A DNA stretch of 64,000 nucleotides from Deltaproteobacteria bacterium (lineage in GTDB: Bacteria > SAR324 > JACQKK01): the NCBI GenBank assembly GCA_029858505.1, contig JAOUEW010000001.1, positions 620,001-684,000 on the forward strand, given 5' to 3'. Below are positions 1-64,000 of this stretch, piece by piece. The notes under the pieces are model-generated. The model did not search any database. It was not told where the DNA came from and saw only the letters and a list, made by a program, of their open reading frames with translations. Within the stretch, counting starts at the first letter, position 1. Every line of letters begins with the position of its first letter. The position numbers were made by a program, and so were the translations under genes.

Positions 1-595
1 GGCCGGGGTTTTGGGCGGCCAGGGCTTCGACCTGGGCCAGGTTGTTAAAGTCGGCCAGCAGGGTATCGGCGGCCACCCCGGCGGTTACCCCGGCCGAGTC
101 GGGCACCCCCAGGGTGGTGGCGCCAGAGCCCGCCTTGACCAGCAGGGCATCCACCGCGCCGTGATAGCACCCCGCGAACTTGATGATTTTCTCCCGCCCG
201 GTGAACCCCCGGGCCACCCGCAGGGCCGCCATGGCGGCTTCGCTGCCAGAACTGACAAACCGAACCAGATCCAACCCAGGCACGATTTCCTTCACCATTT
301 CGGCCAGGGTGGTTTCCAACTGGGTGGGGGCACCAAAGGAGGTTCCCCGCTCCAGGGCCTCGCGCACGGCGGCCAGAATCCGCTCATCGGCATGGCCCAA
401 AATCAGCGGCCCCCAAGACCCCACATAGTCCACGTAGGCGTTGCCGTCGGCATCATAGAGCCAAGCCCCCTTGCCCCGCTCGATAAACAGCGGGTTGCCC
501 CCCACCGATTTAAAGGCCCGCACGGGTGAGTTGACCCCCCCGGGGATGGATTTCTGGGCCCGTTGAAACAACTCGGCGGATCGTTGGGTGTTCAC
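1..595 (-). CDS. hemL: Glutamate-1-semialdehyde 2,1-aminomutase (5' part; 3' end lies outside the window)
   Basis: PLP enzyme that converts glutamate-1-semialdehyde to 5-aminolevulinate in the C5 haem/tetrapyrrole pathway, in the cytoplasm. The minus-strand frame opens with a GTG (complement of 593-595) and reads [20 protein letters not shown], then VNSPVRAF, the typical HemL N-terminus. It continues with [19 protein letters not shown] and [12 protein letters not shown], which are class-III aminotransferase landmarks. About 198 of the usual ~430 residues are present; the PLP lysine lies beyond base 1. GTG is chosen because a GGAG sits about 9 bases upstream (near 608-612) and no in-frame ATG fits the family N-terminus. 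The family assignment is secure. Confidence 0.93.
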
Positions 596-751
596 GGTTT
601 AAGCTCCGGTGAATTGAAAATCAAACGTCAAATTATTTTTGAAATGGGATGAACGGAATAAACGGCGCCCCTCCCCTGCCCCCTGGCCGAAGAGTTGTAC
701 TCTTGCTTCCTTTCAGTCTTTTATTCCGCACGGATTCTATTCTCCACCCAT

Positions 752-836
752 CGGCCTAGGCCGTCTTGTCCCTCCACGATGGGGAGGGACAGGCACCGCA
801 GGTGCCAGGGAGGGGTGCCGTTTGGAACAACTCGAA
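752..836 (-). repeat. GC-rich palindromic dispersed repeat, copy 1
   Basis: This begins with the perfect palindrome CGGCCTAGGCCG (752-763). On the minus strand it then reads CACCCCTCCCTGGC, a variable centre, and TCCCTCCCCATCGTGGAGGG. The same arms recur near 4.8, 30.5 and 46.6 kb, with partial copies at 44.6 and 52.6 kb. A further partial arm (cccctcccctgcccc) lies at about 669-683. The copy fills the space between hemL and the barrel gene. It has no coding features and resembles a REP/MITE-type hairpin element. Confidence 0.6.
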
Positions 837-844
837 GCCAGTGC

Positions 845-2401
845 CTAGAAATGGTACAGAAACCGCGCTTGCAGCCGGTAGAGACCGCCGGTTTGTGTGG
901 CCAGGGCCCAGGTATCGGGGTAGCGGAAAGCCGGGCCTTTGCTGAACATATCCAGTTCCATCTCAAACTGAAGCTCTTCGGCAAAGTAAAACGTCATGAT
1001 TCCGTCCAGTTCGACTCCCAGGTTTTTTTGGGGTTTCAGGGTGGCGTCCATGGTGGGCTGCACCAAGCTTAGTCCATATAACCCCACCAAGAATTTCTTT
1101 TTGGAATCTTTGGGGTCGTCGTAGGTGTACACCAGCCCCGTCACTTGCGTGTTGGAAATGGAGTTGCCCAATCCGGTGCCATCGCCCACCTGGGAGGAAA
1201 ACCCGTTGAAGTAATAGCGAGGCCCCGCAAAGGTGTTGTTGGTAATGGGGTAATACCCCTGCAGGGTGCGGGTGTATACCCCCGCTGTGGCCGGGTCTAC
1301 GTAGGGGTCGCCGTTGGCCTGCAGAAACTGAAGAGAAAATTTTTGCACCCCGCCTTGAATCCCGGTTTCTACCTGCAGCACGCCACCGCTCACCGAGGCG
1401 ATTTCGTAGGTGTTGCCGGTGGAAAGCGCCGCGGTGGGCAGACCGGTGACGGGGTCGCGGTACCGGTGATATTTTCGTTTCCCCTGGCCAGAGGTGACGT
1501 CGGTGTCGAGGAAGAACCATCCGCTTTCCCATTCCACCCGCAGGCCAAAGTATTCCATGCCATTCACGTCATAAAAGACCGCATTGGGGGTGCCTCCATC
1601 GGCCATTTGAGTGCTGTTGGCCGTGCCGGGGGTTGCGGCGGTATACACCGACGGCCCCAGGTTTTTCCCCAGGGGCACGTTGGATTCATCATAGACCAGC
1701 CGGAAGATACTCACCTTCAACCGGTCTCGGCTGCCGGGGGCCTCGCCTTCTTCCCAGGCCGTGTAGCCAAATCCAATGTTGGTCATCCAGTTTCCGTTGT
1801 CGGATCCGGTGCGGGCAACGGATACGGGAAAGTCCCAGGTGCCCATTTTGCACTCGCACGACAGCCCGGTGGTGAGGCCTTGAAACACCTTGCCGTGGGC
1901 GTCGCCCAGGGTGAGCGCCTGTTTGCCCATCACCAACCCAGACAGCGGATTGAACCTCCAGCGAAAGTAGGCCTCCCGCGCGGTCAAGGCCAAGTTCAGG
2001 CCATCGTTGGTGGGGGCGGAAGGAGCCGTGGGAATGGAACGCAACGACACCGAGTTCAACCCGGAGGGAAGAACTTCGAGGGTCAGGTGCATATCGGCTT
2101 GGCGCAGGGGGGCCGAATCCAATTTCAAGCGGAAATGCTGGTTGAAATTCAAGGCACGCTGGGCGGCGGTGAGTTCTTTGTCTCCAGAGATCTGAGCCCA
2201 GAAGGCGTAGTCTCCCCCAGCTTTCAGCCCCTGCACCACCAGCACGCGGTCTTCCTGTTCTTGGATATCCCCTTTTTCCAGGGGGGTAAAATTGTATTGC
2301 GCGTGGGCGGCCGAGGGCAGCAGAACAAACCCCGCAACCCCAAGCATGATCACCGTGGCGGCCAAACGGGAGCATGGCCGGAAAATGGGGGAAACATTCA
2401 T
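845..2401 (-). CDS. Outer-membrane beta-barrel (porin-like) protein
   Basis: A 518-residue precursor. Residues 1 to ~34 form a signal peptide (basic start, hydrophobic core with VAGFVLLPSAAHA, cleavage after AHA). The mature part is rich in alternating aromatic/polar strands (e.g. YFRWRFNP, YFGLRVEWESGWFF, MTFYFAEELQFEMELDMF). It ends LQARFLYHF with a C-terminal Phe, the usual BAM signal of outer-membrane barrels. No Pfam family is recognised by eye. Size and layout fit a porin or alginate-export-like barrel of about 16 strands. It follows hpf on the same strand after 25 bases, so the two may share a transcript. The transported substrate is unknown. Confidence 0.75.
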   Translation of the reverse strand: MNVSPIFRPCSRLAATVIMLGVAGFVLLPSAAHAQYNFTPLEKGDIQEQEDRVLVVQGLKAGGDYAFWAQISGDKELTAAQRALNFNQHFRLKLDSAPLRQADMHLTLEVLPSGLNSVSLRSIPTAPSAPTNDGLNLALTAREAYFRWRFNPLSGLVMGKQALTLGDAHGKVFQGLTTGLSCECKMGTWDFPVSVARTGSDNGNWMTNIGFGYTAWEEGEAPGSRDRLKVSIFRLVYDESNVPLGKNLGPSVYTAATPGTANSTQMADGGTPNAVFYDVNGMEYFGLRVEWESGWFFLDTDVTSGQGKRKYHRYRDPVTGLPTAALSTGNTYEIASVSGGVLQVETGIQGGVQKFSLQFLQANGDPYVDPATAGVYTRTLQGYYPITNNTFAGPRYYFNGFSSQVGDGTGLGNSISNTQVTGLVYTYDDPKDSKKKFLVGLYGLSLVQPTMDATLKPQKNLGVELDGIMTFYFAEELQFEMELDMFSKGPAFRYPDTWALATQTGGLYRLQARFLYHF

Positions 2402-2426
2402 TATGACCGTCCGGTAGAAAGGTTGA

Positions 2427-2741
2427 TTAGGAGGACAGGGATTTGTTGATTTTTACCCGGTAGTGTTCCAGTTCCTTCATCAAGGCGTCGAAGGATTTAT
2501 CCACCGCCACTCGCAGTTCGGGGGCGTCTTTCTTGGCGTGGAGGGTGTCTTTCATGGCCCGCAGGTGCAGGGTGCATTCATGCATTTTCTGCTTGTCGTG
2601 AAACTCCAACCGAATGTCCATGTCGGCAACGTCGGGGTGATAGCGCTTTAAGCGCTCGGCTACTTTTTCTACCTTGTGTTCAATGGCCTTGGCCAAGGTG
2701 GCATCCACATCGCAGTGGTGCTTGCTGATTTCATAGCGCAT
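2427..2741 (-). CDS. hpf: Ribosome hibernation promoting factor, short form
   Basis: A 104-residue HPF/YfiA-family protein that binds the 30S decoding region and inactivates ribosomes in starved cells. It shows the family pattern: an N-terminal beta strand (MRYEISKHHCDVD), an amphipathic helix with KAIEHKVEKVAERLKRY, then strands DMDIRLEFHD and HECTLHLRAMKDTLHAKK, and a final helix AVDKSFDALMKELEHYRVKI. The ATG at 2741 is preferred over an upstream in-frame start at 2792, because the family begins here and GGAGA lies about 10 bases upstream. It has no C-terminal dimerisation extension, so it is the short type. It lies between leuB and the barrel gene, all on the minus strand. Confidence 0.85.
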   Translation of the reverse strand: MRYEISKHHCDVDATLAKAIEHKVEKVAERLKRYHPDVADMDIRLEFHDKQKMHECTLHLRAMKDTLHAKKDAPELRVAVDKSFDALMKELEHYRVKINKSLSS

Positions 2742-2849
2742 GGGCAAAGATTCTCCGTGGGTTAGAGTAGGTGCCAGTAAAAAACGGTTCAATTCGCAGG
2801 CTTTGGTTTATTATACCCAGGCGGGCGGGGGAGTCGAGGGGGAATCTGT

Positions 2850-3929
2850 TCACCCCCGCTCCAGGGCTTCCACCACCAAGTCGCCCATGCGGGCGCAGCC
2901 CACCGGGGTTTTCCCCGACGCCATGATATCTTCGGTGCGGTGCTTGGCCAGCACCGCCGAGACCGCCCGGTTGATGCGGTCGTCCTCCGCGGGCAGATCG
3001 AAAGAATAACGGAACATCATGCCCACCGACAGAATGGTGGCCAGGGGGTTGGCCAGGTCCAGACCCGCAATGTCTGGGGCCGATCCATGCACCGGTTCGT
3101 ACAGACCACGGCCTTCTCCCAGGCTGGCCGATGGCAGCATGCCGATGGAACCGGTAATCATGGCCGCCGCGTCGGAGAGAATGTCTCCGAACAGATTGCC
3201 GGTGACCAGGGTGTCGATGCGCTTGGGGGCGCGGATGATCTGCATGGCGGCGTTGTCGACGTACATGTGCTCCAGGGTGACCTCTGGAAATTCGGGCGCC
3301 ATGGCGGTGACCACCTCTCGCCACAGGGCAGAAACCTCCAGCACGTTGGCTTTGTCTACCGATACCAGGCGCTTGTGGCGGCGCATGGCGGTTTGAAAGC
3401 CCACCCGGGCAATGCGCTCGATTTCGGTTTCGTTGTAGCGCATGGTGTTAAAGCCCTCCCGCCGCCCGTCTTTTTCGGTAATGCCCCGGGGCTGGCCAAA
3501 GTAAATGCCCCCGGTGAGTTCCCGCACCACCATCAAGTCGGCGCCGTCTACCACTTCTGGCTTCAGGGTCGAGGCCCCGGCCATGTCTCCGTATATTTTG
3601 GCCGGGCGCAGGTTGGCAAACAGGCCCAATCCCTCGCGAATGGCCAGCAGGCCTTTTTCGGGGCGCTGGACCATGGGGAGTTTGTCCCACCTGGGGCCGC
3701 CCACGGCCCCCAGCAGCACCGCGTCGGCCGCCAGGGCTTTGTTTAGCACTTCTGGCGGCAGGGGGTTCCCGGCGGCTTCAATGGCCGCCCCGCCAATGGG
3801 GGCTTCTTCCAGGCTGAGGGTGAGCCCGGCCAGCCGGGCGCAGGCGTTCAGCACCTTCACGGCCTCTCGGGTGACTTCTGGCCCAATGCCGTCGCCAGGG
3901 GTTATCAACACGGATTTTTTCATGGGCAT
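2850..3929 (-). CDS. leuB: 3-isopropylmalate dehydrogenase
   Basis: NAD-dependent oxidative decarboxylase of leucine synthesis, cytoplasmic. The 359 residues match the family length. Landmarks are [13 protein letters not shown] at the N-terminus, VGGPRWD (residues ~79-85), the substrate-binding arginines around [39 protein letters not shown] and [13 protein letters not shown] near the C-terminus. An alternative ATG six bases downstream gives MKKSVLI, the more usual beginning; neither start has a clear Shine-Dalgarno. No leuC/leuD lies alongside, so the leucine genes are at least partly unlinked here. Identification is secure. Confidence 0.95.
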
Positions 3930-4061
3930 GTCGGACCAATAGATTGAAGCCGCGCAATCTGGCGCAATGTTGTGCCAGCGCGATGGTTGGGTGATTTTGT
4001 GAACCCTTCATTAAAGGGAATTCCGGGGGGGGATGTCAATGGGGAAGTTTCACGCCGTGCT

Positions 4062-4703
4062 TTAGCGCATGTAGGGGTTGGAGGCTTTTTCTCGCCCAAT
4101 GGTGGAATGGGTGTGGGGGGGAGCGTAGTTGTGGCCGGGGTACACCAGGGTGTTGTCCGGCAGGGCGGCCAGTACCTGGGTCAGGCTGTGGTGCAGCACC
4201 GCGCCGTCTCCGCCGGGCAGGTCCACCCGGCCGCAGGCCCCAATAAACAGGGTGTCTCCGGTGATCAGCCGCCCCTGAAACAAAAAACACTGCCCGCCGG
4301 GGGTGTGGCCAGGGGTGTGAATGCAGGTGATCTGAACATCCCCCAGGGAAATCACCGTGCCGTGGGGGGTGAGCTCCAGGGTAGACTCGCTGCCTTGCAG
4401 GGCCCGCCGGGGATCGTTGGCTTCATCGGGGTGAACATACACCCTCAGGGGGCGGCGGGCGGCCAGTTCAGCCAGGCCTTCGGCCCGCAGGCCCATGAAG
4501 GCCCCCCCCATGTGGTCCGGGTGGGTGTGGGTCAGCAGCACGCCGGTCAGGGACAGCCCCTCCCGTTCCGCCAGGGTCACCAGGGTGTCCACTTCCCAGG
4601 CGGGGTCCACCACCAGGGCTTCCCCCGCCGAGCGGGAGCCCACCAGATAGACGTAGTTTTGCAACGGGCCGACCTCTAATTGATGAAATACCAGATCACT
4701 CAT
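4062..4703 (-). CDS. MBL-fold metallo-hydrolase (glyoxalase II-like)
   Basis: A 213-residue metallo-beta-lactamase-fold hydrolase. The two-metal site is complete: HTHPDH at residues 59-64, His133 in GHTPGG, Asp150 in ITGDTLF and His191 in YPGHNY. The C-terminal segment HTHSTIGREKASNP resembles the substrate-binding end of small glyoxalase-II-like proteins, which hydrolyse thioesters such as S-lactoylglutathione. The real substrate cannot be read from sequence, and persulfide dioxygenases share the fold. It stands alone between leuB and the acylase, with a dispersed repeat just upstream. Confidence 0.85.
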   Translation of the reverse strand: MSDLVFHQLEVGPLQNYVYLVGSRSAGEALVVDPAWEVDTLVTLAEREGLSLTGVLLTHTHPDHMGGAFMGLRAEGLAELAARRPLRVYVHPDEANDPRRALQGSESTLELTPHGTVISLGDVQITCIHTPGHTPGGQCFLFQGRLITGDTLFIGACGRVDLPGGDGAVLHHSLTQVLAALPDNTLVYPGHNYAPPHTHSTIGREKASNPYMR

Positions 4704-4747
4704 CTCCAGGCTCTATGCAGGGGTTCCCCCGATCGGGGCTCTTTCTT

Positions 4748-4855
4748 TGCCGTTGGGAGCAGGGGAGGGGTGCTGTTGCTGTTCCCGTAAGACACCCCTC
4801 CCTGGCGGCTAGGCCGCCTTTCCCTCCCCTTCGTGGAGGGACAAGAATCGAATCC
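4748..4855 (+). repeat. GC-rich palindromic dispersed repeat, copy 2
   Basis: AGGGGAGGGGTG (from 4771) and CACCCCTCCCT (from 4793) form imperfect inverted arms. GGCGGC-TAG-GCCGCC (4804-4818) is a perfect small hairpin, followed by TCCCTCCCCTTCGTGGAGGG. It is the same family as the copy at 752-836, in the opposite orientation. It fills the 215-base gap between the MBL hydrolase and the acylase gene. I see no other feature in that gap. Confidence 0.6.
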
Positions 4856-4918
4856 CCCGGCTATTCTGTTCAACCGTTCGGGCAATATAAACCGGGCGGA
4901 AGCAAGTGCATGACCTTC

Positions 4919-7348
4919 CTAACGGGGGGGTTGCAGCACCAGGGTGTGCTGGGCCAGGGCCCTGGAGGCATCGGCATCCAGCACATGGGTTAAGTAAGCC
5001 CCCTCCAGAAACAAGCGGGCCTGGTCCCCATAATGGGGAGAAGCCGGGATGCCCGACTGACCGGTCGGCTGCACCGACAGAGTGGTGCGCTGGGGGTCGG
5101 ACACGAAAATATTGCGGATGGAAGGCCCGTGAAACACCCGGAAGGTGTCCATGTCGTATTCCATTTTGTTCACGGTGTTGGCGTGGCCCCCGGTGGGAAA
5201 TGGCCCCACGTTAAAGAACGGAGACAAGGCCCCCACCATGCCCAGGGGGTGCACAAACTCGATGGACACCCGGCGGTTCCAGGCCCAATAGCGGGGGTCC
5301 GTGCCCATGGCCTGCTTTACCGCGGCCAGTCCCTCCGAAAAACTTTGCCGCAAGATCGTGTCCCGGTCTTCCTTTTGGGGGGTGTCTATCCGGTCGAACC
5401 AGGGGCTGCGGGGGTCGTTCAGCGCCCGGCGGAGCAGGGTGGCGTTCAGGTTGCACCAGCGGCGGAACAGGCGGATGTCTTCCACCCCCAGTTCATCGGC
5501 AAAGATGTTTTGATACAGCCGGTCGTAGTAGGCGGCAAACACGCTGGCCTCGGGGGAATCTCCCCGCATGGTCTTGTCCCAGCGCGTCAGCCGTTCCAGC
5601 CACAGCCGCTCCTCATCGCTGGGTCCGGGGGGGCTTTGAAAGGCCGTCCTCAATCGGGGGATTTCCTCCCGGGCAGACTCCAGGGAGAAGCTGGTTTGCA
5701 GGGCCTGCATCTGGGCCAGGGAAAGTTTTCCTCGGCCAGTTAGTTCCCTCGCCACGGTGATGTGGCGGTCCAGGGGCTCCCAGTAGTGGGTGATGTAGGC
5801 CCCGCCCCGGGCGGTCACCAACTCGTTGGAGTTGGTGACGTAGCCCTCCGGCGGGTCATAGACAAAGGGCATGTGCTCAAAGGGAACCACCCCAGTCCAG
5901 TCCTCCGAGCCGTCCCACCCCACCCGGTAGCGAAAGCCTTCTTTGCGGCCCTTCAACTGGGGCACGGCCCCGGCGGTTTGCATGCCAATGTGGCCCTGTT
6001 GGTCGGCATAGAACAGGTGCATGGATACCCCCGCCAACTGACCCGCTCCCTTGCGGAACTCCGGCCAGTTTTTGGCCCGGTTGATTCTGAACACGCCCTC
6101 AAAGTCGTTGCGGCCAGGGGCATGTAAGAACACCCAACTGTAACTGAGGGGGCGGGTTTCTCCCTTCATCAGGTCCGTGACCAGGGGGCCGTGGGGTGTG
6201 GAGCGGATGATGAACTTGCGGGGTTGATCTTCTCCCTTCACCCGGATCCATTCTTCCCGCAGGGTGAGGGGAACCCAGCGCCCTTGGAACATCACTTCTG
6301 TTGGCTCTCCCCCCGGCACGGCGGGGCGGGTTTTCTCTAAAAAATAATCCCCGCCGTCCACCATCACGGCGGTCATACCCCAAGAAATGTTCGAGTTTCG
6401 CCCCAGGGGGAACAACGGCATGCCCGGAATGTGAGCCCCCCACAGGTCCAGGTCGCCGCCCTTTACCCAGGCTTGGTACCACAGGCCCGGCTGGCCGTGG
6501 TCCAGGTGGGGGTCGTTGAACAGCACGGCCTTGCCCTGGGTGGTCCGCCCCGGGGCCATGGCCCAGGCATTGCTGCCAGCGGCGGTGGGCAGAATGTCTA
6601 ACAGAGCGGCGGCCCGGGGGTTGGGCTGCCAGCGGCCGGGAAGGATTCGGTTTGCGCTGGCAGGTGCATGGGTCAGCCCGCCGTTAGGCGCGGGGCTCAT
6701 CGCGCTTGAGGGAGTGAAGGGAATCACCAGCCCCCGCAGGGCGGGCTCTCCCACCTTCACGCTGGCCCGTTCCATCGCCGGGTCCAGGGGCCAGCCAAAG
6801 TGCAGGGTCCAAGACATATACCCCACCACTCCGGCCATGTCTTCCGGCTTCAACGGCGTCCAGTCCAGCCCCAGAATGGAAAACTCCACCGGCAGATTTC
6901 CCTGGCGGCTGGCCACGTAATCATTCACCCCCTGGGCATAGGCTTCCGACATCCGGCGAAATTCTGGGCTAGACGAGCGGTACATGGCCAGCCCCACTTG
7001 GTGAAACGCCATGGCCCGGAACAGTTGATCCACCTCCACCAGGTCCGCCCCAAACAGCTCCGCCAGCCGCCCCTGGCCCACATGGCGCATCAGTTCGATT
7101 TGGAACAGCCGGTCTTGGGCCGCCACCCATCCCAAGGCATAGGCCCCATCGTGTTCGTTCTGGGCCACGATGTGGGGAACCCCGTAGGCATCCCGATACA
7201 CCGTCACCGGTCGGGTGACCCCCGGTGCGGTGAAGGTGCCGTCCAGGGGCGGCAGGGGGGCCGTGGCCCATTGGTAAAGGCCCATTCCCCCCAATAACCC
7301 CAGGGCCGCCAGCACCCACACCGCTACAATGGCTCGCCTCATGGCCAA
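4919..7348 (-). CDS. Penicillin acylase family protein (peptidase S45, Ntn-hydrolase)
   Basis: An 809-residue precursor of the S45 family, which hydrolyses amides of beta-lactams, acyl-homoserine lactones or related N-acyl compounds after self-cleavage into alpha and beta chains. A hydrophobic N-terminal segment (residues ~5-27) is a signal anchor or signal peptide, so the enzyme is periplasmic. The alpha chain has RDAYGVPHI and ALGWVAAQDRLFQIEL. The self-cleavage/nucleophile site is G258-S259 in AAGSNAW, the conserved start of the beta chain, followed by NDPHLDH. Residues such as YVTNSNELV and GGHANTVN also match the family. Length and all key sites look intact. The substrate is unknown; AHL quorum quenching is one possibility. 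Confidence 0.9.
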   Translation of the reverse strand: MAMRRAIVAVWVLAALGLLGGMGLYQWATAPLPPLDGTFTAPGVTRPVTVYRDAYGVPHIVAQNEHDGAYALGWVAAQDRLFQIELMRHVGQGRLAELFGADLVEVDQLFRAMAFHQVGLAMYRSSSPEFRRMSEAYAQGVNDYVASRQGNLPVEFSILGLDWTPLKPEDMAGVVGYMSWTLHFGWPLDPAMERASVKVGEPALRGLVIPFTPSSAMSPAPNGGLTHAPASANRILPGRWQPNPRAAALLDILPTAAGSNAWAMAPGRTTQGKAVLFNDPHLDHGQPGLWYQAWVKGGDLDLWGAHIPGMPLFPLGRNSNISWGMTAVMVDGGDYFLEKTRPAVPGGEPTEVMFQGRWVPLTLREEWIRVKGEDQPRKFIIRSTPHGPLVTDLMKGETRPLSYSWVFLHAPGRNDFEGVFRINRAKNWPEFRKGAGQLAGVSMHLFYADQQGHIGMQTAGAVPQLKGRKEGFRYRVGWDGSEDWTGVVPFEHMPFVYDPPEGYVTNSNELVTARGGAYITHYWEPLDRHITVARELTGRGKLSLAQMQALQTSFSLESAREEIPRLRTAFQSPPGPSDEERLWLERLTRWDKTMRGDSPEASVFAAYYDRLYQNIFADELGVEDIRLFRRWCNLNATLLRRALNDPRSPWFDRIDTPQKEDRDTILRQSFSEGLAAVKQAMGTDPRYWAWNRRVSIEFVHPLGMVGALSPFFNVGPFPTGGHANTVNKMEYDMDTFRVFHGPSIRNIFVSDPQRTTLSVQPTGQSGIPASPHYGDQARLFLEGAYLTHVLDADASRALAQHTLVLQPPR

Positions 7349-7597
7349 TCCTCACGCGTTGGAGAGAAACCGAAGATGGATCATGGAATATGGCTAAAGT
7401 AATGATCCCGGCTTTGTTTTTTGAATGGGTGCTTCCGTATTGTTTTTTGTGACCGGTTTTTTCTGGCGTCTCTTCAGGCGCCCCGCTTCCCGGTACCCCA
7501 CACAGCATACCCATAATTTTCCAAAAAAGGGACGGCAGCGCCCCCCGTTTGCCAAGGGAAGGCGGCCAGGGTAGCCTGAAGTCCGATCCTACTTCCC

Positions 7598-7670
7598 GGG
7601 CGGTTAGCTCAGCTGGGAGAGCGCCACCCTTACAAGGTGGATGTCGCAGGTTCGATCCCTGCACCGCCTA
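7598..7670 (+). tRNA. tRNA-Val (anticodon UAC)
   Basis: A cloverleaf of 73 bases. Acceptor stem GGGCGGT/ACCGCCT has one G-U pair. The D arm contains TAGCTCAGCTGGGAGAGC, and the anticodon stem-loop is CCACC-CTTACAA-GGTGG with TAC at the anticodon. The T arm is CGCAGGTTCGATCCCTGC and the discriminator base is A. The 3' CCA is not encoded. It reads GUA and other GUN valine codons. Confidence 0.95.
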
Positions 7671-8251
7671 TTCAAATCAATTTGTTACAATCAATAAAAC
7701 AACAACCAACCCAAGCCAAAGCCAAAATTAACCCATCAAATTGTGCCAAAGCTGTGCTAAAAATTTCTCCCCCACCCATCTTCCTGCGGATCTCCGGGGG
7801 AGTGGCCAAAGCCATGGACCCGTTCCCTGGTCCCACGACATTATCCGCTTGGATAATCATTTTCCTTTGTATTCCAGCATCCTAAAAAAATATTCTCTTG
7901 CGTAAGCCCGCAAAATCTCATACCAATGGGGCCTAGAACATCTGGGCGTACGTCCTGGTTTCTTTCTTTTTCGGACATGTTATAGTGATTTCATTACGGT
8001 CAAGAAAAAAGCAAATCCGCCGACCTACAAGAAGGCGGTTGAAATAAGAAATAAGTAGCCTTAAAAAATATCCGCAGGAACAACAGGGATTAGAGGGAAT
8101 CTCAGGCAAAACAAAATAGAGATTGATATGAGAGCCTGTAGAGATAGCAACAAGAGATAGAATGATCGGGGGGTTAGAACCATCGGTGGGGATTTCAGGA
8201 CGACCCATGACCCAGCCGAAAGATCATCCCCCCACAGCAGAAGGACCCGAT
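7671..8251. other. Intergenic, AT-rich; one possible terminator, no convincing gene
   Basis: About 580 bases, more AT-rich than the surroundings. ATTATCC-GCTT-GGATAAT (7840-7857) is a perfect 7-bp hairpin followed by CATTTTCC, a weak intrinsic terminator for the tRNA transcript. A minus-strand frame of 91 codons (7933-8208) is open, but it runs into the 5' part of the PilZ gene and has no family features or ribosome site. I do not call it. Confidence 0.4.
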
Positions 8252-8581
8252 ATGCAAACCGCCATCAAGAAAAAGCCCGAAGATCATCGCACGTTTCAGC
8301 GGCAGCCCCTGCCCGATTCGGTGGTGGTGCGAACCGACCACGATGAAGTGGCCCAGGGCATTGATGTGAGTTACGGGGGGATTTCGGTTCAGGCCAAAGA
8401 AAACCACTTGGTGGGTGATACCCTGGACCTGTTGCTGATGGACCGCAACGTGATGGTGAAAGGGGTGGTGAGTTCCAGCCGACCTGACCAGGGTCAATTC
8501 CGGCTGGGGGTATCCTTCGAGCGGACGGAAGACGTGATTGTGGATACCCTGCTAGAAAGCGTGGACCAGAAAAAGAAATAA
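8252..8581 (+). CDS. PilZ-domain protein (candidate c-di-GMP receptor)
   Basis: A single PilZ domain of 109 residues. It has the N-terminal RxxxR switch (RTFQR in HRTFQRQPL), the second motif D-x-S-x-x-G as DVSYGGISV, and a terminal strand LGVSFERT. Together these form the c-di-GMP binding surface in this family. The ATG at 8252 is chosen because AGCAGAAGGA ends 7 bases before it. The longer in-frame starts at 8162 and 8207 lack a ribosome site and would add a low-complexity leader. It stands alone. Such single-domain PilZ proteins usually act on motility, pili or exopolysaccharide machinery. Confidence 0.8.
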   Translation: MQTAIKKKPEDHRTFQRQPLPDSVVVRTDHDEVAQGIDVSYGGISVQAKENHLVGDTLDLLLMDRNVMVKGVVSSSRPDQGQFRLGVSFERTEDVIVDTLLESVDQKKK

Positions 8582-8800
8582 CCTCGGTCGCTTCCCCAGA
8601 TCACAACTCGAATCCGTCTAAATCATTCATTCAACAGAGACCTCTGCTTAACGAGGTTGATTGCCGTGAAAAGAGGGACTACCGTTGCCCACGGGCATGC
8701 AACGTGGGAACAAACGGAATGCCTGCCCTGTCTCATCACTACAGCCTACAATCTCATCGCCCCCATTCGCCGCTGACCTAGGTTGCGGGTGTTGCCCCCC

Positions 8801-10006
8801 ATGAATCTGGAAGACGCCCTGACCCAACGATTGCTGGCCCTGAAGGCCCAGGCGGGCAGCCACCCCACCAGCCTGACCCGGCTGAGGGACGGCTTGCCGG
8901 GGCTTCGGGTGGCGGTGGATGCCTGTTTTCTGGCCAACCCCTACGCGGCAGAACTGGCGGTAGACACCCTGCGCGAGGCGGTGCAAAGCCGCGAGGCCTT
9001 CCGCCGGGCGGTGGAATGGTACCCGGCCCAAGAAACCGACTTGGCCCGGCTGGCCGCCCCGCTGCTGGGGGTGGCCCCGGAGCAATTGTTTTTGGCCAAC
9101 GGCGCCACCGAGGTCATTCGGGCGGTGCTGGCCAACCTGCCCCCCGGTCCGGTGGTGGTGACCTTGCCCACGTTTTCTCCCTTTTACGAGTTTCTTCCCC
9201 CCCAGGCTCCCCCGTTGTTTTACACCCTGCCCAAGGCCCAGGGGTTCCGCCTAGAGTTGGAACCCTACTTGGCTTTTTTACAGCAAGAGCGCCCCCGGGC
9301 GGTGATATGGGTGAACCCCAACAACCCCGACGGGGGCTGGCTGGCCCCCCAGGAATTGGCCTGGCTGCTGGCGCGCCTGCCGGACAGCGTGGAGCGGGTG
9401 GTGCTGGATGAAAGCTTTGACCACTTTGCCCAGCCCCCTGGGGCTTCAGAAATTCCAGAGGAGTCTCTGGCGGGGTCCGCTTGGCTGCCGGGGAAAGACC
9501 CCCGGGTGGTGGTGGTGAAGAGCCTGTCGAAAGACTTTGGGGTGGCGGGCCTGCGGTTGGGGTATGGGGTGATGTCCGCGGCCCTGGCCGGCCAAACGCG
9601 GCGCCATCACCTGTGGAACATCAACGGGCTGGCCGAGGTTTTTCTGCGGGCCTGGGTGGGGGAAGATTTTCAGCGGCGTTACCGCAAGGCCCTGCACCGT
9701 TACCGGGGAGACTTGGGGGTGTTCTTTCAGGGGCTGGGTGCGCTGGAGAACACCGGGCAAGTCCGGGTGTTTCCCAGCCGGGGAAACTTTGCCCTGGTGG
9801 AACTGCTGGGGCACACGGCCGATCAAGTGTTTACCCGGCTGCTGGCCCGCCATGGGGTGTATGTCCGGCATTGTGGCGACAAACGCGGCCTGAACGGGGA
9901 ATTTTTGCGGATTTCGGCCCGCACCGCCCCGGAAAACACCCAGGTGACCCAGGCATTGGAAGACGTGCTGACGGGGAGACAAACTGAACAGGTAAAACAG
10001 GATTAA
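8801..10006 (+). CDS. Class I/II PLP aminotransferase, histidinol-phosphate/threonine-phosphate type
   Basis: 401 residues. Fold-type-I landmarks are FLANGATEVIRA (cofactor phosphate site), VNPNNPDGG, VLDESFDHFA and the PLP lysine K244 in SLSKDFGVAGLRLGYG, with an R-type carboxylate contact near EFLRISARTAPEN. The pattern is closest to histidinol-phosphate aminotransferase (HisC) and CobD-like decarboxylases. No his or cob gene is adjacent, so the substrate is open. The ATG at 8801 is preferred to an in-frame TTG at 8783; neither has a strong ribosome site. Its stop overlaps the stop of the convergent gene (shared TTAA at 10003-10006). Confidence 0.8.
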   Translation: MNLEDALTQRLLALKAQAGSHPTSLTRLRDGLPGLRVAVDACFLANPYAAELAVDTLREAVQSREAFRRAVEWYPAQETDLARLAAPLLGVAPEQLFLANGATEVIRAVLANLPPGPVVVTLPTFSPFYEFLPPQAPPLFYTLPKAQGFRLELEPYLAFLQQERPRAVIWVNPNNPDGGWLAPQELAWLLARLPDSVERVVLDESFDHFAQPPGASEIPEESLAGSAWLPGKDPRVVVVKSLSKDFGVAGLRLGYGVMSAALAGQTRRHHLWNINGLAEVFLRAWVGEDFQRRYRKALHRYRGDLGVFFQGLGALENTGQVRVFPSRGNFALVELLGHTADQVFTRLLARHGVYVRHCGDKRGLNGEFLRISARTAPENTQVTQALEDVLTGRQTEQVKQD

Positions 10007-10809
10007 GGCTGGGTCAACCGGGCCACGAATTCGGAGCGGTGGCGGGCGGTTAACACCGGGGGACGGGCCCGCAGCCAGCCTTCCCGGGTGCGCAGGCGGT
10101 CCAGCGAATACTCCAACCCCCGGCGGTCGTCTCCCTGGAGGGGCGGGGGGAACCCCCACAACACGGCAGACGCCGCCCCCAGCCGGGTGATCTCTGCCAG
10201 CACCCCCGGCCCAAAGGGGTCCTCCAGGGCGGGCAGCCCCGCTACTCCAAATGGTCGTCCCGCTTTTCTGGCTTGGCCCGCCATGGTTTCCAGCCGGGGG
10301 TCGGTCAGGGCGGCCCAGGGGCGGTTCAGCCCCCAGGCCCCGGCCAGGGCGGACAGGTCGAACCACACTTCCTCCACCGGGCTGTTGTCCAGTTGGTCTT
10401 CCAACCCTTGAATGTCCTCCTTCACCCGCCAAATCAGCCGGGCTGAATTTCGTTGAGTCAGGGTGTTTTCTAGCGGCAAGTTGGGCAGCCCCACGGGGGT
10501 TACCACCCCATGGGCAAACCGGGCCGCCTCGGCATAGTGGTCCGGGTGTTCCACTTCCGCCAGCAGTTCCCCTGCCACTTGAATGGCCCCCAGGTCAGAG
10601 GAACCCTCCAGCCCCACGGCCAGCAGGGCCTCCCGGGTCAGGGCCCGCATGGCGTCTTCCGCCTGGGCCGCACCCTCTTCCACCGCCCGGCGCAACTCCT
10701 CCAGGCGGCCGGGGGCCTCGGCGGCGTTTACCAGCACCCGCTGGGCCCCCGACATCAGGGCCAGCCGGGCTTCCTCGGGGCGGCAGGTGGGGTAAGCCAG
10801 CAGCAACAT
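10003..10809 (-). CDS. Hypothetical protein, possible TIM-barrel-like fold
   Basis: 268 residues, not recognised. It is Leu/Ala/Glu-rich with alternating hydrophobic strands and helices (RVLVNAAEAP, LLAVGLEGSSD, VEEVWFDLSALAG, FGVAGLPALEDPFGPGVL, AASAVLWGFP), suggesting a soluble alpha/beta barrel. There is no signal peptide or membrane segment. The start MLLLAYPTCRPEEARLAL looks natural for a beta-alpha unit. It converges on the aminotransferase gene and shares its last four bases, and a small lipoprotein gene lies just upstream on the same strand. Codon use matches the neighbours, so it is a resident gene. Confidence 0.6.
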   Translation of the reverse strand: MLLLAYPTCRPEEARLALMSGAQRVLVNAAEAPGRLEELRRAVEEGAAQAEDAMRALTREALLAVGLEGSSDLGAIQVAGELLAEVEHPDHYAEAARFAHGVVTPVGLPNLPLENTLTQRNSARLIWRVKEDIQGLEDQLDNSPVEEVWFDLSALAGAWGLNRPWAALTDPRLETMAGQARKAGRPFGVAGLPALEDPFGPGVLAEITRLGAASAVLWGFPPPLQGDDRRGLEYSLDRLRTREGWLRARPPVLTARHRSEFVARLTQP

Positions 10810-10850
10810 GGGGCACCGGGAAAAGAGATTGAACCAACGAACCGAGATTC

Positions 10851-11039
10851 TTATCCTGAAAGAAAGCTCACCACCAGGGTGTGGGAGCCCGCCAGCAGGA
10901 AGGTCACCTCAAAATGAGCGCTACCCGTGGTGACATAGGGGGTTCCCGGTGTCAAAGTGATGGTACGAAAGGAAAGTGAATCTGAACCGCAACCTGCCAA
11001 AACCGCCCAGGCCGCTACCCACAGACCCAGTTGTTTCAT
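10851..11039 (-). CDS. Small lipoprotein, unknown function
   Basis: 62 residues starting MKQLGLWVAAWAVLAGCGSD. This is a type II signal peptide with the lipobox LAGC, so Cys17 would be lipidated. The mature part is short (SLSFRTITLTPGTPYVTTG...) and beta-rich. The ATG at 11039 is preferred over one ten codons upstream because it gives a compact lipoprotein signal. It lies 41 bases before the 268-residue hypothetical on the same strand. The function is unknown. Confidence 0.6.
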   Translation of the reverse strand: MKQLGLWVAAWAVLAGCGSDSLSFRTITLTPGTPYVTTGSAHFEVTFLLAGSHTLVVSFLSG

Positions 11040-11369
11040 CCGGCAAAACAGCGGAGATTTAGAAATCATGGCGTGAAAATGTGTCTTGGTGTGAAGGAGA
11101 AAGAGGTGGAAGGCCCGTCCCCAACACGACCCCCCAACCTCATGTTAGCAGAATCACCATGGGGCGAACAGAGACCCCCATACCCCAACTGCCCCTTGGC
11201 AGGGAACCTGAGACTGGGGAAACGGATACTTTGCAAAATATTGACAGAACAACGGCTTGGGAAAATTAAGGTAGAAGAAAGGTAGAAGAAAAGAAGAAAA
11301 CTTGAACCAGGAGAACGTCAGAAAGAAGAGAGAGGATTCAGGAGAACACGGGGGAAACAAAAACCCGAA
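11040..11369. other. Intergenic region without an identifiable gene
   Basis: About 330 bases between the small lipoprotein and tRNA-Leu. The purine-rich tail (aaggtagaagaaaggtagaagaaaagaagaaaac, 11269-11303) contains a short direct repeat of GGTAGAAGAAA. The open frames here have no start signal or family features. I see no RNA gene I can support. Confidence 0.4.
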
Positions 11370-11454
11370 TGCCCAAGAGAAGACTCGAACTTCCACGGGG
11401 GATTAGCCCACTAGAACCTGAATCTAGCGCGTCTGCCAGTTCCGCCACTTGGGC
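11370..11454 (-). tRNA. tRNA-Leu (anticodon CAG)
   Basis: A class II tRNA of 85 bases. Acceptor stem GCCCAAG/CTTGGGC, D arm TGGCGGAACTGGCAGACGC, anticodon stem-loop CTAGA-TTCAGGT-TCTAG with CAG, a long variable arm (TGGGCTAATCCCCCG), T arm GAAGTTCGAGTCTTC and discriminator A. CCA is not encoded. It decodes CUG leucine codons, the commonest Leu codon in this GC-rich genome. Confidence 0.95.
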
Positions 11455-11797
11455 AACGGATTTCACAAGGTTAATGCCGGAACCGGGGGGTGTCAAGAGT
11501 GTGTTTTCCCTCTTGAGGGTTTCGGCAGATTGGTTTATGGTGAGATAGATCGGCCCTCCAACGGAATGCCGATTCTTGGGCGGTGCAGCCCAATTTGTCC
11601 TTCCCGGCGTTTCAATCGAATCAGCTCTTTTTTCTCCAGTCCATCCGGTCGCTGCACAAAGACGCATAGCGCAAGCACCCCAGGGAAACCAAGGGAATGC
11701 CGGAAGACCCAAGGAAGAACGGAGAGGCGAGAGATTCAACTTATTTCAATTTTCTTTCATCTATTTTCAGAACATTTTTTAAAGGAGCCTTCCCGCC
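11455..11797. other. Intergenic: tRNA-Leu promoter on one side, ribosome site of the small ORF pair on the other
   Basis: 343 bases. Besides the tRNA promoter it holds a 7-bp inverted repeat TCAAGAG/CTCTTGA (11493-11499 and 11510-11516). Next to the gene at 11798 there is an AT-rich stretch with AAAGGAGCC just upstream of its ATG. No coding frame here is convincing. Confidence 0.4.
11468..11496 (-). promoter_or_regulatory. Sigma-70-type promoter of tRNA-Leu
   Basis: On the minus strand TTGACA (11491-11496) is followed after exactly 17 bases by TAACCT (11468-11473). The predicted start falls about 7 bases before the tRNA at 11454. A -35 that matches consensus fully suits a stable-RNA promoter. 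Confidence 0.65.
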
Positions 11798-12043
11798 ATG
11801 ATGGGTCACGACCCCAACAAATGGACCAAATACGCCGAACTGAGCGACCCCGCCCGCAAGCGGATGGAAACCCTGTATCCCTATCTCAAACCGGATTCCG
11901 GATTGTTTTTAGAAAAGAAAGCCGGTGTGTTTATCAAATACCTCAACACCGGAAAAGTGGAAAAACTGCTGGAGACCCAGCGCCCCAACCAAAAGACCGC
12001 TTCGTCGGGCCCCCGCACTGTCAAGGCCGCCAGCGCGGGCTGA
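11798..12043 (+). CDS. Small hypothetical protein
   Basis: 81 residues, not recognised. It is charged and probably helical (KWTKYAELSDPARKRMETLYPYLK), then LDTG-free basic stretches and a disordered Ser/Ala tail. AAAGGAG lies upstream of the ATG with good spacing, and a second ATG follows directly. A small membrane protein follows 30 bases downstream on the same strand, so the two are probably co-transcribed. No signal peptide. Function unknown. Confidence 0.6.
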   Translation: MMGHDPNKWTKYAELSDPARKRMETLYPYLKPDSGLFLEKKAGVFIKYLNTGKVEKLLETQRPNQKTASSGPRTVKAASAG

Positions 12044-12073
12044 TCTCACCGCCACCTGTCATCAGGGAAACCC

Positions 12074-12331
12074 ATGTCCAGCATTGCCGAAACCTGGTTT
12101 CTTTGGCTGGCCCTGTCGGGGGCCATCATCGGCTTGTTGTATTTTCTGCGGGAAAACCAAAAGTCTACCGGAGACGTGGAAATGTTCACCAAGGAAGAAT
12201 TCTCGGTGAAAACCCTGTTGTTCGGGCTGAAAAAGGGGGAGGGCGATATTTTTATCGGCTACGTCTTGTCGATCTTTTTCTTTTCGCTGTTTCTGATGGG
12301 ATTTGTCCGCTGGTTCCGGCAATTGCTTTAA
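12074..12331 (+). CDS. Small membrane protein with two predicted helices
   Basis: 85 residues. The first membrane segment is WFLWLALSGAIIGLLYFL (residues ~8-25) and the second IFIGYVLSIFFFSLFLMGFV (residues ~59-78). A charged loop between them contains ENQKSTGDVEMFTKEEF. It is downstream of the 81-residue ORF. Its stop overlaps the stop of the convergent CHAT/STAND gene (TTAA at 12328-12331). No family is recognised. The convergent arrangement gives no proof of a functional link with the large gene. Confidence 0.6.
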   Translation: MSSIAETWFLWLALSGAIIGLLYFLRENQKSTGDVEMFTKEEFSVKTLLFGLKKGEGDIFIGYVLSIFFFSLFLMGFVRWFRQLL

Positions 12332-15300
12332 GACGCCTTTCCCGCCCGGCTGCCCGTGGCGGGCTCTTCTCCGGTCCAGGCCAGCCGTTCTTGGTAGCAC
12401 CGGGTGGCTTGGGCTTCCATCCCTTGTCGAAAATACCATTTCCCCAGTTGATCCAGCAGGTCGGTCAAGGCGGCCCCGTCTCCCCGTTGGCGGTAAAACT
12501 CGGCCAGTTGCTCTGCCGCCGGGGCCGCCAGGGGGTGAGCGCCTGCCCAGGCGGCGTTCACCAAGGTTTGCCACAGGGCTTCTTGCCAACGGGGGGCCCA
12601 GTCCGGCCCCAGTCCATCCATGGCGGCTTCCAAATGCGTCCGGGCCCGGTCCAGGGCGGGGGGGTTGGCCGTTAACACGGCTTCCGCCGCCGCCAGCCGG
12701 GCCAGGGCCGCCCCATGACCATGCCGTTGGCTGCCTTCGGCCGTGCGGGCGAAATGTTGCTCGGCCTCTGCCCAGCGCCCTTCGGCCATGGCCAGCCGCC
12801 CCAGGGCCAGTTCGGGCAGCCCTCCAGGCGCCAGGGGGGCCCCCTCGGCCGAAGCCCATTGGGCGGCCAGTTCTATCAATCTGCGAGCGGAGGTCCCCCC
12901 CACCCTAGGGATCCAATACAAGGCTTCCCCCACCGCTCGAGAAACGCTCTCCCACGGATCTCGCCGGGGTTCTTCCAGTTGCTTCACCAGACGGATGACC
13001 ACGGTGCTTTCTCCCGGCGGCCTGGGCAGCCAGGGGGCCATGGCCGGTTGGCGGCTGAGGGGTTCCAGGGCCACCTTCCAGGCATCGAGCCAGGGGGTGC
13101 CCTGCCCCAGGGCGGTGAGGGCCCCCAGGTTGGGCCCTTCTTGCCACAACCGCTGGGCCAGCCGGGTCATGGACTCTCTGCCTTCTTTGCCCCGGGGGGC
13201 GGGGCCTGTGCGTCCGTGGGCCTGGGGGCAGGGCCAGGCATCGGCTTGCCACAGGGCTTGTTCTGCTGCTGGCAGGCCAGCCTGGGCCAGCCAATCCAGG
13301 GTTGCCTGGGCCAGCCGGGCCGCCCACACCGCCCGCGTAGGCCCCTGGGCCAGGGGTTCCGCCGCCGGGCGCAGGCGGGGGGCCAGTCGGCAGAACCGGC
13401 CGTTGTCCAGCAGATCCACCACCCCCAGGCGGTGAAGTTCCCGCAGCCAGGGCAGCCCCTGGTCTTTGGAAATCCCCGCGCCCGCCAACACCCCATCCAC
13501 CGCCATGGGGCCGGGTACCAGGGTCAACACCCCCAGCAGTTGACGGTGACCGGACGACAGATGCGGCAGCAACTGGCTGAACAACCCCGGCGCTGTGCCC
13601 TGGCCGCCTATGGCGGTGCCCTGGCCAGTATCTTCCCCTGGTTCCTGGGGGAGTTCGGCTGGCCACCCGCTTAGCAGCCGGGCGGTGAGCAGGTCGCTGC
13701 CCGCCGCCACCGCCCATGCGGGCGAGTTCGGCAGCCGTTCCTTCAGCCGACCGCCAAACCGGCGAATCAGCGCTTCGGCGGGCCAGGGGTCTAACCCCAC
13801 CCGTGCGGCCACAAGTTCTGGAAACCCTTCCCCCCCCATGGTCAGCAAACAGTTCCCCCCCTGGGCCACCTCGGCCAACACGCTGCGCCCCCCCGGCAGG
13901 GTCTCCCAGCCGTCCAGCACCAGCAGGGGGGCTCCGGGTTTTCCGCGGGAGGCCAGCACCTGCTCCCGGGCCGTTTCACCTGGGGGAGGCTGGGCCGGAA
14001 ACAGGGCCCGGCCCAGGGTTTTCCATAACCCATCGGCGGGGGGTTCCTCTCCCCCTGGCACCTGAGTCTGGTCGAGGTATATCACCCGTCCGTCTTGGGC
14101 GGCCCGGCGGGCGGCTTCCACCAGCAGGGTGGTTTTCCCCGCTCCCGGGGCTCCGCTTACCGCCACGGCCTGGCCTTTTTCCAAAGCCCCCAGGGCTTGG
14201 GCCAGGGCCCCAGCCCGCCCCAGCACCCGGCGGCGGGGGGCCAACACCGGCGGCACCGACGACGAGGCCAGCCACGCACTGGGCGCGGGGCCCGCCACCC
14301 GGGGCCGGGGGGGGGTCTCGGGCTGGGGGGGCAGGGTCATTCGCCACCAGCACCAGTTCCAGCCCTCCGGGTCGGCCTGGGCCATGCGGCGCAGGGCCGC
14401 CAAGTGGGCTTTCCAAGGGGCCTGCCCCCGAGACAAATGCCGGGCCAGCACCTCCAGGTATTCTCCCTGGGGCTCTCGGGGAACACGGCCCCCCAACCGG
14501 GCCACCCCCTGCACCCCGGCCTCCAGCAGAAGCCGGTCGTGGGCCGTGCCCTGGGCCGGGCTGCACAACCCCAACGAATCACTCAGCCAAACCATGCGGG
14601 TTCCCCGCCGCACGGCTCCCTCAAACCGTTCCGCCAGCCAAGCCCGCCCGGTGCGCTCCGGGCCGCCCTGGGGGCCCTCCAGCCACCAGCCGTCGGTGGA
14701 GGCCCAACCGCTGTAATGCACCAGGGCTGGGCCTTGCTCCAACAGGGCTTCCAGGTTGGCCCGCTGGGCGTGGGGCAGGGCGCGGGCCAGCCAGTGGGGG
14801 GTCTCCAGGGGGAACAACCCATGCTCCATGGGCGTGAAGACCCGCTCTCCCAGTTGTTCGGCCTGGGCGGCCAGGGTGGCGTCCATGGCCTGGGTCCCGG
14901 TAAACAAAGGGTCGGCCTGGGCCAGCAGCACCCCCATGGGGGGGGAAAACAAGGGGGGGGCTTGGCGGGGACGAGACTCCACCCGCCGAAAAATGCCTTC
15001 CTCCAACCCTACCCAGTGCTGGCCGTCGTTCATCAACTCCCAGGGCCAAGCGGCCATGTCGTCGGGCAGGTCCAGCAGCCAGGGCCGCCCTGGCTCCAGC
15101 CGGGCCGCCGCCCCCCCGGGCAGCAGGGCCCCATACAGCTTGCGCCCCAGCCGGGCCAAGAACGCGGCCACCTGGCGGCGCTCCTCCACCGGCCGCCAGT
15201 GGTGGGTGGGGTCTAAACGCACCTGGTCCAGGGCCTGCAGGCCCAGCACCAAGTCAGCTTGTGGGGGGAAAAACCGAAAACTCAACGACCGGGATGGAAT

Positions 15301-15411
15301 CTCCACTTTTCCACCGGTCACTCGGATCAGGTTCCACATGGAATTCGGGCGTTGAGTGAACAGGGCCCCGCCGCTTCCCTGCGGCATGGGGCTCTTCCAT
15401 CTGTAAGGCAT
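12328..15411 (-). CDS. CHAT-like domain / P-loop (STAND-type) ATPase / helical-repeat protein
   Basis: 1,027 residues. The N-terminal ~360 resemble a CHAT (caspase-like) domain: LLDLPDDMAAWPWELMND (112-129) matches its hallmark strand and PWEL motif. LVHYSGWAS (230-238) and MVWLSDSLG (273-281) sit where active CHAT proteases have GHG and a Cys. Both catalytic positions are replaced (His to Trp236, Cys to Ser279), so a pseudo-protease is likely. A P-loop ATPase follows, with Walker A GAPGAGKTT (420-428) and Walker B PLLVLDGWE (495-503). The C-terminal third is Ala/Leu-rich helical repeats of TPR type (e.g. LGRLAMAEGRWAEAEQHF). This sensor-switch-effector order is that of STAND proteins. There is no signal peptide. 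Its partners are unknown. Confidence 0.7.
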   Translation of the reverse strand: MPYRWKSPMPQGSGGALFTQRPNSMWNLIRVTGGKVEIPSRSLSFRFFPPQADLVLGLQALDQVRLDPTHHWRPVEERRQVAAFLARLGRKLYGALLPGGAAARLEPGRPWLLDLPDDMAAWPWELMNDGQHWVGLEEGIFRRVESRPRQAPPLFSPPMGVLLAQADPLFTGTQAMDATLAAQAEQLGERVFTPMEHGLFPLETPHWLARALPHAQRANLEALLEQGPALVHYSGWASTDGWWLEGPQGGPERTGRAWLAERFEGAVRRGTRMVWLSDSLGLCSPAQGTAHDRLLLEAGVQGVARLGGRVPREPQGEYLEVLARHLSRGQAPWKAHLAALRRMAQADPEGWNWCWWRMTLPPQPETPPRPRVAGPAPSAWLASSSVPPVLAPRRRVLGRAGALAQALGALEKGQAVAVSGAPGAGKTTLLVEAARRAAQDGRVIYLDQTQVPGGEEPPADGLWKTLGRALFPAQPPPGETAREQVLASRGKPGAPLLVLDGWETLPGGRSVLAEVAQGGNCLLTMGGEGFPELVAARVGLDPWPAEALIRRFGGRLKERLPNSPAWAVAAGSDLLTARLLSGWPAELPQEPGEDTGQGTAIGGQGTAPGLFSQLLPHLSSGHRQLLGVLTLVPGPMAVDGVLAGAGISKDQGLPWLRELHRLGVVDLLDNGRFCRLAPRLRPAAEPLAQGPTRAVWAARLAQATLDWLAQAGLPAAEQALWQADAWPCPQAHGRTGPAPRGKEGRESMTRLAQRLWQEGPNLGALTALGQGTPWLDAWKVALEPLSRQPAMAPWLPRPPGESTVVIRLVKQLEEPRRDPWESVSRAVGEALYWIPRVGGTSARRLIELAAQWASAEGAPLAPGGLPELALGRLAMAEGRWAEAEQHFARTAEGSQRHGHGAALARLAAAEAVLTANPPALDRARTHLEAAMDGLGPDWAPRWQEALWQTLVNAAWAGAHPLAAPAAEQLAEFYRQRGDGAALTDLLDQLGKWYFRQGMEAQATRCYQERLAWTGEEPATGSRAGKAS

Positions 15412-15498
15412 TGGGGGCGGGGTTGCAATGCTGGGGTGGATTTTTCCAAGTCGGGGCTGCCGCAGCCCATGAGGCGAGGATAAAGGCGTTCCCTTGTC

Positions 15499-16278
15499 CT
15501 AATGGGGAGTTTTAATCAACTTTTTAATTTCAGGGAAATCCATTGCGTCACGGTAGGGAATCATTGCGCTCCCATCGCTTTTTATACGAAATATTAAAAA
15601 ATGATCCGGAATTTTATGTTGGTTGGACATCGAAACTCCAAACATGTATCCACCCCCAAATATGCACACGCAATTTCTACTTTCGAGTCTATATCGGAAA
15701 GCCGTGGAATAAAAAAAAGGGTGTTCGTTGTTGTAAATAACCTTATAAATGACGATTGGGTATGTGGTATCTGCTCCGGGGGCTTTTTTTAATAGTATCT
15801 CTTTGATCGTTTTTTCATGGGGCCCAAGATTAACTCGTTTTGCAATGCTAATTGTTGACACACTAAGGCGCCACAAAATGGACAGTATAAATAATTTCAT
15901 TGTAGGGTAATCCAATGCAGAGGCTACCTCATATGTTAGACCAATATCCTCTTTTCTCTCTACCTTGTGGATACGTTGGCTTCCATCCGGGGTATATAAA
16001 ACTTTACTCGCAGGCCCCTCCCATTGTTGGAATATCGTTTCACACTCATGGCAAAGGAGGTTGTTGTCCACATCATTTCCCTTTTTGTTTTTTTGTTCTA
16101 AACCTTCTTTGCCTCCCTGTGAATTTCCTCTAAAGACAGAAGCTCTGTGTTTATCTTCGGGGTCGAAGCACTGTTTCAATAAAAAATGCGGTATGACATG
16201 TGAGTTCGGGAAATTGTTTTTTGTCTCGCCGCAAAACTTACAAACCTTCCTTTTATTATTTTGTTTTTCGGGTTTCAT
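15499..16278 (-). CDS. AT-rich protein with Cys4/His cluster, HNH-like N-terminus
   Basis: 259 residues. CKFCG (Cys13, Cys16), SHVIPHFLL (His27) and LLCHECE (Cys76, Cys79) form a zinc-binding pattern like that framing HNH/McrA-type nucleases. The catalytic H-N-H triplet itself is not clear to me. The remainder (ALDYPTMKLFILSILWRLSVS, IFGGGYMFGV) is unrecognised. Base composition is strikingly AT-rich against its neighbours, a sign of recent transfer. It sits between the CHAT/STAND gene and a solitary HigA-type regulator. A nuclease role in defence is possible but unproven. Confidence 0.55.
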   Translation of the reverse strand: MKPEKQNNKRKVCKFCGETKNNFPNSHVIPHFLLKQCFDPEDKHRASVFRGNSQGGKEGLEQKNKKGNDVDNNLLCHECETIFQQWEGPASKVLYTPDGSQRIHKVERKEDIGLTYEVASALDYPTMKLFILSILWRLSVSTISIAKRVNLGPHEKTIKEILLKKAPGADTTYPIVIYKVIYNNEHPFFYSTAFRYRLESRNCVCIFGGGYMFGVSMSNQHKIPDHFLIFRIKSDGSAMIPYRDAMDFPEIKKLIKTPH

Positions 16279-16381
16279 TCACCACCTCTATTCGCTATTG
16301 GCGGGTTTGTTTTAAGTGGGGCGTGGATGGCGCGGAGGACGTGGAAATCGTGGATTATCACTGAAAAGAAAGAGGAAGCCG

Positions 16382-16684
16382 ATGACCCTGTACGTGAAGC
16401 CGGTGAGTCCCGGTGAAATCCTGCTAGAGGAGTTCATCAAGCCCCTGGGGCTTTCTCAGGCGGCGGTGGCCAGGGGGCTGCGGGTTCCCCCCACCAGGGT
16501 GTCCGAGATTATCGCCGGGAAACGGGTGATTACCCCCGAGACCGCCCTGCGGTTGGAGGCCATGTTTGGCTGGCCCGCCGAGTATTGGCTCAGGAACCAA
16601 GTGGAATTCGACTTGGACCGGGAGCGTGGGAAGCGGGGAGAGAAAATCAAAGCGGAGGTGAAGCGGGTTTCCAAAACGGCTTAG
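16382..16684 (+). CDS. HigA-type XRE-family regulator without an adjacent toxin
   Basis: 100 residues starting MTLYVKPVSPGEILLEEF. The PGEILLEEF(I)KPLG opening, the helix-turn-helix QAAVARGLRVPPTRVSEIIAGK and ALRLEAMFG are typical of HigA/VapI antitoxins. The ATG at 16382 has GAGGAAG just upstream; the longer frame start at 16316 does not. HigB toxins normally precede HigA, but the 103 bases upstream hold none, and the next gene is convergent lpxD. It is therefore a solitary regulator or the remnant of a module. A related protein is encoded at 31706-32032. Confidence 0.75.
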   Translation: MTLYVKPVSPGEILLEEFIKPLGLSQAAVARGLRVPPTRVSEIIAGKRVITPETALRLEAMFGWPAEYWLRNQVEFDLDRERGKRGEKIKAEVKRVSKTA

Positions 16685-16794
16685 GGTTTTTCCTCAGGCT
16701 GTTTTCCACAAGCCTCTTTTTTCCCGGCTCTTCCTCCCCCATTTTTTCTCCCCGACGATCTCTTACCTGCTCTTCCTCCCCAGCTCTTTCTCTT

Positions 16795-17820
16795 CTACTC
16801 TTTGCCTTCCGTTCCTTTTTTGGATTTCCACAGTTCATTCACTTTTTTGGTTAATTTATCGAGCTGGCTGACCATGGCGGAGCTATGGAGCCATTCTTTA
16901 ATGGGCCGGGCGGGAATGCCCGCGTAGTGTTCTTTGGGTTGGGGAACGCGGGTGAGCAGGGATTTCCCCCCGATGATGACTTGAGGAATATCGGGAAAGT
17001 GAATATGCCCGTTGATGCCCGACTGCCCCCCCATGGCCAAATAGGGGCCCATGCGGGTGGAGCCCGCAATGCCCACCTGCCCGGCCAGCATGGAGTGGGG
17101 CCCCACCTGCACGTTGTGGGCGATATGCACCAGGTTATCGAGTTTGGTGCCCTGGCCAATGATGGTTTTTTCGTACACGGCCCGGTCGATGGAGCAGTTG
17201 CCCTGAATTTCCACGTCGTCTTGAATTTCCACAATGCCCAGGTGGGGGATTTTCAGGTGGCGGCCCTGGTGGGTGTGAAAACCAAACCCATCGGAGCCGA
17301 TGACCACCCCGCTGTGCAAGATTACCCGGTTGCCCAGGGTGCATCCCCACAGCACCGACACGTTGGGGTGAATCCAGCAGTCCTCGCCCATCACAGCGCC
17401 GTCGCCCACCACGGTGCCGGCCATGATCACGGTGCGGGCCCCCACCCGGGCCTGGGCCCCCACCACCACCAAGGGTCCGATGGACGCCGAAGGATGCACC
17501 TCTGCCGTGGGGTCCACCACCGCCGAGGGATGCACCCCTGGGGGGGGAACCTTGGCCGGGCGCAGCAGGTGGGTGAGAGCAATGATGCTAAGCCGGGGGT
17601 TGGCCGAGCGCAGCACGGTTTTGCCGGGCAGGGCCGCCCCAGGGGGGGCCAAGATGACCAACGCGCCGGAGGCCAGGGCCTGGGGGGCCATTTTGTCCTC
17701 GGATATAAAAGCCAGGTCCTCCGGCCCGGCGTTTTCCAGCGAGCGGATGTTCGTCACCTGGAGGGAGCCGTCTCCTTCCAGGGCCAGTTCGGCTTGGCGG
17801 GCCAATTCAGAAGCCTGCAT
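16795..17820 (-). CDS. lpxD: UDP-3-O-(3-hydroxyacyl)glucosamine N-acyltransferase
   Basis: Third enzyme of lipid A synthesis; it transfers a 3-hydroxyacyl chain from ACP to the 2-amino group. 341 residues, the normal length. There is an N-terminal uridine-binding domain, then a left-handed beta helix of hexapeptide repeats (VVDPTAEVHPSASIGP, AQVGA-like turns, GDGAVMGEDCWIHPNV). The catalytic-histidine segment is LVHIAHNVQVG, and QVGIAGST and QSGINGH follow. A helical C-terminus (SQLDKLTKKVNEL) helps trimerise. The usual bamA-skp-lpxD-fabZ-lpxA cluster is absent here, so lpxD stands alone. Confidence 0.95.
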   Translation of the reverse strand: MQASELARQAELALEGDGSLQVTNIRSLENAGPEDLAFISEDKMAPQALASGALVILAPPGAALPGKTVLRSANPRLSIIALTHLLRPAKVPPPGVHPSAVVDPTAEVHPSASIGPLVVVGAQARVGARTVIMAGTVVGDGAVMGEDCWIHPNVSVLWGCTLGNRVILHSGVVIGSDGFGFHTHQGRHLKIPHLGIVEIQDDVEIQGNCSIDRAVYEKTIIGQGTKLDNLVHIAHNVQVGPHSMLAGQVGIAGSTRMGPYLAMGGQSGINGHIHFPDIPQVIIGGKSLLTRVPQPKEHYAGIPARPIKEWLHSSAMVSQLDKLTKKVNELWKSKKGTEGKE

Positions 17821-18015
17821 GGGGTTCCTTTCCGTTCAAAAGAGAGACCAGGGGGTAGGATTCCTTACGGTTTTTACGGCGCATAAAAAATTTGTTATAA
17901 AGAACCATAAAGAATAGACGCCATCTGCCGATGCTTCTTCCAGGAAGATATCTCGTTCGTGTGAATCAACCGAATGGGGGGTTCGCACCTCCTTATTTCA
18001 TATCAAGAGGCGGCC

Positions 18016-18429
18016 ATGAAGAAAATCATATTGGGCATGTTGCTGCTGGGGCTGCTGGCCGCGGGGGTGGCTTTCCCGGCGGGGGTGAGTTACGGCCCCT
18101 ACAACGGCACCAGCGGCTTTCAAGACATTCATGTGGATGGCAACGTGTTTATTATCACGTTCACCACGCCGGTTACCGGAAACGGCCGGTTCAAGGTGTA
18201 CATCAACCCAGAGCCCTATAATTTTTACCGCTGCGCCCAGCTAACCCAAGAACGGGGGTATGCTTCCTTCGTGGTGGAAAGCACCTACAGCACCATCACC
18301 GACAACTATTACACGGTCAGCCGCACCATTCATGTGTCGAAGGCGGCCAAAGACATGAACAACGTGATGTCGTTCGATGCCAGCATGGTGCTGCAAACCA
18401 TGAGCGGGCGGGTGGCGGGCAACCCTTAG
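18016..18429 (+). CDS. Secreted protein of the CC0125/CC1285-like type
   Basis: 137 residues with a signal peptide (MKKIILGMLLLGLLAAGVAFPAG, cleavage near residue 20). The mature part has VFIITFTTPVTGNGRF, NFYRCAQLTQERGYASFVV. This resembles small envelope proteins annotated CC0125/CC1285, in which a strand is followed by an R-A/C-A-x-L-T helix and GY..F. No lipobox Cys is seen. The ATG at 18016 follows AAGAGG at a proper distance; the frame's earlier start (17974) would spoil the signal peptide. Its stop overlaps that of convergent metH. Function unknown; that family name is recalled by pattern, not searched. Confidence 0.65.
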   Translation: MKKIILGMLLLGLLAAGVAFPAGVSYGPYNGTSGFQDIHVDGNVFIITFTTPVTGNGRFKVYINPEPYNFYRCAQLTQERGYASFVVESTYSTITDNYYTVSRTIHVSKAAKDMNNVMSFDASMVLQTMSGRVAGNP

Positions 18430-21400
18430 CTGTCCATTCCGGCGGCGAAATACATCGCGTCTGGGTGGTGAAACACCAGGGCCGACACCGAAGCCTCCGG
18501 CTCCATCATGTATCCCTCGGTCAATTGCACCCCAATGTCTGCCGGGTTCAGCAGGGCGAACAGCTTTTCCTGATCGGCCAGTTCTGGGCAGGCGGCATAA
18601 CCAAAAGAAAACCTGGCTCCGCGGTATTTCCCCTTCAGCACTTCTTGAACGCTTTGTTCCGGCCCGTCGGGGAACCCCCAGGCGGCCCGCAGGCGGGCGT
18701 GCAGCCATTCGGCGGCGGCCTCGGCGGTTTCCAGGGCCAGGGCTTGCAGGGCGTGGCTTTTCAGGTAGGCGCCTTCCTGTTTTAGTTTCTCGGCCTGTTG
18801 CCGAATGCCTTCCCCGGCCGTCACCACCAGGGCGGCCACATGGTCGGCCCCCCCGTTGGCAGGCAACACAAAGTCTGGCAGGGCCAAGCCGTCTTCCCGC
18901 TGCTGGCGGGGGAACTGAAACACCGTGCTGTTCCCTTGAGCGGGGTCGGTCAGGGTCAGCCGGTTGGTTTCGGGTTCTCCCTTGGCCTGAAAGAACTGCC
19001 ACACCACCCCCACCTTCATGCCGCCCCGGCGGCCTTCTTCCATCAGTTGATCCACCGTGGCCTTCAGCTCCAGGGCCAGGGGGTCCTTGGCGGCCAGTTT
19101 GTCGCGGGCGTTGCCCTTCAGCCCCAGGTGCTTGCCGTACAGCATTTGGGGGTTCAGATAGGCCCACACGTCATCCAGCCGCACGGATTTCATCACGTGG
19201 CGGCGGGTGTCTTCCACCGGGGGGATGGGCAGGTCCACCCGCACCCGGGAAGAGCGGCGGTTCGGAACGGCCGGAGCAGCCGGAGCCTCTGGGGCGGGGG
19301 CCTGGCCCGGAACGGCGGTCCATTGGGCGGCGGTGGCGGCGGCCTGGGCCGGGTCCCGCAGTTTGTTGGCCCAGTCCAGCCCCTTCATGGCGTCTTGGGC
19401 ATACACCACCGGGCCTTGGTAGGCCGGGCCAATGCGGTTTTTGGTGAAGTTTTGGCTTAAGGCCGCTCCCCCCACCAGCATGGGGGTGGCAATGCCCGCG
19501 GCGGTGAGGTCTTGGGCGGTGATAATCATCTGCTGGGCGCTTTTCACCAGCAGGCCCGACAAGCCGATCAGATCCGGTTTGTGTTCTTTGCAGGCGGCCA
19601 CCAGTTGCTCTGGGGGCACCTTAATGCCCAGGTTCACCACCCGGAAGCCGTTGTTGGTGAAGATGATGTCAACCAGGTTTTTGCCGATGTCGTGGACGTC
19701 GCCCTTCACCGTGGCCAGCAGCATGGTGCCCATGCGGCTGACGCCGGTTTTTTCCATGTGGGGTTCCAGCAGAGACACCGCGGCCTTCATGGCTTCGGCG
19801 CTTTGCAGCACCTCGGCCACGATCAACTTGTTGGCGTTGAATTGCCGCCCAACTTCCTCCATGCCCGCCATCAGCGGCCCGTTGATGATGTCTAGGGGGG
19901 CCATGGTTTGGCGGGCCAGTTCCAGGTCTGCCGCCAGGCCGTCTTTCACCCCGCGCACAATGTAGCGGGCCAGCCGCTCTTCCAGGGGCAGTTGGGTTTC
20001 GGGCTGGGTGGCCACGGGTTTTTTGGCCCGGAAGTGGGCGGCAAAGGCGGCCACCGGGTCGTCTCCCCGGTTGAACAGCAGGTCATCGGCCAGTTTTTTT
20101 TCTTCCTCGGGGATCTCTCCGTAGCGCACCAGTTTTTCGGCGTTGACGATGGCCATGTCTAGCCCCGCCTGCACGCAGTGATATAAGAACACGGCGTTCA
20201 GCACCTCTCGCCCGGCGGGGGGCAGCCCGAACGACACGTTCGACACCCCCAGGATGGTTTTGCACAGGGGCAGGGCTTGCTTAATCAGCCGCAGGCCCTC
20301 AATGGTTTCCGCCGCCGAGCCGATGTAGTTTTCATCGCCCGTGGCGCAGGGGAACACCAGGGGGTCGAAAATAATATCGGTGGGGTCCACCCCGTACTTT
20401 TTGGTCAACAAATCGTAGGAGCGCTGGGCCACGGCCAGCTTGCGCTGGCGGGTCACGGCCATGGACTGGGCCGGGTCTTCGTCGATGGTTCCCACGATCA
20501 GGGCCGCCCCATACCGCCGGGCCAGGGGCACCACCTGCTCAAAGCGTTCTTCGCCGTCTTCCAGGTTAATGGAGTTGATGACGCACTTACCCTGGGACCA
20601 GGGCAGGGCCTGGGCAATCACCGCGGGGTCGGTGGAGTCAATCATCAGGGGCACCTTTACCTTGCGGATGACCTGATCGAGAAACCGCTCCATGTCGGCC
20701 TTTTCATCCCGGTCGGGGTTGGCCAGGTTCACGTCGATGATTTGGGCGCCTTTTTCCACCTGCCGCTTGGCGATCTCGGCGGCTTCCTCAAACTTTTCCT
20801 GGGCAATCATGTCGCGGAACAGTTTGCTGCCCACGGCGTTGGTGCGCTCGCCCACGATAATGGGGCGGTTCTCATCGGTGATCTCCAGCCACTCAATGCC
20901 CGACACCAGGGTGCGGTTGAACTGGGGAATCTGCCGGGGCTTGGCCCCCCGGGCCATTTCGGCAAACGCCCGGATGTGGTCGGGGGTGGTTCCGCAGCAG
21001 CCCCCCACCAGGTTGACCCACCCTTCCTCCACAAAGCGTTTCATCACGGCCACCATCATGGCGGGGCTTTCCAGGTAGCAGCCGTCTTCATCGGGCAGCC
21101 CGGCGTTGGGCACCACCGCCACCCGGGTTTTGGCCAGGGCCGCCAGGGAACGCACGTGGTCGGTCATGTAGCTGGGGCCCGTGGCGCAGTTCAGGCCGAT
21201 GTACAGCAGATCCTCGTGGGCCAAACTCACCGCCAGGGCTTCCACCCCCTGCCCGGCCAGCATGGTGCCGGTGGGTTCGATGGTGCCGCTGACCGCCACC
21301 GGCAACTCATAGCCTTGCTCGCGGAAGGCCTGGTGAATGCCTTCCAGGGCCGCCTTGATGTTGCGGGTGTCTTGGGCGGTTTCAATCAGCAAATAATCGC

Positions 21401-21884
21401 AGCCCCCTTCGCTCAAGCCCAGGGTTTGGATCCGGAAGCTATCCACCAGTTCCTCAAACGTCACCCCGCCAGTCACCGTGATGGACTTGGTGGTGGGGCC
21501 CATGCTGCCGCACACAAAGCGGGGCTGCTGGGGGGTGGAAAACCGGTCGGCCTGTTCCCGGGCCAGTTCCGCCGCCCGACGGTTGATTTCCCTGGCCTTG
21601 GCCCCCAGGCCGTATTCATCCAGCACCAAGGGGGTGCCCCCAAAGGTGTCGGTTTCCACAATGTCGCAGCCCGCTTCCAGATATTTGGCGTGCATGGCGG
21701 AAATGACATCGGGCCGGGTGAGCACCAGGTTTTCGTTGCAGCCCTCCAGGTCGCCGCCCCCAAAGTCTGCCGCTGTCAGCCCTTGGGTTTGCAGGTACAC
21801 CCCGGTGGAGCCGTCCAGCACCAGAATCCGGCGGGCCAGGGCGTCTTTCAATGTGTTCACTCTCTGTTGCACGGGCAGCGACAT
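18426..21884 (-). CDS. metH: Cobalamin-dependent methionine synthase
   Basis: Transfers the methyl group of 5-methyl-THF via methylcobalamin to homocysteine. 1,152 residues, with all four modules in order. The homocysteine/zinc domain has GLNCATG near 231 and VGGCCGTTPDH near 296. The pterin domain has IVGERTNAVGSK near 345. The cobalamin domain has the axial His731 in GDVHDIGK. The C-terminal AdoMet reactivation domain has GKYRGARFSFGYAACPEL and ADIGVQLTEGYMMEPEASV. No B12 riboswitch fits in the 155 bases before the divergent TetR gene. Intact and unambiguous. Confidence 0.97.
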   Translation of the reverse strand: MSLPVQQRVNTLKDALARRILVLDGSTGVYLQTQGLTAADFGGGDLEGCNENLVLTRPDVISAMHAKYLEAGCDIVETDTFGGTPLVLDEYGLGAKAREINRRAAELAREQADRFSTPQQPRFVCGSMGPTTKSITVTGGVTFEELVDSFRIQTLGLSEGGCDYLLIETAQDTRNIKAALEGIHQAFREQGYELPVAVSGTIEPTGTMLAGQGVEALAVSLAHEDLLYIGLNCATGPSYMTDHVRSLAALAKTRVAVVPNAGLPDEDGCYLESPAMMVAVMKRFVEEGWVNLVGGCCGTTPDHIRAFAEMARGAKPRQIPQFNRTLVSGIEWLEITDENRPIIVGERTNAVGSKLFRDMIAQEKFEEAAEIAKRQVEKGAQIIDVNLANPDRDEKADMERFLDQVIRKVKVPLMIDSTDPAVIAQALPWSQGKCVINSINLEDGEERFEQVVPLARRYGAALIVGTIDEDPAQSMAVTRQRKLAVAQRSYDLLTKKYGVDPTDIIFDPLVFPCATGDENYIGSAAETIEGLRLIKQALPLCKTILGVSNVSFGLPPAGREVLNAVFLYHCVQAGLDMAIVNAEKLVRYGEIPEEEKKLADDLLFNRGDDPVAAFAAHFRAKKPVATQPETQLPLEERLARYIVRGVKDGLAADLELARQTMAPLDIINGPLMAGMEEVGRQFNANKLIVAEVLQSAEAMKAAVSLLEPHMEKTGVSRMGTMLLATVKGDVHDIGKNLVDIIFTNNGFRVVNLGIKVPPEQLVAACKEHKPDLIGLSGLLVKSAQQMIITAQDLTAAGIATPMLVGGAALSQNFTKNRIGPAYQGPVVYAQDAMKGLDWANKLRDPAQAAATAAQWTAVPGQAPAPEAPAAPAVPNRRSSRVRVDLPIPPVEDTRRHVMKSVRLDDVWAYLNPQMLYGKHLGLKGNARDKLAAKDPLALELKATVDQLMEEGRRGGMKVGVVWQFFQAKGEPETNRLTLTDPAQGNSTVFQFPRQQREDGLALPDFVLPANGGADHVAALVVTAGEGIRQQAEKLKQEGAYLKSHALQALALETAEAAAEWLHARLRAAWGFPDGPEQSVQEVLKGKYRGARFSFGYAACPELADQEKLFALLNPADIGVQLTEGYMMEPEASVSALVFHHPDAMYFAAGMDS

Positions 21885-22004
21885 GGGCGCGTTCCAAAAA
21901 AGCGTTGAACCGCCAAGACAGGGCGGTGAAGGGTTAAGAGATTGATTCTACAGGATGGAACAGCATAGGGAAAGGGTTTGGCTGGAGGGATTATAAAAAT
22001 ATAG

Positions 22005-22033
22005 TTGACTAAAATTATATAGCGATATATAAA
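22005..22033 (+). promoter_or_regulatory. Consensus promoter and overlapping palindrome, predicted leaderless start
   Basis: TTGACT (22005-22010), 17 bases, then TATAAA (22028-22033). The ATG of the TetR gene begins at 22040, about where transcription should start, so the mRNA would have almost no leader. TTATATA-GCGA-TATATAA (22015-22032) is a perfect 7-bp inverted repeat lying between the boxes and over the -10, a natural operator for autorepression. The surrounding 90 bases are far more AT-rich than the genome. Confidence 0.65.
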
Positions 22034-22039
22034 ATAATC

Positions 22040-22738
22040 ATGAACGAGAAAATCCACCAAGTGCCGTTGCGCCCCCGCAAGCAGGCCCAAACCAAACTGG
22101 CCCTAATGAACGCCGCCCTGGAGGCGGTGGCCGTCCGGCCCTTGGAGCAGGTGACGGTGAGAGAGTTGTGCGAGGCGGCCCAGGTCTCCGAGCCCACGTT
22201 CTTCAATTATTTTTCGGCCAAGGCCGATGTGCTGGTTCATTTCATTCGCTTGTGGTCGCTGGAAATGGGCTGGCATGCCCGGCGGACAGCCCTGGAACGG
22301 GGTGCCATGGCCGCCGTGGAAGACATTTTTTTGCGCACGTTTACCCAGGCGGCTGGCAGCCCAGGCCTGATGGCGGAGATTGTGGCGGTGATGGCCCGGA
22401 TGGACAAAGCGCCCCCCCTGGATCCCATTCCCGCGGTGGAGCGGTGGCTGCGGTTTCCAGAATTGGAGGGCATTGAAGACTTAGAGCCGGGGGGGCTGGA
22501 AACCCTGCTTCCCCCCCTGTTGGCGCTAGCCGCGAAACAGGGCGAGTTGCCCCAGGATATGGACCAGCAGGGGGCTTTTCTTTCGCTGTGCGCGCTGTTC
22601 TTTGGTCTGTCGGTGCTGCTGCGGCAACTGCCACCCCAGGCCCTGCGAGAAACGGTGTTGGATCAACTGAGCATTCTATGGGCGGGCCTAAGGGCCCGGC
22701 CTGAACTTGAAACTTCTACTCGAAAGGAGCAGCCATGA
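22040..22738 (+). CDS. TetR/AcrR-family transcriptional regulator
   Basis: 232 residues. The N-terminal helix-turn-helix is VTVRELCEAAQVSEPTFFNYF (residues ~38-58), with the family's FFNYF in the recognition helix, then KADVLVHFI. The C-terminal half is a helical ligand-binding domain with no recognisable ligand signature. The gene is divergent from metH. It overlaps the downstream nitrilase-fold gene by four bases (ATGA), so the two are translationally coupled. A palindrome over its own -10 suggests autoregulation of this two-gene unit. Confidence 0.9.
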   Translation: MNEKIHQVPLRPRKQAQTKLALMNAALEAVAVRPLEQVTVRELCEAAQVSEPTFFNYFSAKADVLVHFIRLWSLEMGWHARRTALERGAMAAVEDIFLRTFTQAAGSPGLMAEIVAVMARMDKAPPLDPIPAVERWLRFPELEGIEDLEPGGLETLLPPLLALAAKQGELPQDMDQQGAFLSLCALFFGLSVLLRQLPPQALRETVLDQLSILWAGLRARPELETSTRKEQP

Positions 22739-24240
22739 GCCCGAATAGTGCCGCCCTGAGCCCCAACCAAACAGCCTTGAGCAAAGTTTTGACCACACCC
22801 CTGGTGAACACTCTGGGGGTTCCCCCATGGGCCTGGCTGGCCCTGGGGGCACTGCTGACCGTGCTGACCGGAATGCGCTGGAACGTAGCCCCGCTGGCTT
22901 GGCTGGCCCCTGTTCCGTATCTCATCTACCTCCATCAAACCCATGGTCGGCGCAGCCGTTGGTTGTTCCTGGGGGTTCTGCTGCTGGCGGTTAACCTTCA
23001 GGTGTTGAAGATGATCACCGACCCCCTGCCGATATTTGTGGCGCCGATGTTTGGGCTACCCATCGCCCTGATTCTGTTCGCTGTGTTTATGCTTTGGCAG
23101 GCCATCCGTATCCGTTTGGGCGAAACCTGGGGGTTGTACGCCTTCCCGGTGCTCACCGCGTTGTTGGAACTGTTGACCTACCGCTTCAGCGAAGGGGGCA
23201 CCTGGGGAACCTACGCCGTGACCCAGGTGGAAAACCTGCCCCTGTTGCAGCTGGCCTCTTTGTTCGGCGTGTCGGCCATCGGGTTCGTGATGGCCTGGGT
23301 GGGGTCGTTTGTGATGGTGGCTTTGACCAGCCCGAACCCTGGCCGCTTAGCCCGCCATGGGCTAGCCCTGGGGCTGGTGCTGGCCCTGGTGTTCACCTTT
23401 GGGGCCATCCGGGGTTTCACCCCCCAAGGAAAAACCGTTCTTACCGCCGGGGTGGTATCTGATTTGATTCTGACGCCAGACCGGTTTCAGGCCTCCAAAG
23501 AGGTTAAGATCGCCACGGAAACCTTGTTTGCCCGCACAGTGGCCGCCGCCCGCCAGGGAGCCCGCATCGTGGCCTGGAACGAAGCCGCCACGGTGGTGGC
23601 CCCGGCGGAGGAATCGGCCTTCTTGCAGCGGGGGGCTGCCTTGGCCCGCCAGGAAGGCATTGACCTGATGCTGGCCTATGCCGTGCCTCTGTCTTCGGCA
23701 CCCTTTCGGTTTGAAAACAAATACGTTTGGTTTTCCGAAAAGGGAGAGGTGGTGGAAACCTATTTCAAGCACCATCCAGTGCCGGGCAGCGAACCGGCCG
23801 AACCCGGCAGGGCACCCCTGGCCGCTTTCGACCGCCCCTACGGCCGAACGGCCGGGGCCATTTGCTACGATTATGACTTCCCCGCCATGGCCCTGGGGCA
23901 TGCCGCCCTGGGGGCTGGATTGGTGATGGTTCCATCTTCGGATTGGAAGGGGATTGATCCCTACCACAGCCAAATCGCCCGCATTCGGGCCATTGAGGGG
24001 GGGTTCTCGGTGGTGCGGCCCGTGCGGGCCTCTACCTCCATGGCCTTCGATGCCTATGGCCGCACCCGGGAGGCGCTGCCCTTCTTTGAGCAAAATGACC
24101 GGGTGATGCTGGCCCGGGTGCCCGTGGAACCGGTGAGGACGTTGTACGCTCGCATGGGAGATTCCATTGGCTGGGCGTATGGATTGTTTCTGTTGGCGGT
24201 GGGATGGACCCTGTGGAAACGGAAGGGGAAACCCGCTTAA
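22735..24240 (+). CDS. Membrane nitrilase-fold protein, apolipoprotein N-acyltransferase-like
   Basis: 501 residues: several N-terminal membrane helices (e.g. APLAWLAPVPYLIYL, WLFLGVLLLAVNLQVL, FVMAWVGSFVMVAL), a carbon-nitrogen hydrolase domain, and a last helix (WAYGLFLLAVGWTLW). The Glu-Lys-Cys triad is present: E283 in WNEAA, K345 in YFKHHPVPG, C377 in ICYDYDF. This is the layout of Lnt, which N-acylates lipoproteins at the inner membrane. However, coupling to a TetR gene suggests a regulated paralogue rather than the housekeeping Lnt. Whether it acylates lipoproteins or another amine is unknown. Confidence 0.75.
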   Translation: MSPNSAALSPNQTALSKVLTTPLVNTLGVPPWAWLALGALLTVLTGMRWNVAPLAWLAPVPYLIYLHQTHGRRSRWLFLGVLLLAVNLQVLKMITDPLPIFVAPMFGLPIALILFAVFMLWQAIRIRLGETWGLYAFPVLTALLELLTYRFSEGGTWGTYAVTQVENLPLLQLASLFGVSAIGFVMAWVGSFVMVALTSPNPGRLARHGLALGLVLALVFTFGAIRGFTPQGKTVLTAGVVSDLILTPDRFQASKEVKIATETLFARTVAAARQGARIVAWNEAATVVAPAEESAFLQRGAALARQEGIDLMLAYAVPLSSAPFRFENKYVWFSEKGEVVETYFKHHPVPGSEPAEPGRAPLAAFDRPYGRTAGAICYDYDFPAMALGHAALGAGLVMVPSSDWKGIDPYHSQIARIRAIEGGFSVVRPVRASTSMAFDAYGRTREALPFFEQNDRVMLARVPVEPVRTLYARMGDSIGWAYGLFLLAVGWTLWKRKGKPA

Positions 24241-24357
24241 AACGACCCGCCTGGGCTTCCTGTTGGGGGCTGTGATAAACTTAAAGTCGGAGTGCGGGGG
24301 GGCCTCCGCTGGTGATTTGTTCCCCCACATAAAGAATCCTTTCAGGGAGGAGATTCC

Positions 24358-24939
24358 ATGACCAGAAAATCTATGCGGAGATGGTCCATTCTCGGGTTAT
24401 TCATGGGATTGGTATTAACTGGTTTGGGAGCCAACGAATCTCAAGCCCAGGATACACAGCAATATTTTAGCGGCCACATTGGCGTTTCAAGGGTATGGGT
24501 GGCCCCCAGCACGGGATTAAGAAGCGCAGACGCGTTGTTTCTCATGGCAGAATATCAGTGGGTCTACAAAGACCGCGTTGGGGTTGTCCCCTTCGTCCGA
24601 ACAAACATTATTAATGGGTTTGATGGCGGAATCACCTTGCGTGTCTATCCCGGAGATGGGTTTTATTTCGGCGGCGGGGTAACAAGCAACGTTTTCCAAA
24701 CTTTTCGCTGGCAACAAAGCTGCGTGTGGGCATGCAATCAAGTTTATTATCATGTTGAAGGACCTGGTCAAATTGTTACCTTGGGCAAAGTGCTTGAGAA
24801 TGGGCTTTCGATCCAAATCAATTATCAAAACATGCGGCAGGAAATGATTGAGTACATGAACAACTCCTCCCGAGCCGTCACCCTGCGGGAAAATGTTCCC
24901 TATACCCGGGGCGATGTTTCGGTTGGAATCCGTTTCTGA
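24358..24939 (+). CDS. Secreted small beta-barrel protein, tandem paralogue 1
   Basis: 193 residues with a signal peptide (residues ~1-30, SILGLFMGLVLTGLGANESQAQ). The mature part alternates aromatic and glycine strands (VGVVPFVRTN, GGITLRVYPGDGFYFGGGV, SIQINYQNMRQEMIEY) and ends DVSVGIRF with a C-terminal Phe, as in outer-membrane barrels of about 8 strands. GGAGG precedes the ATG. It is closely similar to the next gene, especially in FYFGGGVTSN, GPGQIV.LGKV and NMRQEMIEY. No family recognised. First of four adjacent genes of this type. Confidence 0.65.
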   Translation: MTRKSMRRWSILGLFMGLVLTGLGANESQAQDTQQYFSGHIGVSRVWVAPSTGLRSADALFLMAEYQWVYKDRVGVVPFVRTNIINGFDGGITLRVYPGDGFYFGGGVTSNVFQTFRWQQSCVWACNQVYYHVEGPGQIVTLGKVLENGLSIQINYQNMRQEMIEYMNNSSRAVTLRENVPYTRGDVSVGIRF

Positions 24940-25087
24940 AGCCTTCCACTCTTCATAAGCCTTCTGGTTAAAGGGGAGTGGAGGTTTCGGGGGGGCCATG
25001 AGCGACGGGGGGGCATTGGGAGGAAAAGAAAGCCCCCACCTATTCCTTTGACTCCCCATAAAGCATACTTCTCGCGGAGGACAATCC

Positions 25088-25750
25088 ATGACAGGAACAT
25101 TGGCGTGGAAAGGGATTACCTTTGGGTTATTTATGGGATGGGTTTTGCTTGGCCTGGGCACGAGTGAATCCCAGGCCCAGGCTTCACCAGAACCCCAGGT
25201 ACAGAGTACACCAGAAGCACAGCCCCAGGTTGCGCCAGAACCCCCGGTGGAGAAAACCAAGGTATATTTGAATGTCCAACTTGGCGTTTCGAAGGTGGAG
25301 GTGACCCCCAGCACGGGGCCAAGGAAGAGTGAAATCAATTTCTTGATGGGAGAATTAGAGTGGGTTCACAAAGACCGCATAGGGGTTGTTCCTTTTTTTC
25401 GGTCCAGCCATGAAAATGGAGCCGATGTGGGAATCGCTCTGCGATTATATCCAGGAGGTGGATTTTATTTCGGCGGCGGGGTGACAAGCAATACTTTCCT
25501 GACTTATCGTGACCAAATCAATTGTTGGAATATTTTTGGTTCTTGCCGGAAGGTTTATTATGAGGCAAAAGGGCCAGGGCAAATCGTTTCTTTGGGCAAG
25601 GTGTTTGAGAGTGGGTTTTTGATCCAAATCAACCTTCAAAACATGCGGCAGGAAATGATCGAGTACAAGAACGATTCTTCCCGTGCCATCACCCTGCAGG
25701 AAATGGTGCCTTATACCCGGGGCGATGTTTCGGTTGGATACCGTTTCTGA
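25088..25750 (+). CDS. Secreted small beta-barrel protein, tandem paralogue 2
   Basis: 220 residues. It is the sister of the preceding gene, with the same signal-peptide style, the same FYFGGGVTSN and NMRQEMIEY blocks, and the same PYTRGDVSVG end (VSVGYRF). It differs by a Pro/Glu/Gln-rich linker of about 28 residues after the signal peptide (SPEPQVQSTPEAQPQVAPE), absent from paralogue 1. The downstream non-coding DNA also matches that of paralogue 1 (GTTAAAGGGGAG.GGAG), so a unit of about 720 bases including the spacer was duplicated. The role is unknown; the linker might reach peptidoglycan or a partner. Confidence 0.65.
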   Translation: MTGTLAWKGITFGLFMGWVLLGLGTSESQAQASPEPQVQSTPEAQPQVAPEPPVEKTKVYLNVQLGVSKVEVTPSTGPRKSEINFLMGELEWVHKDRIGVVPFFRSSHENGADVGIALRLYPGGGFYFGGGVTSNTFLTYRDQINCWNIFGSCRKVYYEAKGPGQIVSLGKVFESGFLIQINLQNMRQEMIEYKNDSSRAITLQEMVPYTRGDVSVGYRF

Positions 25751-25902
25751 TTCCCCCCATTCTTCAAGATCCTTCTGCTCTTCGGAGGTTAAAGGGGAGC
25801 GGAGATTTTTGGGGTGTGCCGTGTGCAATGAGGGGAGGGGGGTATTGTCGGGGAAGAAACATTGGCCATAGGTAAATTCAACCCGTGATGGAGAACGTGC
25901 CC

Positions 25903-26499
25903 ATGGGCAGCAGAAATGGTTGGCGCAAGCAATGGCTTGGGGTGCTGGCGGTTGTGCTGGCGGCCAGCCCGGCTTTGGCGGGTGGCAAAGCGGGCCCCGC
26001 CGCCCTGGTTGGCGTGACCCTGACCCGTGGGACCCCCAGCACCGGCGGCCGGGACGCCAACGGGATTGGGCTGGCCGTGGAATACCAATGGAAACCCTGG
26101 GAATACCTGGGGGTGGCCGCCACGGCGGAAGCCAGCCTGGAAAACGCCATGGCCGGGGGCACCCAGGCGGTGGAAAACGGCTTGGGGGTAGAAGCCCGCT
26201 TGTATCACCTGGAGGGAAACTACCTGGGGGCGGGGGTGGCTTGGCAAAGTTTTATTGCCTATCAGCCCACCACAGGCTGTTCCACGTTTACGGGTACCTG
26301 CCCAGACATTCGATTTTATGAAACCAGCGGGATGGGATATACCCTGGTGGTGGGGCGAGAGGTGGACGATGGCTTGGTTCAACTTCGCTTTCACAAAATG
26401 ATTCAGCCCTACGTGGAATACGATCCCACAGGCGCGGTGCTGGCGCGGGAAAAAGCCGCCTTTTCTCGTGTTGAGTTATGGATAGGTCGGCGGTTTTAA
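25903..26499 (+). CDS. Secreted small beta-barrel protein, tandem paralogue 3
   Basis: 198 residues with a signal peptide ending ASPALA. More divergent than the first two and of higher GC. It keeps the same order: short N-terminal strands, a two-cysteine loop (TGCSTFTGTCPD), GLVQLRFHKMIQPYVEYD in place of the NMRQEMIEY block, and a terminal Phe (VELWIGRRF). The ATG at 25903 is preferred over 25885 because GGAGAA lies at the right distance before it. Probably an older duplicate of the same barrel. Function unknown. Confidence 0.6.
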   Translation: MGSRNGWRKQWLGVLAVVLAASPALAGGKAGPAALVGVTLTRGTPSTGGRDANGIGLAVEYQWKPWEYLGVAATAEASLENAMAGGTQAVENGLGVEARLYHLEGNYLGAGVAWQSFIAYQPTTGCSTFTGTCPDIRFYETSGMGYTLVVGREVDDGLVQLRFHKMIQPYVEYDPTGAVLAREKAAFSRVELWIGRRF

Positions 26500-26525
26500 G
26501 CGAACCCATGTTTTGGAGATGAAGA

Positions 26526-27149
26526 ATGATGGGGTGGAATACACCGAAGGCCCATTGGAAGGGCGCTTGGTCCATGGTTTTGTTGTACACGGCTGGGTTG
26601 TTTGTTGGGTCTTCCGCTTGGGCCCTGGGTGAGGCCCCGCTTAACACCGGTGGCGACCGCCCAGATTCTCCCCTGCGGGTGGAGATAGGGCTGGTTTCTA
26701 ATCAGGAAGCCGTGACGGGCTGGCGAAACGGCGGCCTACACATCGGGTACAATTACCCCATTCCCTTGTCTCAAGAATTTGACCTAGGGCTGGTATTTGA
26801 AATGAGTTTGGAGAATTCCATGGGGGATTTCCCCGGCGCGGCCTGGTTGAGCAGCGGATTGATTGGAATGGAGGCACGGTATTGGATGGGGAGCCACTTC
26901 GTGGCGGTGCGGGGCGGGGGTTATTACCAAACGGCCACCGTGTATGATGCTAATTTAGATATGGACGCGGCCAGCGGGCCGGGTCAGGGAGTGGTGTTGG
27001 GATGGGAAAGCCCGGAAACGGGAATTCAGTATATGCTGTCGGTGGGGCAGGGCAAGGTACGCTATTACGGTTCGGCGTTTGCGTACCCCAAGCGGGAGTA
27101 TGATCTCACCAGTGTGCGTCTCACGTTTTCCATGCCATACAAAGGTTAA
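26526..27149 (+). CDS. Secreted small beta-barrel-like protein, tandem paralogue 4
   Basis: 207 residues with a signal peptide (WSMVLLYTAGLFVGSSAWA). The mature strands (LHIGYNYPI, FDLGLVFEMSLENSMGD, HFVAVRGGGYYQTA, GPGQGVVLGWE) echo paralogue 3 (AEASLENAM) and the GPGQ block of paralogues 1 and 2. The end is RLTFSMPYKG, without the terminal aromatic residue. GGAG precedes the double ATG. It follows paralogue 3 after 26 bases and is probably co-transcribed with it. Confidence 0.55.
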   Translation: MMGWNTPKAHWKGAWSMVLLYTAGLFVGSSAWALGEAPLNTGGDRPDSPLRVEIGLVSNQEAVTGWRNGGLHIGYNYPIPLSQEFDLGLVFEMSLENSMGDFPGAAWLSSGLIGMEARYWMGSHFVAVRGGGYYQTATVYDANLDMDAASGPGQGVVLGWESPETGIQYMLSVGQGKVRYYGSAFAYPKREYDLTSVRLTFSMPYKG

Positions 27150-27409
27150 GCCTAGAATTGATCAGGTTTGCTTGTTTGGCCTAATGAAACGGAAGGGCAC
27201 CAGGGAAGTGGCAGGACAAGCGCCCAGCGCGGGACAATACCCCGTGCCTGGGTGCAGATATTTTTTGTGCCACGGGGAAAAAAAGGGGAAAAGGGGGGAA
27301 AGGCTCCAGGGTCAGAGATCAGAGGCAGAATCAAGAGGCAGGACCAAGTTTCTGCCAAGATACGAGCGGAGACTCAACAGGGCAATCCACGCGAACATGA
27401 CGGACGGCT

Positions 27410-27751
27410 TTAGAACCAGGGAACACCCACTTGGGTGAGGTACATATAAAACCCGGTGAATTTGGCCAGCATGAACCCCAACAGAATGGAACTCATGGTG
27501 AGCGTTTTGACCGGGGGATCTTGATTGCGCTGGTTGCGGTTGTACATCCACAGCAAAATGGCGGCCCCAGCACCGAAAAATATTGCCGCGCCCATGATGT
27601 TGTGCTGAAGAACGGCTTGAATCCAGGCCCCCAGGGTAAAGGCATAGGCCACCACCATTTGAATGAGGGCGGGGATGACGTTGGCCCGGGTAAATACGTC
27701 GTCCCAGGGGTCTTTGGTTTCAACTTCGGGGCGGTGAGCCGGTTCATTCAT
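27410..27751 (-). CDS. Three-helix membrane protein, paralogue a
   Basis: 113 residues. The cytoplasmic-looking N-terminus DPWDDVFTRANVIPALIQ is followed by membrane segments VVAYAFTLGAWIQAVL, AIFFGAGAAILLWMY and ILLGFMLAKFTGFYMYL, with an invariant PWF end. The neighbour at 27918-28259 shares DPWD, FTRANV, YAFTL, QAVL, DPP.KTL, LGFMLAKF.GFY and PWF. No family is recognised. The conservation of polar residues (DPWD, RAN, K in LAKF) suggests a functional site, perhaps in a small membrane complex. Confidence 0.65.
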   Translation of the reverse strand: MNEPAHRPEVETKDPWDDVFTRANVIPALIQMVVAYAFTLGAWIQAVLQHNIMGAAIFFGAGAAILLWMYNRNQRNQDPPVKTLTMSSILLGFMLAKFTGFYMYLTQVGVPWF

Positions 27752-27917
27752 GGGAATCTCGTGGGATTAAGAGATGAAGGATTGGAATCAGGAAAAAAAT
27801 AAGAACTAGAAAAGAGACCATCTGAAAGTGACCGCCTGTGGGTTGAGCTCAATTTTATGTTGCTTTCACCCACAGGCTACTTGATTTCACCCCCAGAGCA
27901 AACGGGGTTTTTATCGA

Positions 27918-28259
27918 CTAGAACCAAGGAATGTCCAGGGTGGTTAGATACAGATAAAACCCAGAAAACTTGGCCAGCATGAAGCCGAGATGCACGGCGC
28001 TGATGGACAAAGTTTTGGCCGGCGGGTCTTGATCGTTTTGGGTGCGGGTATATAGAAAGAACACGATGATGACCCCCGCGGCAAAGAACCCCACTGCCCC
28101 AATGGTGCTGTGATGCAATACCGCCTGCACCCAGGCTGCCAGGGTAAAGGCATAGGTCACGATTCCCTGAATGGCGGCGGGAACCACGTTGGCCCGGGTA
28201 AAGATATGATCCCAGGGGTCTTGGGCGGTCATTTCGGTGGAATGTTCGGGTGTTGTCAT
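27918..28259 (-). CDS. Three-helix membrane protein, paralogue b
   Basis: 113 residues from MTTPEHS, the same length as its neighbour and sharing its blocks (DPWDHIFTRANVVPAAIQ, YAFTLAAWVQAVL, LGFMLAKFSGFYLYL, PWF). The ATG at 28259 is chosen because it gives a product matching paralogue a; the open frame begins at 28334 without supporting signals. The 166-base spacer between the two genes shows no terminator I can see. The pair is a tandem duplication of an unrecognised family. Confidence 0.65.
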   Translation of the reverse strand: MTTPEHSTEMTAQDPWDHIFTRANVVPAAIQGIVTYAFTLAAWVQAVLHHSTIGAVGFFAAGVIIVFFLYTRTQNDQDPPAKTLSISAVHLGFMLAKFSGFYLYLTTLDIPWF

Positions 28260-28394
28260 GGCGAATGCCTCAGGTTGGTGAATGTTTCCCCTCGAAGGGT
28301 GGGGGGATGTCCTAGAAAGATTATCTCCTATCACATATTCCGGGCAATGTAATCATGTCACCGAAGCAATCCCCCCCCCGTCCCCCTGACCCCT

Positions 28395-28585
28395 ACCCCC
28401 CCAATATCGGGTCCGCACTCACCCACACGCTCAGCCTCGGTTCGTAATAACTCGCCCCAAAGTAATACATTCCAGTTTCGGCATCCAGTTCCTTCCCAGT
28501 AAACCTATAACTTGTCTTGTCTACGTTGTGGTGCTGGTCAAGCTAGGTTTCCCCAAACGGGAAGTATTCCAGGTGCTCGTCTGAC
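28395..28585 (-). pseudogene. Decayed Rhs core tip (remnant A)
   Basis: On the minus strand this encodes PFGET-stop-LDQHHNVDKTSYRF, then TGKELDAETGMYYFGASYYE and PRLSVWVSADPILGG, the conserved C-terminal end of an Rhs core. The Trp codon of GETW has become TAG, and no toxin follows. It lies directly downstream of the toxin/immunity pair at 28634-30493, in the same orientation. The DPILG continuation resembles the cassette at 45.4-46.6 kb rather than its neighbour. It is therefore the relic of another cassette. Confidence 0.8.
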
Positions 28586-28633
28586 TGACAAAAGTTTTAA
28601 GTTGAAAGGGGGAAGTAAAGAAAAGTTGGTGGG

Positions 28634-29257
28634 TTATTTTGGTTTATTATAATCATCCTTTTTTATTTCTATGTCATCCCCATAAATACTTTTTATTAGT
28701 GTATAAAAATAATCGTGTGGTAACGGCCTCATGCTATTATATACTTCGAATATGTCATTTATTAATAAATCTCGACCCCCCATAGACTCCTCAAATGCTT
28801 CTATAAAATCCTGTTCCCCCCCAATGATGGCGACCTCACTTGGAAGATGGGTTACTATACCCCATTTTTTTGTTTCAGGAAAAATATATGCCATGAAAGT
28901 AAAGTGAAATTTACTGTTATTATAATAATTATCAATACTTTCAACATCTTTATCTGTTATAATTTTACTTATGTTGCAATATTCTGCATTATTATTGATC
29001 TGAATAATTGGGATTTCGTTTATTCTTGAAATCTTATCTTCATAGTTTCCAGCGGAAATAAGAATTATTTTTTTAGAGCGGACGGTTTTATCGTCCGCCC
29101 CAACAATACAATGCAACTGCTCTGTTGTGATAAATGAATCCGGCAGTATATGCGCCTTCCATGTTTTATTAATAAATGGATTGTTAGGAAACAAATCCAA
29201 ATCCATTATATTATCTTCTATATCCTTTATTTTATATTCCGGCGCTAATCTTGCCAT
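28634..29257 (-). CDS. Candidate immunity protein of the adjacent Rhs toxin
   Basis: 207 residues, soluble, acidic, and very AT-rich compared with its surroundings. No family is recognised. It starts 12 bases after the stop of the Rhs cassette (29270-30493) in the same direction, the usual position of an Rhs immunity gene. The product has no signal peptide, which would fit a toxin acting in the cytoplasm. The role is inferred from position and composition only. Confidence 0.6.
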   Translation of the reverse strand: MARLAPEYKIKDIEDNIMDLDLFPNNPFINKTWKAHILPDSFITTEQLHCIVGADDKTVRSKKIILISAGNYEDKISRINEIPIIQINNNAEYCNISKIITDKDVESIDNYYNNSKFHFTFMAYIFPETKKWGIVTHLPSEVAIIGGEQDFIEAFEESMGGRDLLINDIFEVYNSMRPLPHDYFYTLIKSIYGDDIEIKKDDYNKPK

Positions 29258-29269
29258 GGTATCCCTTTA

Positions 29270-30493
29270 TTATTTTGGTTTGGTATCACCGAACCTAAAG
29301 ACAGCGGTTGCTTCACTTTTACCCGTCTCTGGATTTTTCAACCTCACCTCAATAGAGGTCTCACCTGTTTCTGAGCTTCTGTACATGGTGGCTACATTGC
29401 CATCTTTATCTGTTTTTACAATAGCCCCGTTTGGCTGGCGATCAACTTCCCCTGGCATAGCAGCAAAATCTTTTTCCGCTTGTTCTCTGCCTCCCTTTCT
29501 TTCATATTGCGGCCCATGTGTTTTGGTGGTTTGCTTTTCAGATCGTGTAGCATTATTAAGCATACCTTTAAACGCCGATCTAATATCTTTTTTTACTTCA
29601 TTCGCCGCAAGGTGAGCCGCTAACCGCCCTAATTGCTTTCCTGCCGTGACCTCTCCTCCCACTGGAATAGTCGCCAACTCAGCGAAATCCATCCCTCGTT
29701 CAAGGGCGGTGGGGCTATGTTGAATTTCAGACTCCGGCCCGGGCGCATTGGCTACATCGGGCTCGTACAGCATGTATGCCACAACCACCGCAGGGGCGAC
29801 AAACCAGATAAAGTTTCCGTCAGGGTCTGTAAACTTAACAGGGTTACTTCCCGCATATGTATACAGTGAAATATTTCCAGGGCGATAGACCCCTCCCATC
29901 CCTGGAAGTCTTTTCCCCTTCTCTTTATCACCCGTCGGAAGGTATTTTTCCAAATACTTATCAGGGCTGACCCAAATACTCAGCCTCGGCTCGTAATACC
30001 TCGCCCCAAAGTAATACAACCCCGTCTCCTGGTCGTACTCTTTTCCTGTGAATCTATAACTTGTTTTGTCTACGTTGTGGTTCTGGTCAAGCCAGGTCTC
30101 CCCGAAAGGGAAGTATTCCAGGTGTTCAACTGGTTTCCCCTCGGCGTTGGTGACCGTGCTGACGGAGCCCAAGTGGTCGGAGTGATGGAAGTAGAGGTGC
30201 TCCCCATTCTTCCCAAGCTGCACCACCACATCCTGCGCTTCGCCCTGAAGGTTTTTATTTTTTACGGTATTTTGAGCGTGCTGGCCAGCTGTCGCCGAAC
30301 GGTGTTCCAGCCCCCGCCCAGGGAATTCCCCCGTATAGTGGGGGTTCTTCAGCGTGTTCTGAGCGTGCGCCGCACCCTGTTCCGAGCGGTGCTCCACCCC
30401 CTGGCCGGGGAGCGCACCCGTTGCTCCCCCGGCCCCCTTGCCCTTTCCATTGCCCAAACCCTGACCATTGGATTCAGGCTGTTTCCCCTCCAC
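29270..30493 (-). CDS. Rhs-family C-terminal tip with toxin domain (cassette B, 5'-truncated)
   Basis: 407 residues from a GTG start. Residues ~90-200 are the end of an Rhs/YD core: LYFHHSDHLGSVSTVTN, LEYFPFGETW, YRFTGKEYDQETGLYYFGAR and YYEPRLSIW. About 230 variable residues follow after KFTDPDGN, presumably the toxin, with a hydrophobic stretch (FVAPAVVVAYMLY) and a basic, Thr/Lys-rich end (EVKKDIRSAFKGML, FRFGDTKPK). The toxin is not recognised. The several hundred residues of a full Rhs shell are absent. The frame runs up to a TAA at about 30637 with no better start, inside a dispersed repeat. It may be a silent tip used by recombination. A near-identical segment lies at 46060-46673. Confidence 0.7.
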   Translation of the reverse strand: MEGKQPESNGQGLGNGKGKGAGGATGALPGQGVEHRSEQGAAHAQNTLKNPHYTGEFPGRGLEHRSATAGQHAQNTVKNKNLQGEAQDVVVQLGKNGEHLYFHHSDHLGSVSTVTNAEGKPVEHLEYFPFGETWLDQNHNVDKTSYRFTGKEYDQETGLYYFGARYYEPRLSIWVSPDKYLEKYLPTGDKEKGKRLPGMGGVYRPGNISLYTYAGSNPVKFTDPDGNFIWFVAPAVVVAYMLYEPDVANAPGPESEIQHSPTALERGMDFAELATIPVGGEVTAGKQLGRLAAHLAANEVKKDIRSAFKGMLNNATRSEKQTTKTHGPQYERKGGREQAEKDFAAMPGEVDRQPNGAIVKTDKDGNVATMYRSSETGETSIEVRLKNPETGKSEATAVFRFGDTKPK

Positions 30494-30630
30494 GAAGGGG
30501 AGGGGATGCCCCGCCAGGGGCAGGGGAGGGGTGCTGTTTTCGGGAGAGGGGGTGGCGGCACCGCCGCCGGGGGTGAGGTCCTTCTTCCCCTTCCCGTCGG
30601 GGAGGGGTTGGGGTGGGGTGCTGTTTGGAG
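30486..30630 (-). repeat. GC-rich dispersed repeat, copy 3, at the 5' end of Rhs cassette B
   Basis: On the minus strand: GCACCCCTCCCCTGCCCC, TGGCGGGGCATCCCC, TCCCCTTCGTGGAGG. A second partial arm (AACAGCACCCCACCCC and TCCCCGACGGGAAGG) lies at about 30590-30625. The element is read through in the Rhs frame as a Pro-rich stretch. Copy 4 stands at the same place in the other cassette, so the repeat marks the common 5' boundary. Confidence 0.6.
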
Positions 30631-30745
30631 GAACTGCTTAAACACCATTGAACTCACTATTTAATTTCGCGCCAAGGTTGCTGGGAACGGAACATGCATT
30701 CATCTACCTGAAACCCGAGAACCCTGAATCTTTCTCTGGCAACCC

Positions 30746-30955
30746 ATGCGTACGGACCCGACCCAAAGCGCGTTTCTGGCCCATCAGCAACAGGCCATCC
30801 TGCGGTATCTGCGCCAGGCCCAACCGGCCACGGCGGAAGAAGCCCAACAGGTGGTGATGGGGTGGATCGAAGCCAAGGCCGAGGCCTTCCGGGCGGCCTG
30901 GGAGCGGGGAGAACTGCCCACCGATGACCACCCATCCGCACAGGAAAGGAAGTGA
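30746..30955 (+). CDS. Small hypothetical protein upstream of the P-loop gene
   Basis: 69 residues, not recognised: MRTDPTQSAFLAHQQQAILR, then a helical, Ala/Gln/Glu-rich chain and a polar tail (DDHPSAQERK). Its stop lies only 5 bases before the ATG of the P-loop gene, whose ribosome site (AGGAAAGGA) overlaps its last codons, so the two are coupled. No membrane segment or signal peptide. Confidence 0.5.
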   Translation: MRTDPTQSAFLAHQQQAILRYLRQAQPATAEEAQQVVMGWIEAKAEAFRAAWERGELPTDDHPSAQERK

Positions 30956-30960
30956 CGAAC

Positions 30961-31578
30961 ATGTCTCAAGCCCCAGCCCAAACCCAATCCCGTGGGGGGA
31001 TGAACCTTGGCACCATTGTGGCCACCAGCCCCAGCCAGGTGAATTTGGTGGCGGTGACCGGCGCGCCGGGGGCGGGCGTGCACACCTTGGCCCGCATGTT
31101 GTGCCGCCAGGGAGAAAGCCTTGAAATGAGCATGGGGGCCCCGGCCTGGCTGGCCCTGGAAGCCGAGAAGGGCGTGCGGCACCTGACCGCCAACGACCAA
31201 CGGAAGTACCTGGATTTGAGAATTGCCAAGGCCAAGGAAGACCGGGCCCATTGGGTGCGCCCCTTTCACAAACGGCTGCGGAACCTGATTAACCAGCGCT
31301 CCTACCAGCGCATCGTGATTACTGGAATCATTACCCCCTACGAACTGGCTTATTGCCGGGCCATGGGGGCCAAGCTGATTCACCTGACCGCCCCGGAGGA
31401 AGTCCGCCATCGCCGCATTGGCCTGCGGTTTTTGCGCCCAGCCCACCCGGCCCAGGAACTGCTGGAGCGCTACATGAAAGCTCACCCGGAAAAATGGAAC
31501 CTGGTGGTGGATACCGATGAACCCTACGGAGAGTTTGTGTATTCCGTGCAAAGCACCATGGAACCCATGTTGCGGTAG
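30961..31578 (+). CDS. P-loop kinase-like protein with altered Walker A
   Basis: 205 residues of nucleotide-kinase fold. VAVTGAPGAGVHTLARML occupies the Walker A position, but the invariant Lys of GxxGxGK is Val. Later segments (RIVITGIITPYELAYCRAMG, AKLIHLTAPEEVRHRRIGLR) resemble the core and lid region of dephospho-CoA kinase or NMP kinases. Loss of the Lys argues against normal phosphotransfer, so it may be a binding or regulatory relative. The ATG at 30961 is chosen for its AGGAAAGGA site over an in-frame GTG at 30952. A strong hairpin follows 23 bases after the stop. Confidence 0.6.
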   Translation: MSQAPAQTQSRGGMNLGTIVATSPSQVNLVAVTGAPGAGVHTLARMLCRQGESLEMSMGAPAWLALEAEKGVRHLTANDQRKYLDLRIAKAKEDRAHWVRPFHKRLRNLINQRSYQRIVITGIITPYELAYCRAMGAKLIHLTAPEEVRHRRIGLRFLRPAHPAQELLERYMKAHPEKWNLVVDTDEPYGEFVYSVQSTMEPMLR

Positions 31579-31600
31579 GAAGACCCCGCCGGTCTCTTGA

Positions 31601-31640
31601 AACAACAAAGCCCTCCCCATCAGGGGAGGGCTTTGTTGTT
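31601..31640. terminator. Perfect 18-bp hairpin between convergent genes
   Basis: AACAACAAAGCCCTCCCC, loop ATCA, GGGGAGGGCTTTGTTGTT: a perfect 18-bp stem with a 4-base loop. The GC-rich top and A/T base give tails resembling U-tracts on both strands (TTTGTTGTTT). It lies between the P-loop gene and the convergent HigA-type gene and probably terminates both. Confidence 0.75.
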
Positions 31641-31705
31641 TGGGGGGGAAAGAATTGGGTGATAAAATGGGGATTCGATCGGGAACACAAAAACAAATCG
31701 CCACT

Positions 31706-32032
31706 TCACCGCCCGGGGCTTTGGCCGTCTAAGGTTCGGGGGAACACCTGCACGAGGGGGGCTTCTTTTGGCCAAGTGGTGGCGCAGGCAACGCGCATCT
31801 CGAAATTTTGCTGCAAGTTCATCCACACTTCCGGGCTGGTGCCAAAATATTTTCCCAGCCGCAGGGCGGTGTCGGCCGTGATTCCCCGCTTGCCGTTCAC
31901 GATCAGGCTAATGCGGTTAGGGGGCACATGAATATCTCTGGCCAGCCGGTTCACGCTGATTTCCAGGGGTTTCATGAAGTCCTCCAACAGGATTTCTCCA
32001 GGATGAATGGGTGGCAGGGTTTTGGTTTTCAT
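31706..32032 (-). CDS. HigA-type XRE-family regulator, solitary copy 2
   Basis: 108 residues: IHPGEILLEDFMKPLEISVN, the helix-turn-helix RLARDIHVPPNRISLIVNGK, TADTALRLGKYFGTSPEVW, and a basic tail. Same family as the protein at 16382-16684 (PGEILLE.F.KPL shared). Only 50 bases separate it from the upstream gene, so no HigB toxin fits beside it. Either the toxin was lost or it acts as a stand-alone regulator. Confidence 0.75.
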   Translation of the reverse strand: MKTKTLPPIHPGEILLEDFMKPLEISVNRLARDIHVPPNRISLIVNGKRGITADTALRLGKYFGTSPEVWMNLQQNFEMRVACATTWPKEAPLVQVFPRTLDGQSPGR

Positions 32033-32082
32033 GGGTGTTCTCAGTGGTCATCCACGATTTCCACGTGGGTGGCTTCTCTCCC

Positions 32083-32763
32083 CTACCCTTCCATCACTTT
32101 GGGCAGCAGTTTGGCAAAGGCCCGTGCTTCGCCCGCTTTCAAGGTTTCGAAGCGTTGAGAGAAATCCCGATCCAGTTGGTGCAGGGCAAAGGTCATGTCC
32201 ATCAGGTGGCCGTCTTCCTCGCCGATGATTTTTTTCAGGTTCAGCGCCGCCCCCTGTTGCTTCAGCACCCGCTGATACAGGTGAAAGAACCACAGGGCCC
32301 GCACCTCTACCAGGGCCGAGGTGTATAAATAGGGCAATGCCGGGGGGGTGAGGCCCACCAAGCGCACCACCAGGGCTTCCAGCCGGGCCAGGTACATAGC
32401 CCCAGCCTGGGGGGCCATGGTGTGGCGGGGAGACCAATCGAAGGCCCTGGCGGGTTTGGGGGGCTGGGCCACCAGCAGAGCCTCTGCCGCCCGGCGGAAG
32501 AAGAAGGCGTGGCCGGTTTCTTCCGCCAAGTGCTGCAGGGCCGCCAGGGGCATGGCGGGGCCGCTTTGAGACAGCATGATTTTTCGGCTGCCCAGGTGCT
32601 CTAGCAGGGCCAGGGTGTTTAAAAACTTGGCGTGGCGGGGGGTGTCTGCCATCAGGGCTGCCAGCCAGGCTTCCAGCCGGGGGGTGTGGTCTTCCCCGGC
32701 GGGGGCCATGCCGGGCCGCTCAGCGGGGGGCAGGGAGTTCCAGGGATTCCGCGATGAGGTCAT
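32083..32763 (-). CDS. Predicted ferritin-like di-iron protein coupled to bioA
   Basis: 226 residues, helical, not of a family I can name. The acidic/histidine pattern fits a four-helix di-iron carboxylate site: E55 (ALLEHLG), E82-x-x-H85 (EETGHAFFF), E153 (VEVRALWFF) and E183-x-x-H186 (EEDGHLMDM), i.e. E, ExxH, E, ExxH in order. The frame start overlaps the end of bioA by 44 bases. An alternative ATG at 32709 would begin 11 bases after the bioA stop. Either way they form one transcript. An oxygenase or oxidase feeding biotin synthesis is a guess from context. Confidence 0.6.
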   Translation of the reverse strand: MTSSRNPWNSLPPAERPGMAPAGEDHTPRLEAWLAALMADTPRHAKFLNTLALLEHLGSRKIMLSQSGPAMPLAALQHLAEETGHAFFFRRAAEALLVAQPPKPARAFDWSPRHTMAPQAGAMYLARLEALVVRLVGLTPPALPYLYTSALVEVRALWFFHLYQRVLKQQGAALNLKKIIGEEDGHLMDMTFALHQLDRDFSQRFETLKAGEARAFAKLLPKVMEG

Positions 32764-34084
32764 GGGCCTTGTTCAGTTGCTCGTGGGAAATGCAATAGGG
32801 AGGGAGGATATACACCACATTCCCCAGGGGGCGCAGCAGCACGCCCCGTGATAAAGAATACGCCGACAGGGCCGGAGCCATCTCATGTAAATATCCCCCA
32901 TCCGCCGCCCGGAATTCAACCGCCGCGATGACCCCCACCCGGCGCACCGCCGCCACCCGGGGGTGCCCAGCCAGGGCGGACAGTTTTTCATCGTGCCATT
33001 GGCCAATGGCTTGAACGCGTTCCATCACCGGTTCTTGGCTGAAGACCTCCAGGCTGGCCAGGGCCGCCGCGCAGGCAATGGGGTTGGCTGTGTAGGAATG
33101 GCCGTGGAAGAACATGCGCTCCCGCTGGGGAGACTGAAAGGCTTGAAACACCGCTCCTGAGGCCAGGGTGGCCCCCAGGGGCAAAAATCCTCCGGTGATG
33201 CCTTTGGACAGGCACAGCAGATCGGGGGTTAGTCCGTGATTCATGGGGGGGTCGCCAGCCGGTTCCAGCCCTTGCAGTTGATCCACCGCGAAGAAGCTGC
33301 CTGTTCGGCCAAAGCCGGTCATCACCTCGTCGGCAATCCACGGCACCCCGTGGCGCCGGGCGGTGGCGGCCAGCCGGGCCAGCACGTCGGGGGGGTAAGT
33401 GAGCATTCCACCCGCCCCCAGCACCAAGGGTTCGACAATCAGCGCCGCCACCCGTTCTCCCTGTTGGGCTAGCAGGTCTTCCCAAGCCTTCAGGGTTTCC
33501 TGCTCTTTCCCCGGATAAGGAAACGGCAGCCGGGCCACGTCGAACAGCAGGGGGGCGTACTCTTGGGTGAACACCCCCCGCTCCCCCACCGCCATGGCCC
33601 CAAAGGTGTCTCCATGGTAGGCGTGCTCCAGGGCGGCAAACAGGGGCCGCCCCCGCCCCTGGCGCTCACGCGCCCAGTGGCCGATGGCCATCTTCAGCGC
33701 CACCTCCACCGCCGTGGAGCCATTGTCGGAGAAGAACACCGTCTCCAACCCCTGGGGCGCCCGGGCCAGCAGACCCTGGGCCAAGTCCTCCGCCGGGCCG
33801 TGGGTGAACTGGGCGAAAATCACCTGCTCCAGCTGCTGGGCCTGCCGGGCAATGGCCTGGGCAATGCGCGGGTGCCCGTGGCCGTGCAGCGTCACCCACC
33901 ACGACGCGATGGCGTCCACAATCTCCCGGCCGTCCTCGGTAAACAGCATCGCTCCCTCCGCCCGCTCAATCCGGGGGAACTCAGGCCCCAGCCCGTGCTG
34001 GGTAAACGGGTGCCAAATGGGGGGCGTGGGCATGGGGGGTGGAATATGTTTGGTGTGGGGGGCAGGAGTAGGTTTGATTTTCAC
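32720..34084 (-). CDS. bioA: Adenosylmethionine-8-amino-7-oxononanoate aminotransferase
   Basis: PLP enzyme that makes 7,8-diaminononanoate in biotin synthesis, using S-adenosylmethionine as amino donor. 454 residues. Landmarks are IWHPFTQHG, ASWWVTLHGHGHP (the WW and HGH of BioA), FFSDNGSTAVEVALK, LEHAYHGDTFGAMAVG, DEVMTGFGRTG and the PLP lysine K294 in CLSKGITGG. An ATG at 34033 (MPTPPIWHPF) may be the true start. The one at 34084 overlaps the stop of the upstream DUF4145 gene as ATGA. No bioF, bioD or bioB is adjacent; the only coupled partner is the di-iron protein. Confidence 0.95.
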   Translation of the reverse strand: MKIKPTPAPHTKHIPPPMPTPPIWHPFTQHGLGPEFPRIERAEGAMLFTEDGREIVDAIASWWVTLHGHGHPRIAQAIARQAQQLEQVIFAQFTHGPAEDLAQGLLARAPQGLETVFFSDNGSTAVEVALKMAIGHWARERQGRGRPLFAALEHAYHGDTFGAMAVGERGVFTQEYAPLLFDVARLPFPYPGKEQETLKAWEDLLAQQGERVAALIVEPLVLGAGGMLTYPPDVLARLAATARRHGVPWIADEVMTGFGRTGSFFAVDQLQGLEPAGDPPMNHGLTPDLLCLSKGITGGFLPLGATLASGAVFQAFQSPQRERMFFHGHSYTANPIACAAALASLEVFSQEPVMERVQAIGQWHDEKLSALAGHPRVAAVRRVGVIAAVEFRAADGGYLHEMAPALSAYSLSRGVLLRPLGNVVYILPPYCISHEQLNKAHDLIAESLELPAPR

Positions 34085-34836
34085 TCGGTTTGTTTTTGTG
34101 ATTTTTGCTGTTTCTTATCATCAGCTATTTTTTTAAGATTCGACATTCTCTGCTCCCTATCATGCCTATTGATGTACGTTTCTACAAAAAGGGTTTCAAT
34201 AAGATTGATTAAGAGAGTTGCTTCATTTTCTTCAACATCAATGATTAAGTTAATGTCATTTTCCATATGTGCCCCGATGTTTCCAACGTGGCGAAGGGAG
34301 TCCATTGCATCCCAAGTGCTGCTATCAACCTTGCTTTGCAGCTCGTTAATCTCTTCCGCAAGCGTCTTCTTTTTGATTCCATAAAAGTCACGAATTATCC
34401 CTTGCAGGCATCTCCTGGATAAGGTGGCGGATGCTTTTGGGCTTTTGTTGACGATTAAACAAGCTTCCTCATAGTCCTTTCTCAATGGAGCGGGAATATA
34501 ATCTGGAAAGGGTTTGGCCGTAGATTCTGGCAGCAAATTCCAAGAAATTAACTTTATTGAGTTAAAAATAATTATTTGTAGTGGTTGATCCCATCTTTTT
34601 ATTAGTTCTTGATATGATTGGTGTTCCCAATGACAAGGGCCTCCTTTCAAAGCAAAAATTGCCAACGATATGGTTCTTTTTTCGCAGTCTGGATTTGGGC
34701 ACACAATTATTCGTGTTAATGTTACATAGTGGCCGTATTTTTCATTTATGTGATTTTCCCCTGCTATTATTCGGTCATCATATTCGCCAATGGTGCAGTG
34801 GCGATTGCAATAAGGGCATGTCCATTGTGTTGCCAT
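34081..34836 (-). CDS. DUF4145-domain protein with N-terminal zinc ribbon
   Basis: 251 residues. CPYCNRHC and CPNPDC form a zinc ribbon in the first 55 residues. The DUF4145 region follows: PAPLRKDYEEACLIVNKSPK, ATLSRRCLQGIIRDFYG, then LRHVGNIGAHMENDINL near the end. The gene is clearly AT-rich, unlike bioA behind it, so it is probably a recent arrival inserted before bioA. DUF4145 proteins often occur alone or beside restriction and other defence genes; no biochemical role is established that I can cite. Confidence 0.75.
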   Translation of the reverse strand: MATQWTCPYCNRHCTIGEYDDRIIAGENHINEKYGHYVTLTRIIVCPNPDCEKRTISLAIFALKGGPCHWEHQSYQELIKRWDQPLQIIIFNSIKLISWNLLPESTAKPFPDYIPAPLRKDYEEACLIVNKSPKASATLSRRCLQGIIRDFYGIKKKTLAEEINELQSKVDSSTWDAMDSLRHVGNIGAHMENDINLIIDVEENEATLLINLIETLFVETYINRHDREQRMSNLKKIADDKKQQKSQKQTE

Positions 34837-35002
34837 AATAATGCTCCTAAATTTGCGTTGGGATATTCCAGGGATTGAGATTTATGCGTAGATCACGATC
34901 TTTTATCTTCCCGTTTTTTATTCTTCAATATTTTCCCAACTTTTTACGAACCTTACGCCACTTCCCGTTTCAAGTAAACTCTTCCTCCCCTAAGGTTCCC
35001 CC

Positions 35003-35056
35003 TTCCCCTTGTCGTGCAAACCCTGTTTGGCTATGGCATTCTGAACAAGATATTGG
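35003..35056 (+). repeat. Repeated upstream element, copy 1
   Basis: TCCCC..GTCGTGCAAAC, then TGGCT.TGGCATTCTG and TATTGGA. It matches the segment at 36126-36180 over about 54 bases with a dozen or so differences. Each copy lies upstream of a plus-strand gene (starts at 35105 and 36249). This suggests a shared promoter or regulatory element, or the scar of a small repeat. No sigma-factor consensus is clear. Confidence 0.5.
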
Positions 35057-35104
35057 AACCCATGAAGCCCAGGCCCCCCACTCTTTTCGTATAGAGGCAC
35101 TCAA

Positions 35105-36082
35105 ATGAAAGCCATGGTTTACGCCAAGTACGGCCCGCCAGAGGTGCTGTCTCTCAAAGAAGTCGAAAAACCCAGCCCCCAAGCGAATGAAGTTCTGGTG
35201 AAGGTGGTTGCCTCCTCCATCAACGCGGCCGACTGGCACCTGCTGACCGCCGACATTTTTTTGGTTCGCCTGTTCACGGGGTTGTTTAAGCCCAAAAAAC
35301 AAGTTTTGGGGGCGGACCTGGCGGGCCGAGTGGAGGCCGTGGGCCATGGGGTGGCCAAGTTTAAGCCGGGAGACGCGGTGTTCGGCAAGGTGGAAGTGCA
35401 GCGGTTGGGTGCCTATGCCGAATACATGATCGCGGGGGAGGAGGATCTGGTGCTGAAGCCCAATCAGGTATCGTTCGAGACCGCCGCCGCGGTGCCCCTG
35501 GCGGCTGTCACGGCCCTGCAGGGGTTGCGGGACCTGGGGCAAATTCAGGCCGGGCACAAGGTGCTGATCAACGGCGCTTCGGGCGGGGTGGGTACCTTTG
35601 CCGTGCAACTGGCCAAACACTTTGGGGCCGAAGTAACCGCCGTGTGCAGCACATCCAAAGTGCAGCAAGCAAAAGAATTGGGGGCCGACCATGTGATGGA
35701 CTACACCCAACAAGATTTTACCCAACTGGAACAGAAGTACGACTTGATTCTGGCGGTCAACGGTTATCATCCCATCGCGGCCTATCAACGGGTTTTATCC
35801 CCCCAGGGGGCCTATGTCATGGTGGGCGGGCACCAAAAGCAAATGTTTGCCGCAATCCTCAAGGGTCCCTGGCTGTCTAAAAAAGGCGGTCAACGGCTGG
35901 GGTTTTTGACTTTGAAACCCAACCCCAACGACTTACCGCTGCTGAAAAGCCTGCTGGAAACCGGAAAGTTAAAACCGGTGGTGGACAAGCGTTTTCCGCT
36001 GAGTGAGTTGGTGGAGGCCTTCCGCTATTTTGGTCAGGGTCACGCCCGGGGAAAAGTGGTCATCAGCGTGGCTCAAGAGTAA
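35105..36082 (+). CDS. Zinc-free quinone oxidoreductase-like MDR protein
   Basis: 325 residues of the medium-chain dehydrogenase/reductase superfamily. The N-terminal GroES-like domain has GPPEVLSLKEVEKP, SSINAADWHL and LGADLAGRVEAVG. The Rossmann domain has VLINGASGGVGTFAVQLAKHFGAEVTAV and reads AKELGADHVMDY. The zinc ligands of classical alcohol dehydrogenases are missing, so it is of the NADPH:quinone/enone reductase type. AGAGG precedes the ATG by 7 bases. Substrate unknown. It stands alone, sharing an upstream repeat with the next gene. Confidence 0.88.
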   Translation: MKAMVYAKYGPPEVLSLKEVEKPSPQANEVLVKVVASSINAADWHLLTADIFLVRLFTGLFKPKKQVLGADLAGRVEAVGHGVAKFKPGDAVFGKVEVQRLGAYAEYMIAGEEDLVLKPNQVSFETAAAVPLAAVTALQGLRDLGQIQAGHKVLINGASGGVGTFAVQLAKHFGAEVTAVCSTSKVQQAKELGADHVMDYTQQDFTQLEQKYDLILAVNGYHPIAAYQRVLSPQGAYVMVGGHQKQMFAAILKGPWLSKKGGQRLGFLTLKPNPNDLPLLKSLLETGKLKPVVDKRFPLSELVEAFRYFGQGHARGKVVISVAQE

Positions 36083-36125
36083 TCCCCCTTTCCCCCTTTC
36101 CCCCTCTCCCCTTCTCCCATCGCTC

Positions 36126-36180
36126 CTTTCCCCGGTCGTGCAAACTTTTTCTGGCTGTGGCATTCTGTACGGAATAATTG
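36126..36180 (+). repeat. Repeated upstream element, copy 2
   Basis: TTCCCCGGTCGTGCAAAC, then TGGCTGTGGCATTCTG and AATTGGA; the partner of 35003-35056. It lies about 70 bases upstream of the Smr gene. Confidence 0.5.
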
Positions 36181-36248
36181 GAGGGCCCGCTGTGAGGGGG
36201 GCTCTTGCCCCTTGCCCTTGATCCGGCCCACTTTACGCACACACCGCC

Positions 36249-36773
36249 ATGACCAGCCCCCCCCGCCGCCCGCTGGTGCCCGATGACAGGGTGGAGTTTG
36301 ACCTGGAGGAAGACGGGGAGGAGGTTTTGGCGCGGTGGATGGAGGAGGGGGCCATGAACCCCCGCGACAAGTTCGAGGGGGCGAGAGAGGCCGGGCGGGA
36401 AGTGCGGAGGAAGCTGGCGGGTGGGGCGGGTGATGCGGGTGCCGCCGGGGTGCGAGACGATGAGCAGCCCGATGATCAACTGGACCTGCACGGCAAGACC
36501 CGCGAGGAAGCCATTCACATGGTGCAAAACTTTGTGATGACCAGCCGCCAAGCGGGGCGGGGTCTGGTGCTCATCATCACCGGGCAGGGGAAGCACTCTG
36601 GCCCCCAGGGGCCGGTGCTGGGAGAAACCGTGTTTCAGTGGCTGCGGAAGAACGGCGGCCCCTATGCTAGGTCTTTTGGCTGGGCCCCCCCGGCCCTGGG
36701 CGGAAACGGTGCTGTGTGGGTGCGCCTGAAAACCAACCCCGCCCCCCGTAAGCCCAGAGGTGGAAAGATGTGA
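36249..36773 (+). CDS. Smr-domain protein
   Basis: 174 residues. A charged N-terminal third (residues 1 to ~80, DDRVEFDLEEDGEEVLARW) is followed by a C-terminal Smr domain: LDLHGKTREEAI, VLIITGQGKHS and GGNGAVWVRL. These are the family's three signature blocks (LDLHG, TGxGxHS, GGxGA). Smr domains bind or nick nucleic acids; stand-alone proteins of this size are related to E. coli SmrA/SmrB, the latter cutting mRNA at collided ribosomes. Which role applies is not evident. No MutS part is present. Confidence 0.85.
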   Translation: MTSPPRRPLVPDDRVEFDLEEDGEEVLARWMEEGAMNPRDKFEGAREAGREVRRKLAGGAGDAGAAGVRDDEQPDDQLDLHGKTREEAIHMVQNFVMTSRQAGRGLVLIITGQGKHSGPQGPVLGETVFQWLRKNGGPYARSFGWAPPALGGNGAVWVRLKTNPAPRKPRGGKM

Positions 36774-36947
36774 TGGCGGGCATTTGACGAACCCCCATTG
36801 AGCGGCAACAATGGATGCGCTGGCGGGCCGGATTGGCCTGAGGCAGGTAGAGGGATAGAGAAATGTTGATGGAGGATGTGTTTGATCGGCAAACGTTGAC
36901 CAGCAACCGGTCGTCATCATCATTGGGCAGCAAGGAGAACACCACCC

Positions 36948-38477
36948 GTGGTTAAAACCAAAGCGCAAACAATACGGCCCAAACATAAGCCGTTTTCCCG
37001 GCTGCCCCGCAACGTGGCGGCGGTGCTGACCTTTGGGCGGCCTCCGCTGGTGTTTGGGGCCTTCGTGGCGGCGTTGTGGGTAATTTTTACCCAGTCGTCT
37101 CTGGCTTACATCACCGGGCTTTCGCTGCTGGCCATGTCCATGCTGTTCGATTGGGTTGACGGCTGGTTTGCCGAGCGCTTCAACCCAGAGTCTCGCCTGG
37201 GGCCCCTGGTGAACCGCATGATGGAGCGGCTGGTGTTCACCATTATCTTTCCGGTGTTGGGGGCGGGCATGTTGTGGCGCTACACCCGCTTGGCCGAAGG
37301 CCTGGATGCGCGCTCTGCCCGGCTGCTGATGCTGCACGCCCTGTTTGTGGTGGCCATTGGGGTGCTGGTGCTGGTGCGCGATCAATTTTCCACCTTCATC
37401 CGCTCCTTTGCCATTCGCAAGGGAGAAGACCTGGAATCTTACGAATTGAATCAGCTGCAAGGGCTGGTGGGGGCCCCCATGGCGGTGCTGCTGTACGCCT
37501 ACGCGTTCTATTTGCCCACGGTGGGGTGGGAGGTGTTCTACGGCTGGTTAGACTGGCTCGACCAGGTGCCGCTGCGGGCATGGCTGGTGCTGGAAAGCCT
37601 GTTTCTCATCGTCACGTTTGGTTCGATGACGGTGCACCTGCGAAAATACGGAATGCTGGCCTTGGATGATATTTGCGGGGATGACGAAAACCTGCGGCGG
37701 CGGATTCTGGCGGTGCTGCCCAACGCGGTGACCATGCTAAACGGCGTGATGGGGGTGGCGGCGGTGGTGTTTGCCAGCATGGGGCTGGTTCGAGAAGCCT
37801 TGTTTATTCTGGTGGGGGCCGCGGTGTTCGATAAACTCGACGGCACCCTGGCCCGGCGCCTGGGCTTGGCCGGCCAGCCCGGAGAAAAACCCGGCAGCCA
37901 AAAAATTACCCTGGGGGCCATACTCGACGACATTTCGGATTTTGTCAGTTTTGCCATGGCCCCGGCGGCTATTTTTTACCTGGTGATGGAAGACTTGACT
38001 CACCCGCCGGACCTGCCCGTGGGATTGATCGCTGGGTTGTATGCCCTGGCCGGAACGGCGCGGCTGATTTACTTTACCCTAGACAAAACCCCCGTTCCCG
38101 GATTTTTCAAGGGCATGCCGGTGCCCGCCGCCGCCCTGTTGGTGATGGGCCCGTTGGAAATATCGTCGATGTTACACCGTACCAACCACCCCGATGCCCA
38201 GGCCTGGGCGCTGGGTGCCACCCTGGTCATGGTGGCCGCGTCTGTGGCCATGAATTTTTACGTGGTGCGTTGGCTGCACTTTGGGCGGTTGATGAGCCGC
38301 AACCCAATGGTGACCTGGGGGCTTTCTCTGCTGGCGCTGGTGATGGTGTTCACTCCCTTTTTCGGGGGGATGATTTTTCTGCTGACCCTGGTGTACCTGC
38401 TGTCTCCACTGATGACTTGGCGCATTTCTCCGGCGGAAGCGGCTCGGGAACGCCCCCGTGAGGCCAAACGTTCTTAA
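36948..38477 (+). CDS. Tandem CDP-alcohol phosphatidyltransferase, first domain degenerate
   Basis: 509 residues, mostly membrane helices, with two CDP-alcohol phosphatidyltransferase motifs. The first (D68-x2-D71-G72-x2-A75) has Glu76 for Arg, Asn89 and Glu93 for the two late Asp residues, so it is probably inactive. The second is complete: D295-x2-D298-G299-x2-A302-R303, then G323-x3-D327-x3-D331, with a longer insert than usual and SDFVSFAMAP after it, as in phosphatidylserine synthases. It would condense CDP-diacylglycerol with an alcohol at the inner membrane. The start is a GTG preceded by AAGGAGA. The fusion is unusual, and the product lipid is unknown. Confidence 0.75.
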   Translation: MVKTKAQTIRPKHKPFSRLPRNVAAVLTFGRPPLVFGAFVAALWVIFTQSSLAYITGLSLLAMSMLFDWVDGWFAERFNPESRLGPLVNRMMERLVFTIIFPVLGAGMLWRYTRLAEGLDARSARLLMLHALFVVAIGVLVLVRDQFSTFIRSFAIRKGEDLESYELNQLQGLVGAPMAVLLYAYAFYLPTVGWEVFYGWLDWLDQVPLRAWLVLESLFLIVTFGSMTVHLRKYGMLALDDICGDDENLRRRILAVLPNAVTMLNGVMGVAAVVFASMGLVREALFILVGAAVFDKLDGTLARRLGLAGQPGEKPGSQKITLGAILDDISDFVSFAMAPAAIFYLVMEDLTHPPDLPVGLIAGLYALAGTARLIYFTLDKTPVPGFFKGMPVPAAALLVMGPLEISSMLHRTNHPDAQAWALGATLVMVAASVAMNFYVVRWLHFGRLMSRNPMVTWGLSLLALVMVFTPFFGGMIFLLTLVYLLSPLMTWRISPAEAARERPREAKRS

Positions 38478-38716
38478 AGGGAAGCGTTCTTTCATTGGTG
38501 GTTTTTCTGACAAACCCCATTGGGCGTCTGAATCCAGGGTCAATAAAACTAGGCAACTTATTCTTATGTCATATGATTATTAGAAAAATAGATGGATGGC
38601 GGTTTGATCTCTTGCGAACCTGCTGAAATCTGATTACAACGGTGGAGGGGGATTTCGCCGGAAGAAATACGGTTTTCCCAGGTTTTTTTATCCACTAGGT
38701 TTCCACCGGATGCGCC

Positions 38717-39136
38717 ATGAGCAGCCTGAACATCGACTTTAAAACCCCCATCAGCAAACTCACCGACAAGCATCGGATTTGGTTTGCCACCGCTCTAACA
38801 GCCATGATTTTGGTGGACGGAAACATTGACCGGACCGAGGCGGAGTTTCTGGTGAAGGTGATTTCCATCGTGAAGGAAGAAAACGAGGTGGACCGGCTGA
38901 AGAAATTCATCCAGTTTAAAACAGTGCCTCAACTTAGCAAGCCCGTGGGGCTAGACCGCAAACTGGCCATGACAATGTTGATCGACATGGTTCGCATTGC
39001 CGTGGTGGACAAAGACTTCGCCGCATCTGAAGAACAAATGGTGCGCACGGTGGGAGAAACCCTGGGGTTTGCCTCTGCCGAGGTGGAAAAACTGGTGGCT
39101 TTTGGTTTTGAGTTGATGGGCAAGGAAGCCAGTTAG
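38717..39136 (+). CDS. TerB-like protein
   Basis: 139 residues, all-helical, soluble. The pattern AMILVDGNIDRTEAEFL, IDMVRIAVVDKDFAASEEQM and LGFASAEVEKLVAFG is that of TerB/DjlA-type domains. These have an acidic D-G-x-I-x-x-x-E turn that can bind a metal, and here it appears twice. The role is unknown; TerB domains occur in tellurite-resistance and phage-defence clusters, but no other ter gene is near. Preceded by a 239-base spacer after the phosphatidyltransferase gene. Confidence 0.7.
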   Translation: MSSLNIDFKTPISKLTDKHRIWFATALTAMILVDGNIDRTEAEFLVKVISIVKEENEVDRLKKFIQFKTVPQLSKPVGLDRKLAMTMLIDMVRIAVVDKDFAASEEQMVRTVGETLGFASAEVEKLVAFGFELMGKEAS

Positions 39137-39491
39137 TTTTGGTGCTGTGTGCGGATCGCCCGCGGGTTGTCCGTTTTATTTTATCATTGTTTTATATTTT
39201 AAATGTTGTGTGCCTGGTTTTGATTCCCTCGTATTTTGCTTCGCTTTCTTTTTTTCCCTCTTCAGCTGGTTCCTCCCTCCCAATTCGCATTTCACCAACT
39301 CGAATTTGAATGTTAGCGTCCCGCGGGGTGTTCTTTCATCGCGGAGCTTTTTGCGCGGCCCCATGTCATCCGTTCTCCTCCTGAAAGGACATGAAGAGAG
39401 CTCTGCATAACCCGGAGTTTTCCCGTGAAAAGGGGGATGGAGGGGGAAAAGTTATGCCGAGGTCTCATGAGGAACCGGCCCGGTAGCCCCT
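39137..39491. other. Intergenic region, T-rich; no gene identified
   Basis: 355 bases between TerB-like and argD, both ending here (convergent). The first half is T-rich (ttttattttatcattgtttt). A short inverted pair CCGCGGG/..CGCGG is present near 39321-39345. I see no RNA gene or convincing coding frame. Confidence 0.4.
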
Positions 39492-40724
<1,233 letters not shown>

Positions 40725-40865
40725 GGGGGTCCTTGGATGGCGTGATCGGAGTGAATGGCGGTGCGGGGGCCCGCAGGGTTATTCTTCCATGAATTTGCCC
40801 TGGGAGAAAAGAGGCCCGGTTTTCCTCCGAGGGAATTTTCCTGTATGGGTAGATATATAGACGGA

Positions 40866-40900
40866 CGAATCCATTCACCGTTGGATTCGAATAGATTCGA
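40866..40900. promoter_or_regulatory. Palindrome plus direct repeat between argD and the CDF gene
   Basis: CGAATCCA (40866-40873) and TGGATTCG (40882-40889) are perfect 8-bp inverted arms around 8 bases. The right arm begins a direct repeat GATTCGA-ATA-GATTCGA (40884-40900, 10-bp period), followed by GTATAAAC. This looks like an operator over a promoter, in the 250-base gap between the divergent argD and CDF genes. Confidence 0.5.
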
Positions 40901-40974
40901 GTATAAACATCAATTTCCTTGAGACGTGTTGTTTCCCGGTGCCAGGATCGGCTCCCCCCATTCTCCGGCTCTTC

Positions 40975-41922
40975 ATGATTCAGAATCGCTCTCAATCCAT
41001 CCGCCGGGTGTTGTGGGTGGTGCTGTGGCTCAACGTGGTGGTGGCGGTGGCCAAACTGTCCGTGGGGTGGAGCATCCAATCGCTGGCCATGATGGCCGAC
41101 GGCCTGCATTCCCTGCTGGACGGCTCTTCCAACGTGATCGGGCTGGTGGGGGTGTTTCTGGCCGGGCGCCCGCCAGATGAAGACCATCCCTACGGGCACC
41201 ACAAATACGAAGCCTTTTCGGCCCTGGCCATTTCTTTTTTGTTGGGGATCACCGCCATCGAGGTGGCCCAGATGGGGGTGGAACGGTTGCGCTCGGCGGT
41301 GCCGGTGCAAACCAGCCTGCCAGCCATGGGGGTGATGGTGGCCACCATGATCGCCAACCTGTTCATTACCCGATACGAGTCGGCCAAAGGGGCGGCATTG
41401 AAAAGCGAGGTGCTGCTGGCCGATGCCGAGCACACCCGATCGGATGTGTATGTGTCGTTGTCGGTGCTGGCGGGCCTGGGGGCCTCGTTTTACGGCTGGT
41501 TCTGGGCCGACGTGCTGGTGGCCTTTGGCATTGCCGGGTTGATCTTGTACATCAGCTTTGGCATTCTGCGGCGCACCTCCTCCATTCTCACCGACTCCTC
41601 GGTGCTGCACCCAGACCGGGTGGCAGCCGTGGCCAAAACCGTGCCGGAGGTGATCTCCTGTTCCAACATCCGTTCCAGGGGCATGTCGCCCTATTTATAT
41701 GTGGACATGGAAATACAGATTGACCCCGATCTGCCCCTGTGGAAAGCCCACCGCATTGCCCACGAGGTGATGGAACGCTGCAAGCAAGAGCTGGACGCCT
41801 TGGACGTGGTGGTGCACGTAGAGCCCCCCTCCATCGCCCCCGGAGAACCGGCTCGGCCGGTGTCTGGGATGACCTTTGGCAAACCGGACCTGCCGGATGA
41901 CCCCACCCGAGAACCCTCATGA
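40975..41922 (+). CDS. Cation diffusion facilitator (CDF) metal transporter
   Basis: 315 residues. Six membrane helices are expected, with metal-site residues in ADGLHSLLDGSSN (helix 2) and DAEHTRSDVYVS (helix 5), both of the HxxxD type found in Zn/Fe transporters. A C-terminal cytoplasmic domain follows (VDMEIQIDPDLPLWKAHRIA, VVVHVEPPS). CDF proteins export Zn, Fe, Mn or Co from the cytosol by proton antiport; MamB/MamM of magnetosomes belong to the family, but no mam gene is near. The ATG at 40975 is preferred over an in-frame GTG at 40939. It overlaps the next gene by four bases. Confidence 0.88.
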   Translation: MIQNRSQSIRRVLWVVLWLNVVVAVAKLSVGWSIQSLAMMADGLHSLLDGSSNVIGLVGVFLAGRPPDEDHPYGHHKYEAFSALAISFLLGITAIEVAQMGVERLRSAVPVQTSLPAMGVMVATMIANLFITRYESAKGAALKSEVLLADAEHTRSDVYVSLSVLAGLGASFYGWFWADVLVAFGIAGLILYISFGILRRTSSILTDSSVLHPDRVAAVAKTVPEVISCSNIRSRGMSPYLYVDMEIQIDPDLPLWKAHRIAHEVMERCKQELDALDVVVHVEPPSIAPGEPARPVSGMTFGKPDLPDDPTREPS

Positions 41923-42425
41923 GCAAAACGCTTTTTCTGCTGCGCCACGCCAAACCGGTGGACCCCGGACGGATGGATGACTTTGACCGGCCCCTCACCA
42001 GTCACGGGGTGGCCCAGGCGGCGGCCCTGGGGAAAAAAATGGCCGCCGATGGTCTGGTGCCCCAAGTCATTCTCGCCTCGCCAGCGGCCCGGGCCGCCGC
42101 CACCGCCAACGACGTGGCCGCCCAATTGGTGCAGGCCGGAAAGTTCTCTGGGCAGGTCACCACGGAACCCCGCATCTACAATGCCTATGAGGACGACCTG
42201 CTGGATGTTGTGCGGGAAATCCCCGACGGCATTCAGCGGGCTCTGCTGGTGGGGCACATGCCGGGCATGGGGGAATTGGCCCGGTTGTTGGCCGCCCGCC
42301 GGGAGGGGCATTCCTTTTCCCTGCAAACCTGCGCCCTGGTGGTGCTGGAACAAGGCCCAGAATCTTGGACCCAGGTGGGGAGGGATTCCTTCCAGCAGGT
42401 GAACATCCTGCCGCCGTTGGCTTGA
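41919..42425 (+). CDS. SixA-like histidine phosphatase
   Basis: 168 residues of the histidine phosphatase superfamily. The active-site motif LLRHAK has R9 and the phospho-accepting H10, and the second histidine is in VGHMPGMGELARLL. LTSHGVAQAAALGKKMA and VILASPAARAAATA match SixA, which dephosphorylates phosphohistidine in phosphotransfer proteins. It begins at the ATGA overlap with the CDF gene, so the two are translated together. A link between metal export and this phosphatase is only contextual. Confidence 0.85.
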   Translation: MSKTLFLLRHAKPVDPGRMDDFDRPLTSHGVAQAAALGKKMAADGLVPQVILASPAARAAATANDVAAQLVQAGKFSGQVTTEPRIYNAYEDDLLDVVREIPDGIQRALLVGHMPGMGELARLLAARREGHSFSLQTCALVVLEQGPESWTQVGRDSFQQVNILPPLA

Positions 42426-42495
42426 TTGAGTGATTACAATATAACCCTTCCCTTTTCCCCCGTTCGGGGTATACTTAAAGGATAGTTGCGTCTCC

Positions 42496-42701
42496 GGCCT
42501 CAAGGGATGTCTGTCCCTTGGCATGTTCTCCACGGCAGGCGGGGTTTCCCCGTCCGTATCAAACCCCGTAAGGCACCAGGTTGGCGGCGAAGTACGGATC
42601 CTCCCCCATTCAGTTTGCGGAATGCAAACACCGAATGCCGAGGGCCGCCGGACACCTGAGGGATTCTGGGCGCTTGGAACAGGCTCCAGTGGTTGAAGGC
42701 C
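42496..42701 (-). ncRNA. Candidate 6S-like structured RNA
   Basis: A 432-base gap upstream of the helicase folds, in this stretch, as one long interrupted rod. GGCCTTCAA pairs with TTGAGGCC at the base, and TGGAGCCTGTTCCA with TGGAGAACATGCC. GGCGGC/GCCGCC and GTTTGC/GCAAAC form the tip, leaving a large internal bubble. On the minus strand TGTTC, 12 bases, then TCCCTCAGG recalls the TGTTC-N12-GTCCCCTGAGCC of enterobacterial 6S RNA. Length (~206) also fits. The plus strand folds similarly, so a leader of the helicase mRNA is the alternative. No clear promoter is seen. Confidence 0.4.
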
Positions 42702-42857
42702 GTGGTCGTTGAATCCACTACCGGCCAAATCGTTTTTTTCCCTCCAGACAGGTTCCTTTTTTACAAAAATTGCTTCCGTGCGCGGTTGTTTTCGCGGCCA
42801 CGGGGGCCCGGCATCGCCCTATCCGGGCGGGCCGCAACCCTATATCCAGGAACTCCC

Positions 42858-44357
<1,500 letters not shown>

Positions 44358-44397
44358 ACTTGGGTGGGTGAAAAGCCCAAACTCGCTGTGCATCATC

Positions 44398-44432
44398 AAG
44401 CCTTTCTCCTTCACGGGGGAAAGGCTTTTTGA
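44398..44432 (+). terminator. Intrinsic terminator of the helicase gene
   Basis: AAGCCTTTCTCC, loop, GGGGAAAGGCTT followed by TTTTGATTT: a 12-bp stem with one G-U pair and a U-tract, 40 bases after the helicase stop. Confidence 0.85.
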
Positions 44433-44555
44433 TTTCGGGGATGGAGCATGTCTTCCGTGAAGAGGGCGATTCACCCATTGTTTAGGCGGGGTTCATTTCG
44501 ATTTTTAGATGTTGTTCAGGTGCCGCTCGCACGGCCGAAGGATCCCTTTCAGAAA

Positions 44556-44656
44556 CACCCCTGCCCCTGGCGAGGCATTTCCAACAGCGGAGTGATGGAA
44601 GTAAAGGTGCTCCCCCGACTTGCCCAATTGTAGCACAACGTCTTGAGGGTCGCCAG
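44556..44656 (-). pseudogene. Rhs core remnant D with partial dispersed repeat
   Basis: On the minus strand GDPQDVVLQLGKSGEHLYFH and HS can be read. This is the block that precedes HSDHLGS in both Rhs cassettes, but it then runs into TGGAAATGCC and the partial repeat CACCCCTGCCCCTGGC rather than the rest of the core. It lies downstream of the toxin/immunity pair at 44747-46580, just as remnant A lies downstream of the other pair. Non-coding today. Confidence 0.75.
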
Positions 44657-44746
44657 AAAGGAGGGGGTGGGGATGGAGGGAGAGGGAAAAGGAAAGCCCA
44701 GGGGGTTAGCCTGGGCTTGGATAAAAGTTAAAAACATCCCCATTTT

Positions 44747-45268
44747 CTAACCTTCGGGGTCAGTATAGTAAAAAATAAATTCTTTACCATCCCAAAATAA
44801 TAATAAACCGTCAGTTTCTTCCATTCCAACACTAATAATTTCCCCTTTTGCTCGTTTTTCGTATGGGTTTTGACTTTTATTACTAAAGTCGTCGAATACA
44901 TAAAAGCGAACATAATTTCTTAAATCATCAACGACAGAATTATTTTCACTATCAAAAATTTTTGTTTTAATCCCGGCAGAAATAATATAATGCTCATTGT
45001 TTTTTATGTTGCAAACTAAAATACCTTCTTTTTTTGTTTTTTTATGACGGATCATGATAGCTAAATCATTAACACCATCTCCATCATAATCTAGCCGTAG
45101 ATAATACGGATTATTCCGTCTTAATGGATCGTATTCTTTTTCAATTTTCCTAAAGCACAGAAACCCTTCCAAGCTAATATTCCATCTTTCATTCGCCATG
45201 GATTGTTGCGGCCATGCCATTGCAATAAAAACATAACATAATACTATTTTAATGGTTCCGGGTTTCAT
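44747..45268 (-). CDS. Exported candidate immunity protein of the second Rhs toxin
   Basis: 173 residues from MKPGTIKIVLCYVFIAMAWP, a signal peptide with cleavage near QQSMA-NE. The product should be periplasmic. The mature part has an Asp-rich loop YDGDGVNDLAIMI and ends FYYTDPEG. AGGAG lies 9 bases before the ATG at 45268; an upstream in-frame ATG at 45274 is too close to it, and the frame's first ATG (45325) would mask the signal. Strongly AT-rich. Directly downstream of the Rhs tip at 45408-46580. A periplasmic location fits a toxin that attacks peptidoglycan. No family recognised. Confidence 0.6.
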   Translation of the reverse strand: MKPGTIKIVLCYVFIAMAWPQQSMANERWNISLEGFLCFRKIEKEYDPLRRNNPYYLRLDYDGDGVNDLAIMIRHKKTKKEGILVCNIKNNEHYIISAGIKTKIFDSENNSVVDDLRNYVRFYVFDDFSNKSQNPYEKRAKGEIISVGMEETDGLLLFWDGKEFIFYYTDPEG

Positions 45269-45407
45269 TTCCATATTCTCCTGTTGTTTATTAATATCGT
45301 GAGCCCATGTGCCCATGATCTTCATGATCTTTCACATATGTTGCATGGCCCATTATTCCCAACCCTGCTCCGCGGTAGTTTTGATTAAACCCGTGTTTTT
45401 CACCCAA

Positions 45408-46580
45408 TTAAAATAACAATCCCACTCTGTTGGCATCAGCATACCCCGCGGCCCAATCATTTTGAATCGGTTTTCCATCGCTTCCCATGTATCTAAAGTC
45501 AAATGCTCTCCCATGGTTATGGGATTTATGCGGGCCGAAGTGGGCCCCAGAAGCTATACCCGCATCAGTAATGACAAGATTTGCATCGTTCGGATGGGCA
45601 ACGTAATAGTCGCCCTGCAAATTGAATGATGCTGCGGCGCGTTCGGGATATAAATAGGCTTTGGATCTGTCCTTAAGATCAAACCGTGCGCCACCACCAC
45701 GACGCGCCTCTGGGCGACCAGCGAAAGCTCCTCGAGCTGAACTTTTCATATCCGCTAAACTAACCATCCCATCTTTATTGGCGTTAACTGATCGTATCTC
45801 GCGATTCGATAAATACAAGTGAACACGGTTTCCTTCAACTGCCGCCGCAGAAGCCCTACATTTCTCACACTTTTTATCCGACCATTCATACCCTTTCCCA
45901 CCTTCACGAAGGCTCCACCATTTCCCATTGGGGTCAATGTACAGAATGGGGTTCAATCTCCCATAAGAATACAGGGAAAGATTGCCTAGAGAATACACCC
46001 CCCCATTGGGTTTCCCTCCCATGTAACTTCCCAAAATCGGATCAGTACTCGTCCAAATACTTAACCTAGGCTCGTAATACCTCGCCCCAAAGTAATACAA
46101 CCCCGTCTCCTGGTCGTACTCTTTCCCGGTGAACCTATAACTTGTCTTGTCTACGTTGTGGTGCTGGTCAAGCCAGGTTTCCCCGAAGGGGAAGTATTCC
46201 AAATGCTCAACCGGTTTTCCGTCGGCATTCGTAACGGTGCTGACGCTCCCCAGGTGGTCGGAATGATGGAAGTAAAGGTGCTCCCCATTCTTCCCAAGCT
46301 GCACCACCACATCCTGCGCTTCGCCCTGAAGGTTCTTATTTTTTACGGTATTTTGAGCGTGCTGGCCAGCTGTCGCCGAACGGTGTTCCAGCCCCCGCCC
46401 AGGGAATTCCCCCGTGTAGTGTGGGTTCTTCAGCGTGTTCTGAGCGTGCGCCGCACCCTGTTCCGAGCGGTGCTCCACCCCCTGGCCAGGGAGCGCACCC
46501 GTTGCTCCCCCGGCTCCCTTGCCCTTACCCTTTCCATCGGCCAACCCCTGACCATTGGATTCAGGCGTTTGCCCCTCCAC
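45408..46580 (-). CDS. Rhs-family C-terminal tip with M15-like peptidase toxin (cassette C, 5'-truncated)
   Basis: 390 residues from a GTG at 46580. The frame is open further, to 46859, but there it overlaps the desaturase gene and has no family features. The N-terminal half is the same Rhs core tip as cassette B (HSDHLGSVSTVTNADG, EYFPFGETW, YYEPRLSIWTSTDPILGSYM). After LYIDPNGKW comes a different toxin of about 160 residues. Its last third has HFGPHKSHNHGRAFDFRY, which contains the full M15/LAS zinc-peptidase motif H-x2-G-x-A-x-D. That predicts cleavage of peptidoglycan peptides. Two CxxC-like cysteines (KKCEKC) open the toxin. The N-terminal shell is absent. Confidence 0.7.
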   Translation of the reverse strand: MEGQTPESNGQGLADGKGKGKGAGGATGALPGQGVEHRSEQGAAHAQNTLKNPHYTGEFPGRGLEHRSATAGQHAQNTVKNKNLQGEAQDVVVQLGKNGEHLYFHHSDHLGSVSTVTNADGKPVEHLEYFPFGETWLDQHHNVDKTSYRFTGKEYDQETGLYYFGARYYEPRLSIWTSTDPILGSYMGGKPNGGVYSLGNLSLYSYGRLNPILYIDPNGKWWSLREGGKGYEWSDKKCEKCRASAAAVEGNRVHLYLSNREIRSVNANKDGMVSLADMKSSARGAFAGRPEARRGGGARFDLKDRSKAYLYPERAAASFNLQGDYYVAHPNDANLVITDAGIASGAHFGPHKSHNHGRAFDFRYMGSDGKPIQNDWAAGYADANRVGLLF

Positions 46581-46673
46581 GAAGGGGAGGGGATGCCCCG
46601 CCAGGGGCAGGGGAGGGGTGCTGTTTTCGGGAGAGGGGGCTGCGGCACCGCCGCCGGGGGTGAGGTCCTTCTC
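46568..46673 (-). repeat. GC-rich dispersed repeat, copy 4, at the 5' end of Rhs cassette C
   Basis: Almost identical to copy 3 (AGCACCCCTCCCCTGCCCC, TGGCGGGGCATCCCC, TCCCCTTCGTGGAGG on the minus strand). Identity with the 30.5-kb locus ends at about 46673, next to GGTGAGGTCCTTCT. Beyond that the flanks are unrelated. Confidence 0.6.
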
Positions 46674-46725
46674 AAGCCTCCTCGGATAGCATTTTAAGTG
46701 ACCTGGGGGCAGCCCCTGTTGATGT

Positions 46726-47493
46726 TCAGACCCCCAACACCATGCGCCACACGGGTTTTTGCTGGCGCTGGGGCAGCCCCATGGGAAAGGGGCGGGGCAT
46801 GTCTTTGGGGAAAATGGCTGTGCCAAACACGCGGTCCCACACGGTGAGAAAGAACCCAAAGTTTTTGTTCAGGCCCTTTCCCCGGTTGTGGTGGATGGCG
46901 TGAAAGTGAGGGGTGACGAACAGCCAGTCCAACCAGTGAGAGGGAAACCGAACGTTGGCGTGCTTGAAGAACTGGGTGAAGTTGACCAGCCCGATGGCCA
47001 GGGCGGTTTCCGTGGCGGACATGTTTAGCAAGTAGAAGGGCAGCAACACCTGGGGCAGGGCCAAGGCCAAAATGTGCAGAAAGCTGGCCCTGAACCCAGA
47101 GAACCAGTACAGGTGTTCGATAGAGTGGTGCCAGCGGTGGGTGGGCCACAGCCATTTTTTTTCGTGCATGGACCGGTGGAACCAATAGCCGTAAAAATCG
47201 GTGAGGACGGCGGTGAGGGTGAGTTTCAGCCAGGGGGGCAAACCCCACAGGTTTGCTAACACCACCGAAGGGTCTAGGCTCATCAGCCAGCCGACAGCCT
47301 GCTGCAACGTGCCATAGATGACCGTCACGAAGATCACCCCCGCCCCAAAGCCCAGCAGGTCCAGGGCCACCTGGGGGCGGCGGAGGATGGCCTGGGCGGG
47401 CAACAGGCCTTCGGCCAGCACAAAGGCCGCGACCAGTAAAATATTCAATGGATTGGTGTAGGTGTCTTGAATGGCTTGCGAGAAATGATCCAT
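46726..47493 (-). CDS. Sterol desaturase / fatty acid hydroxylase family protein
   Basis: 255 residues, integral membrane. The di-iron histidine boxes are present in order: WFHRSMHEKKW, THRWHHSIEHLYWFSGFR, and later FHAIHHNRG. Membrane segments flank them (LLVAAFVLAEGLL, VIFVTVIYGTLQQAVG). Members hydroxylate or desaturate lipids using O2; bacterial substrates are mostly unknown (fatty acids, sterol-like lipids, carotenoids, ether lipids). It stands alone, followed by the Rhs cassette on the same strand. The C-terminal ~30 residues (PRPFPMGLPQRQQKPVW) are basic and proline-rich. Confidence 0.88.
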   Translation of the reverse strand: MDHFSQAIQDTYTNPLNILLVAAFVLAEGLLPAQAILRRPQVALDLLGFGAGVIFVTVIYGTLQQAVGWLMSLDPSVVLANLWGLPPWLKLTLTAVLTDFYGYWFHRSMHEKKWLWPTHRWHHSIEHLYWFSGFRASFLHILALALPQVLLPFYLLNMSATETALAIGLVNFTQFFKHANVRFPSHWLDWLFVTPHFHAIHHNRGKGLNKNFGFFLTVWDRVFGTAIFPKDMPRPFPMGLPQRQQKPVWRMVLGV

Positions 47494-47814
47494 GGCCCCT
47501 CCCCTTTGTTTTCCCGTGTTTGTATCTGTTTCTCGATTATTTAAGTGAATCGCTGTTCTTTATGTTTCTCTATTTCCCGGCTTTTTTCTCCTGTTTGTCC
47601 TCGTTTTTTCTACGGGAGGATCCCTCTGAGATCACCCCGTTCCTGTTGCTCCCATCCTTGGCTTTCTGGCGAAGGACTCACGCAGGTTTGCCTGGGCAGC
47701 CGTGGGCCTGGAAGAGCCTAGCTGGAGGGACATTCACGTCATCTCTGAGCAAGAGAATGTACGAGCAAGCATATTTATTTAAAGGGAACTACCAAATATT
47801 TACCCTTTTTCGGA
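47494..47814. other. Intergenic region without an identifiable gene
   Basis: 321 bases, T/C-rich (e.g. tttctcgattatttaagtgaatc, ttttttctcctgtttgtcc). It separates the rsmE end from the desaturase start, both minus strand, and must contain the desaturase promoter. I see no terminator with a convincing stem and no RNA gene. Confidence 0.4.
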
Positions 47815-48603
47815 TTACAACACAAGCCGGGTCAGTTTCTCTATATCCTCAGCGGGGGGAGGCGAATGGGTTTTGTCGTCCAGCCCAAAAATGGCCAAGG
47901 TGGCAGCGGCGATGGCGGCGGTTTCTGCTCTTAGGGTAAAGCCCCCCAGTCCCATGGAGATGTAACCAGCTTGGTGGGCCAGGGCCACCTCTTCTGGAAG
48001 AAATCCACCTTCTGGGCCCACCAGCAGGTGCACGGGGGTTTGGGTGCCCGCGGAATTGGCCAGGGCCCAGGCAGGTCCCAGCCCCCCTGGGTGAAACAAC
48101 CAGCGCAGGGGTGTCGCCCCGGAAGAGGGTTCCAGGCAGGGGGCCAGAGCGGCCAGGGTGTCTAGGCGGGGGGGTTCTGCCCGGCCGCATTGTTTGCAGG
48201 CTTCCCAGGCAATGCGTTGAATCCGCTCCAGGTGGTGGGCATGGGTCAACTCCGCCAGGGCGGTGGGGGAGTGGGCCGCTTGGAAAAACACCACTCGGTC
48301 CACCCCCAGTTCGGTGGCTTTTTGCACGATGGTTTCGGCGGCTTTGGGTTTTACCGCGCCCTGAAACAAAGTGACCTTCACCCGGGGCAGGGGGGGCAGG
48401 ACCAGGGGAGATTCTACCCGCACCGCCAGCCGGGGGCGGACGGCGGTGACCCGAACCAGAAACCGCTTCAGGTCGGGGCCTTGCAGGGCCAGGGTTTCCC
48501 CAGTTCGAATCCGGCGGACGGAGGTGATGTGCCGGGCTTCTTCGCCATCCAGGGCCAGTTCCTGCCCCAACGCCAGGGGAACCGATGACAGAAAATAGTT
48601 CAT
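47815..48603 (-). CDS. rsmE: 16S rRNA (uracil-1498-N3)-methyltransferase
   Basis: Methylates U1498 of 16S rRNA, in the decoding region, using AdoMet. 262 residues of SPOUT fold. The N-terminal PUA-like domain has EARHITSVRRIRTGETLAL. The knot domain has FQGAVKPKAAETIVQKATELGV, RIAWEACKQCGR, HLLVGPEGGFLPEE and LGGFTLRAETAAIAA. Only 4 bases separate it from the ntrX stop, so it is the last gene of an ntrY-ntrX-rsmE operon. Length and motifs are standard. Confidence 0.93.
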   Translation of the reverse strand: MNYFLSSVPLALGQELALDGEEARHITSVRRIRTGETLALQGPDLKRFLVRVTAVRPRLAVRVESPLVLPPLPRVKVTLFQGAVKPKAAETIVQKATELGVDRVVFFQAAHSPTALAELTHAHHLERIQRIAWEACKQCGRAEPPRLDTLAALAPCLEPSSGATPLRWLFHPGGLGPAWALANSAGTQTPVHLLVGPEGGFLPEEVALAHQAGYISMGLGGFTLRAETAAIAAATLAIFGLDDKTHSPPPAEDIEKLTRLVL

Positions 48604-48607
48604 GGGA

Positions 48608-49996
48608 TTATTCGTGCTGAATGCCCAACTGTTTCATTTTTTTATGCAGGTTGCTGCGTTCCATTTGAATGGCCTCTGCGGTGCGGGAAATGTTGCCCCC
48701 ATGGCGATCGAGCTGGGCGGTAATGTAGGCCCGCTCGAAGGCCTCTTTGGCTTCCCGGTAGGTGCCAGCCAGCCCGGCGGCAGGTCCAACCGCAGACACA
48801 GCTACCCCGTTCTGTTGGCTGACCGCCATGGTGACCGCGGGGGGAATGTCTTTCACCCCAATTTCTGGGTCACGGGTCATGATGATCATCCGCTCCACGA
48901 TGTTGCGCAGTTCACGGATGTTTCCCGGCCAGTGGTAGCGCGTCAGCACGGCCATGGCGTCGGGGTGAATGGGTCGGGGCTTTTGGCGGTAGGCGGCGGT
49001 GATGTGGGCCAAAAAGTGGTTCACCAGCAGGGGCACGTCTCCCACCCGTTCCCGCAGGGGGGGCACCTGAATGGGCAGCACCGCCAGCCGGTAATACAGG
49101 TCTTCCCGAAAATTCCCCTGGCGGATTTCTTCCTCTAGGTTTTTGTTGGTGGCGGCAATCACTCGCACGTCTACCTCGATGGTTTTGTTGCCACCCACCC
49201 GTTCAAAGCGTTGCTCTTGCACCACCCGCAGCATTTTGGCCTGGGTCTTCAGGCTCATGTCGCCAATTTCATCCAGAAACAGGGTGCCCTGGTGGGCTTG
49301 GTCGAACTTGCCAGACTTTCTGCCGGTGGCCCCGGTGAACGAACCGGCCTCGTGGCCAAACAATTCGCTTTCAATCAATTCTTCGGGGATGGCCGCGGAG
49401 TTGACCTCCACGAAGGGGCCGTCTTTGCGGGGGCTTTGTTCGTGGATCAGGTGCGCCACCGATTCTTTGCCCGTGCCGTTCTCGCCCAGCACCAGCACGG
49501 AGGCCCCAGACTGAGCCGCGGATTGGATTTCGTCCATCATGCGCAGAAACAACGGGCTTTGCCCGATGATTTGCCGGGCCGTGGGGGGGGCGTCTTTACG
49601 CAGGCGGGTGTTTTCCTGCTCCAGGCGGTTTTCTTTAAGGGCGTGGCCCAGGGTGAGCAGCAGGTGTTCCGCCGAGAAGGGTTTCTCCACAAAGTGATAG
49701 GCCCCCAGTTTGGTGGCTTTTACCGCCGTATCAATGGTGGCATGACCCGACAGCACAATCACCGGAATGTCGGGGTGGGTTTTCCGCAGGTTTTGCAGCA
49801 CTTCGATGCCATCCATTTTGGGAAGCCACACGTCGAGCAAAACGGCCGAGGCACGGTGGCCTTCCTCGGCCATCCATTTCAGGGCGTCTTCTCCCGTAGC
49901 GACTTCGGCGGTTTTGTAGCCATCGTCCTCCAACACCCCTCGCAGGGCTTGGCGAATCGATTCCTCGTCATCCACAATGAAGATGGTGTGTTTCAT
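48608..49996 (-). CDS. ntrX: NtrX-type sigma-54-dependent response regulator
   Basis: 462 residues. Receiver domain (1 to ~120) with phospho-acceptor D55 in AVLLDVWLPKMDG and the Lys in VEKPFSA. AAA+ domain (~145-370) with Walker A GENGTGKE (171-178), the sigma-54 loop as GSFTGA (218-223; Ser in place of the usual second Ala), and LFLDEIGDM. C-terminal Fis-type HTH with GGNISRTAEAIQMERSNLHK. It responds to NtrY and controls nitrogen or respiratory genes in relatives. It follows ntrY after 98 bases. Confidence 0.88.
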   Translation of the reverse strand: MKHTIFIVDDEESIRQALRGVLEDDGYKTAEVATGEDALKWMAEEGHRASAVLLDVWLPKMDGIEVLQNLRKTHPDIPVIVLSGHATIDTAVKATKLGAYHFVEKPFSAEHLLLTLGHALKENRLEQENTRLRKDAPPTARQIIGQSPLFLRMMDEIQSAAQSGASVLVLGENGTGKESVAHLIHEQSPRKDGPFVEVNSAAIPEELIESELFGHEAGSFTGATGRKSGKFDQAHQGTLFLDEIGDMSLKTQAKMLRVVQEQRFERVGGNKTIEVDVRVIAATNKNLEEEIRQGNFREDLYYRLAVLPIQVPPLRERVGDVPLLVNHFLAHITAAYRQKPRPIHPDAMAVLTRYHWPGNIRELRNIVERMIIMTRDPEIGVKDIPPAVTMAVSQQNGVAVSAVGPAAGLAGTYREAKEAFERAYITAQLDRHGGNISRTAEAIQMERSNLHKKMKQLGIQHE

Positions 49997-50094
49997 GGCG
50001 CCACAGGGAAAAAAGAGAAAAGAAAGAAATTAGAAAATGGGTTGAATGCGTGAAACGCTGAAAAATTTTATTCTACCAACTATCGGGTCGTTCG

Positions 50095-52365
50095 TCATTC
50101 CACCGGCAATTCCAGGGTAAACCGGGCGCCCCGGGGTTTGTTTTCGACATAGTGCAATTTTCCGTTGTGGTCCAGCACAATTTGATTGGCGATGGTTAGC
50201 CCCAGGCCGGTGCCCCCCTGCTTGGTGGAGGTATAGGGTTCAAACAATCGGGCCAACACTTGAGAGGGCAAGCCGGGGCCGTTGTCGGCCACCTCGGCCA
50301 GCACCCGTGGGGGGGCCGACAACAACCGGGTGCTGAGAGAGATGGTACCGCCTTTGGTCAGGGCGGCGGCGGCGTTGTCGACCAGGTTGGTGAACACCCG
50401 CTTCAGTTGGCTGCTGTCCAGGGCCATATCCGGGACTGCCGGGTCCAGATTCACCGACAACACTACCCCTTCCGGCAGGCCGTTGGCGTACAGCCGCCCC
50501 ACTTCTTCCACCACCCGGTTCAGGTTGTCCGTTTTGGGGGTCCGCTCCGGCAGTTTGGCGAACTGAGAAAACTCGTTCACCATTTGCTTCAGGCTGGTCA
50601 CCTCATCCACGATGGTTTGGGTACATTGGTCCAGCACCTCGCCGTCGGCCCCCAGGCCTTCCAAATACTTGCGGCGGATGCGCTGGGCGGAAAGTTGAAT
50701 GGGGGTCAGGGGGTTTTTAATTTCGTGGGCCACCCGCTTGGCCACCTCGCGCCAGGCTTCGGCCCGCTGGCTTTGCTGCAGGTCGGTCACGTTTTCCAGC
50801 ATGGCCACCATGCCTTCGCGTTTTTTGGCGGCTTTCCCCTTGGGTTCTCCCTCTTGGTGCAGGGGCAGCAAGGTGATTTCCACGTGCAGGGGTTCTCCTC
50901 CCCGGCTTAGGGTCAGGTTGGCCGAGAGCCTTCCCCGGGCCCCCTCCCGCAGGCGGTCGATCAATGTTCCCAGCCGGGAGGCCACGGTTGAATCCAGCGC
51001 TTCGGAGAAGGGGCGGCCAGAGAGTTTTTCCCTGGGCAGGCCCAGAATATTCATGGCCGCCTGGTTCACCGTGGTGATGCGCCCCCGGTGGTCCAGGGCC
51101 AGCACCCCCAGGGCAATGTTTTCCAGCAGCAGTTCCACGAACAGGCTGTGCTCGCGAATTTCCCGATGGCTTTCCCGCAGGTCTTCGGCGGTTTGCAGCA
51201 ACTGGGTTTGTTGAATGCGCAGGCGGCTGCTCATGGAGTTGAACGAGGCGGCCAAGGGTTCAAAATCTCCCTGCATAGGGCCCAGTTCCCTCACCCGTAC
51301 CTGCCAGCCCAGTTCACCCATGGCCACCCGGCGGGTGGCGTCGGCCAGCTTTTCCACGGGGGTCACAAAGCCCCGTGCCAAATAAAAAGCAATCCAGGTG
51401 GCGGCGAACACAATCAGCAGGGCCATCACAATCAAAATAATCAGCGCCATCAAAAACAAATCTTGGCGCAGGAAGCGGGCCCGGTCCTCTCGGTAATCGA
51501 GTTTGCTTAAGGCCTGCACAATGGGGGGGTCGGCCAGCCGGGCCAATTCCAGCCATAAGTGCCCCGGCTTGTTGCCCAGGGGAAGGATCAACCGGTACAC
51601 CGGCCCCAATTCTCCAAAGTCCTCCCAGGCCAGCCCTTCCTCTTTCAAAAAATAATCGGAGGGCACCGGGGGGAACCCCATGCGGTTCAACCGCCCACTC
51701 ACCCAGCGGGCCGCCAGCCGCTTATCTGGCCCGTACACCCGCACCGCCGCCAGCCGCGACACATCCACCCCCGCCTTCCAGTCTCCGGTGTAGCCCGAAA
51801 GGTCTTGGGGCAGGCGGGCGGCAATCAGGGCCCCCTCCCGCTCCAGGTCGGCCAATTCCCGGCGGTTCATTTCGTCAATCACCACCCGGGCACTGCTGGT
51901 GACCTGGCGGTATTCTCCCCGGGACCATTTTTCAAACAGGGTGGCCATCACCGTGCCGGTGGCCAGGTGAAACGCCGTGGAAGGAAGAGACAACGCCACG
52001 AAGGCGATGATGAGTTTGGTCTTTAGCCCCACCGCCGCCAGCGGCGCCTTGCGTTCGTAAAACAGTTTGAACAGGTTTCGCAGCAGCAGGTAAAACACCG
52101 CTGTCAACAGCAAAATGTTGATGTTGACCAACACAAAGGTCAGCAAATTGGCATCCAGCCACGCCCAGCCCAGAAAGCCCGACGAGTTCATCAGAAAGCC
52201 CAGCGACAAAATAAACAACAGCACCAGGCTGATGAGGAACACCAGGGTGCGCCCCGGCTGGTCGTCTCGCGGGCCCAGGGGAAAGCGCCGGAACAAGGCC
52301 CGTAACCGGGCCGACAGCCGGAAAGAAGTCTTTTTAGGGGGGGCGGGTTTTCTGCGGGGGGCCAT
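50095..52365 (-). CDS. ntrY: NtrY-type sensor histidine kinase
   Basis: 756 residues at the inner membrane. N-terminal helices (LVFLISLVLLFILSLGFLM, LLTFVLVNINILLLTAVFYLLL, LIIAFVALSLPSTAFHLATG), a periplasmic part, another helix (LFLMALIILIVMALLIVF) leading into HAMP, a PAS domain (ALDHRGRITTVNQAAMNILG), and a kinase core. The phospho-acceptor is H547 in VAHEIKNPLTPIQLSAQRIR, the NtrY/NtrB type. ATP-lid motifs are NLVDNAAAALT, VADNGPGLP and GGTGLGLTIANQI. Partner of ntrX downstream. The AAQ-free H box and PAS fit NtrY rather than NtrB. Confidence 0.9.
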   Translation of the reverse strand: MAPRRKPAPPKKTSFRLSARLRALFRRFPLGPRDDQPGRTLVFLISLVLLFILSLGFLMNSSGFLGWAWLDANLLTFVLVNINILLLTAVFYLLLRNLFKLFYERKAPLAAVGLKTKLIIAFVALSLPSTAFHLATGTVMATLFEKWSRGEYRQVTSSARVVIDEMNRRELADLEREGALIAARLPQDLSGYTGDWKAGVDVSRLAAVRVYGPDKRLAARWVSGRLNRMGFPPVPSDYFLKEEGLAWEDFGELGPVYRLILPLGNKPGHLWLELARLADPPIVQALSKLDYREDRARFLRQDLFLMALIILIVMALLIVFAATWIAFYLARGFVTPVEKLADATRRVAMGELGWQVRVRELGPMQGDFEPLAASFNSMSSRLRIQQTQLLQTAEDLRESHREIREHSLFVELLLENIALGVLALDHRGRITTVNQAAMNILGLPREKLSGRPFSEALDSTVASRLGTLIDRLREGARGRLSANLTLSRGGEPLHVEITLLPLHQEGEPKGKAAKKREGMVAMLENVTDLQQSQRAEAWREVAKRVAHEIKNPLTPIQLSAQRIRRKYLEGLGADGEVLDQCTQTIVDEVTSLKQMVNEFSQFAKLPERTPKTDNLNRVVEEVGRLYANGLPEGVVLSVNLDPAVPDMALDSSQLKRVFTNLVDNAAAALTKGGTISLSTRLLSAPPRVLAEVADNGPGLPSQVLARLFEPYTSTKQGGTGLGLTIANQIVLDHNGKLHYVENKPRGARFTLELPVE

Positions 52366-52497
52366 GGAGACACCAAGTGAGGGTTGACCAGCGACAGCCT
52401 GTTTTAATGCAGAATCACCCCGTAATTCTCCATTTGCAAGCTTTCCCCGATGTGATACCTATTTCAATAGCCGTTTGTCTCGCGGCCCCCGCCCCTT

Positions 52498-52569
52498 GCT
52501 CCCGTAGTTAAACGGATATAACGGTGGATTGCGGTTCCGCTATTTCAGGTTCGAGTCCTGACGGGAGCA
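52498..52569 (+). tRNA. tRNA-Arg (anticodon GCG)
   Basis: 72 bases. Acceptor GCTCCCG/CGGGAGC, D arm GTTA...TAAC, anticodon stem-loop GTGGA-TTGCGGT-TCCGC with GCG, T arm TCAGG-TTCGAGT-CCTGA, discriminator A, CCA not encoded. GCG reads CGC (and CGU) directly. Most bacteria instead use an ACG/inosine tRNA for these codons, so the anticodon is unusual. Anticodon position is unambiguous in this fold. Confidence 0.9.
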
Positions 52570-52626
52570 TAACAAGTTTACATCCGCGACACCCAGACGG
52601 GTGCATCTCCTCGCTTCCTCTTCCCC

Positions 52627-52676
52627 AAAGCACCCCTCCCCTGCCCCTCTCTTCAATCAGGGAGGGGGGCTGTTAT
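52627..52676 (+). repeat. Partial copy of the GC-rich dispersed repeat
   Basis: AGCACCCCTCCCCTGCCCC then a short centre and GGGAGGGGGGCTGTT: the outer arms of the family form a hairpin while the usual inner part is missing. It lies between tRNA-Arg and the GNAT gene. Confidence 0.5.
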
Positions 52677-52708
52677 CTCTCTCCATCCCCCGTGGTTTTT
52701 GGATGCGC

Positions 52709-53194
52709 TTATGGCTTGTTGTTTTTATAGCCCCGCCACGGGCCCATGGTCTTCCGCAGTAAAATCTCATCGTGCTGGGGCACAATCAATTGTTCGATGA
52801 CCCCCACCTTTTGGTAACCCCGCTTGTGGTAAAACGCCAACGCCGAGGCATTGAACGAAGACACGCAGGCAAACAAGTTGGGGCTGTCTTGGAACATGAG
52901 ATCTTCCAGGGCGTCCATGAGTTTTCCCCCCACGCCGCCCCCCCGCAGGTCCGGGTCCACCACCAGCAATTTCAGGTAGCCCCCCAGCAGCCAGTGACGG
53001 GTGAAGGCGGCAGCCCCGGCCAGGCGGTTTCCCTGGTGGGCGGTCAGGTGCTCGTTTTGCTGGAACAGCCGCAGAATGCCGGGCAGGTGTTCGCCCGTGT
53101 AGCCCAGGGTAAGCCAGGGCTCCGAACCCAGCACCATGCGTTCCAGGTGTTCATGGGTTACGGTGCCCCCTTGGGTAATGACCAGTGGTTCCAT
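52709..53194 (-). CDS. GNAT-family N-acetyltransferase
   Basis: 161 residues. Acetyl-CoA binding motif A is LLVVDPDLRGGGVGGKLMDALE (R-G-G-G-V-G as Q/RxxGxG), followed by motif B FNASALAFYHKRGYQKVGV. The N-terminal part (LGYTGEHLPGILRLFQQNE) fits the substrate-side helices. Acceptor unknown. It starts 10 bases after the stop of the deacetylase gene on the same strand, so it is the third gene of a small unit with the next two. Confidence 0.82.
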   Translation of the reverse strand: MEPLVITQGGTVTHEHLERMVLGSEPWLTLGYTGEHLPGILRLFQQNEHLTAHQGNRLAGAAAFTRHWLLGGYLKLLVVDPDLRGGGVGGKLMDALEDLMFQDSPNLFACVSSFNASALAFYHKRGYQKVGVIEQLIVPQHDEILLRKTMGPWRGYKNNKP

Positions 53195-53204
53195 GGAAAA
53201 CCCC

Positions 53205-54254
53205 TCAATTGGTCAGCGCGTCTTCCAGCGAAACAAACCCGTCGGTTTTGCCCCGCTGCTCCAGCAGTTTCATGGCCCGGCGGATGCCCAGGGGGTCGTT
53301 GCCGTTGCCATGGAGAAGAACGATGGCTCCGTCCACGGCAAGTTCTCCCTTCGACAGCCAGGCGTTGGCCCCCAGGGGAATCAAGTTCAGTTCCCGCAGG
53401 GTATTGACGTGATCCGCCCGAGAAACCAGCCCCGGAAAGCGGAAGAATACCGAGGGGGTGATGCCCCGGGTCAGCATGGCTTTCTCGGTGTTTAATGTTT
53501 CTCGCAGCAGACGGGCTTTGTCTACCCTTGGGTCCGACAGAAAGTTCTGCTCGTCCGGCTCGTCGGGCCAAATGGGGTGGTAGTAAGTATGGTTCACCCA
53601 GGTAATAGCCAGTTTGCCCTGGCGGGCCAGGTCTTGCAGCCAGGCCAGTTCTTGGGGGTGGTGGTCCATCCAGTGACCAGACACGGCCAGGGCCACCGGC
53701 ACGGGTTTTGGGGCTGGCATGGGGGCCGCACCGGCGGGGGTATCGGGTTGAGAAAATTCCGTTAAACGCTGAAAGAAAGCCTGGTCGAAGTTTGCCTTGG
53801 AGGGGCATAAGTCCACGGTGAACAACAGCCGCCCCTGGGTGGTGGGTAGGTGGGTCAACCCGTGGTTGGCGGGCAGGTAAGGGGGTGCGGTGGCGGCGGC
53901 CAGGGTGCGGGCAAAGGGGCTGTTGGCCACCTGGGCGGCCAGGGGGCCGGGGGTGGTTTCGCAGGTCAGTTCTTGGGCGGGAATCTGCAGGGTACGGAAG
54001 GTTTGGGGGTTCACCGCCAGCACCCGCTCTTCCCCCGCTTTGCCCCAGGTGCGGAACACCCGCAGGGGCTGACCGTCGTGGGTTTGGCAGGCCCGGCTAA
54101 CCACCCGATAGTTTTTTAGGCTGTCGGCAGAAACCGGCGCGGCCAGCCCGGTGGGGGGCTGGCCGGCGGGTCCATCGGCGGGTTTTGAGTCACAACCAGC
54201 CAGCACCGCCAACACCAGCAGCACTCCGGCCAGCCGCGGTCTGGTGGGGGTCAT
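53205..54254 (-). CDS. Lipoprotein with polysaccharide deacetylase (NodB-like) domain
   Basis: 349 residues with lipobox VLAGC (Cys21), so anchored in the envelope. The NodB-homology pattern is present: LLFTVDLCPS (first Asp motif), WVNHTYYHPIW (zinc-binding H-x-x-x-H as HTYYH), FFRFPGLVSR, and GAIVLLHGNGNDP near the end (the LxH motif). These enzymes remove acetyl groups from polysaccharides or peptidoglycan. About 110 residues before the domain are unrecognised. It overlaps the upstream 205-residue gene by four bases. Confidence 0.75.
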   Translation of the reverse strand: MTPTRPRLAGVLLVLAVLAGCDSKPADGPAGQPPTGLAAPVSADSLKNYRVVSRACQTHDGQPLRVFRTWGKAGEERVLAVNPQTFRTLQIPAQELTCETTPGPLAAQVANSPFARTLAAATAPPYLPANHGLTHLPTTQGRLLFTVDLCPSKANFDQAFFQRLTEFSQPDTPAGAAPMPAPKPVPVALAVSGHWMDHHPQELAWLQDLARQGKLAITWVNHTYYHPIWPDEPDEQNFLSDPRVDKARLLRETLNTEKAMLTRGITPSVFFRFPGLVSRADHVNTLRELNLIPLGANAWLSKGELAVDGAIVLLHGNGNDPLGIRRAMKLLEQRGKTDGFVSLEDALTN

Positions 54255-54868
54255 GGATGGGGGGAAAAGGGGTCTTGGGCACCCTCGGCGACCAGGGCCA
54301 TGTGCTCCACGGCCATGAACCGCACGGGTTTTTGGGGGTCAGGAGTCAGCCCGCACAGCCGTTGCCCCTCTGGGCTGGGGAACACCACCCCGGCTTGGCC
54401 CGGCCCGCCCAGAAAAAAATCCACCGCCTTGCCGCCTAACTCTAGGGTGGGGGGCAGGCTTTCCGGCTTGGCGCTAAAAGACACCTTCAGCCGCACTTCG
54501 CGGTTCCAGCCCAGAGTCTTCACCCGGTCTTGGGTGGGGTAAGAAAACGTCAGGTAGGCGCGGGCCACATCCGGCCAATATTTGTTGTTCAGCGCCGGGC
54601 AGGCTTCCTTCAGAAAAATCCGCAGGGCTTTGTTGGCGGTTGTTTGCTCATCGGCGGTCATGATGGGGTTCAGTTGAATGCTGCCCAGGGCACCCCGGGA
54701 GGCAAATTCGGTGCGAACCATGAAGAAAAAGACCCCCGTGGCAAGGATAAACCCCAACAATGCCCCCACCACCACCCGGGTGACCAAGTTCATGCCATTG
54801 CGCTTGCCATACCACCACCACAGGCTCCATATCCCGCCCAGCATAAGGGGGAAGAGAATCCATTTCAT
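54251..54868 (-). CDS. Membrane-anchored hypothetical protein
   Basis: 205 residues, not recognised. Two N-terminal membrane segments (ILFPLMLGGIWSLWWWY and VVVGALLGFILATGVFFFMV), then a soluble domain of about 150 residues with strands ARAYLTFSYPTQDRV and REVRLKVSFSAKP. Four-base overlap with the deacetylase gene downstream implies coupled translation, so it probably works in the envelope with that enzyme. Confidence 0.65.
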   Translation of the reverse strand: MKWILFPLMLGGIWSLWWWYGKRNGMNLVTRVVVGALLGFILATGVFFFMVRTEFASRGALGSIQLNPIMTADEQTTANKALRIFLKEACPALNNKYWPDVARAYLTFSYPTQDRVKTLGWNREVRLKVSFSAKPESLPPTLELGGKAVDFFLGGPGQAGVVFPSPEGQRLCGLTPDPQKPVRFMAVEHMALVAEGAQDPFSPHP

Positions 54869-54994
54869 CGTAAACTCCTCTTGATTGCCGTGAGAAAAAC
54901 CCTCAAGTTAGATAAAGACTTGTGGAGATCAAACCCTGGCTTCCAGCCTATCCTCTACCCAAGCCAGAAGAAACCCCCCTCCTACTCAAGCCCT

Positions 54995-56500
54995 ATGGAA
55001 ACCCTGTTCAAGCAGATTCTCACCGCCCGGGTGTATGATGCCGCCCAACGCACCCCCCTGGACCGGGCGGCCATCCTTTCTGCCGAAACCGGCTGCGAGG
55101 TGCTGCTGAAGCGCGAAGACCTGCAGCCCACCTTTGCTTACAAAGTGCGGGGGGCTTGCAACAAAATTGCCCACCTTACCGATACCGAGCGGCAGGCGGG
55201 GGTGCTGTGCGCCTCGGCGGGGAACCACGCCCAGGGGGTGGCTTTTTCTGCCCGGCGGTTTGGCCTGAAGGCCCGGGTGGTCATGCCAGTCACCACCCCC
55301 CAGATCAAAATCCAATCGGTGAAGGCCCTGGGGGCACAGGTCATCCTGCATGGAGAAAACTATTCCGATGCCGCCGATTACTGCCAACAACTGCTGGTCC
55401 GGGAGGGCGGCACTTTCATCCATCCCTTCGATGACCCCCTGGTGATTGCCGGGCAGGGCACCATTGGCCACGAAATCTTCATGGAGCGGCCCGATATGGA
55501 CGCCGTGTTCGTACCCGTGGGCGGGGGCGGCCTCATTAGCGGGGTGGGCTGCTTTTTGAAAACCCTGCGGCCGGGCATTCGGGTGGTGGGGGTAGAGCCG
55601 GAAGACAGCGACGCCATGGCCCAAAGCCTGGCCGCCGGTAAAAAAGTGCGGCTGGAAGAAGTGGGCCTGTTCGCCGATGGCGTGGCCGTGAGGGAAGTGG
55701 GGGAACACACCTTTCGGCTGGCCCGGCAGGTGGTGGATGAAATCGTGCGGGTGTCGACCGACGAAATTTGCTCGGCCATCAAGGCCATTCATGCCGATAC
55801 CCGGGCCATTATGGAACCCGCCGGAGCCCTGGGGGTGGCGGGCTTGCGAAAATGGCTGGAGACCAACCCCGCCCAGGGCAAAACCCTGGTGGCGGTGAAT
55901 TCCGGGGCCAACATGAACTTTGAGCGCCTGCAATTCGTGGCCGAGCGCACCCTGACCGGAGAACACCGCGAAGCCCTGTTCGCCGTCTCCATTCCAGAGC
56001 GGCCCCGGGCCCTGCGCCATTTGCTGGAGCAAGCCGTGGGGGAGCACAACATCACCGAGTTGCACTACCGGTTGAGCGGCCGGGAGCAGGCCCATATTTT
56101 CATGGGGGTGTCGGTGGCGGGGCCCCAGGAAGTTCCCCTGTTCAAGCAGCGCTTGGCCCAGCACGGCTATCAAGCGGTGGATTTGACCCGCAACGAGCTG
56201 GCCAAAACCCATCTGCGCCACATGGTGGGGGGGCATTCTCCCCATGCCGAGGGCGAGGTGCTGTACCGATTTCAATTTCCCGAGCGGCCCCAGGCCCTGG
56301 GCCGGTTTCTGTCGGTGATGGGCGAAGACTGGAACATCTCGCTGTTTCATTACCGCTCCCACGGTGGTGATTTTGGCCGGGTGCTGGTGGGGTTTGAAAT
56401 CCCCCCCGCCGACCAGGACCGCTTTCAAGAGTTTCTGCGGCAGGTGAACTATCACTCGGTGGAAGAAACCCGTAACGAGGCCTACAAATTGTTTTTATAG
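54995..56500 (+). CDS. ilvA: Threonine dehydratase, biosynthetic
   Basis: Converts threonine to 2-oxobutyrate, the first step of isoleucine synthesis, feedback-inhibited by isoleucine. 501 residues from METLFKQIL. The open frame runs much further upstream (to 54530) but without family features. PLP lysine K50 in TFAYKVRGACNKI, SAGNHAQGVAF, the Gly-rich phosphate loop VGGGGLISGV, and the C-terminal pair of ACT-like regulatory domains (ALFAVSIPERPRALRHLLE and YRFQFPERPQALGRFLS). Two regulatory domains indicate the long, allosteric type. Confidence 0.95.
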   Translation: METLFKQILTARVYDAAQRTPLDRAAILSAETGCEVLLKREDLQPTFAYKVRGACNKIAHLTDTERQAGVLCASAGNHAQGVAFSARRFGLKARVVMPVTTPQIKIQSVKALGAQVILHGENYSDAADYCQQLLVREGGTFIHPFDDPLVIAGQGTIGHEIFMERPDMDAVFVPVGGGGLISGVGCFLKTLRPGIRVVGVEPEDSDAMAQSLAAGKKVRLEEVGLFADGVAVREVGEHTFRLARQVVDEIVRVSTDEICSAIKAIHADTRAIMEPAGALGVAGLRKWLETNPAQGKTLVAVNSGANMNFERLQFVAERTLTGEHREALFAVSIPERPRALRHLLEQAVGEHNITELHYRLSGREQAHIFMGVSVAGPQEVPLFKQRLAQHGYQAVDLTRNELAKTHLRHMVGGHSPHAEGEVLYRFQFPERPQALGRFLSVMGEDWNISLFHYRSHGGDFGRVLVGFEIPPADQDRFQEFLRQVNYHSVEETRNEAYKLFL

Positions 56501-56593
56501 CCTGCCGCCCCGTTTGTTTTTCCCTGTGCCCTTCAATCCCGGATGATTGTTTCTCACTCTTCCCATCGGGTTCAACATCCGGTATGAATAGCC

Positions 56594-57784
56594 ATGCATA
56601 AAATCCTCACCATGAATCCGATCTCCGTGAAGGGGCTAGAGCGCTTCCCCCGGGATCGCTACGAGATTGCCAGCGAGATGGGCCACCCCGACGCCCTGCT
56701 GGTGCGCTCGGCCAAGGTCACCGCGGCCCACCTGACCCCCGGCCTGCGGGCCATTGCCCGGGCTGGTGCCGGCACCGACAACATTCCCGTGGCGGAATGC
56801 ACCAAGCGGGGCATTCCCGTGTTCAACGCTCCCGGCGCCAACGCCAACGCGGTGAAAGAACTGGTGCTGGCGGGAATGCTGTTGTCCTCTCGCAACCTGT
56901 TGGAAAGCATCCGCTACGTGGATTCTTTGGCGGGGCAGAGCCTAGACGATGCCGCCATGCACAAAGCGGTAGAGGGAGAGAAAAAGAAATTCGTGGGGGC
57001 GGAACTGCGGGGGAAAACCCTGGGGGTGGCGGGGCTGGGGGCCATTGGCTCGCTGGTGGCCGAAATGGGGCTGTCCATGGGCATGAAGGTGCTGGGGTAC
57101 GACCCGGCCATTTCGGTGGATGCCGCCTGGCGGCTGCCCTCCACCGTGCAGCGCATGGAAAACCTGCCCACGTTAATTTCTCGATCCGATTACGTTTCTC
57201 TGCACCTGCCCTTGATGGCCGAAACCCGGGGGCTGATCAACAAAGAAACCCTGGCCTTCTTCCGGCCTGACGCCCGGCTGCTTAATTTTTCGCGGGACGG
57301 CATTGTGGAGCCCGATGCCGTGGCCGCCGCCCTGGAAAACCACAAGCTGGGGGCTTATATCTCCGACTTTCCCCACCCCTCTCTGCTGGGCCGCCGAGGG
57401 GTGTTGGCTACTCCCCACCTGGGGGCCTCGACCGGCGAGGCGGAGGAGAACTGCGCCATGATGGTGGCCGACCAACTGGTGAATTTTTTAGAGAACGGCA
57501 ACGTTACCAACTCGGTGAATTTTCCCAGCTTGGTGCTGGAACGCACCGGCGGTCATCGCATTGCCCTGGTGAACCACCATGTGCCCCGCATGTTAAGCCA
57601 AGTGCTAACCCTGCTGGGCGAGCACAACCTGAACGTGATGGATATGCTGAACAAAAGCCGGGATGAACTGGCTTACAACCTGATTGACGTGGACCCCCTG
57701 CCCCCCAAAGGGCTGATTGAGCGGCTGGCCCAACTGGATGGGGTGATTTCCGTGTGGCAGGTGCCCCAGGGGAAAACCCCATGA
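56594..57784 (+). CDS. serA: D-3-phosphoglycerate dehydrogenase
   Basis: First enzyme of serine synthesis (3-phosphoglycerate to 3-phosphohydroxypyruvate, NAD). 396 residues. The N-terminal part has ARAGAGTDNIPVAECTKRGI and NAPGANANAVKELVL. The NAD domain has LGVAGLGAIGSLVAEMGLSMG. The catalytic residues are in LNFSRDGIVEPDA (Arg), SDFPHPSL and TPHLGAST (His). A C-terminal ACT domain (ALVNHHVPRMLSQVLTLLGE, YNLIDV) binds the regulator. Only 93 bases follow ilvA. Its stop overlaps the ATG of the LolA-like gene. Confidence 0.93.
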   Translation: MHKILTMNPISVKGLERFPRDRYEIASEMGHPDALLVRSAKVTAAHLTPGLRAIARAGAGTDNIPVAECTKRGIPVFNAPGANANAVKELVLAGMLLSSRNLLESIRYVDSLAGQSLDDAAMHKAVEGEKKKFVGAELRGKTLGVAGLGAIGSLVAEMGLSMGMKVLGYDPAISVDAAWRLPSTVQRMENLPTLISRSDYVSLHLPLMAETRGLINKETLAFFRPDARLLNFSRDGIVEPDAVAAALENHKLGAYISDFPHPSLLGRRGVLATPHLGASTGEAEENCAMMVADQLVNFLENGNVTNSVNFPSLVLERTGGHRIALVNHHVPRMLSQVLTLLGEHNLNVMDMLNKSRDELAYNLIDVDPLPPKGLIERLAQLDGVISVWQVPQGKTP

Positions 57785-58500
57785 TCAGGCACTCAGAAAA
57801 GGGGTGGCGTACCGGATTCGTCAAGATTTGCGTGGGGGGAGCGCTGGCTTTGTGGGTGGCTCCTGGGGTTCAAGCCGCGGATCCTTCTTCTTCTCCAGAA
57901 AAACCCCAGCCTTCCACCGCCGCCTGCCCCCCAGGCCAGTTGCAGGCCGTTCAGCAGGCCTACCAAGCCATGGCCGGGTTCCAGTCGGCCTTCCGTCAGG
58001 AAGACCTGAACGCCCAGGGGCAGGCCCGCCAAGTGAAGGGCAACCTGAGCTATCAAAAACCCGGCAAAATGCGCTGGGCCTATGCCCCGCCCGATGAGCA
58101 GTTGCTGGTGACCGATGGCCAGACCGTGTGGCTGGTGGACCCCTTGCTGGAAAACGTGACGGTGACCCCCCTGCCCTCCATGGCCAAGGGCACCCCCCTG
58201 GCCTTTTTGGTGGGGGCGGGCAACCTGGCCCGCGACTTTACCTGCCGCGCCCCCAGCCAACCCTTCCCCAACCGCACCCTGATTTGGATGGAATTGACCC
58301 CCAAGGAAGACATTCCCACGGTGGCCTTCATCCAGGTGGGGGTCTGGCCCAAATCGTTGCAGCTGGCGGCCATCGCCATTATCGATACCACCGGCAGCCG
58401 ACGGCTGGTGACCCTGGACAATCTGAAACCCAGAGCCCAGTTTCCGGCGGGTCACTTTTCCTTCAAAATCCCACCTGGCATGGAAGTCATCCAACGGTAG
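57781..58500 (+). CDS. LolA-like outer-membrane lipoprotein carrier
   Basis: 239 residues with a signal peptide (VKICVGGALALWVAPGVQAAD). The mature part has the LolA pattern: VQQAYQAMAGFQSAFRQEDL, VKGNLSYQKPGKMRWAYAPP, LLVTDGQTVWLVDPLLENVTV, and TTGSRRLVTLDNLKPRAQFP. LolA shuttles lipoproteins across the periplasm; members beside ACP and acyltransferase genes also occur in aryl-polyene-type clusters, so the exact role is open. The ATG at 57781 gives a 4-base overlap with serA. Confidence 0.82.
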   Translation: MIRHSEKGWRTGFVKICVGGALALWVAPGVQAADPSSSPEKPQPSTAACPPGQLQAVQQAYQAMAGFQSAFRQEDLNAQGQARQVKGNLSYQKPGKMRWAYAPPDEQLLVTDGQTVWLVDPLLENVTVTPLPSMAKGTPLAFLVGAGNLARDFTCRAPSQPFPNRTLIWMELTPKEDIPTVAFIQVGVWPKSLQLAAIAIIDTTGSRRLVTLDNLKPRAQFPAGHFSFKIPPGMEVIQR

Positions 58501-58622
58501 GGGGGTGTTCTTCGCCCTTCACGTTGCGCCTCTTTGTTTCCGCCCCTCACCGGTAGACACCCCCACCGGTTGTGGTAGGATGAAGCCAGCTTATCTCCCA
58601 ACCCCTTTTTCGGCGAGCCCCC

Positions 58623-58862
58623 ATGGCCCAAGAACTGGTGAACGATGCCAAGGATGTGATTTGCCAAACCCTGGAAATTGATCCCGCCCAGTTGGGCTTA
58701 ACCACCCACTTTGTGGATGACTTGGGCATTGACTCCATTTTGATCGTGGAGTTGAAAACCAAGTTTGAAGAAAAGTACGGCATCAAAATTCCCAAAGAAG
58801 ACGTGGGCAGCCTGGTGACCCTGAACGATGTGGTGGCCTATCTCACCCTGCGGCTGAACTGA
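58623..58862 (+). CDS. Acyl carrier protein
   Basis: 79 residues. Phosphopantetheine attachment at Ser38 in DDLGIDSILIVEL; the helices VNDAKDVICQTLEID and NDVVAYLTLRL are typical. It is followed after 15 bases by an LpxL-like acyltransferase and preceded by a LolA-like gene. This is probably a dedicated carrier for an acyl chain passed to that enzyme rather than the housekeeping AcpP (which sits with fab genes). The DSI instead of DSL at the site fits a specialised ACP. Confidence 0.9.
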   Translation: MAQELVNDAKDVICQTLEIDPAQLGLTTHFVDDLGIDSILIVELKTKFEEKYGIKIPKEDVGSLVTLNDVVAYLTLRLN

Positions 58863-58877
58863 CCGGATCTTCCCCCC

Positions 58878-59810
58878 ATGCGTATTTCAACCTGGATTCC
58901 CCGCCGCACCCAATACCGGATTGAGCTTGTTCTGCTGGCCATGTTGATGCTGTTCTGCCGCTGGATGCCCAACCGCTGGGTGCTGAAAGCGGGAGAATCC
59001 ATTGGCCGGCTGGCCATTCGCCTGAACATGCGCACCGGAACCACCGCCACCAATCTGTCGTTGGCTTTTCCCGGGCGCTTCACCCCGGAAGAAATCAGCG
59101 CCCTGACGGCCCGCTGCTACCGTCATTTTGGGCGGGAAGCCCTGCGGATTTTTTCTCTGGGGCCCCTGGCCAAACAGCCGCTGGAGGATTGGTTAACGGT
59201 GGAGGGGTTGGAGCACCTGACGGGACGCCCCACGCCGGGGGCCGTGCTGGTGATTGGCCACCTGGGGGCCTGGGAGCTGATGTACTTGGCCCTGTCGCGG
59301 CTGGGGGTGCCGGTGACCATTTATTCTGGCCAGCACACCAACAAAACCGCCGACCGCTGGCTGAACCGCATGCGGGAGAACATGGGCACCCGCACCATTG
59401 GGGCCGAGGACGACATGGAAGACCTGATTGCCGCCGCCAAAACCGGGGTGGTGGGCTTGGCCGGAGACCAAAAACCCCACAAGGCTCCCATTTACGTTAG
59501 CTTCTTTGGTCGGCGGTCGGCGGCGGCCCAGGGACCGGCGGCCATTGCCCAACTGGCCGGGGCCAGCATGGTGTACGGCTCGCTGGTGTGGGAGGCCAAC
59601 GGCAAGGCCCGCATGGCCTTCCGGCCCGTTCCCCCCTCCGCCGCCCCCACCCGCCGGGAGCGCATTCAGGAACTGATTCAATCGTTCTTTCGGTTGTTGG
59701 AGGAAGACATCACCCGCCATCCGGGGCAGTACATGTGGATGCACAAACGCTGGAAGGACGACCCGGCGGTGCAATACGCCGATACCGATGTGCTGGTGGG
59801 GAAAAAATAG
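58878..59810 (+). CDS. LpxL/HtrB-family lysophospholipid acyltransferase
   Basis: 310 residues. One N-terminal membrane segment (IELVLLAMLMLFCRWM), then the lipid A secondary acyltransferase core: NLSLAFPGRFTPEEI, the catalytic H-x4-E as HLGAWE in VIGHLGAWELM, VTIYSGQHTNKTADRWL, VVGLAGDQKPHKAPIYVSFF, and the C-terminal PGQYMWMHKRWKDD. It acylates a lipid at the inner membrane using acyl-ACP, most simply lipid A precursors with the ACP encoded just upstream. An ornithine-lipid or aryl-polyene role is an alternative. Confidence 0.88.
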   Translation: MRISTWIPRRTQYRIELVLLAMLMLFCRWMPNRWVLKAGESIGRLAIRLNMRTGTTATNLSLAFPGRFTPEEISALTARCYRHFGREALRIFSLGPLAKQPLEDWLTVEGLEHLTGRPTPGAVLVIGHLGAWELMYLALSRLGVPVTIYSGQHTNKTADRWLNRMRENMGTRTIGAEDDMEDLIAAAKTGVVGLAGDQKPHKAPIYVSFFGRRSAAAQGPAAIAQLAGASMVYGSLVWEANGKARMAFRPVPPSAAPTRRERIQELIQSFFRLLEEDITRHPGQYMWMHKRWKDDPAVQYADTDVLVGKK

Positions 59811-60027
59811 GGAGGAAAATAACCTGCATATGATCAAAGAATACGGGGACCTTGTTCCCGCCAACCTCAGCGCCTACACTGTGACTCGAATCCATCGGTT
59901 AGTCTATTCAGCCATTTGGAAAGCATAGGCTGGACGGAAGCAAGGATATAACCCCCCAGATGCAAGTTCGTTCCGAATCACACCCCTCCCTACCGTCTAA
60001 GCATGTCCCTGCTTCCAGGCCAACGGG

Positions 60028-60381
60028 TCAAACGCCAGCCAGGCGATTTTCCATCTCTGTTTCTATGGCCTCTAGCACCCGGTTTCTGATGGCGCTTGCG
60101 CCCATGTGATAATGGGTCACCACGCAGGGAACCGGAAGATGGAGAGGGCGGCTGTCGGTTTGAAATTGGCTCCAGACGATAACGGGGGTGTAGTTTAGGC
60201 TCACGTCGTAACAAACCCATTGACGCTCCTCCATTTCCAGGGCCATGGGGGCGATATGGGCTAGTTCAAACATCAGCGATTGATGGTGTTTTCTCCAATA
60301 GCGCCGCCACAGGTTGTATGTTTTACCCGGAACCTGGTGGGCATAGCTTTCCAGCGGGGGGATGCTCCACGTGGTGTGCAT
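60028..60381 (-). CDS. Unrecognised 117-residue protein at the end of the cbb operon
   Basis: Not recognised. Starts 4 bases after the cbbO stop, on the same strand, so it is surely co-transcribed. Rich in aromatic and basic residues at first (YNLWRRYWRKHHQSLM), with strands WVCYDVSLNYTPVIVW, then HYHMG and a helix SAIRNRVLEAIETEME. Soluble, no signal peptide. Tight linkage suggests a link with RuBisCO maintenance or regulation, but no sequence evidence supports a function. Confidence 0.65.
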   Translation of the reverse strand: MHTTWSIPPLESYAHQVPGKTYNLWRRYWRKHHQSLMFELAHIAPMALEMEERQWVCYDVSLNYTPVIVWSQFQTDSRPLHLPVPCVVTHYHMGASAIRNRVLEAIETEMENRLAGV

Positions 60382-60385
60382 CGGT

Positions 60386-62707
60386 TTATCCCGTCAGTTC
60401 GATGAAAAGTTGAGGCAGCCGTTCGGGAAGCCGCTCTACCCTCTCTACAATGGTGTAGCCGTTGGGGCCAAAAATGCGTTCCACATAACGGCCCGCGTTA
60501 GGGTCTAGGGTCAGGCAAAACGTGTGGATGCCCTGGGTGTGCAGTTCTTCCACGGATTTTTTCGCGTCATGGCGCAAATATTGGGGGTCCCGCTCATCCA
60601 CGTCCGCCGGTTCGCCGTCGGTTACCAACAACAGCAACTTGCGCTTCTGGGGCTGATGCAGCAAATGATGTCCGCCATGGCGCAGGGCGGCGCCCATCCG
60701 GGTGGAGTAACCGCCCTTCAATCCGGCCAGCCGACCTTTGGCGTCATCGTCAAAGCGGCCCTCAAAGTCTTTCACCCTGTAATACTTTACGTCGTGGCGG
60801 CCATCTGAGCAAAATCCATGGATGGCGTAAGGGTCGCCGATGTTGCCCACGGCCGTGGCCAGCAAAGCCGCCGCTTCGCGGGTCAGCCCGATCACCGTGT
60901 TGTCCGTGCCGCTCACCTGCCCATTGGTCGATTCCGACAGGTCCAACAGAATCAGCACCGCCAGGTCCCGGTGCTTGACCACATAGCGCATGGTGACGCG
61001 CGGGTCGTAGTCTAGCCCCAGCCGCAGGTTCACCATGGTGTCTATGGCGGCGTTGAGGTCCAGTTCGTCTCCATCTTCTAGTTTGCGTTCGCGCATGACC
61101 CCTTGCGGGCGTAGCCGCTCCACAATCTGCCGCAACCGATTGGCAACCGGTTTGTGGCCGCGGATGATCTCGTCAATGGCCGCCGGGTCTTCTTTGGCCT
61201 GGCGCCTTTCATACAGGGTCACCCAGTCGGGGCGGTGTAATTGCACCTGATAATCCCACTCGTGGTAATGAAAGGGGTCGGATACGGGTTCTTGGCCATA
61301 TTTTTCGTTAAAGGTCACCCCGTCATCGTCATACAGCGTGCCGTCCAGAATCCAAACCTCCTGGGCATCATCTCCCGCGAATTCCACCTCCACCTCATTA
61401 ATGAACTCCATCAGGGAGACCCGTTTTCTCACCTGTTTTTGCCCTTTCAACAATTCCATTCCCTGCTGCCAGGAAAATTCCTCAAACTGCCAAACAAACC
61501 GGTTGTCATCCCGATAGGGCAGCCGCAGGTTTTCCAATTGGCGCAGGCTGGGCAGGGCCTTTCGCCCAATGAGCAGATGATACAACTCCATTCCCAAATT
61601 CCAGGAAAACTTATTGTCTAGCCGGTGGTTGTGGATGTCTCGGTGAAACCTTCCGGCCAAGTCATCCAGGTCGGGATCACCCGTGGGGGTGGATTCATCC
61701 AACAGGTGGAGGGCCAGTTTTTCCAGCCAAAGCTGGGCTTCATGTTCCACCCGCTCGGTTTTGGGGCTGGCGAGCAAGGCCCTCCAAATGTGCTTGAGGC
61801 CGGGCAAATCTTGGACGGCATTGTACTCCACCCGGGCGTCCTCCATCAGCCCAATCAAATAGATCTGGGCTGGATTCAGCTCTTGGGCGGAAATGGGGGC
61901 ATGGGTGTACACCACATGGGCGGCCAGATGGGCGGCCACCGCCCGGTAAACATCCAGCCCTTTCAGCCCCGCGGCGTCATCCACCGCGTCGGGCAGATGG
62001 AGCATGAATCCATCCAGATAGGGCTTAAACTCGCTGCGGTCGGCGGCGGCCGGGCGCAGCCAAAAGTCTCGCCCCCACAATACCCTCAGGTAGGCTGAAA
62101 GTTTGCGCTGATGATCCACGAACAAAACGCCTTTCCGCTCCTTTTGCAGCATGGCCTGGCTGTCGGCGGTTTGCAGGGAAAAATAGGCGGTCTGGTTTTT
62201 AAAGTCGGTGCGGTAGGCGTCTGCGCCAAAAAAGGCCCAGCGGCGCAGGCCCCCCAGGGGCAGTTTAGAGAGCAATTCATCCAGGATGGACAGCATGGGC
62301 CGCAGCCCGCGGGGGGCGCGGGCCGCCAGTTGGTGCAGAAACTGAAGATAAGCCTTGAACAAGGCCATGTCTCCCAGCCGCCGCGCCGTGGTGGGCAGGG
62401 TGGCGAAGAACAATTCAATCACTTCGCCGGAAGTCATGGAGGAAAGTTTCATGGCGGCCAGGATGGATTCCTTCACCGCATCATCGCCAATCTCTTTGGC
62501 CACCAGGGGCATTTCCTGGAGATAGGTTATCACCAAATGATTGCCCCGCCCCAGGTTCACCAGCCCCTTAGCCCCTTCCAAATAGTGTTGCAGGGCAGAC
62601 GCGCTCATCACCCGCGCGGCCTCGTGAAAGGTGCTTTCCAGCACCCCCGTGATTTCGGGATTCAGTTGTTCCAGGTATTCGCTGTACTGTTTCAGGTCAA
62701 TACTCAT
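60386..62707 (-). CDS. cbbO: CbbO, VWA-domain subunit of the RuBisCO activase
   Basis: 773 residues, full length. The C-terminal von Willebrand A domain has the MIDAS motif D-x-S-x-S as LLDLSEST near residue 586, with the Thr/Asp sites in DNTVIGLTREAA and LVTDGEPADVDERD. The large N-terminal part is helical and of CbbO/NorD type. CbbO is the adaptor that brings the CbbQ hexamer to inhibited RuBisCO so that tight-binding sugar phosphates are removed. It follows cbbQ after 62 bases. Confidence 0.95.
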   Translation of the reverse strand: MSIDLKQYSEYLEQLNPEITGVLESTFHEAARVMSASALQHYLEGAKGLVNLGRGNHLVITYLQEMPLVAKEIGDDAVKESILAAMKLSSMTSGEVIELFFATLPTTARRLGDMALFKAYLQFLHQLAARAPRGLRPMLSILDELLSKLPLGGLRRWAFFGADAYRTDFKNQTAYFSLQTADSQAMLQKERKGVLFVDHQRKLSAYLRVLWGRDFWLRPAAADRSEFKPYLDGFMLHLPDAVDDAAGLKGLDVYRAVAAHLAAHVVYTHAPISAQELNPAQIYLIGLMEDARVEYNAVQDLPGLKHIWRALLASPKTERVEHEAQLWLEKLALHLLDESTPTGDPDLDDLAGRFHRDIHNHRLDNKFSWNLGMELYHLLIGRKALPSLRQLENLRLPYRDDNRFVWQFEEFSWQQGMELLKGQKQVRKRVSLMEFINEVEVEFAGDDAQEVWILDGTLYDDDGVTFNEKYGQEPVSDPFHYHEWDYQVQLHRPDWVTLYERRQAKEDPAAIDEIIRGHKPVANRLRQIVERLRPQGVMRERKLEDGDELDLNAAIDTMVNLRLGLDYDPRVTMRYVVKHRDLAVLILLDLSESTNGQVSGTDNTVIGLTREAAALLATAVGNIGDPYAIHGFCSDGRHDVKYYRVKDFEGRFDDDAKGRLAGLKGGYSTRMGAALRHGGHHLLHQPQKRKLLLLVTDGEPADVDERDPQYLRHDAKKSVEELHTQGIHTFCLTLDPNAGRYVERIFGPNGYTIVERVERLPERLPQLFIELTG

Positions 62708-62769
62708 GGCCCGCTCCTAACAAGGCTGGGAAGATCCGGAGCCGTGGCGGTGCTTTCTTGGGCTGTCAC

Positions 62770-63576
62770 TCAGCCAAAAAAAGTGTTCACCGCCGCGTCC
62801 AAGGCGTCGCGCATGTCTGGATCGTCGGTTAGCGGACGCACCAGGGCAATCTGGCAGGCATCTACGGGGGGGATGCCCTTGCCTATCAGGGTAGCGGCAT
62901 ACACCAGCAGCCGGGTAGAAATACCCTCATCCAGGCCGTGGCCCTTCAGATGGCGTGAGCGGGCCGCCACCTGCACCAGTTTTTCGGCTACCTGGGGGTT
63001 GACTCCCCCTTCATGGGTGACGATTTCAGTCTCGATGGCGGGTTCTGGGTAATCAAAATCCAAGGCGCCAAACCGTTGCTTGGTAGACTGCTTCAAGTCC
63101 TTCATCAAAGACTGATAGCCGGGGTTATAGGAAATCACCAGTTGGAAGTCGGGATGGGCTTCCAGCAGTTCTCCTTTTTTGTCCAAAGGTAAAAGGCGGC
63201 GGTGGTCGGTAAGGGGGTGGATCACCACCGTGGTGTCCTGGCGGGCCTCTACGACTTCATCTAAGTAACAGATGGCGCCCAGCCGCGCTGCGGTGGTTAG
63301 GGGGCCGTCTTGCCAGCGGGTGCCGTCCCGGTCCAACAAAAAGCGGCCGATCAAGTCGGCGGCGGTCATGTCTTCGTTACAGGCCACGGTAATCAATGGT
63401 TTTTTCAGTTTCCAGGCCATGTATTCTACAAAGCGGCTTTTGCCGCAGCCCGTGGGGCCTTTCAGCATCATGGGCAGGCGGGCCTCGTAGGCAGCCTCAA
63501 ACTGCACCACTTCTTTGTCCACGGCTTTGTAGTAGGGTTCGTTTTTGATGTGGAATGGTTTGTCCATGGGGCTCAT
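62770..63576 (-). CDS. cbbQ: CbbQ, MoxR-type AAA+ ATPase of the RuBisCO activase
   Basis: 268 residues. Walker A GPTGCGKS (40-47), a sensor/pore segment [15 protein letters not shown], and Walker [12 protein letters not shown]. Later [17 protein letters not shown] and [10 protein letters not shown] are characteristic of CbbQ/NorQ. It forms a hexamer that with CbbO reactivates RuBisCO using ATP. The gene lies between cbbS and cbbO in the order usual for form IA operons. Confidence 0.96.
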
Positions 63577-63654
63577 GTCGGTATTCTCTCGCCAAACAGG
63601 TGGCTGGGGTAAAAGAGCGGTATGTCCACTCTTTCCCCCAGCTTCCTGGGTGAA

Positions 63655-63672
63655 CCCCGCCCAAAGGCGGGG
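63655..63672 (-). terminator. Intercistronic hairpin between cbbS and cbbQ
   Basis: On the minus strand: CCCCGCC, loop TTTG, GGCGGGG, a perfect 7-bp GC stem with no U-tract, 24 bases after the cbbS stop. Such stems after cbbLS can protect the abundant upstream mRNA from 3' decay and reduce read-through to cbbQO. It is not a full intrinsic terminator. Confidence 0.5.
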
Positions 63673-63695
63673 GGCTGATGCGGGTTAGGCAGCCA

Positions 63696-64000
63696 TTAGG
63701 CTTTCGGCCGGAAAATCAACATGGCCGTGCCTTGGGTCTGCCGAACGTTGTCGTAACCGATCAGTTTGACCAAATGCCCGGGGTTGGCCTTCCGGCAAGC
63801 CTCGGCTTCATTTAAAATGCGGTCAATGTCGGTTTCGCCAAACATAGGCAGCTTCCACATGTACCAGTAGTGCTTCATGGCGTTTTCCGGCTCGCTGTGC
63901 TCAATGGCCGGGTTCCAGCCTTTATCCACGATATACTGCACCTGGCGGCGCAGCACATCGCCACTCATTGGCGGTAAGTAGGAAAAGGTCTCAAAGCGCC
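63696..64000 (-). CDS. cbbS: RuBisCO small subunit, form IA (5' end lies outside the window)
   Basis: The frame stays open past the internal ATG at 63968 to the window edge. The codons there read [10 protein letters not shown] before [14 protein letters not shown], exactly the form IA small-subunit sequence, so the ATG is not the start. At least 100 residues of about 115 are seen. Landmarks: [48 protein letters not shown] and [11 protein letters not shown]. It completes the L8S8 carbon-fixing enzyme; cbbL should lie just beyond base 64000. First gene seen of cbb(L)S-Q-O. Confidence 0.96.

What the first reader, a model, noticed from the sequence alone, without database searches (positions are those of the whole stretch)
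44556..46673. Second Rhs tip carries an M15-type peptidoglycan peptidase motif and an exported immunity candidate
The toxin end contains SHNHGRAFD, which fits the complete M15/LAS zinc motif H-x2-G-x-A-x-D. The adjacent AT-rich gene encodes a protein with a clear signal peptide. Toxin target (cell wall) and immunity location (periplasm) therefore agree, which is independent support for the pairing. The other cassette has a non-exported immunity candidate, so the two tips probably attack different compartments.
Basis: partly seen in the sequence, partly recalled or inferred. Interest (0 to 1): 0.65.

Follow-up and report, generated by a model that had tools for sequence, protein, structure and literature searches.

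The report
Broken orphan Rhs cell-wall toxin tip
This is a leftover end piece of a bacterial competition toxin, related to the cell-wall-cutting enzyme MepA, sitting next to its probable periplasmic immunity gene; a stop codon cuts the enzyme before half of its metal site, so as sequenced it is most likely an inactive remnant of an otherwise familiar kind of system.

Summary
The motif and the exported neighbour are real. The 'complete M15 zinc motif' reading is not. SHNHGRAFD (45498-45524, - strand) is only the first half of a LAS-type zinc site. An in-frame TAA at 45408-45410 cuts the tip before the second half. The same frame then stays open for 38 codons (45294-45407), carries H-x2-H-x-H (45309-45326) and ends in TAATAA just upstream of the neighbour's Shine-Dalgarno. 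By homology the domain belongs with M74/MepA-like DD-endopeptidases, not VanX/VanY-type M15: M74-like profile E~1e-6 to 2.5e-9, hhalign 96.5% probability, and that family's profile hits E. coli MepA at E=1.4e-7. Three conserved His/Asp positions lie before the TAA and three after it. The tip rides on a ~0.6 kb Rhs-core fragment with no good start. A near-identical core fragment carries a different tip 16 kb away, and more core fragments lie elsewhere in the genome. No full-length Rhs was found. Best reading: a displaced ('orphan') Rhs-CT/immunity cassette whose peptidoglycan-endopeptidase tip has been interrupted, with an intact signal-peptide immunity candidate. New member of a known kind, moderate-low interest. 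No usable structure model was obtained.

The parts
45411..46673 (-). Rhs-core fragment plus toxin tip up to the in-frame stop; no ATG at its start, only GTG/TTG codons without a good ribosome-binding site
45924..46196 (-). Rhs_assc_core domain (TIGR03696), 71.5 bits
46023..46322 (-). Rhs-core stretch 87% identical to 29942-30241 of the other cassette; dN 0.022, dS 0.78 over 76 codons of the core
45498..45530 (-). first half of LAS/MepA-type site: H-x2-H-x2-G-x3-D (HKSHNHGRAFD)
45408..45410 (-). in-frame TAA that interrupts the toxin domain; same frame on both sides, no frameshift
45294..45407 (-). 38-codon continuation of the toxin frame behind the TAA, carrying H-x2-H-x-H at 45309-45326; followed by TAATAA at 45288-45293
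44747..45268 (-). 173-aa immunity candidate with signal peptide; AGGAG about 9 nt upstream of the ATG
   Evidence: no credible family match
44588..44661 (-). second, short Rhs-core fragment 3' of the immunity gene (74% identical to 30178-30251)
28400..30585 (-). the sister orphan cassette: same core fragment, unrelated tip, non-exported immunity candidate 28634-29257

Best explanation
This is a displaced (orphan) Rhs-CT/immunity cassette. Its toxin domain is a MepA/M74-like LAS zinc endopeptidase that, in its intact form, would cut peptide cross-links of the target cell's peptidoglycan in the periplasm. The neighbouring exported protein would be the periplasmic immunity protein that blocks it. 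As sequenced, the toxin is interrupted by an in-frame TAA between the two halves of its metal site, and it lacks a good start, so the toxin half is most likely silent and catalytically dead while the immunity gene is intact. Shown: the Rhs core, homology of the domain to M74-like peptidases, conservation of six His/Asp positions spread across the TAA, the interruption, the signal peptide, and the orphan anatomy. Inferred: endopeptidase activity, the toxin-immunity interaction, the delivery route, and that the TAA reflects real decay rather than a sequencing error.
For: Rhs_assc_core 67-71 bits, well over the cut-off of 32.5. Intact distant homologue in a class-mate genome (G051, L014), 32% identical, E=1.8e-5, with no stop inside and carrying both motifs. 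Domain invariants H-x2-H-x2-G-x3-D-x-R...DG...H-x2-H-x-H across window, G051 and Nostoc. The Nostoc relative matches PF03411 at 4.4e-5, and its plasmid relatives match it at 7e-9 to 4.5e-17. A profile of that set finds the window tip at E~1e-6 with G051 excluded and ~2.5e-9 with it included. hhalign of window+G051 against that set gives 96.5% probability, E=1e-9, aligned through the second motif. The same set hits E. coli MepA (1tzp/1u10) at 1.4e-7 over the first motif; the second motif aligns only weakly. The stretch behind the TAA is open and carries H..H.H in only 5.5e-5 of nucleotide shuffles, and it ends in TAATAA just before the immunity gene's SD. The two copies of the core differ with dN 0.022 and dS 0.78, so the core was under purifying selection as protein. 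No full-length Rhs, SpvB or VipB found in the genome.
Against: The toxin domain itself has no significant direct Pfam, PHROGs or NCBIfam match; the M74 link is transitive. No usable structure model was obtained (pLDDT 31). The immunity candidate has no detectable relative anywhere searched, and it does not resemble the exported neighbour of the G051 homologue. The G051 homologue is cut off at a contig end, so its Rhs context is not shown. A sequencing error at the TAA is not excluded.
Confidence: 0.72

Rival explanations
1. The TAA is a sequencing or assembly error and the tip is an intact, functional MepA-like toxin domain.
For: The frame is preserved exactly on both sides, and all six conserved positions and the natural TAATAA end are intact. 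The genome is a 14-contig assembly with 4% estimated contamination.
Against: Isolated substitution errors are less usual than indels in long-read assemblies (general knowledge; the sequencing method is not known here). The ORF also lacks a start and the rest of the Rhs body, so decay is expected anyway. Reads are not available.
Confidence: 0.15
2. The exported 173-aa gene and not the toxin is the functional part: a retained immunity gene that protects against rivals that still deploy this tip (orphan immunity).
For: Intact ORF with SD and signal peptide next to a broken toxin. The genome holds another immunity gene of the cassette-1 type next to only a short Rhs fragment (L006). Orphan Rhs immunity proteins that protect are shown in Serratia (PMC10539506).
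Against: No test of selection was possible: no relatives of the immunity candidate were found. Compatible with, not exclusive of, the best explanation.
Confidence: 0.4
3. One reading: a complete VanX/VanY-type (M15) peptidase toxin, functional as annotated.
For: SHNHGRAFD fits the generic LAS motif.
Against: No M15 Pfam match. The closest typed relatives are M74. The later motif is H-x-H behind a stop, while VanX has E-x-x-H (PMC3927764). The ORF to the TAA lacks the third ligand.
Confidence: 0.04
4. The TAA is read through in the cell, so full-length toxin is made at low level.
For: The frame stays open and conserved behind it.
Against: TAA is usually an efficient stop (general knowledge). 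The orphan ORF lacks a good start. The same cassette uses TAATAA as the apparent natural end of the toxin frame.
Confidence: 0.03

Closest known systems
MepA, penicillin-insensitive murein endopeptidase (MEROPS M74, PF03411; PDB 1tzp/1u10)
   Same: H-x2-H-x2-G-x3-D and H-x2-H-x-H motifs with matching spacing within each motif, linked through a chain of significant profile matches
   Different: Shorter domain (~115-130 aa against ~230), no direct Pfam hit, fused to an Rhs core, interrupted by a stop codon
Orphan rhs-CT/rhsI modules of enterobacteria (e.g. Salmonella LT2, PMC3967940)
   Same: Displaced tip with a short piece of core, immunity gene behind it, no good translation initiation signals
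   Different: No full-length main rhs gene found in this genome; here the toxin domain itself is also interrupted
MepA-like DD-peptidase domains in WHIX T6SS effectors (PMC12135965)
   Same: M74/MepA-like peptidase used as an antibacterial effector domain
   Different: Those are T6SS WHIX effectors; this one is on an Rhs core, and no VipB was found in this genome or its family
SpvB/TcaC-N-terminal Rhs proteins (e.g. on Aliiroseovarius crassostreae plasmids)
   Same: Closest Rhs core found, up to 58% identical
   Different: Only the core tail is present here; no SpvB N-terminal domain was found in the genome

Membership tests
Rhs toxin (orphan Rhs-CT/immunity cassette) | Rhs-associated core directly upstream of the tip | tested here: met
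   TIGR03696, 67-71 bits
Rhs toxin (orphan Rhs-CT/immunity cassette) | variable tip and immunity gene behind a conserved core shared with other tips | tested here: met
Rhs toxin (orphan Rhs-CT/immunity cassette) | lack of good initiation signals and of the rest of the Rhs body | tested here: met
Rhs toxin (orphan Rhs-CT/immunity cassette) | full-length main rhs gene in the same genome (usual, not strictly required for an orphan module) | tested here: not met
   the genome is estimated 97% complete, so not absolutely excluded
M74 / MepA endopeptidase | direct match above the PF03411 gathering score | tested here: not met
   only relatives of the tip match. Hence called M74/MepA-like, not a filed member
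M74 / MepA endopeptidase | homology through intermediates covering both zinc motifs | tested here: met
M74 / MepA endopeptidase | both ligand motifs within one uninterrupted reading frame | tested here: not met
   TAA at 45408-45410
M74 / MepA endopeptidase | zinc-dependent DD-endopeptidase activity | not testable with these tools
   needs biochemistry
M15 (VanX/VanY) peptidase | match to an M15 Pfam model or an E-x-x-H second motif (VanX) | tested here: not met
   VanX motif from PMC3927764
LAS metallopeptidase fold | predicted fold with the ligands in one site | tested here: inconclusive
   single-sequence model, pLDDT 31
periplasmic immunity protein | signal peptide | tested here: met
   hydropathy and cleavage-site inspection; no SignalP available
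periplasmic immunity protein | binds and inhibits the cognate toxin | not testable with these tools
   needs binding assay

The most novel reading that the evidence does not exclude
A compact M74/MepA-like domain is a not yet catalogued Rhs tip family with its own exported immunity family, in a poorly sampled phylum where no T6SS sheath gene (VipB) was found in the ten genomes of the family searched and where Rhs survives in this genome only as orphan tips and immunity genes.
Probability: 0.4. Interest if true: 0.4.

Novelty: new member of a known kind. Interest (0 to 1): 0.3.

Why it matters
It adds a MepA-like endopeptidase to the repertoire of Rhs tips and shows how a toxin tip can decay while its immunity gene stays intact. 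It also shows that a short catalytic motif in a raw ORF can be half a site: here the second half lay just behind an in-frame stop.

Tried and rejected
Genome-contig scan: two hits (L016, L017) are chance matches to a peptide of a DNA glycosylase-like gene. Viral contigs (six scans) and phages (three tblastn searches): no relatives. Searches of three other phyla with alignments A2/A5: nothing. Sucrose porin and laccase PDB matches to the tip are weak chance matches without the second motif. Immunity candidate: best Pfam hit is a satellite-RNA protein below the cut-off, rejected. M15/VanX assignment rejected (see membership test). T6SS delivery: no VipB in the genome or its family.

Full report
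Observation. On the - strand an ORF open from about 46870 to 45411 carries an Rhs-associated core (TIGR03696, 67-71 bits) followed by a tip with SHNHGRAFD at 45498-45524. The 173-aa neighbour (44747-45268) has an AGGAG about 9 nt upstream and a typical signal peptide ending SMA|NE; the other cassette's candidate has none. These parts of the finding hold.

The tip's frame is stopped by TAA at 45408-45410, only about 30 residues behind the motif. Behind it the same frame runs on for 38 codons (LGEKHGFNQNYRGAGLGIMGHATYVKDHEDHGHMGSRY) to TAATAA, a few bases before the AGGAG of the immunity gene. That stretch holds H-x2-H-x-H. Nucleotide shuffles of it are both open and carry that motif in 5.5e-5 of cases. 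So the natural end of the toxin is most likely at 45294, and the sequenced gene is interrupted between the two halves of its active site. There is no frameshift. The genome holds no second copy of the tip. An ORF ending at the TAA would lack the H-x-H that supplies the third zinc ligand in MepA-type enzymes; VanX uses E-x-x-H there (PMC3927764).

What the domain is. Pfam, PHROGs and NCBIfam give no direct significant match. An intact homologue lies in a class-mate genome (G051, L014; 32% identity, E=1.8e-5). A weak tblastn hit on a Nostoc plasmid led to a set of peptidoglycan-binding or peptidase proteins from Rhizobium, Geminocystis, Herpetosiphon, Croceicoccus and Sphingopyxis plasmids, three of them annotated as penicillin-insensitive murein endopeptidase. 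Those tested match PF03411 (Peptidase_M74) at 7e-9 to 4.5e-17, and Nostoc matches it at 4.4e-5. A profile of the six without the window or G051 scores the tip at E=9.7e-7 (part before the TAA) and 2.4e-6 (whole, X at the stop), against 0.006 for the best of 2000 shuffles of the tip; with G051 included the values are 2.5e-9 and 2.9e-9. Profile-profile comparison gives 96.5% probability, E=1e-9, aligned through both motifs. The set's profile finds E. coli MepA at 1.4e-7; the first motif aligns significantly, the second only weakly (HRAHMHV). Invariant across window, G051 and Nostoc are H-x2-H-x2-G-x3-D-x-R and H-x2-H-x-H. I recall that in E. coli MepA the zinc ligands are the second His and the Asp of the first motif and the last His of the second; that is own knowledge, not tested here. 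M74 MepA cleaves the D-alanyl-meso-diaminopimelyl bond and is zinc-dependent (PMC6403190).

Structure. AlphaFold on the tip (TAA read as a placeholder residue for the fold only) and on the immunity protein, both without an alignment, gave pLDDT 31 and 37. They say nothing either way, and no fold search was run on them.

Anatomy of the cassette. The core fragment is 87% identical (300 nt) to that of the other cassette at 28.4-30.6 kb, and a further 151 nt upstream is 94% identical. The downstream tips are unrelated. Over 76 codons of the core dN is 0.022 and dS 0.78, so both copies descend from sequence under protein-level selection. Another core fragment follows each immunity gene (28400-28578 and 44588-44661). 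The genome has further fragments on C4 and C5 and, for the upstream module, on C6/C11. One of them (L006) stands next to a near-identical copy of the cassette-1 immunity gene. In-frame start candidates of the tip ORF are GTG/TTG codons without a good ribosome-binding site; one interior GTG at 46304 has AGGA at 7 nt. No full-length Rhs, SpvB domain or T6SS sheath protein was found in the genome; SpvB and the sheath protein were not found in nine family-mates either. This matches the published description of orphan rhs-CT/rhsI modules, which usually lack initiation signals and can be activated by recombination with a main rhs gene (PMC3967940), except that no main gene was found here. The core's closest relatives found are SpvB/TcaC-N-terminal Rhs proteins (58%).

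Mechanism. Intact, such a tip would be released from the Rhs shell into the target periplasm and cut peptidoglycan cross-links, and the exported neighbour would inhibit it there (inference). A second, weaker instance is the G051 homologue, which is also followed by a gene with an N-terminal signal peptide, of unrelated sequence. As sequenced, the toxin half is probably dead and silent. Whether the immunity gene is still used is open. MepA-like peptidases as antibacterial effector domains have precedent in WHIX T6SS effectors (PMC12135965), and functional orphan Rhs immunity proteins have precedent in Serratia (PMC10539506).

Verdict. The finding is partly right and ordinary in kind: a decayed orphan Rhs cassette with a MepA-like tip. 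The correction of family (M74-like instead of M15) and the interruption of the active site are the main results.

Noticed in passing
28400-30585: Sister orphan Rhs cassette with a different tip (no Pfam family for the tip) ending in a double stop, and a 207-aa non-exported immunity candidate.
   Followed up: partly
L006:765-1445 (G000:C5 near 368010): A near-identical copy of the cassette-1 immunity gene next to only a short Rhs-core fragment: an orphan immunity gene.
   Followed up: partly
L003:1035-1454 (G000:C5 near 484162): Small gene with a signal peptide just upstream of another Rhs-core fragment; no Pfam match; possibly a further orphan immunity gene.
   Followed up: no
764-817, 4793-4846, 30486-30533, 46569-46620: Repeated GC-rich palindromic element (CCCCTCCCC...GTGGAGGGG) that also lies at the 5' junction of both Rhs fragments; looks like a dispersed intergenic repeat.
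   Followed up: no
G000:C6 and G000:C11 around 75455-76662: Two contigs give the same Rhs-fragment matches at the same coordinates, suggesting redundant contigs in the assembly.
   Followed up: no
24544-25777: Direct repeats of 164-225 nt spaced about 800 nt (73-82% identity), possibly a duplicated gene.
   Followed up: no
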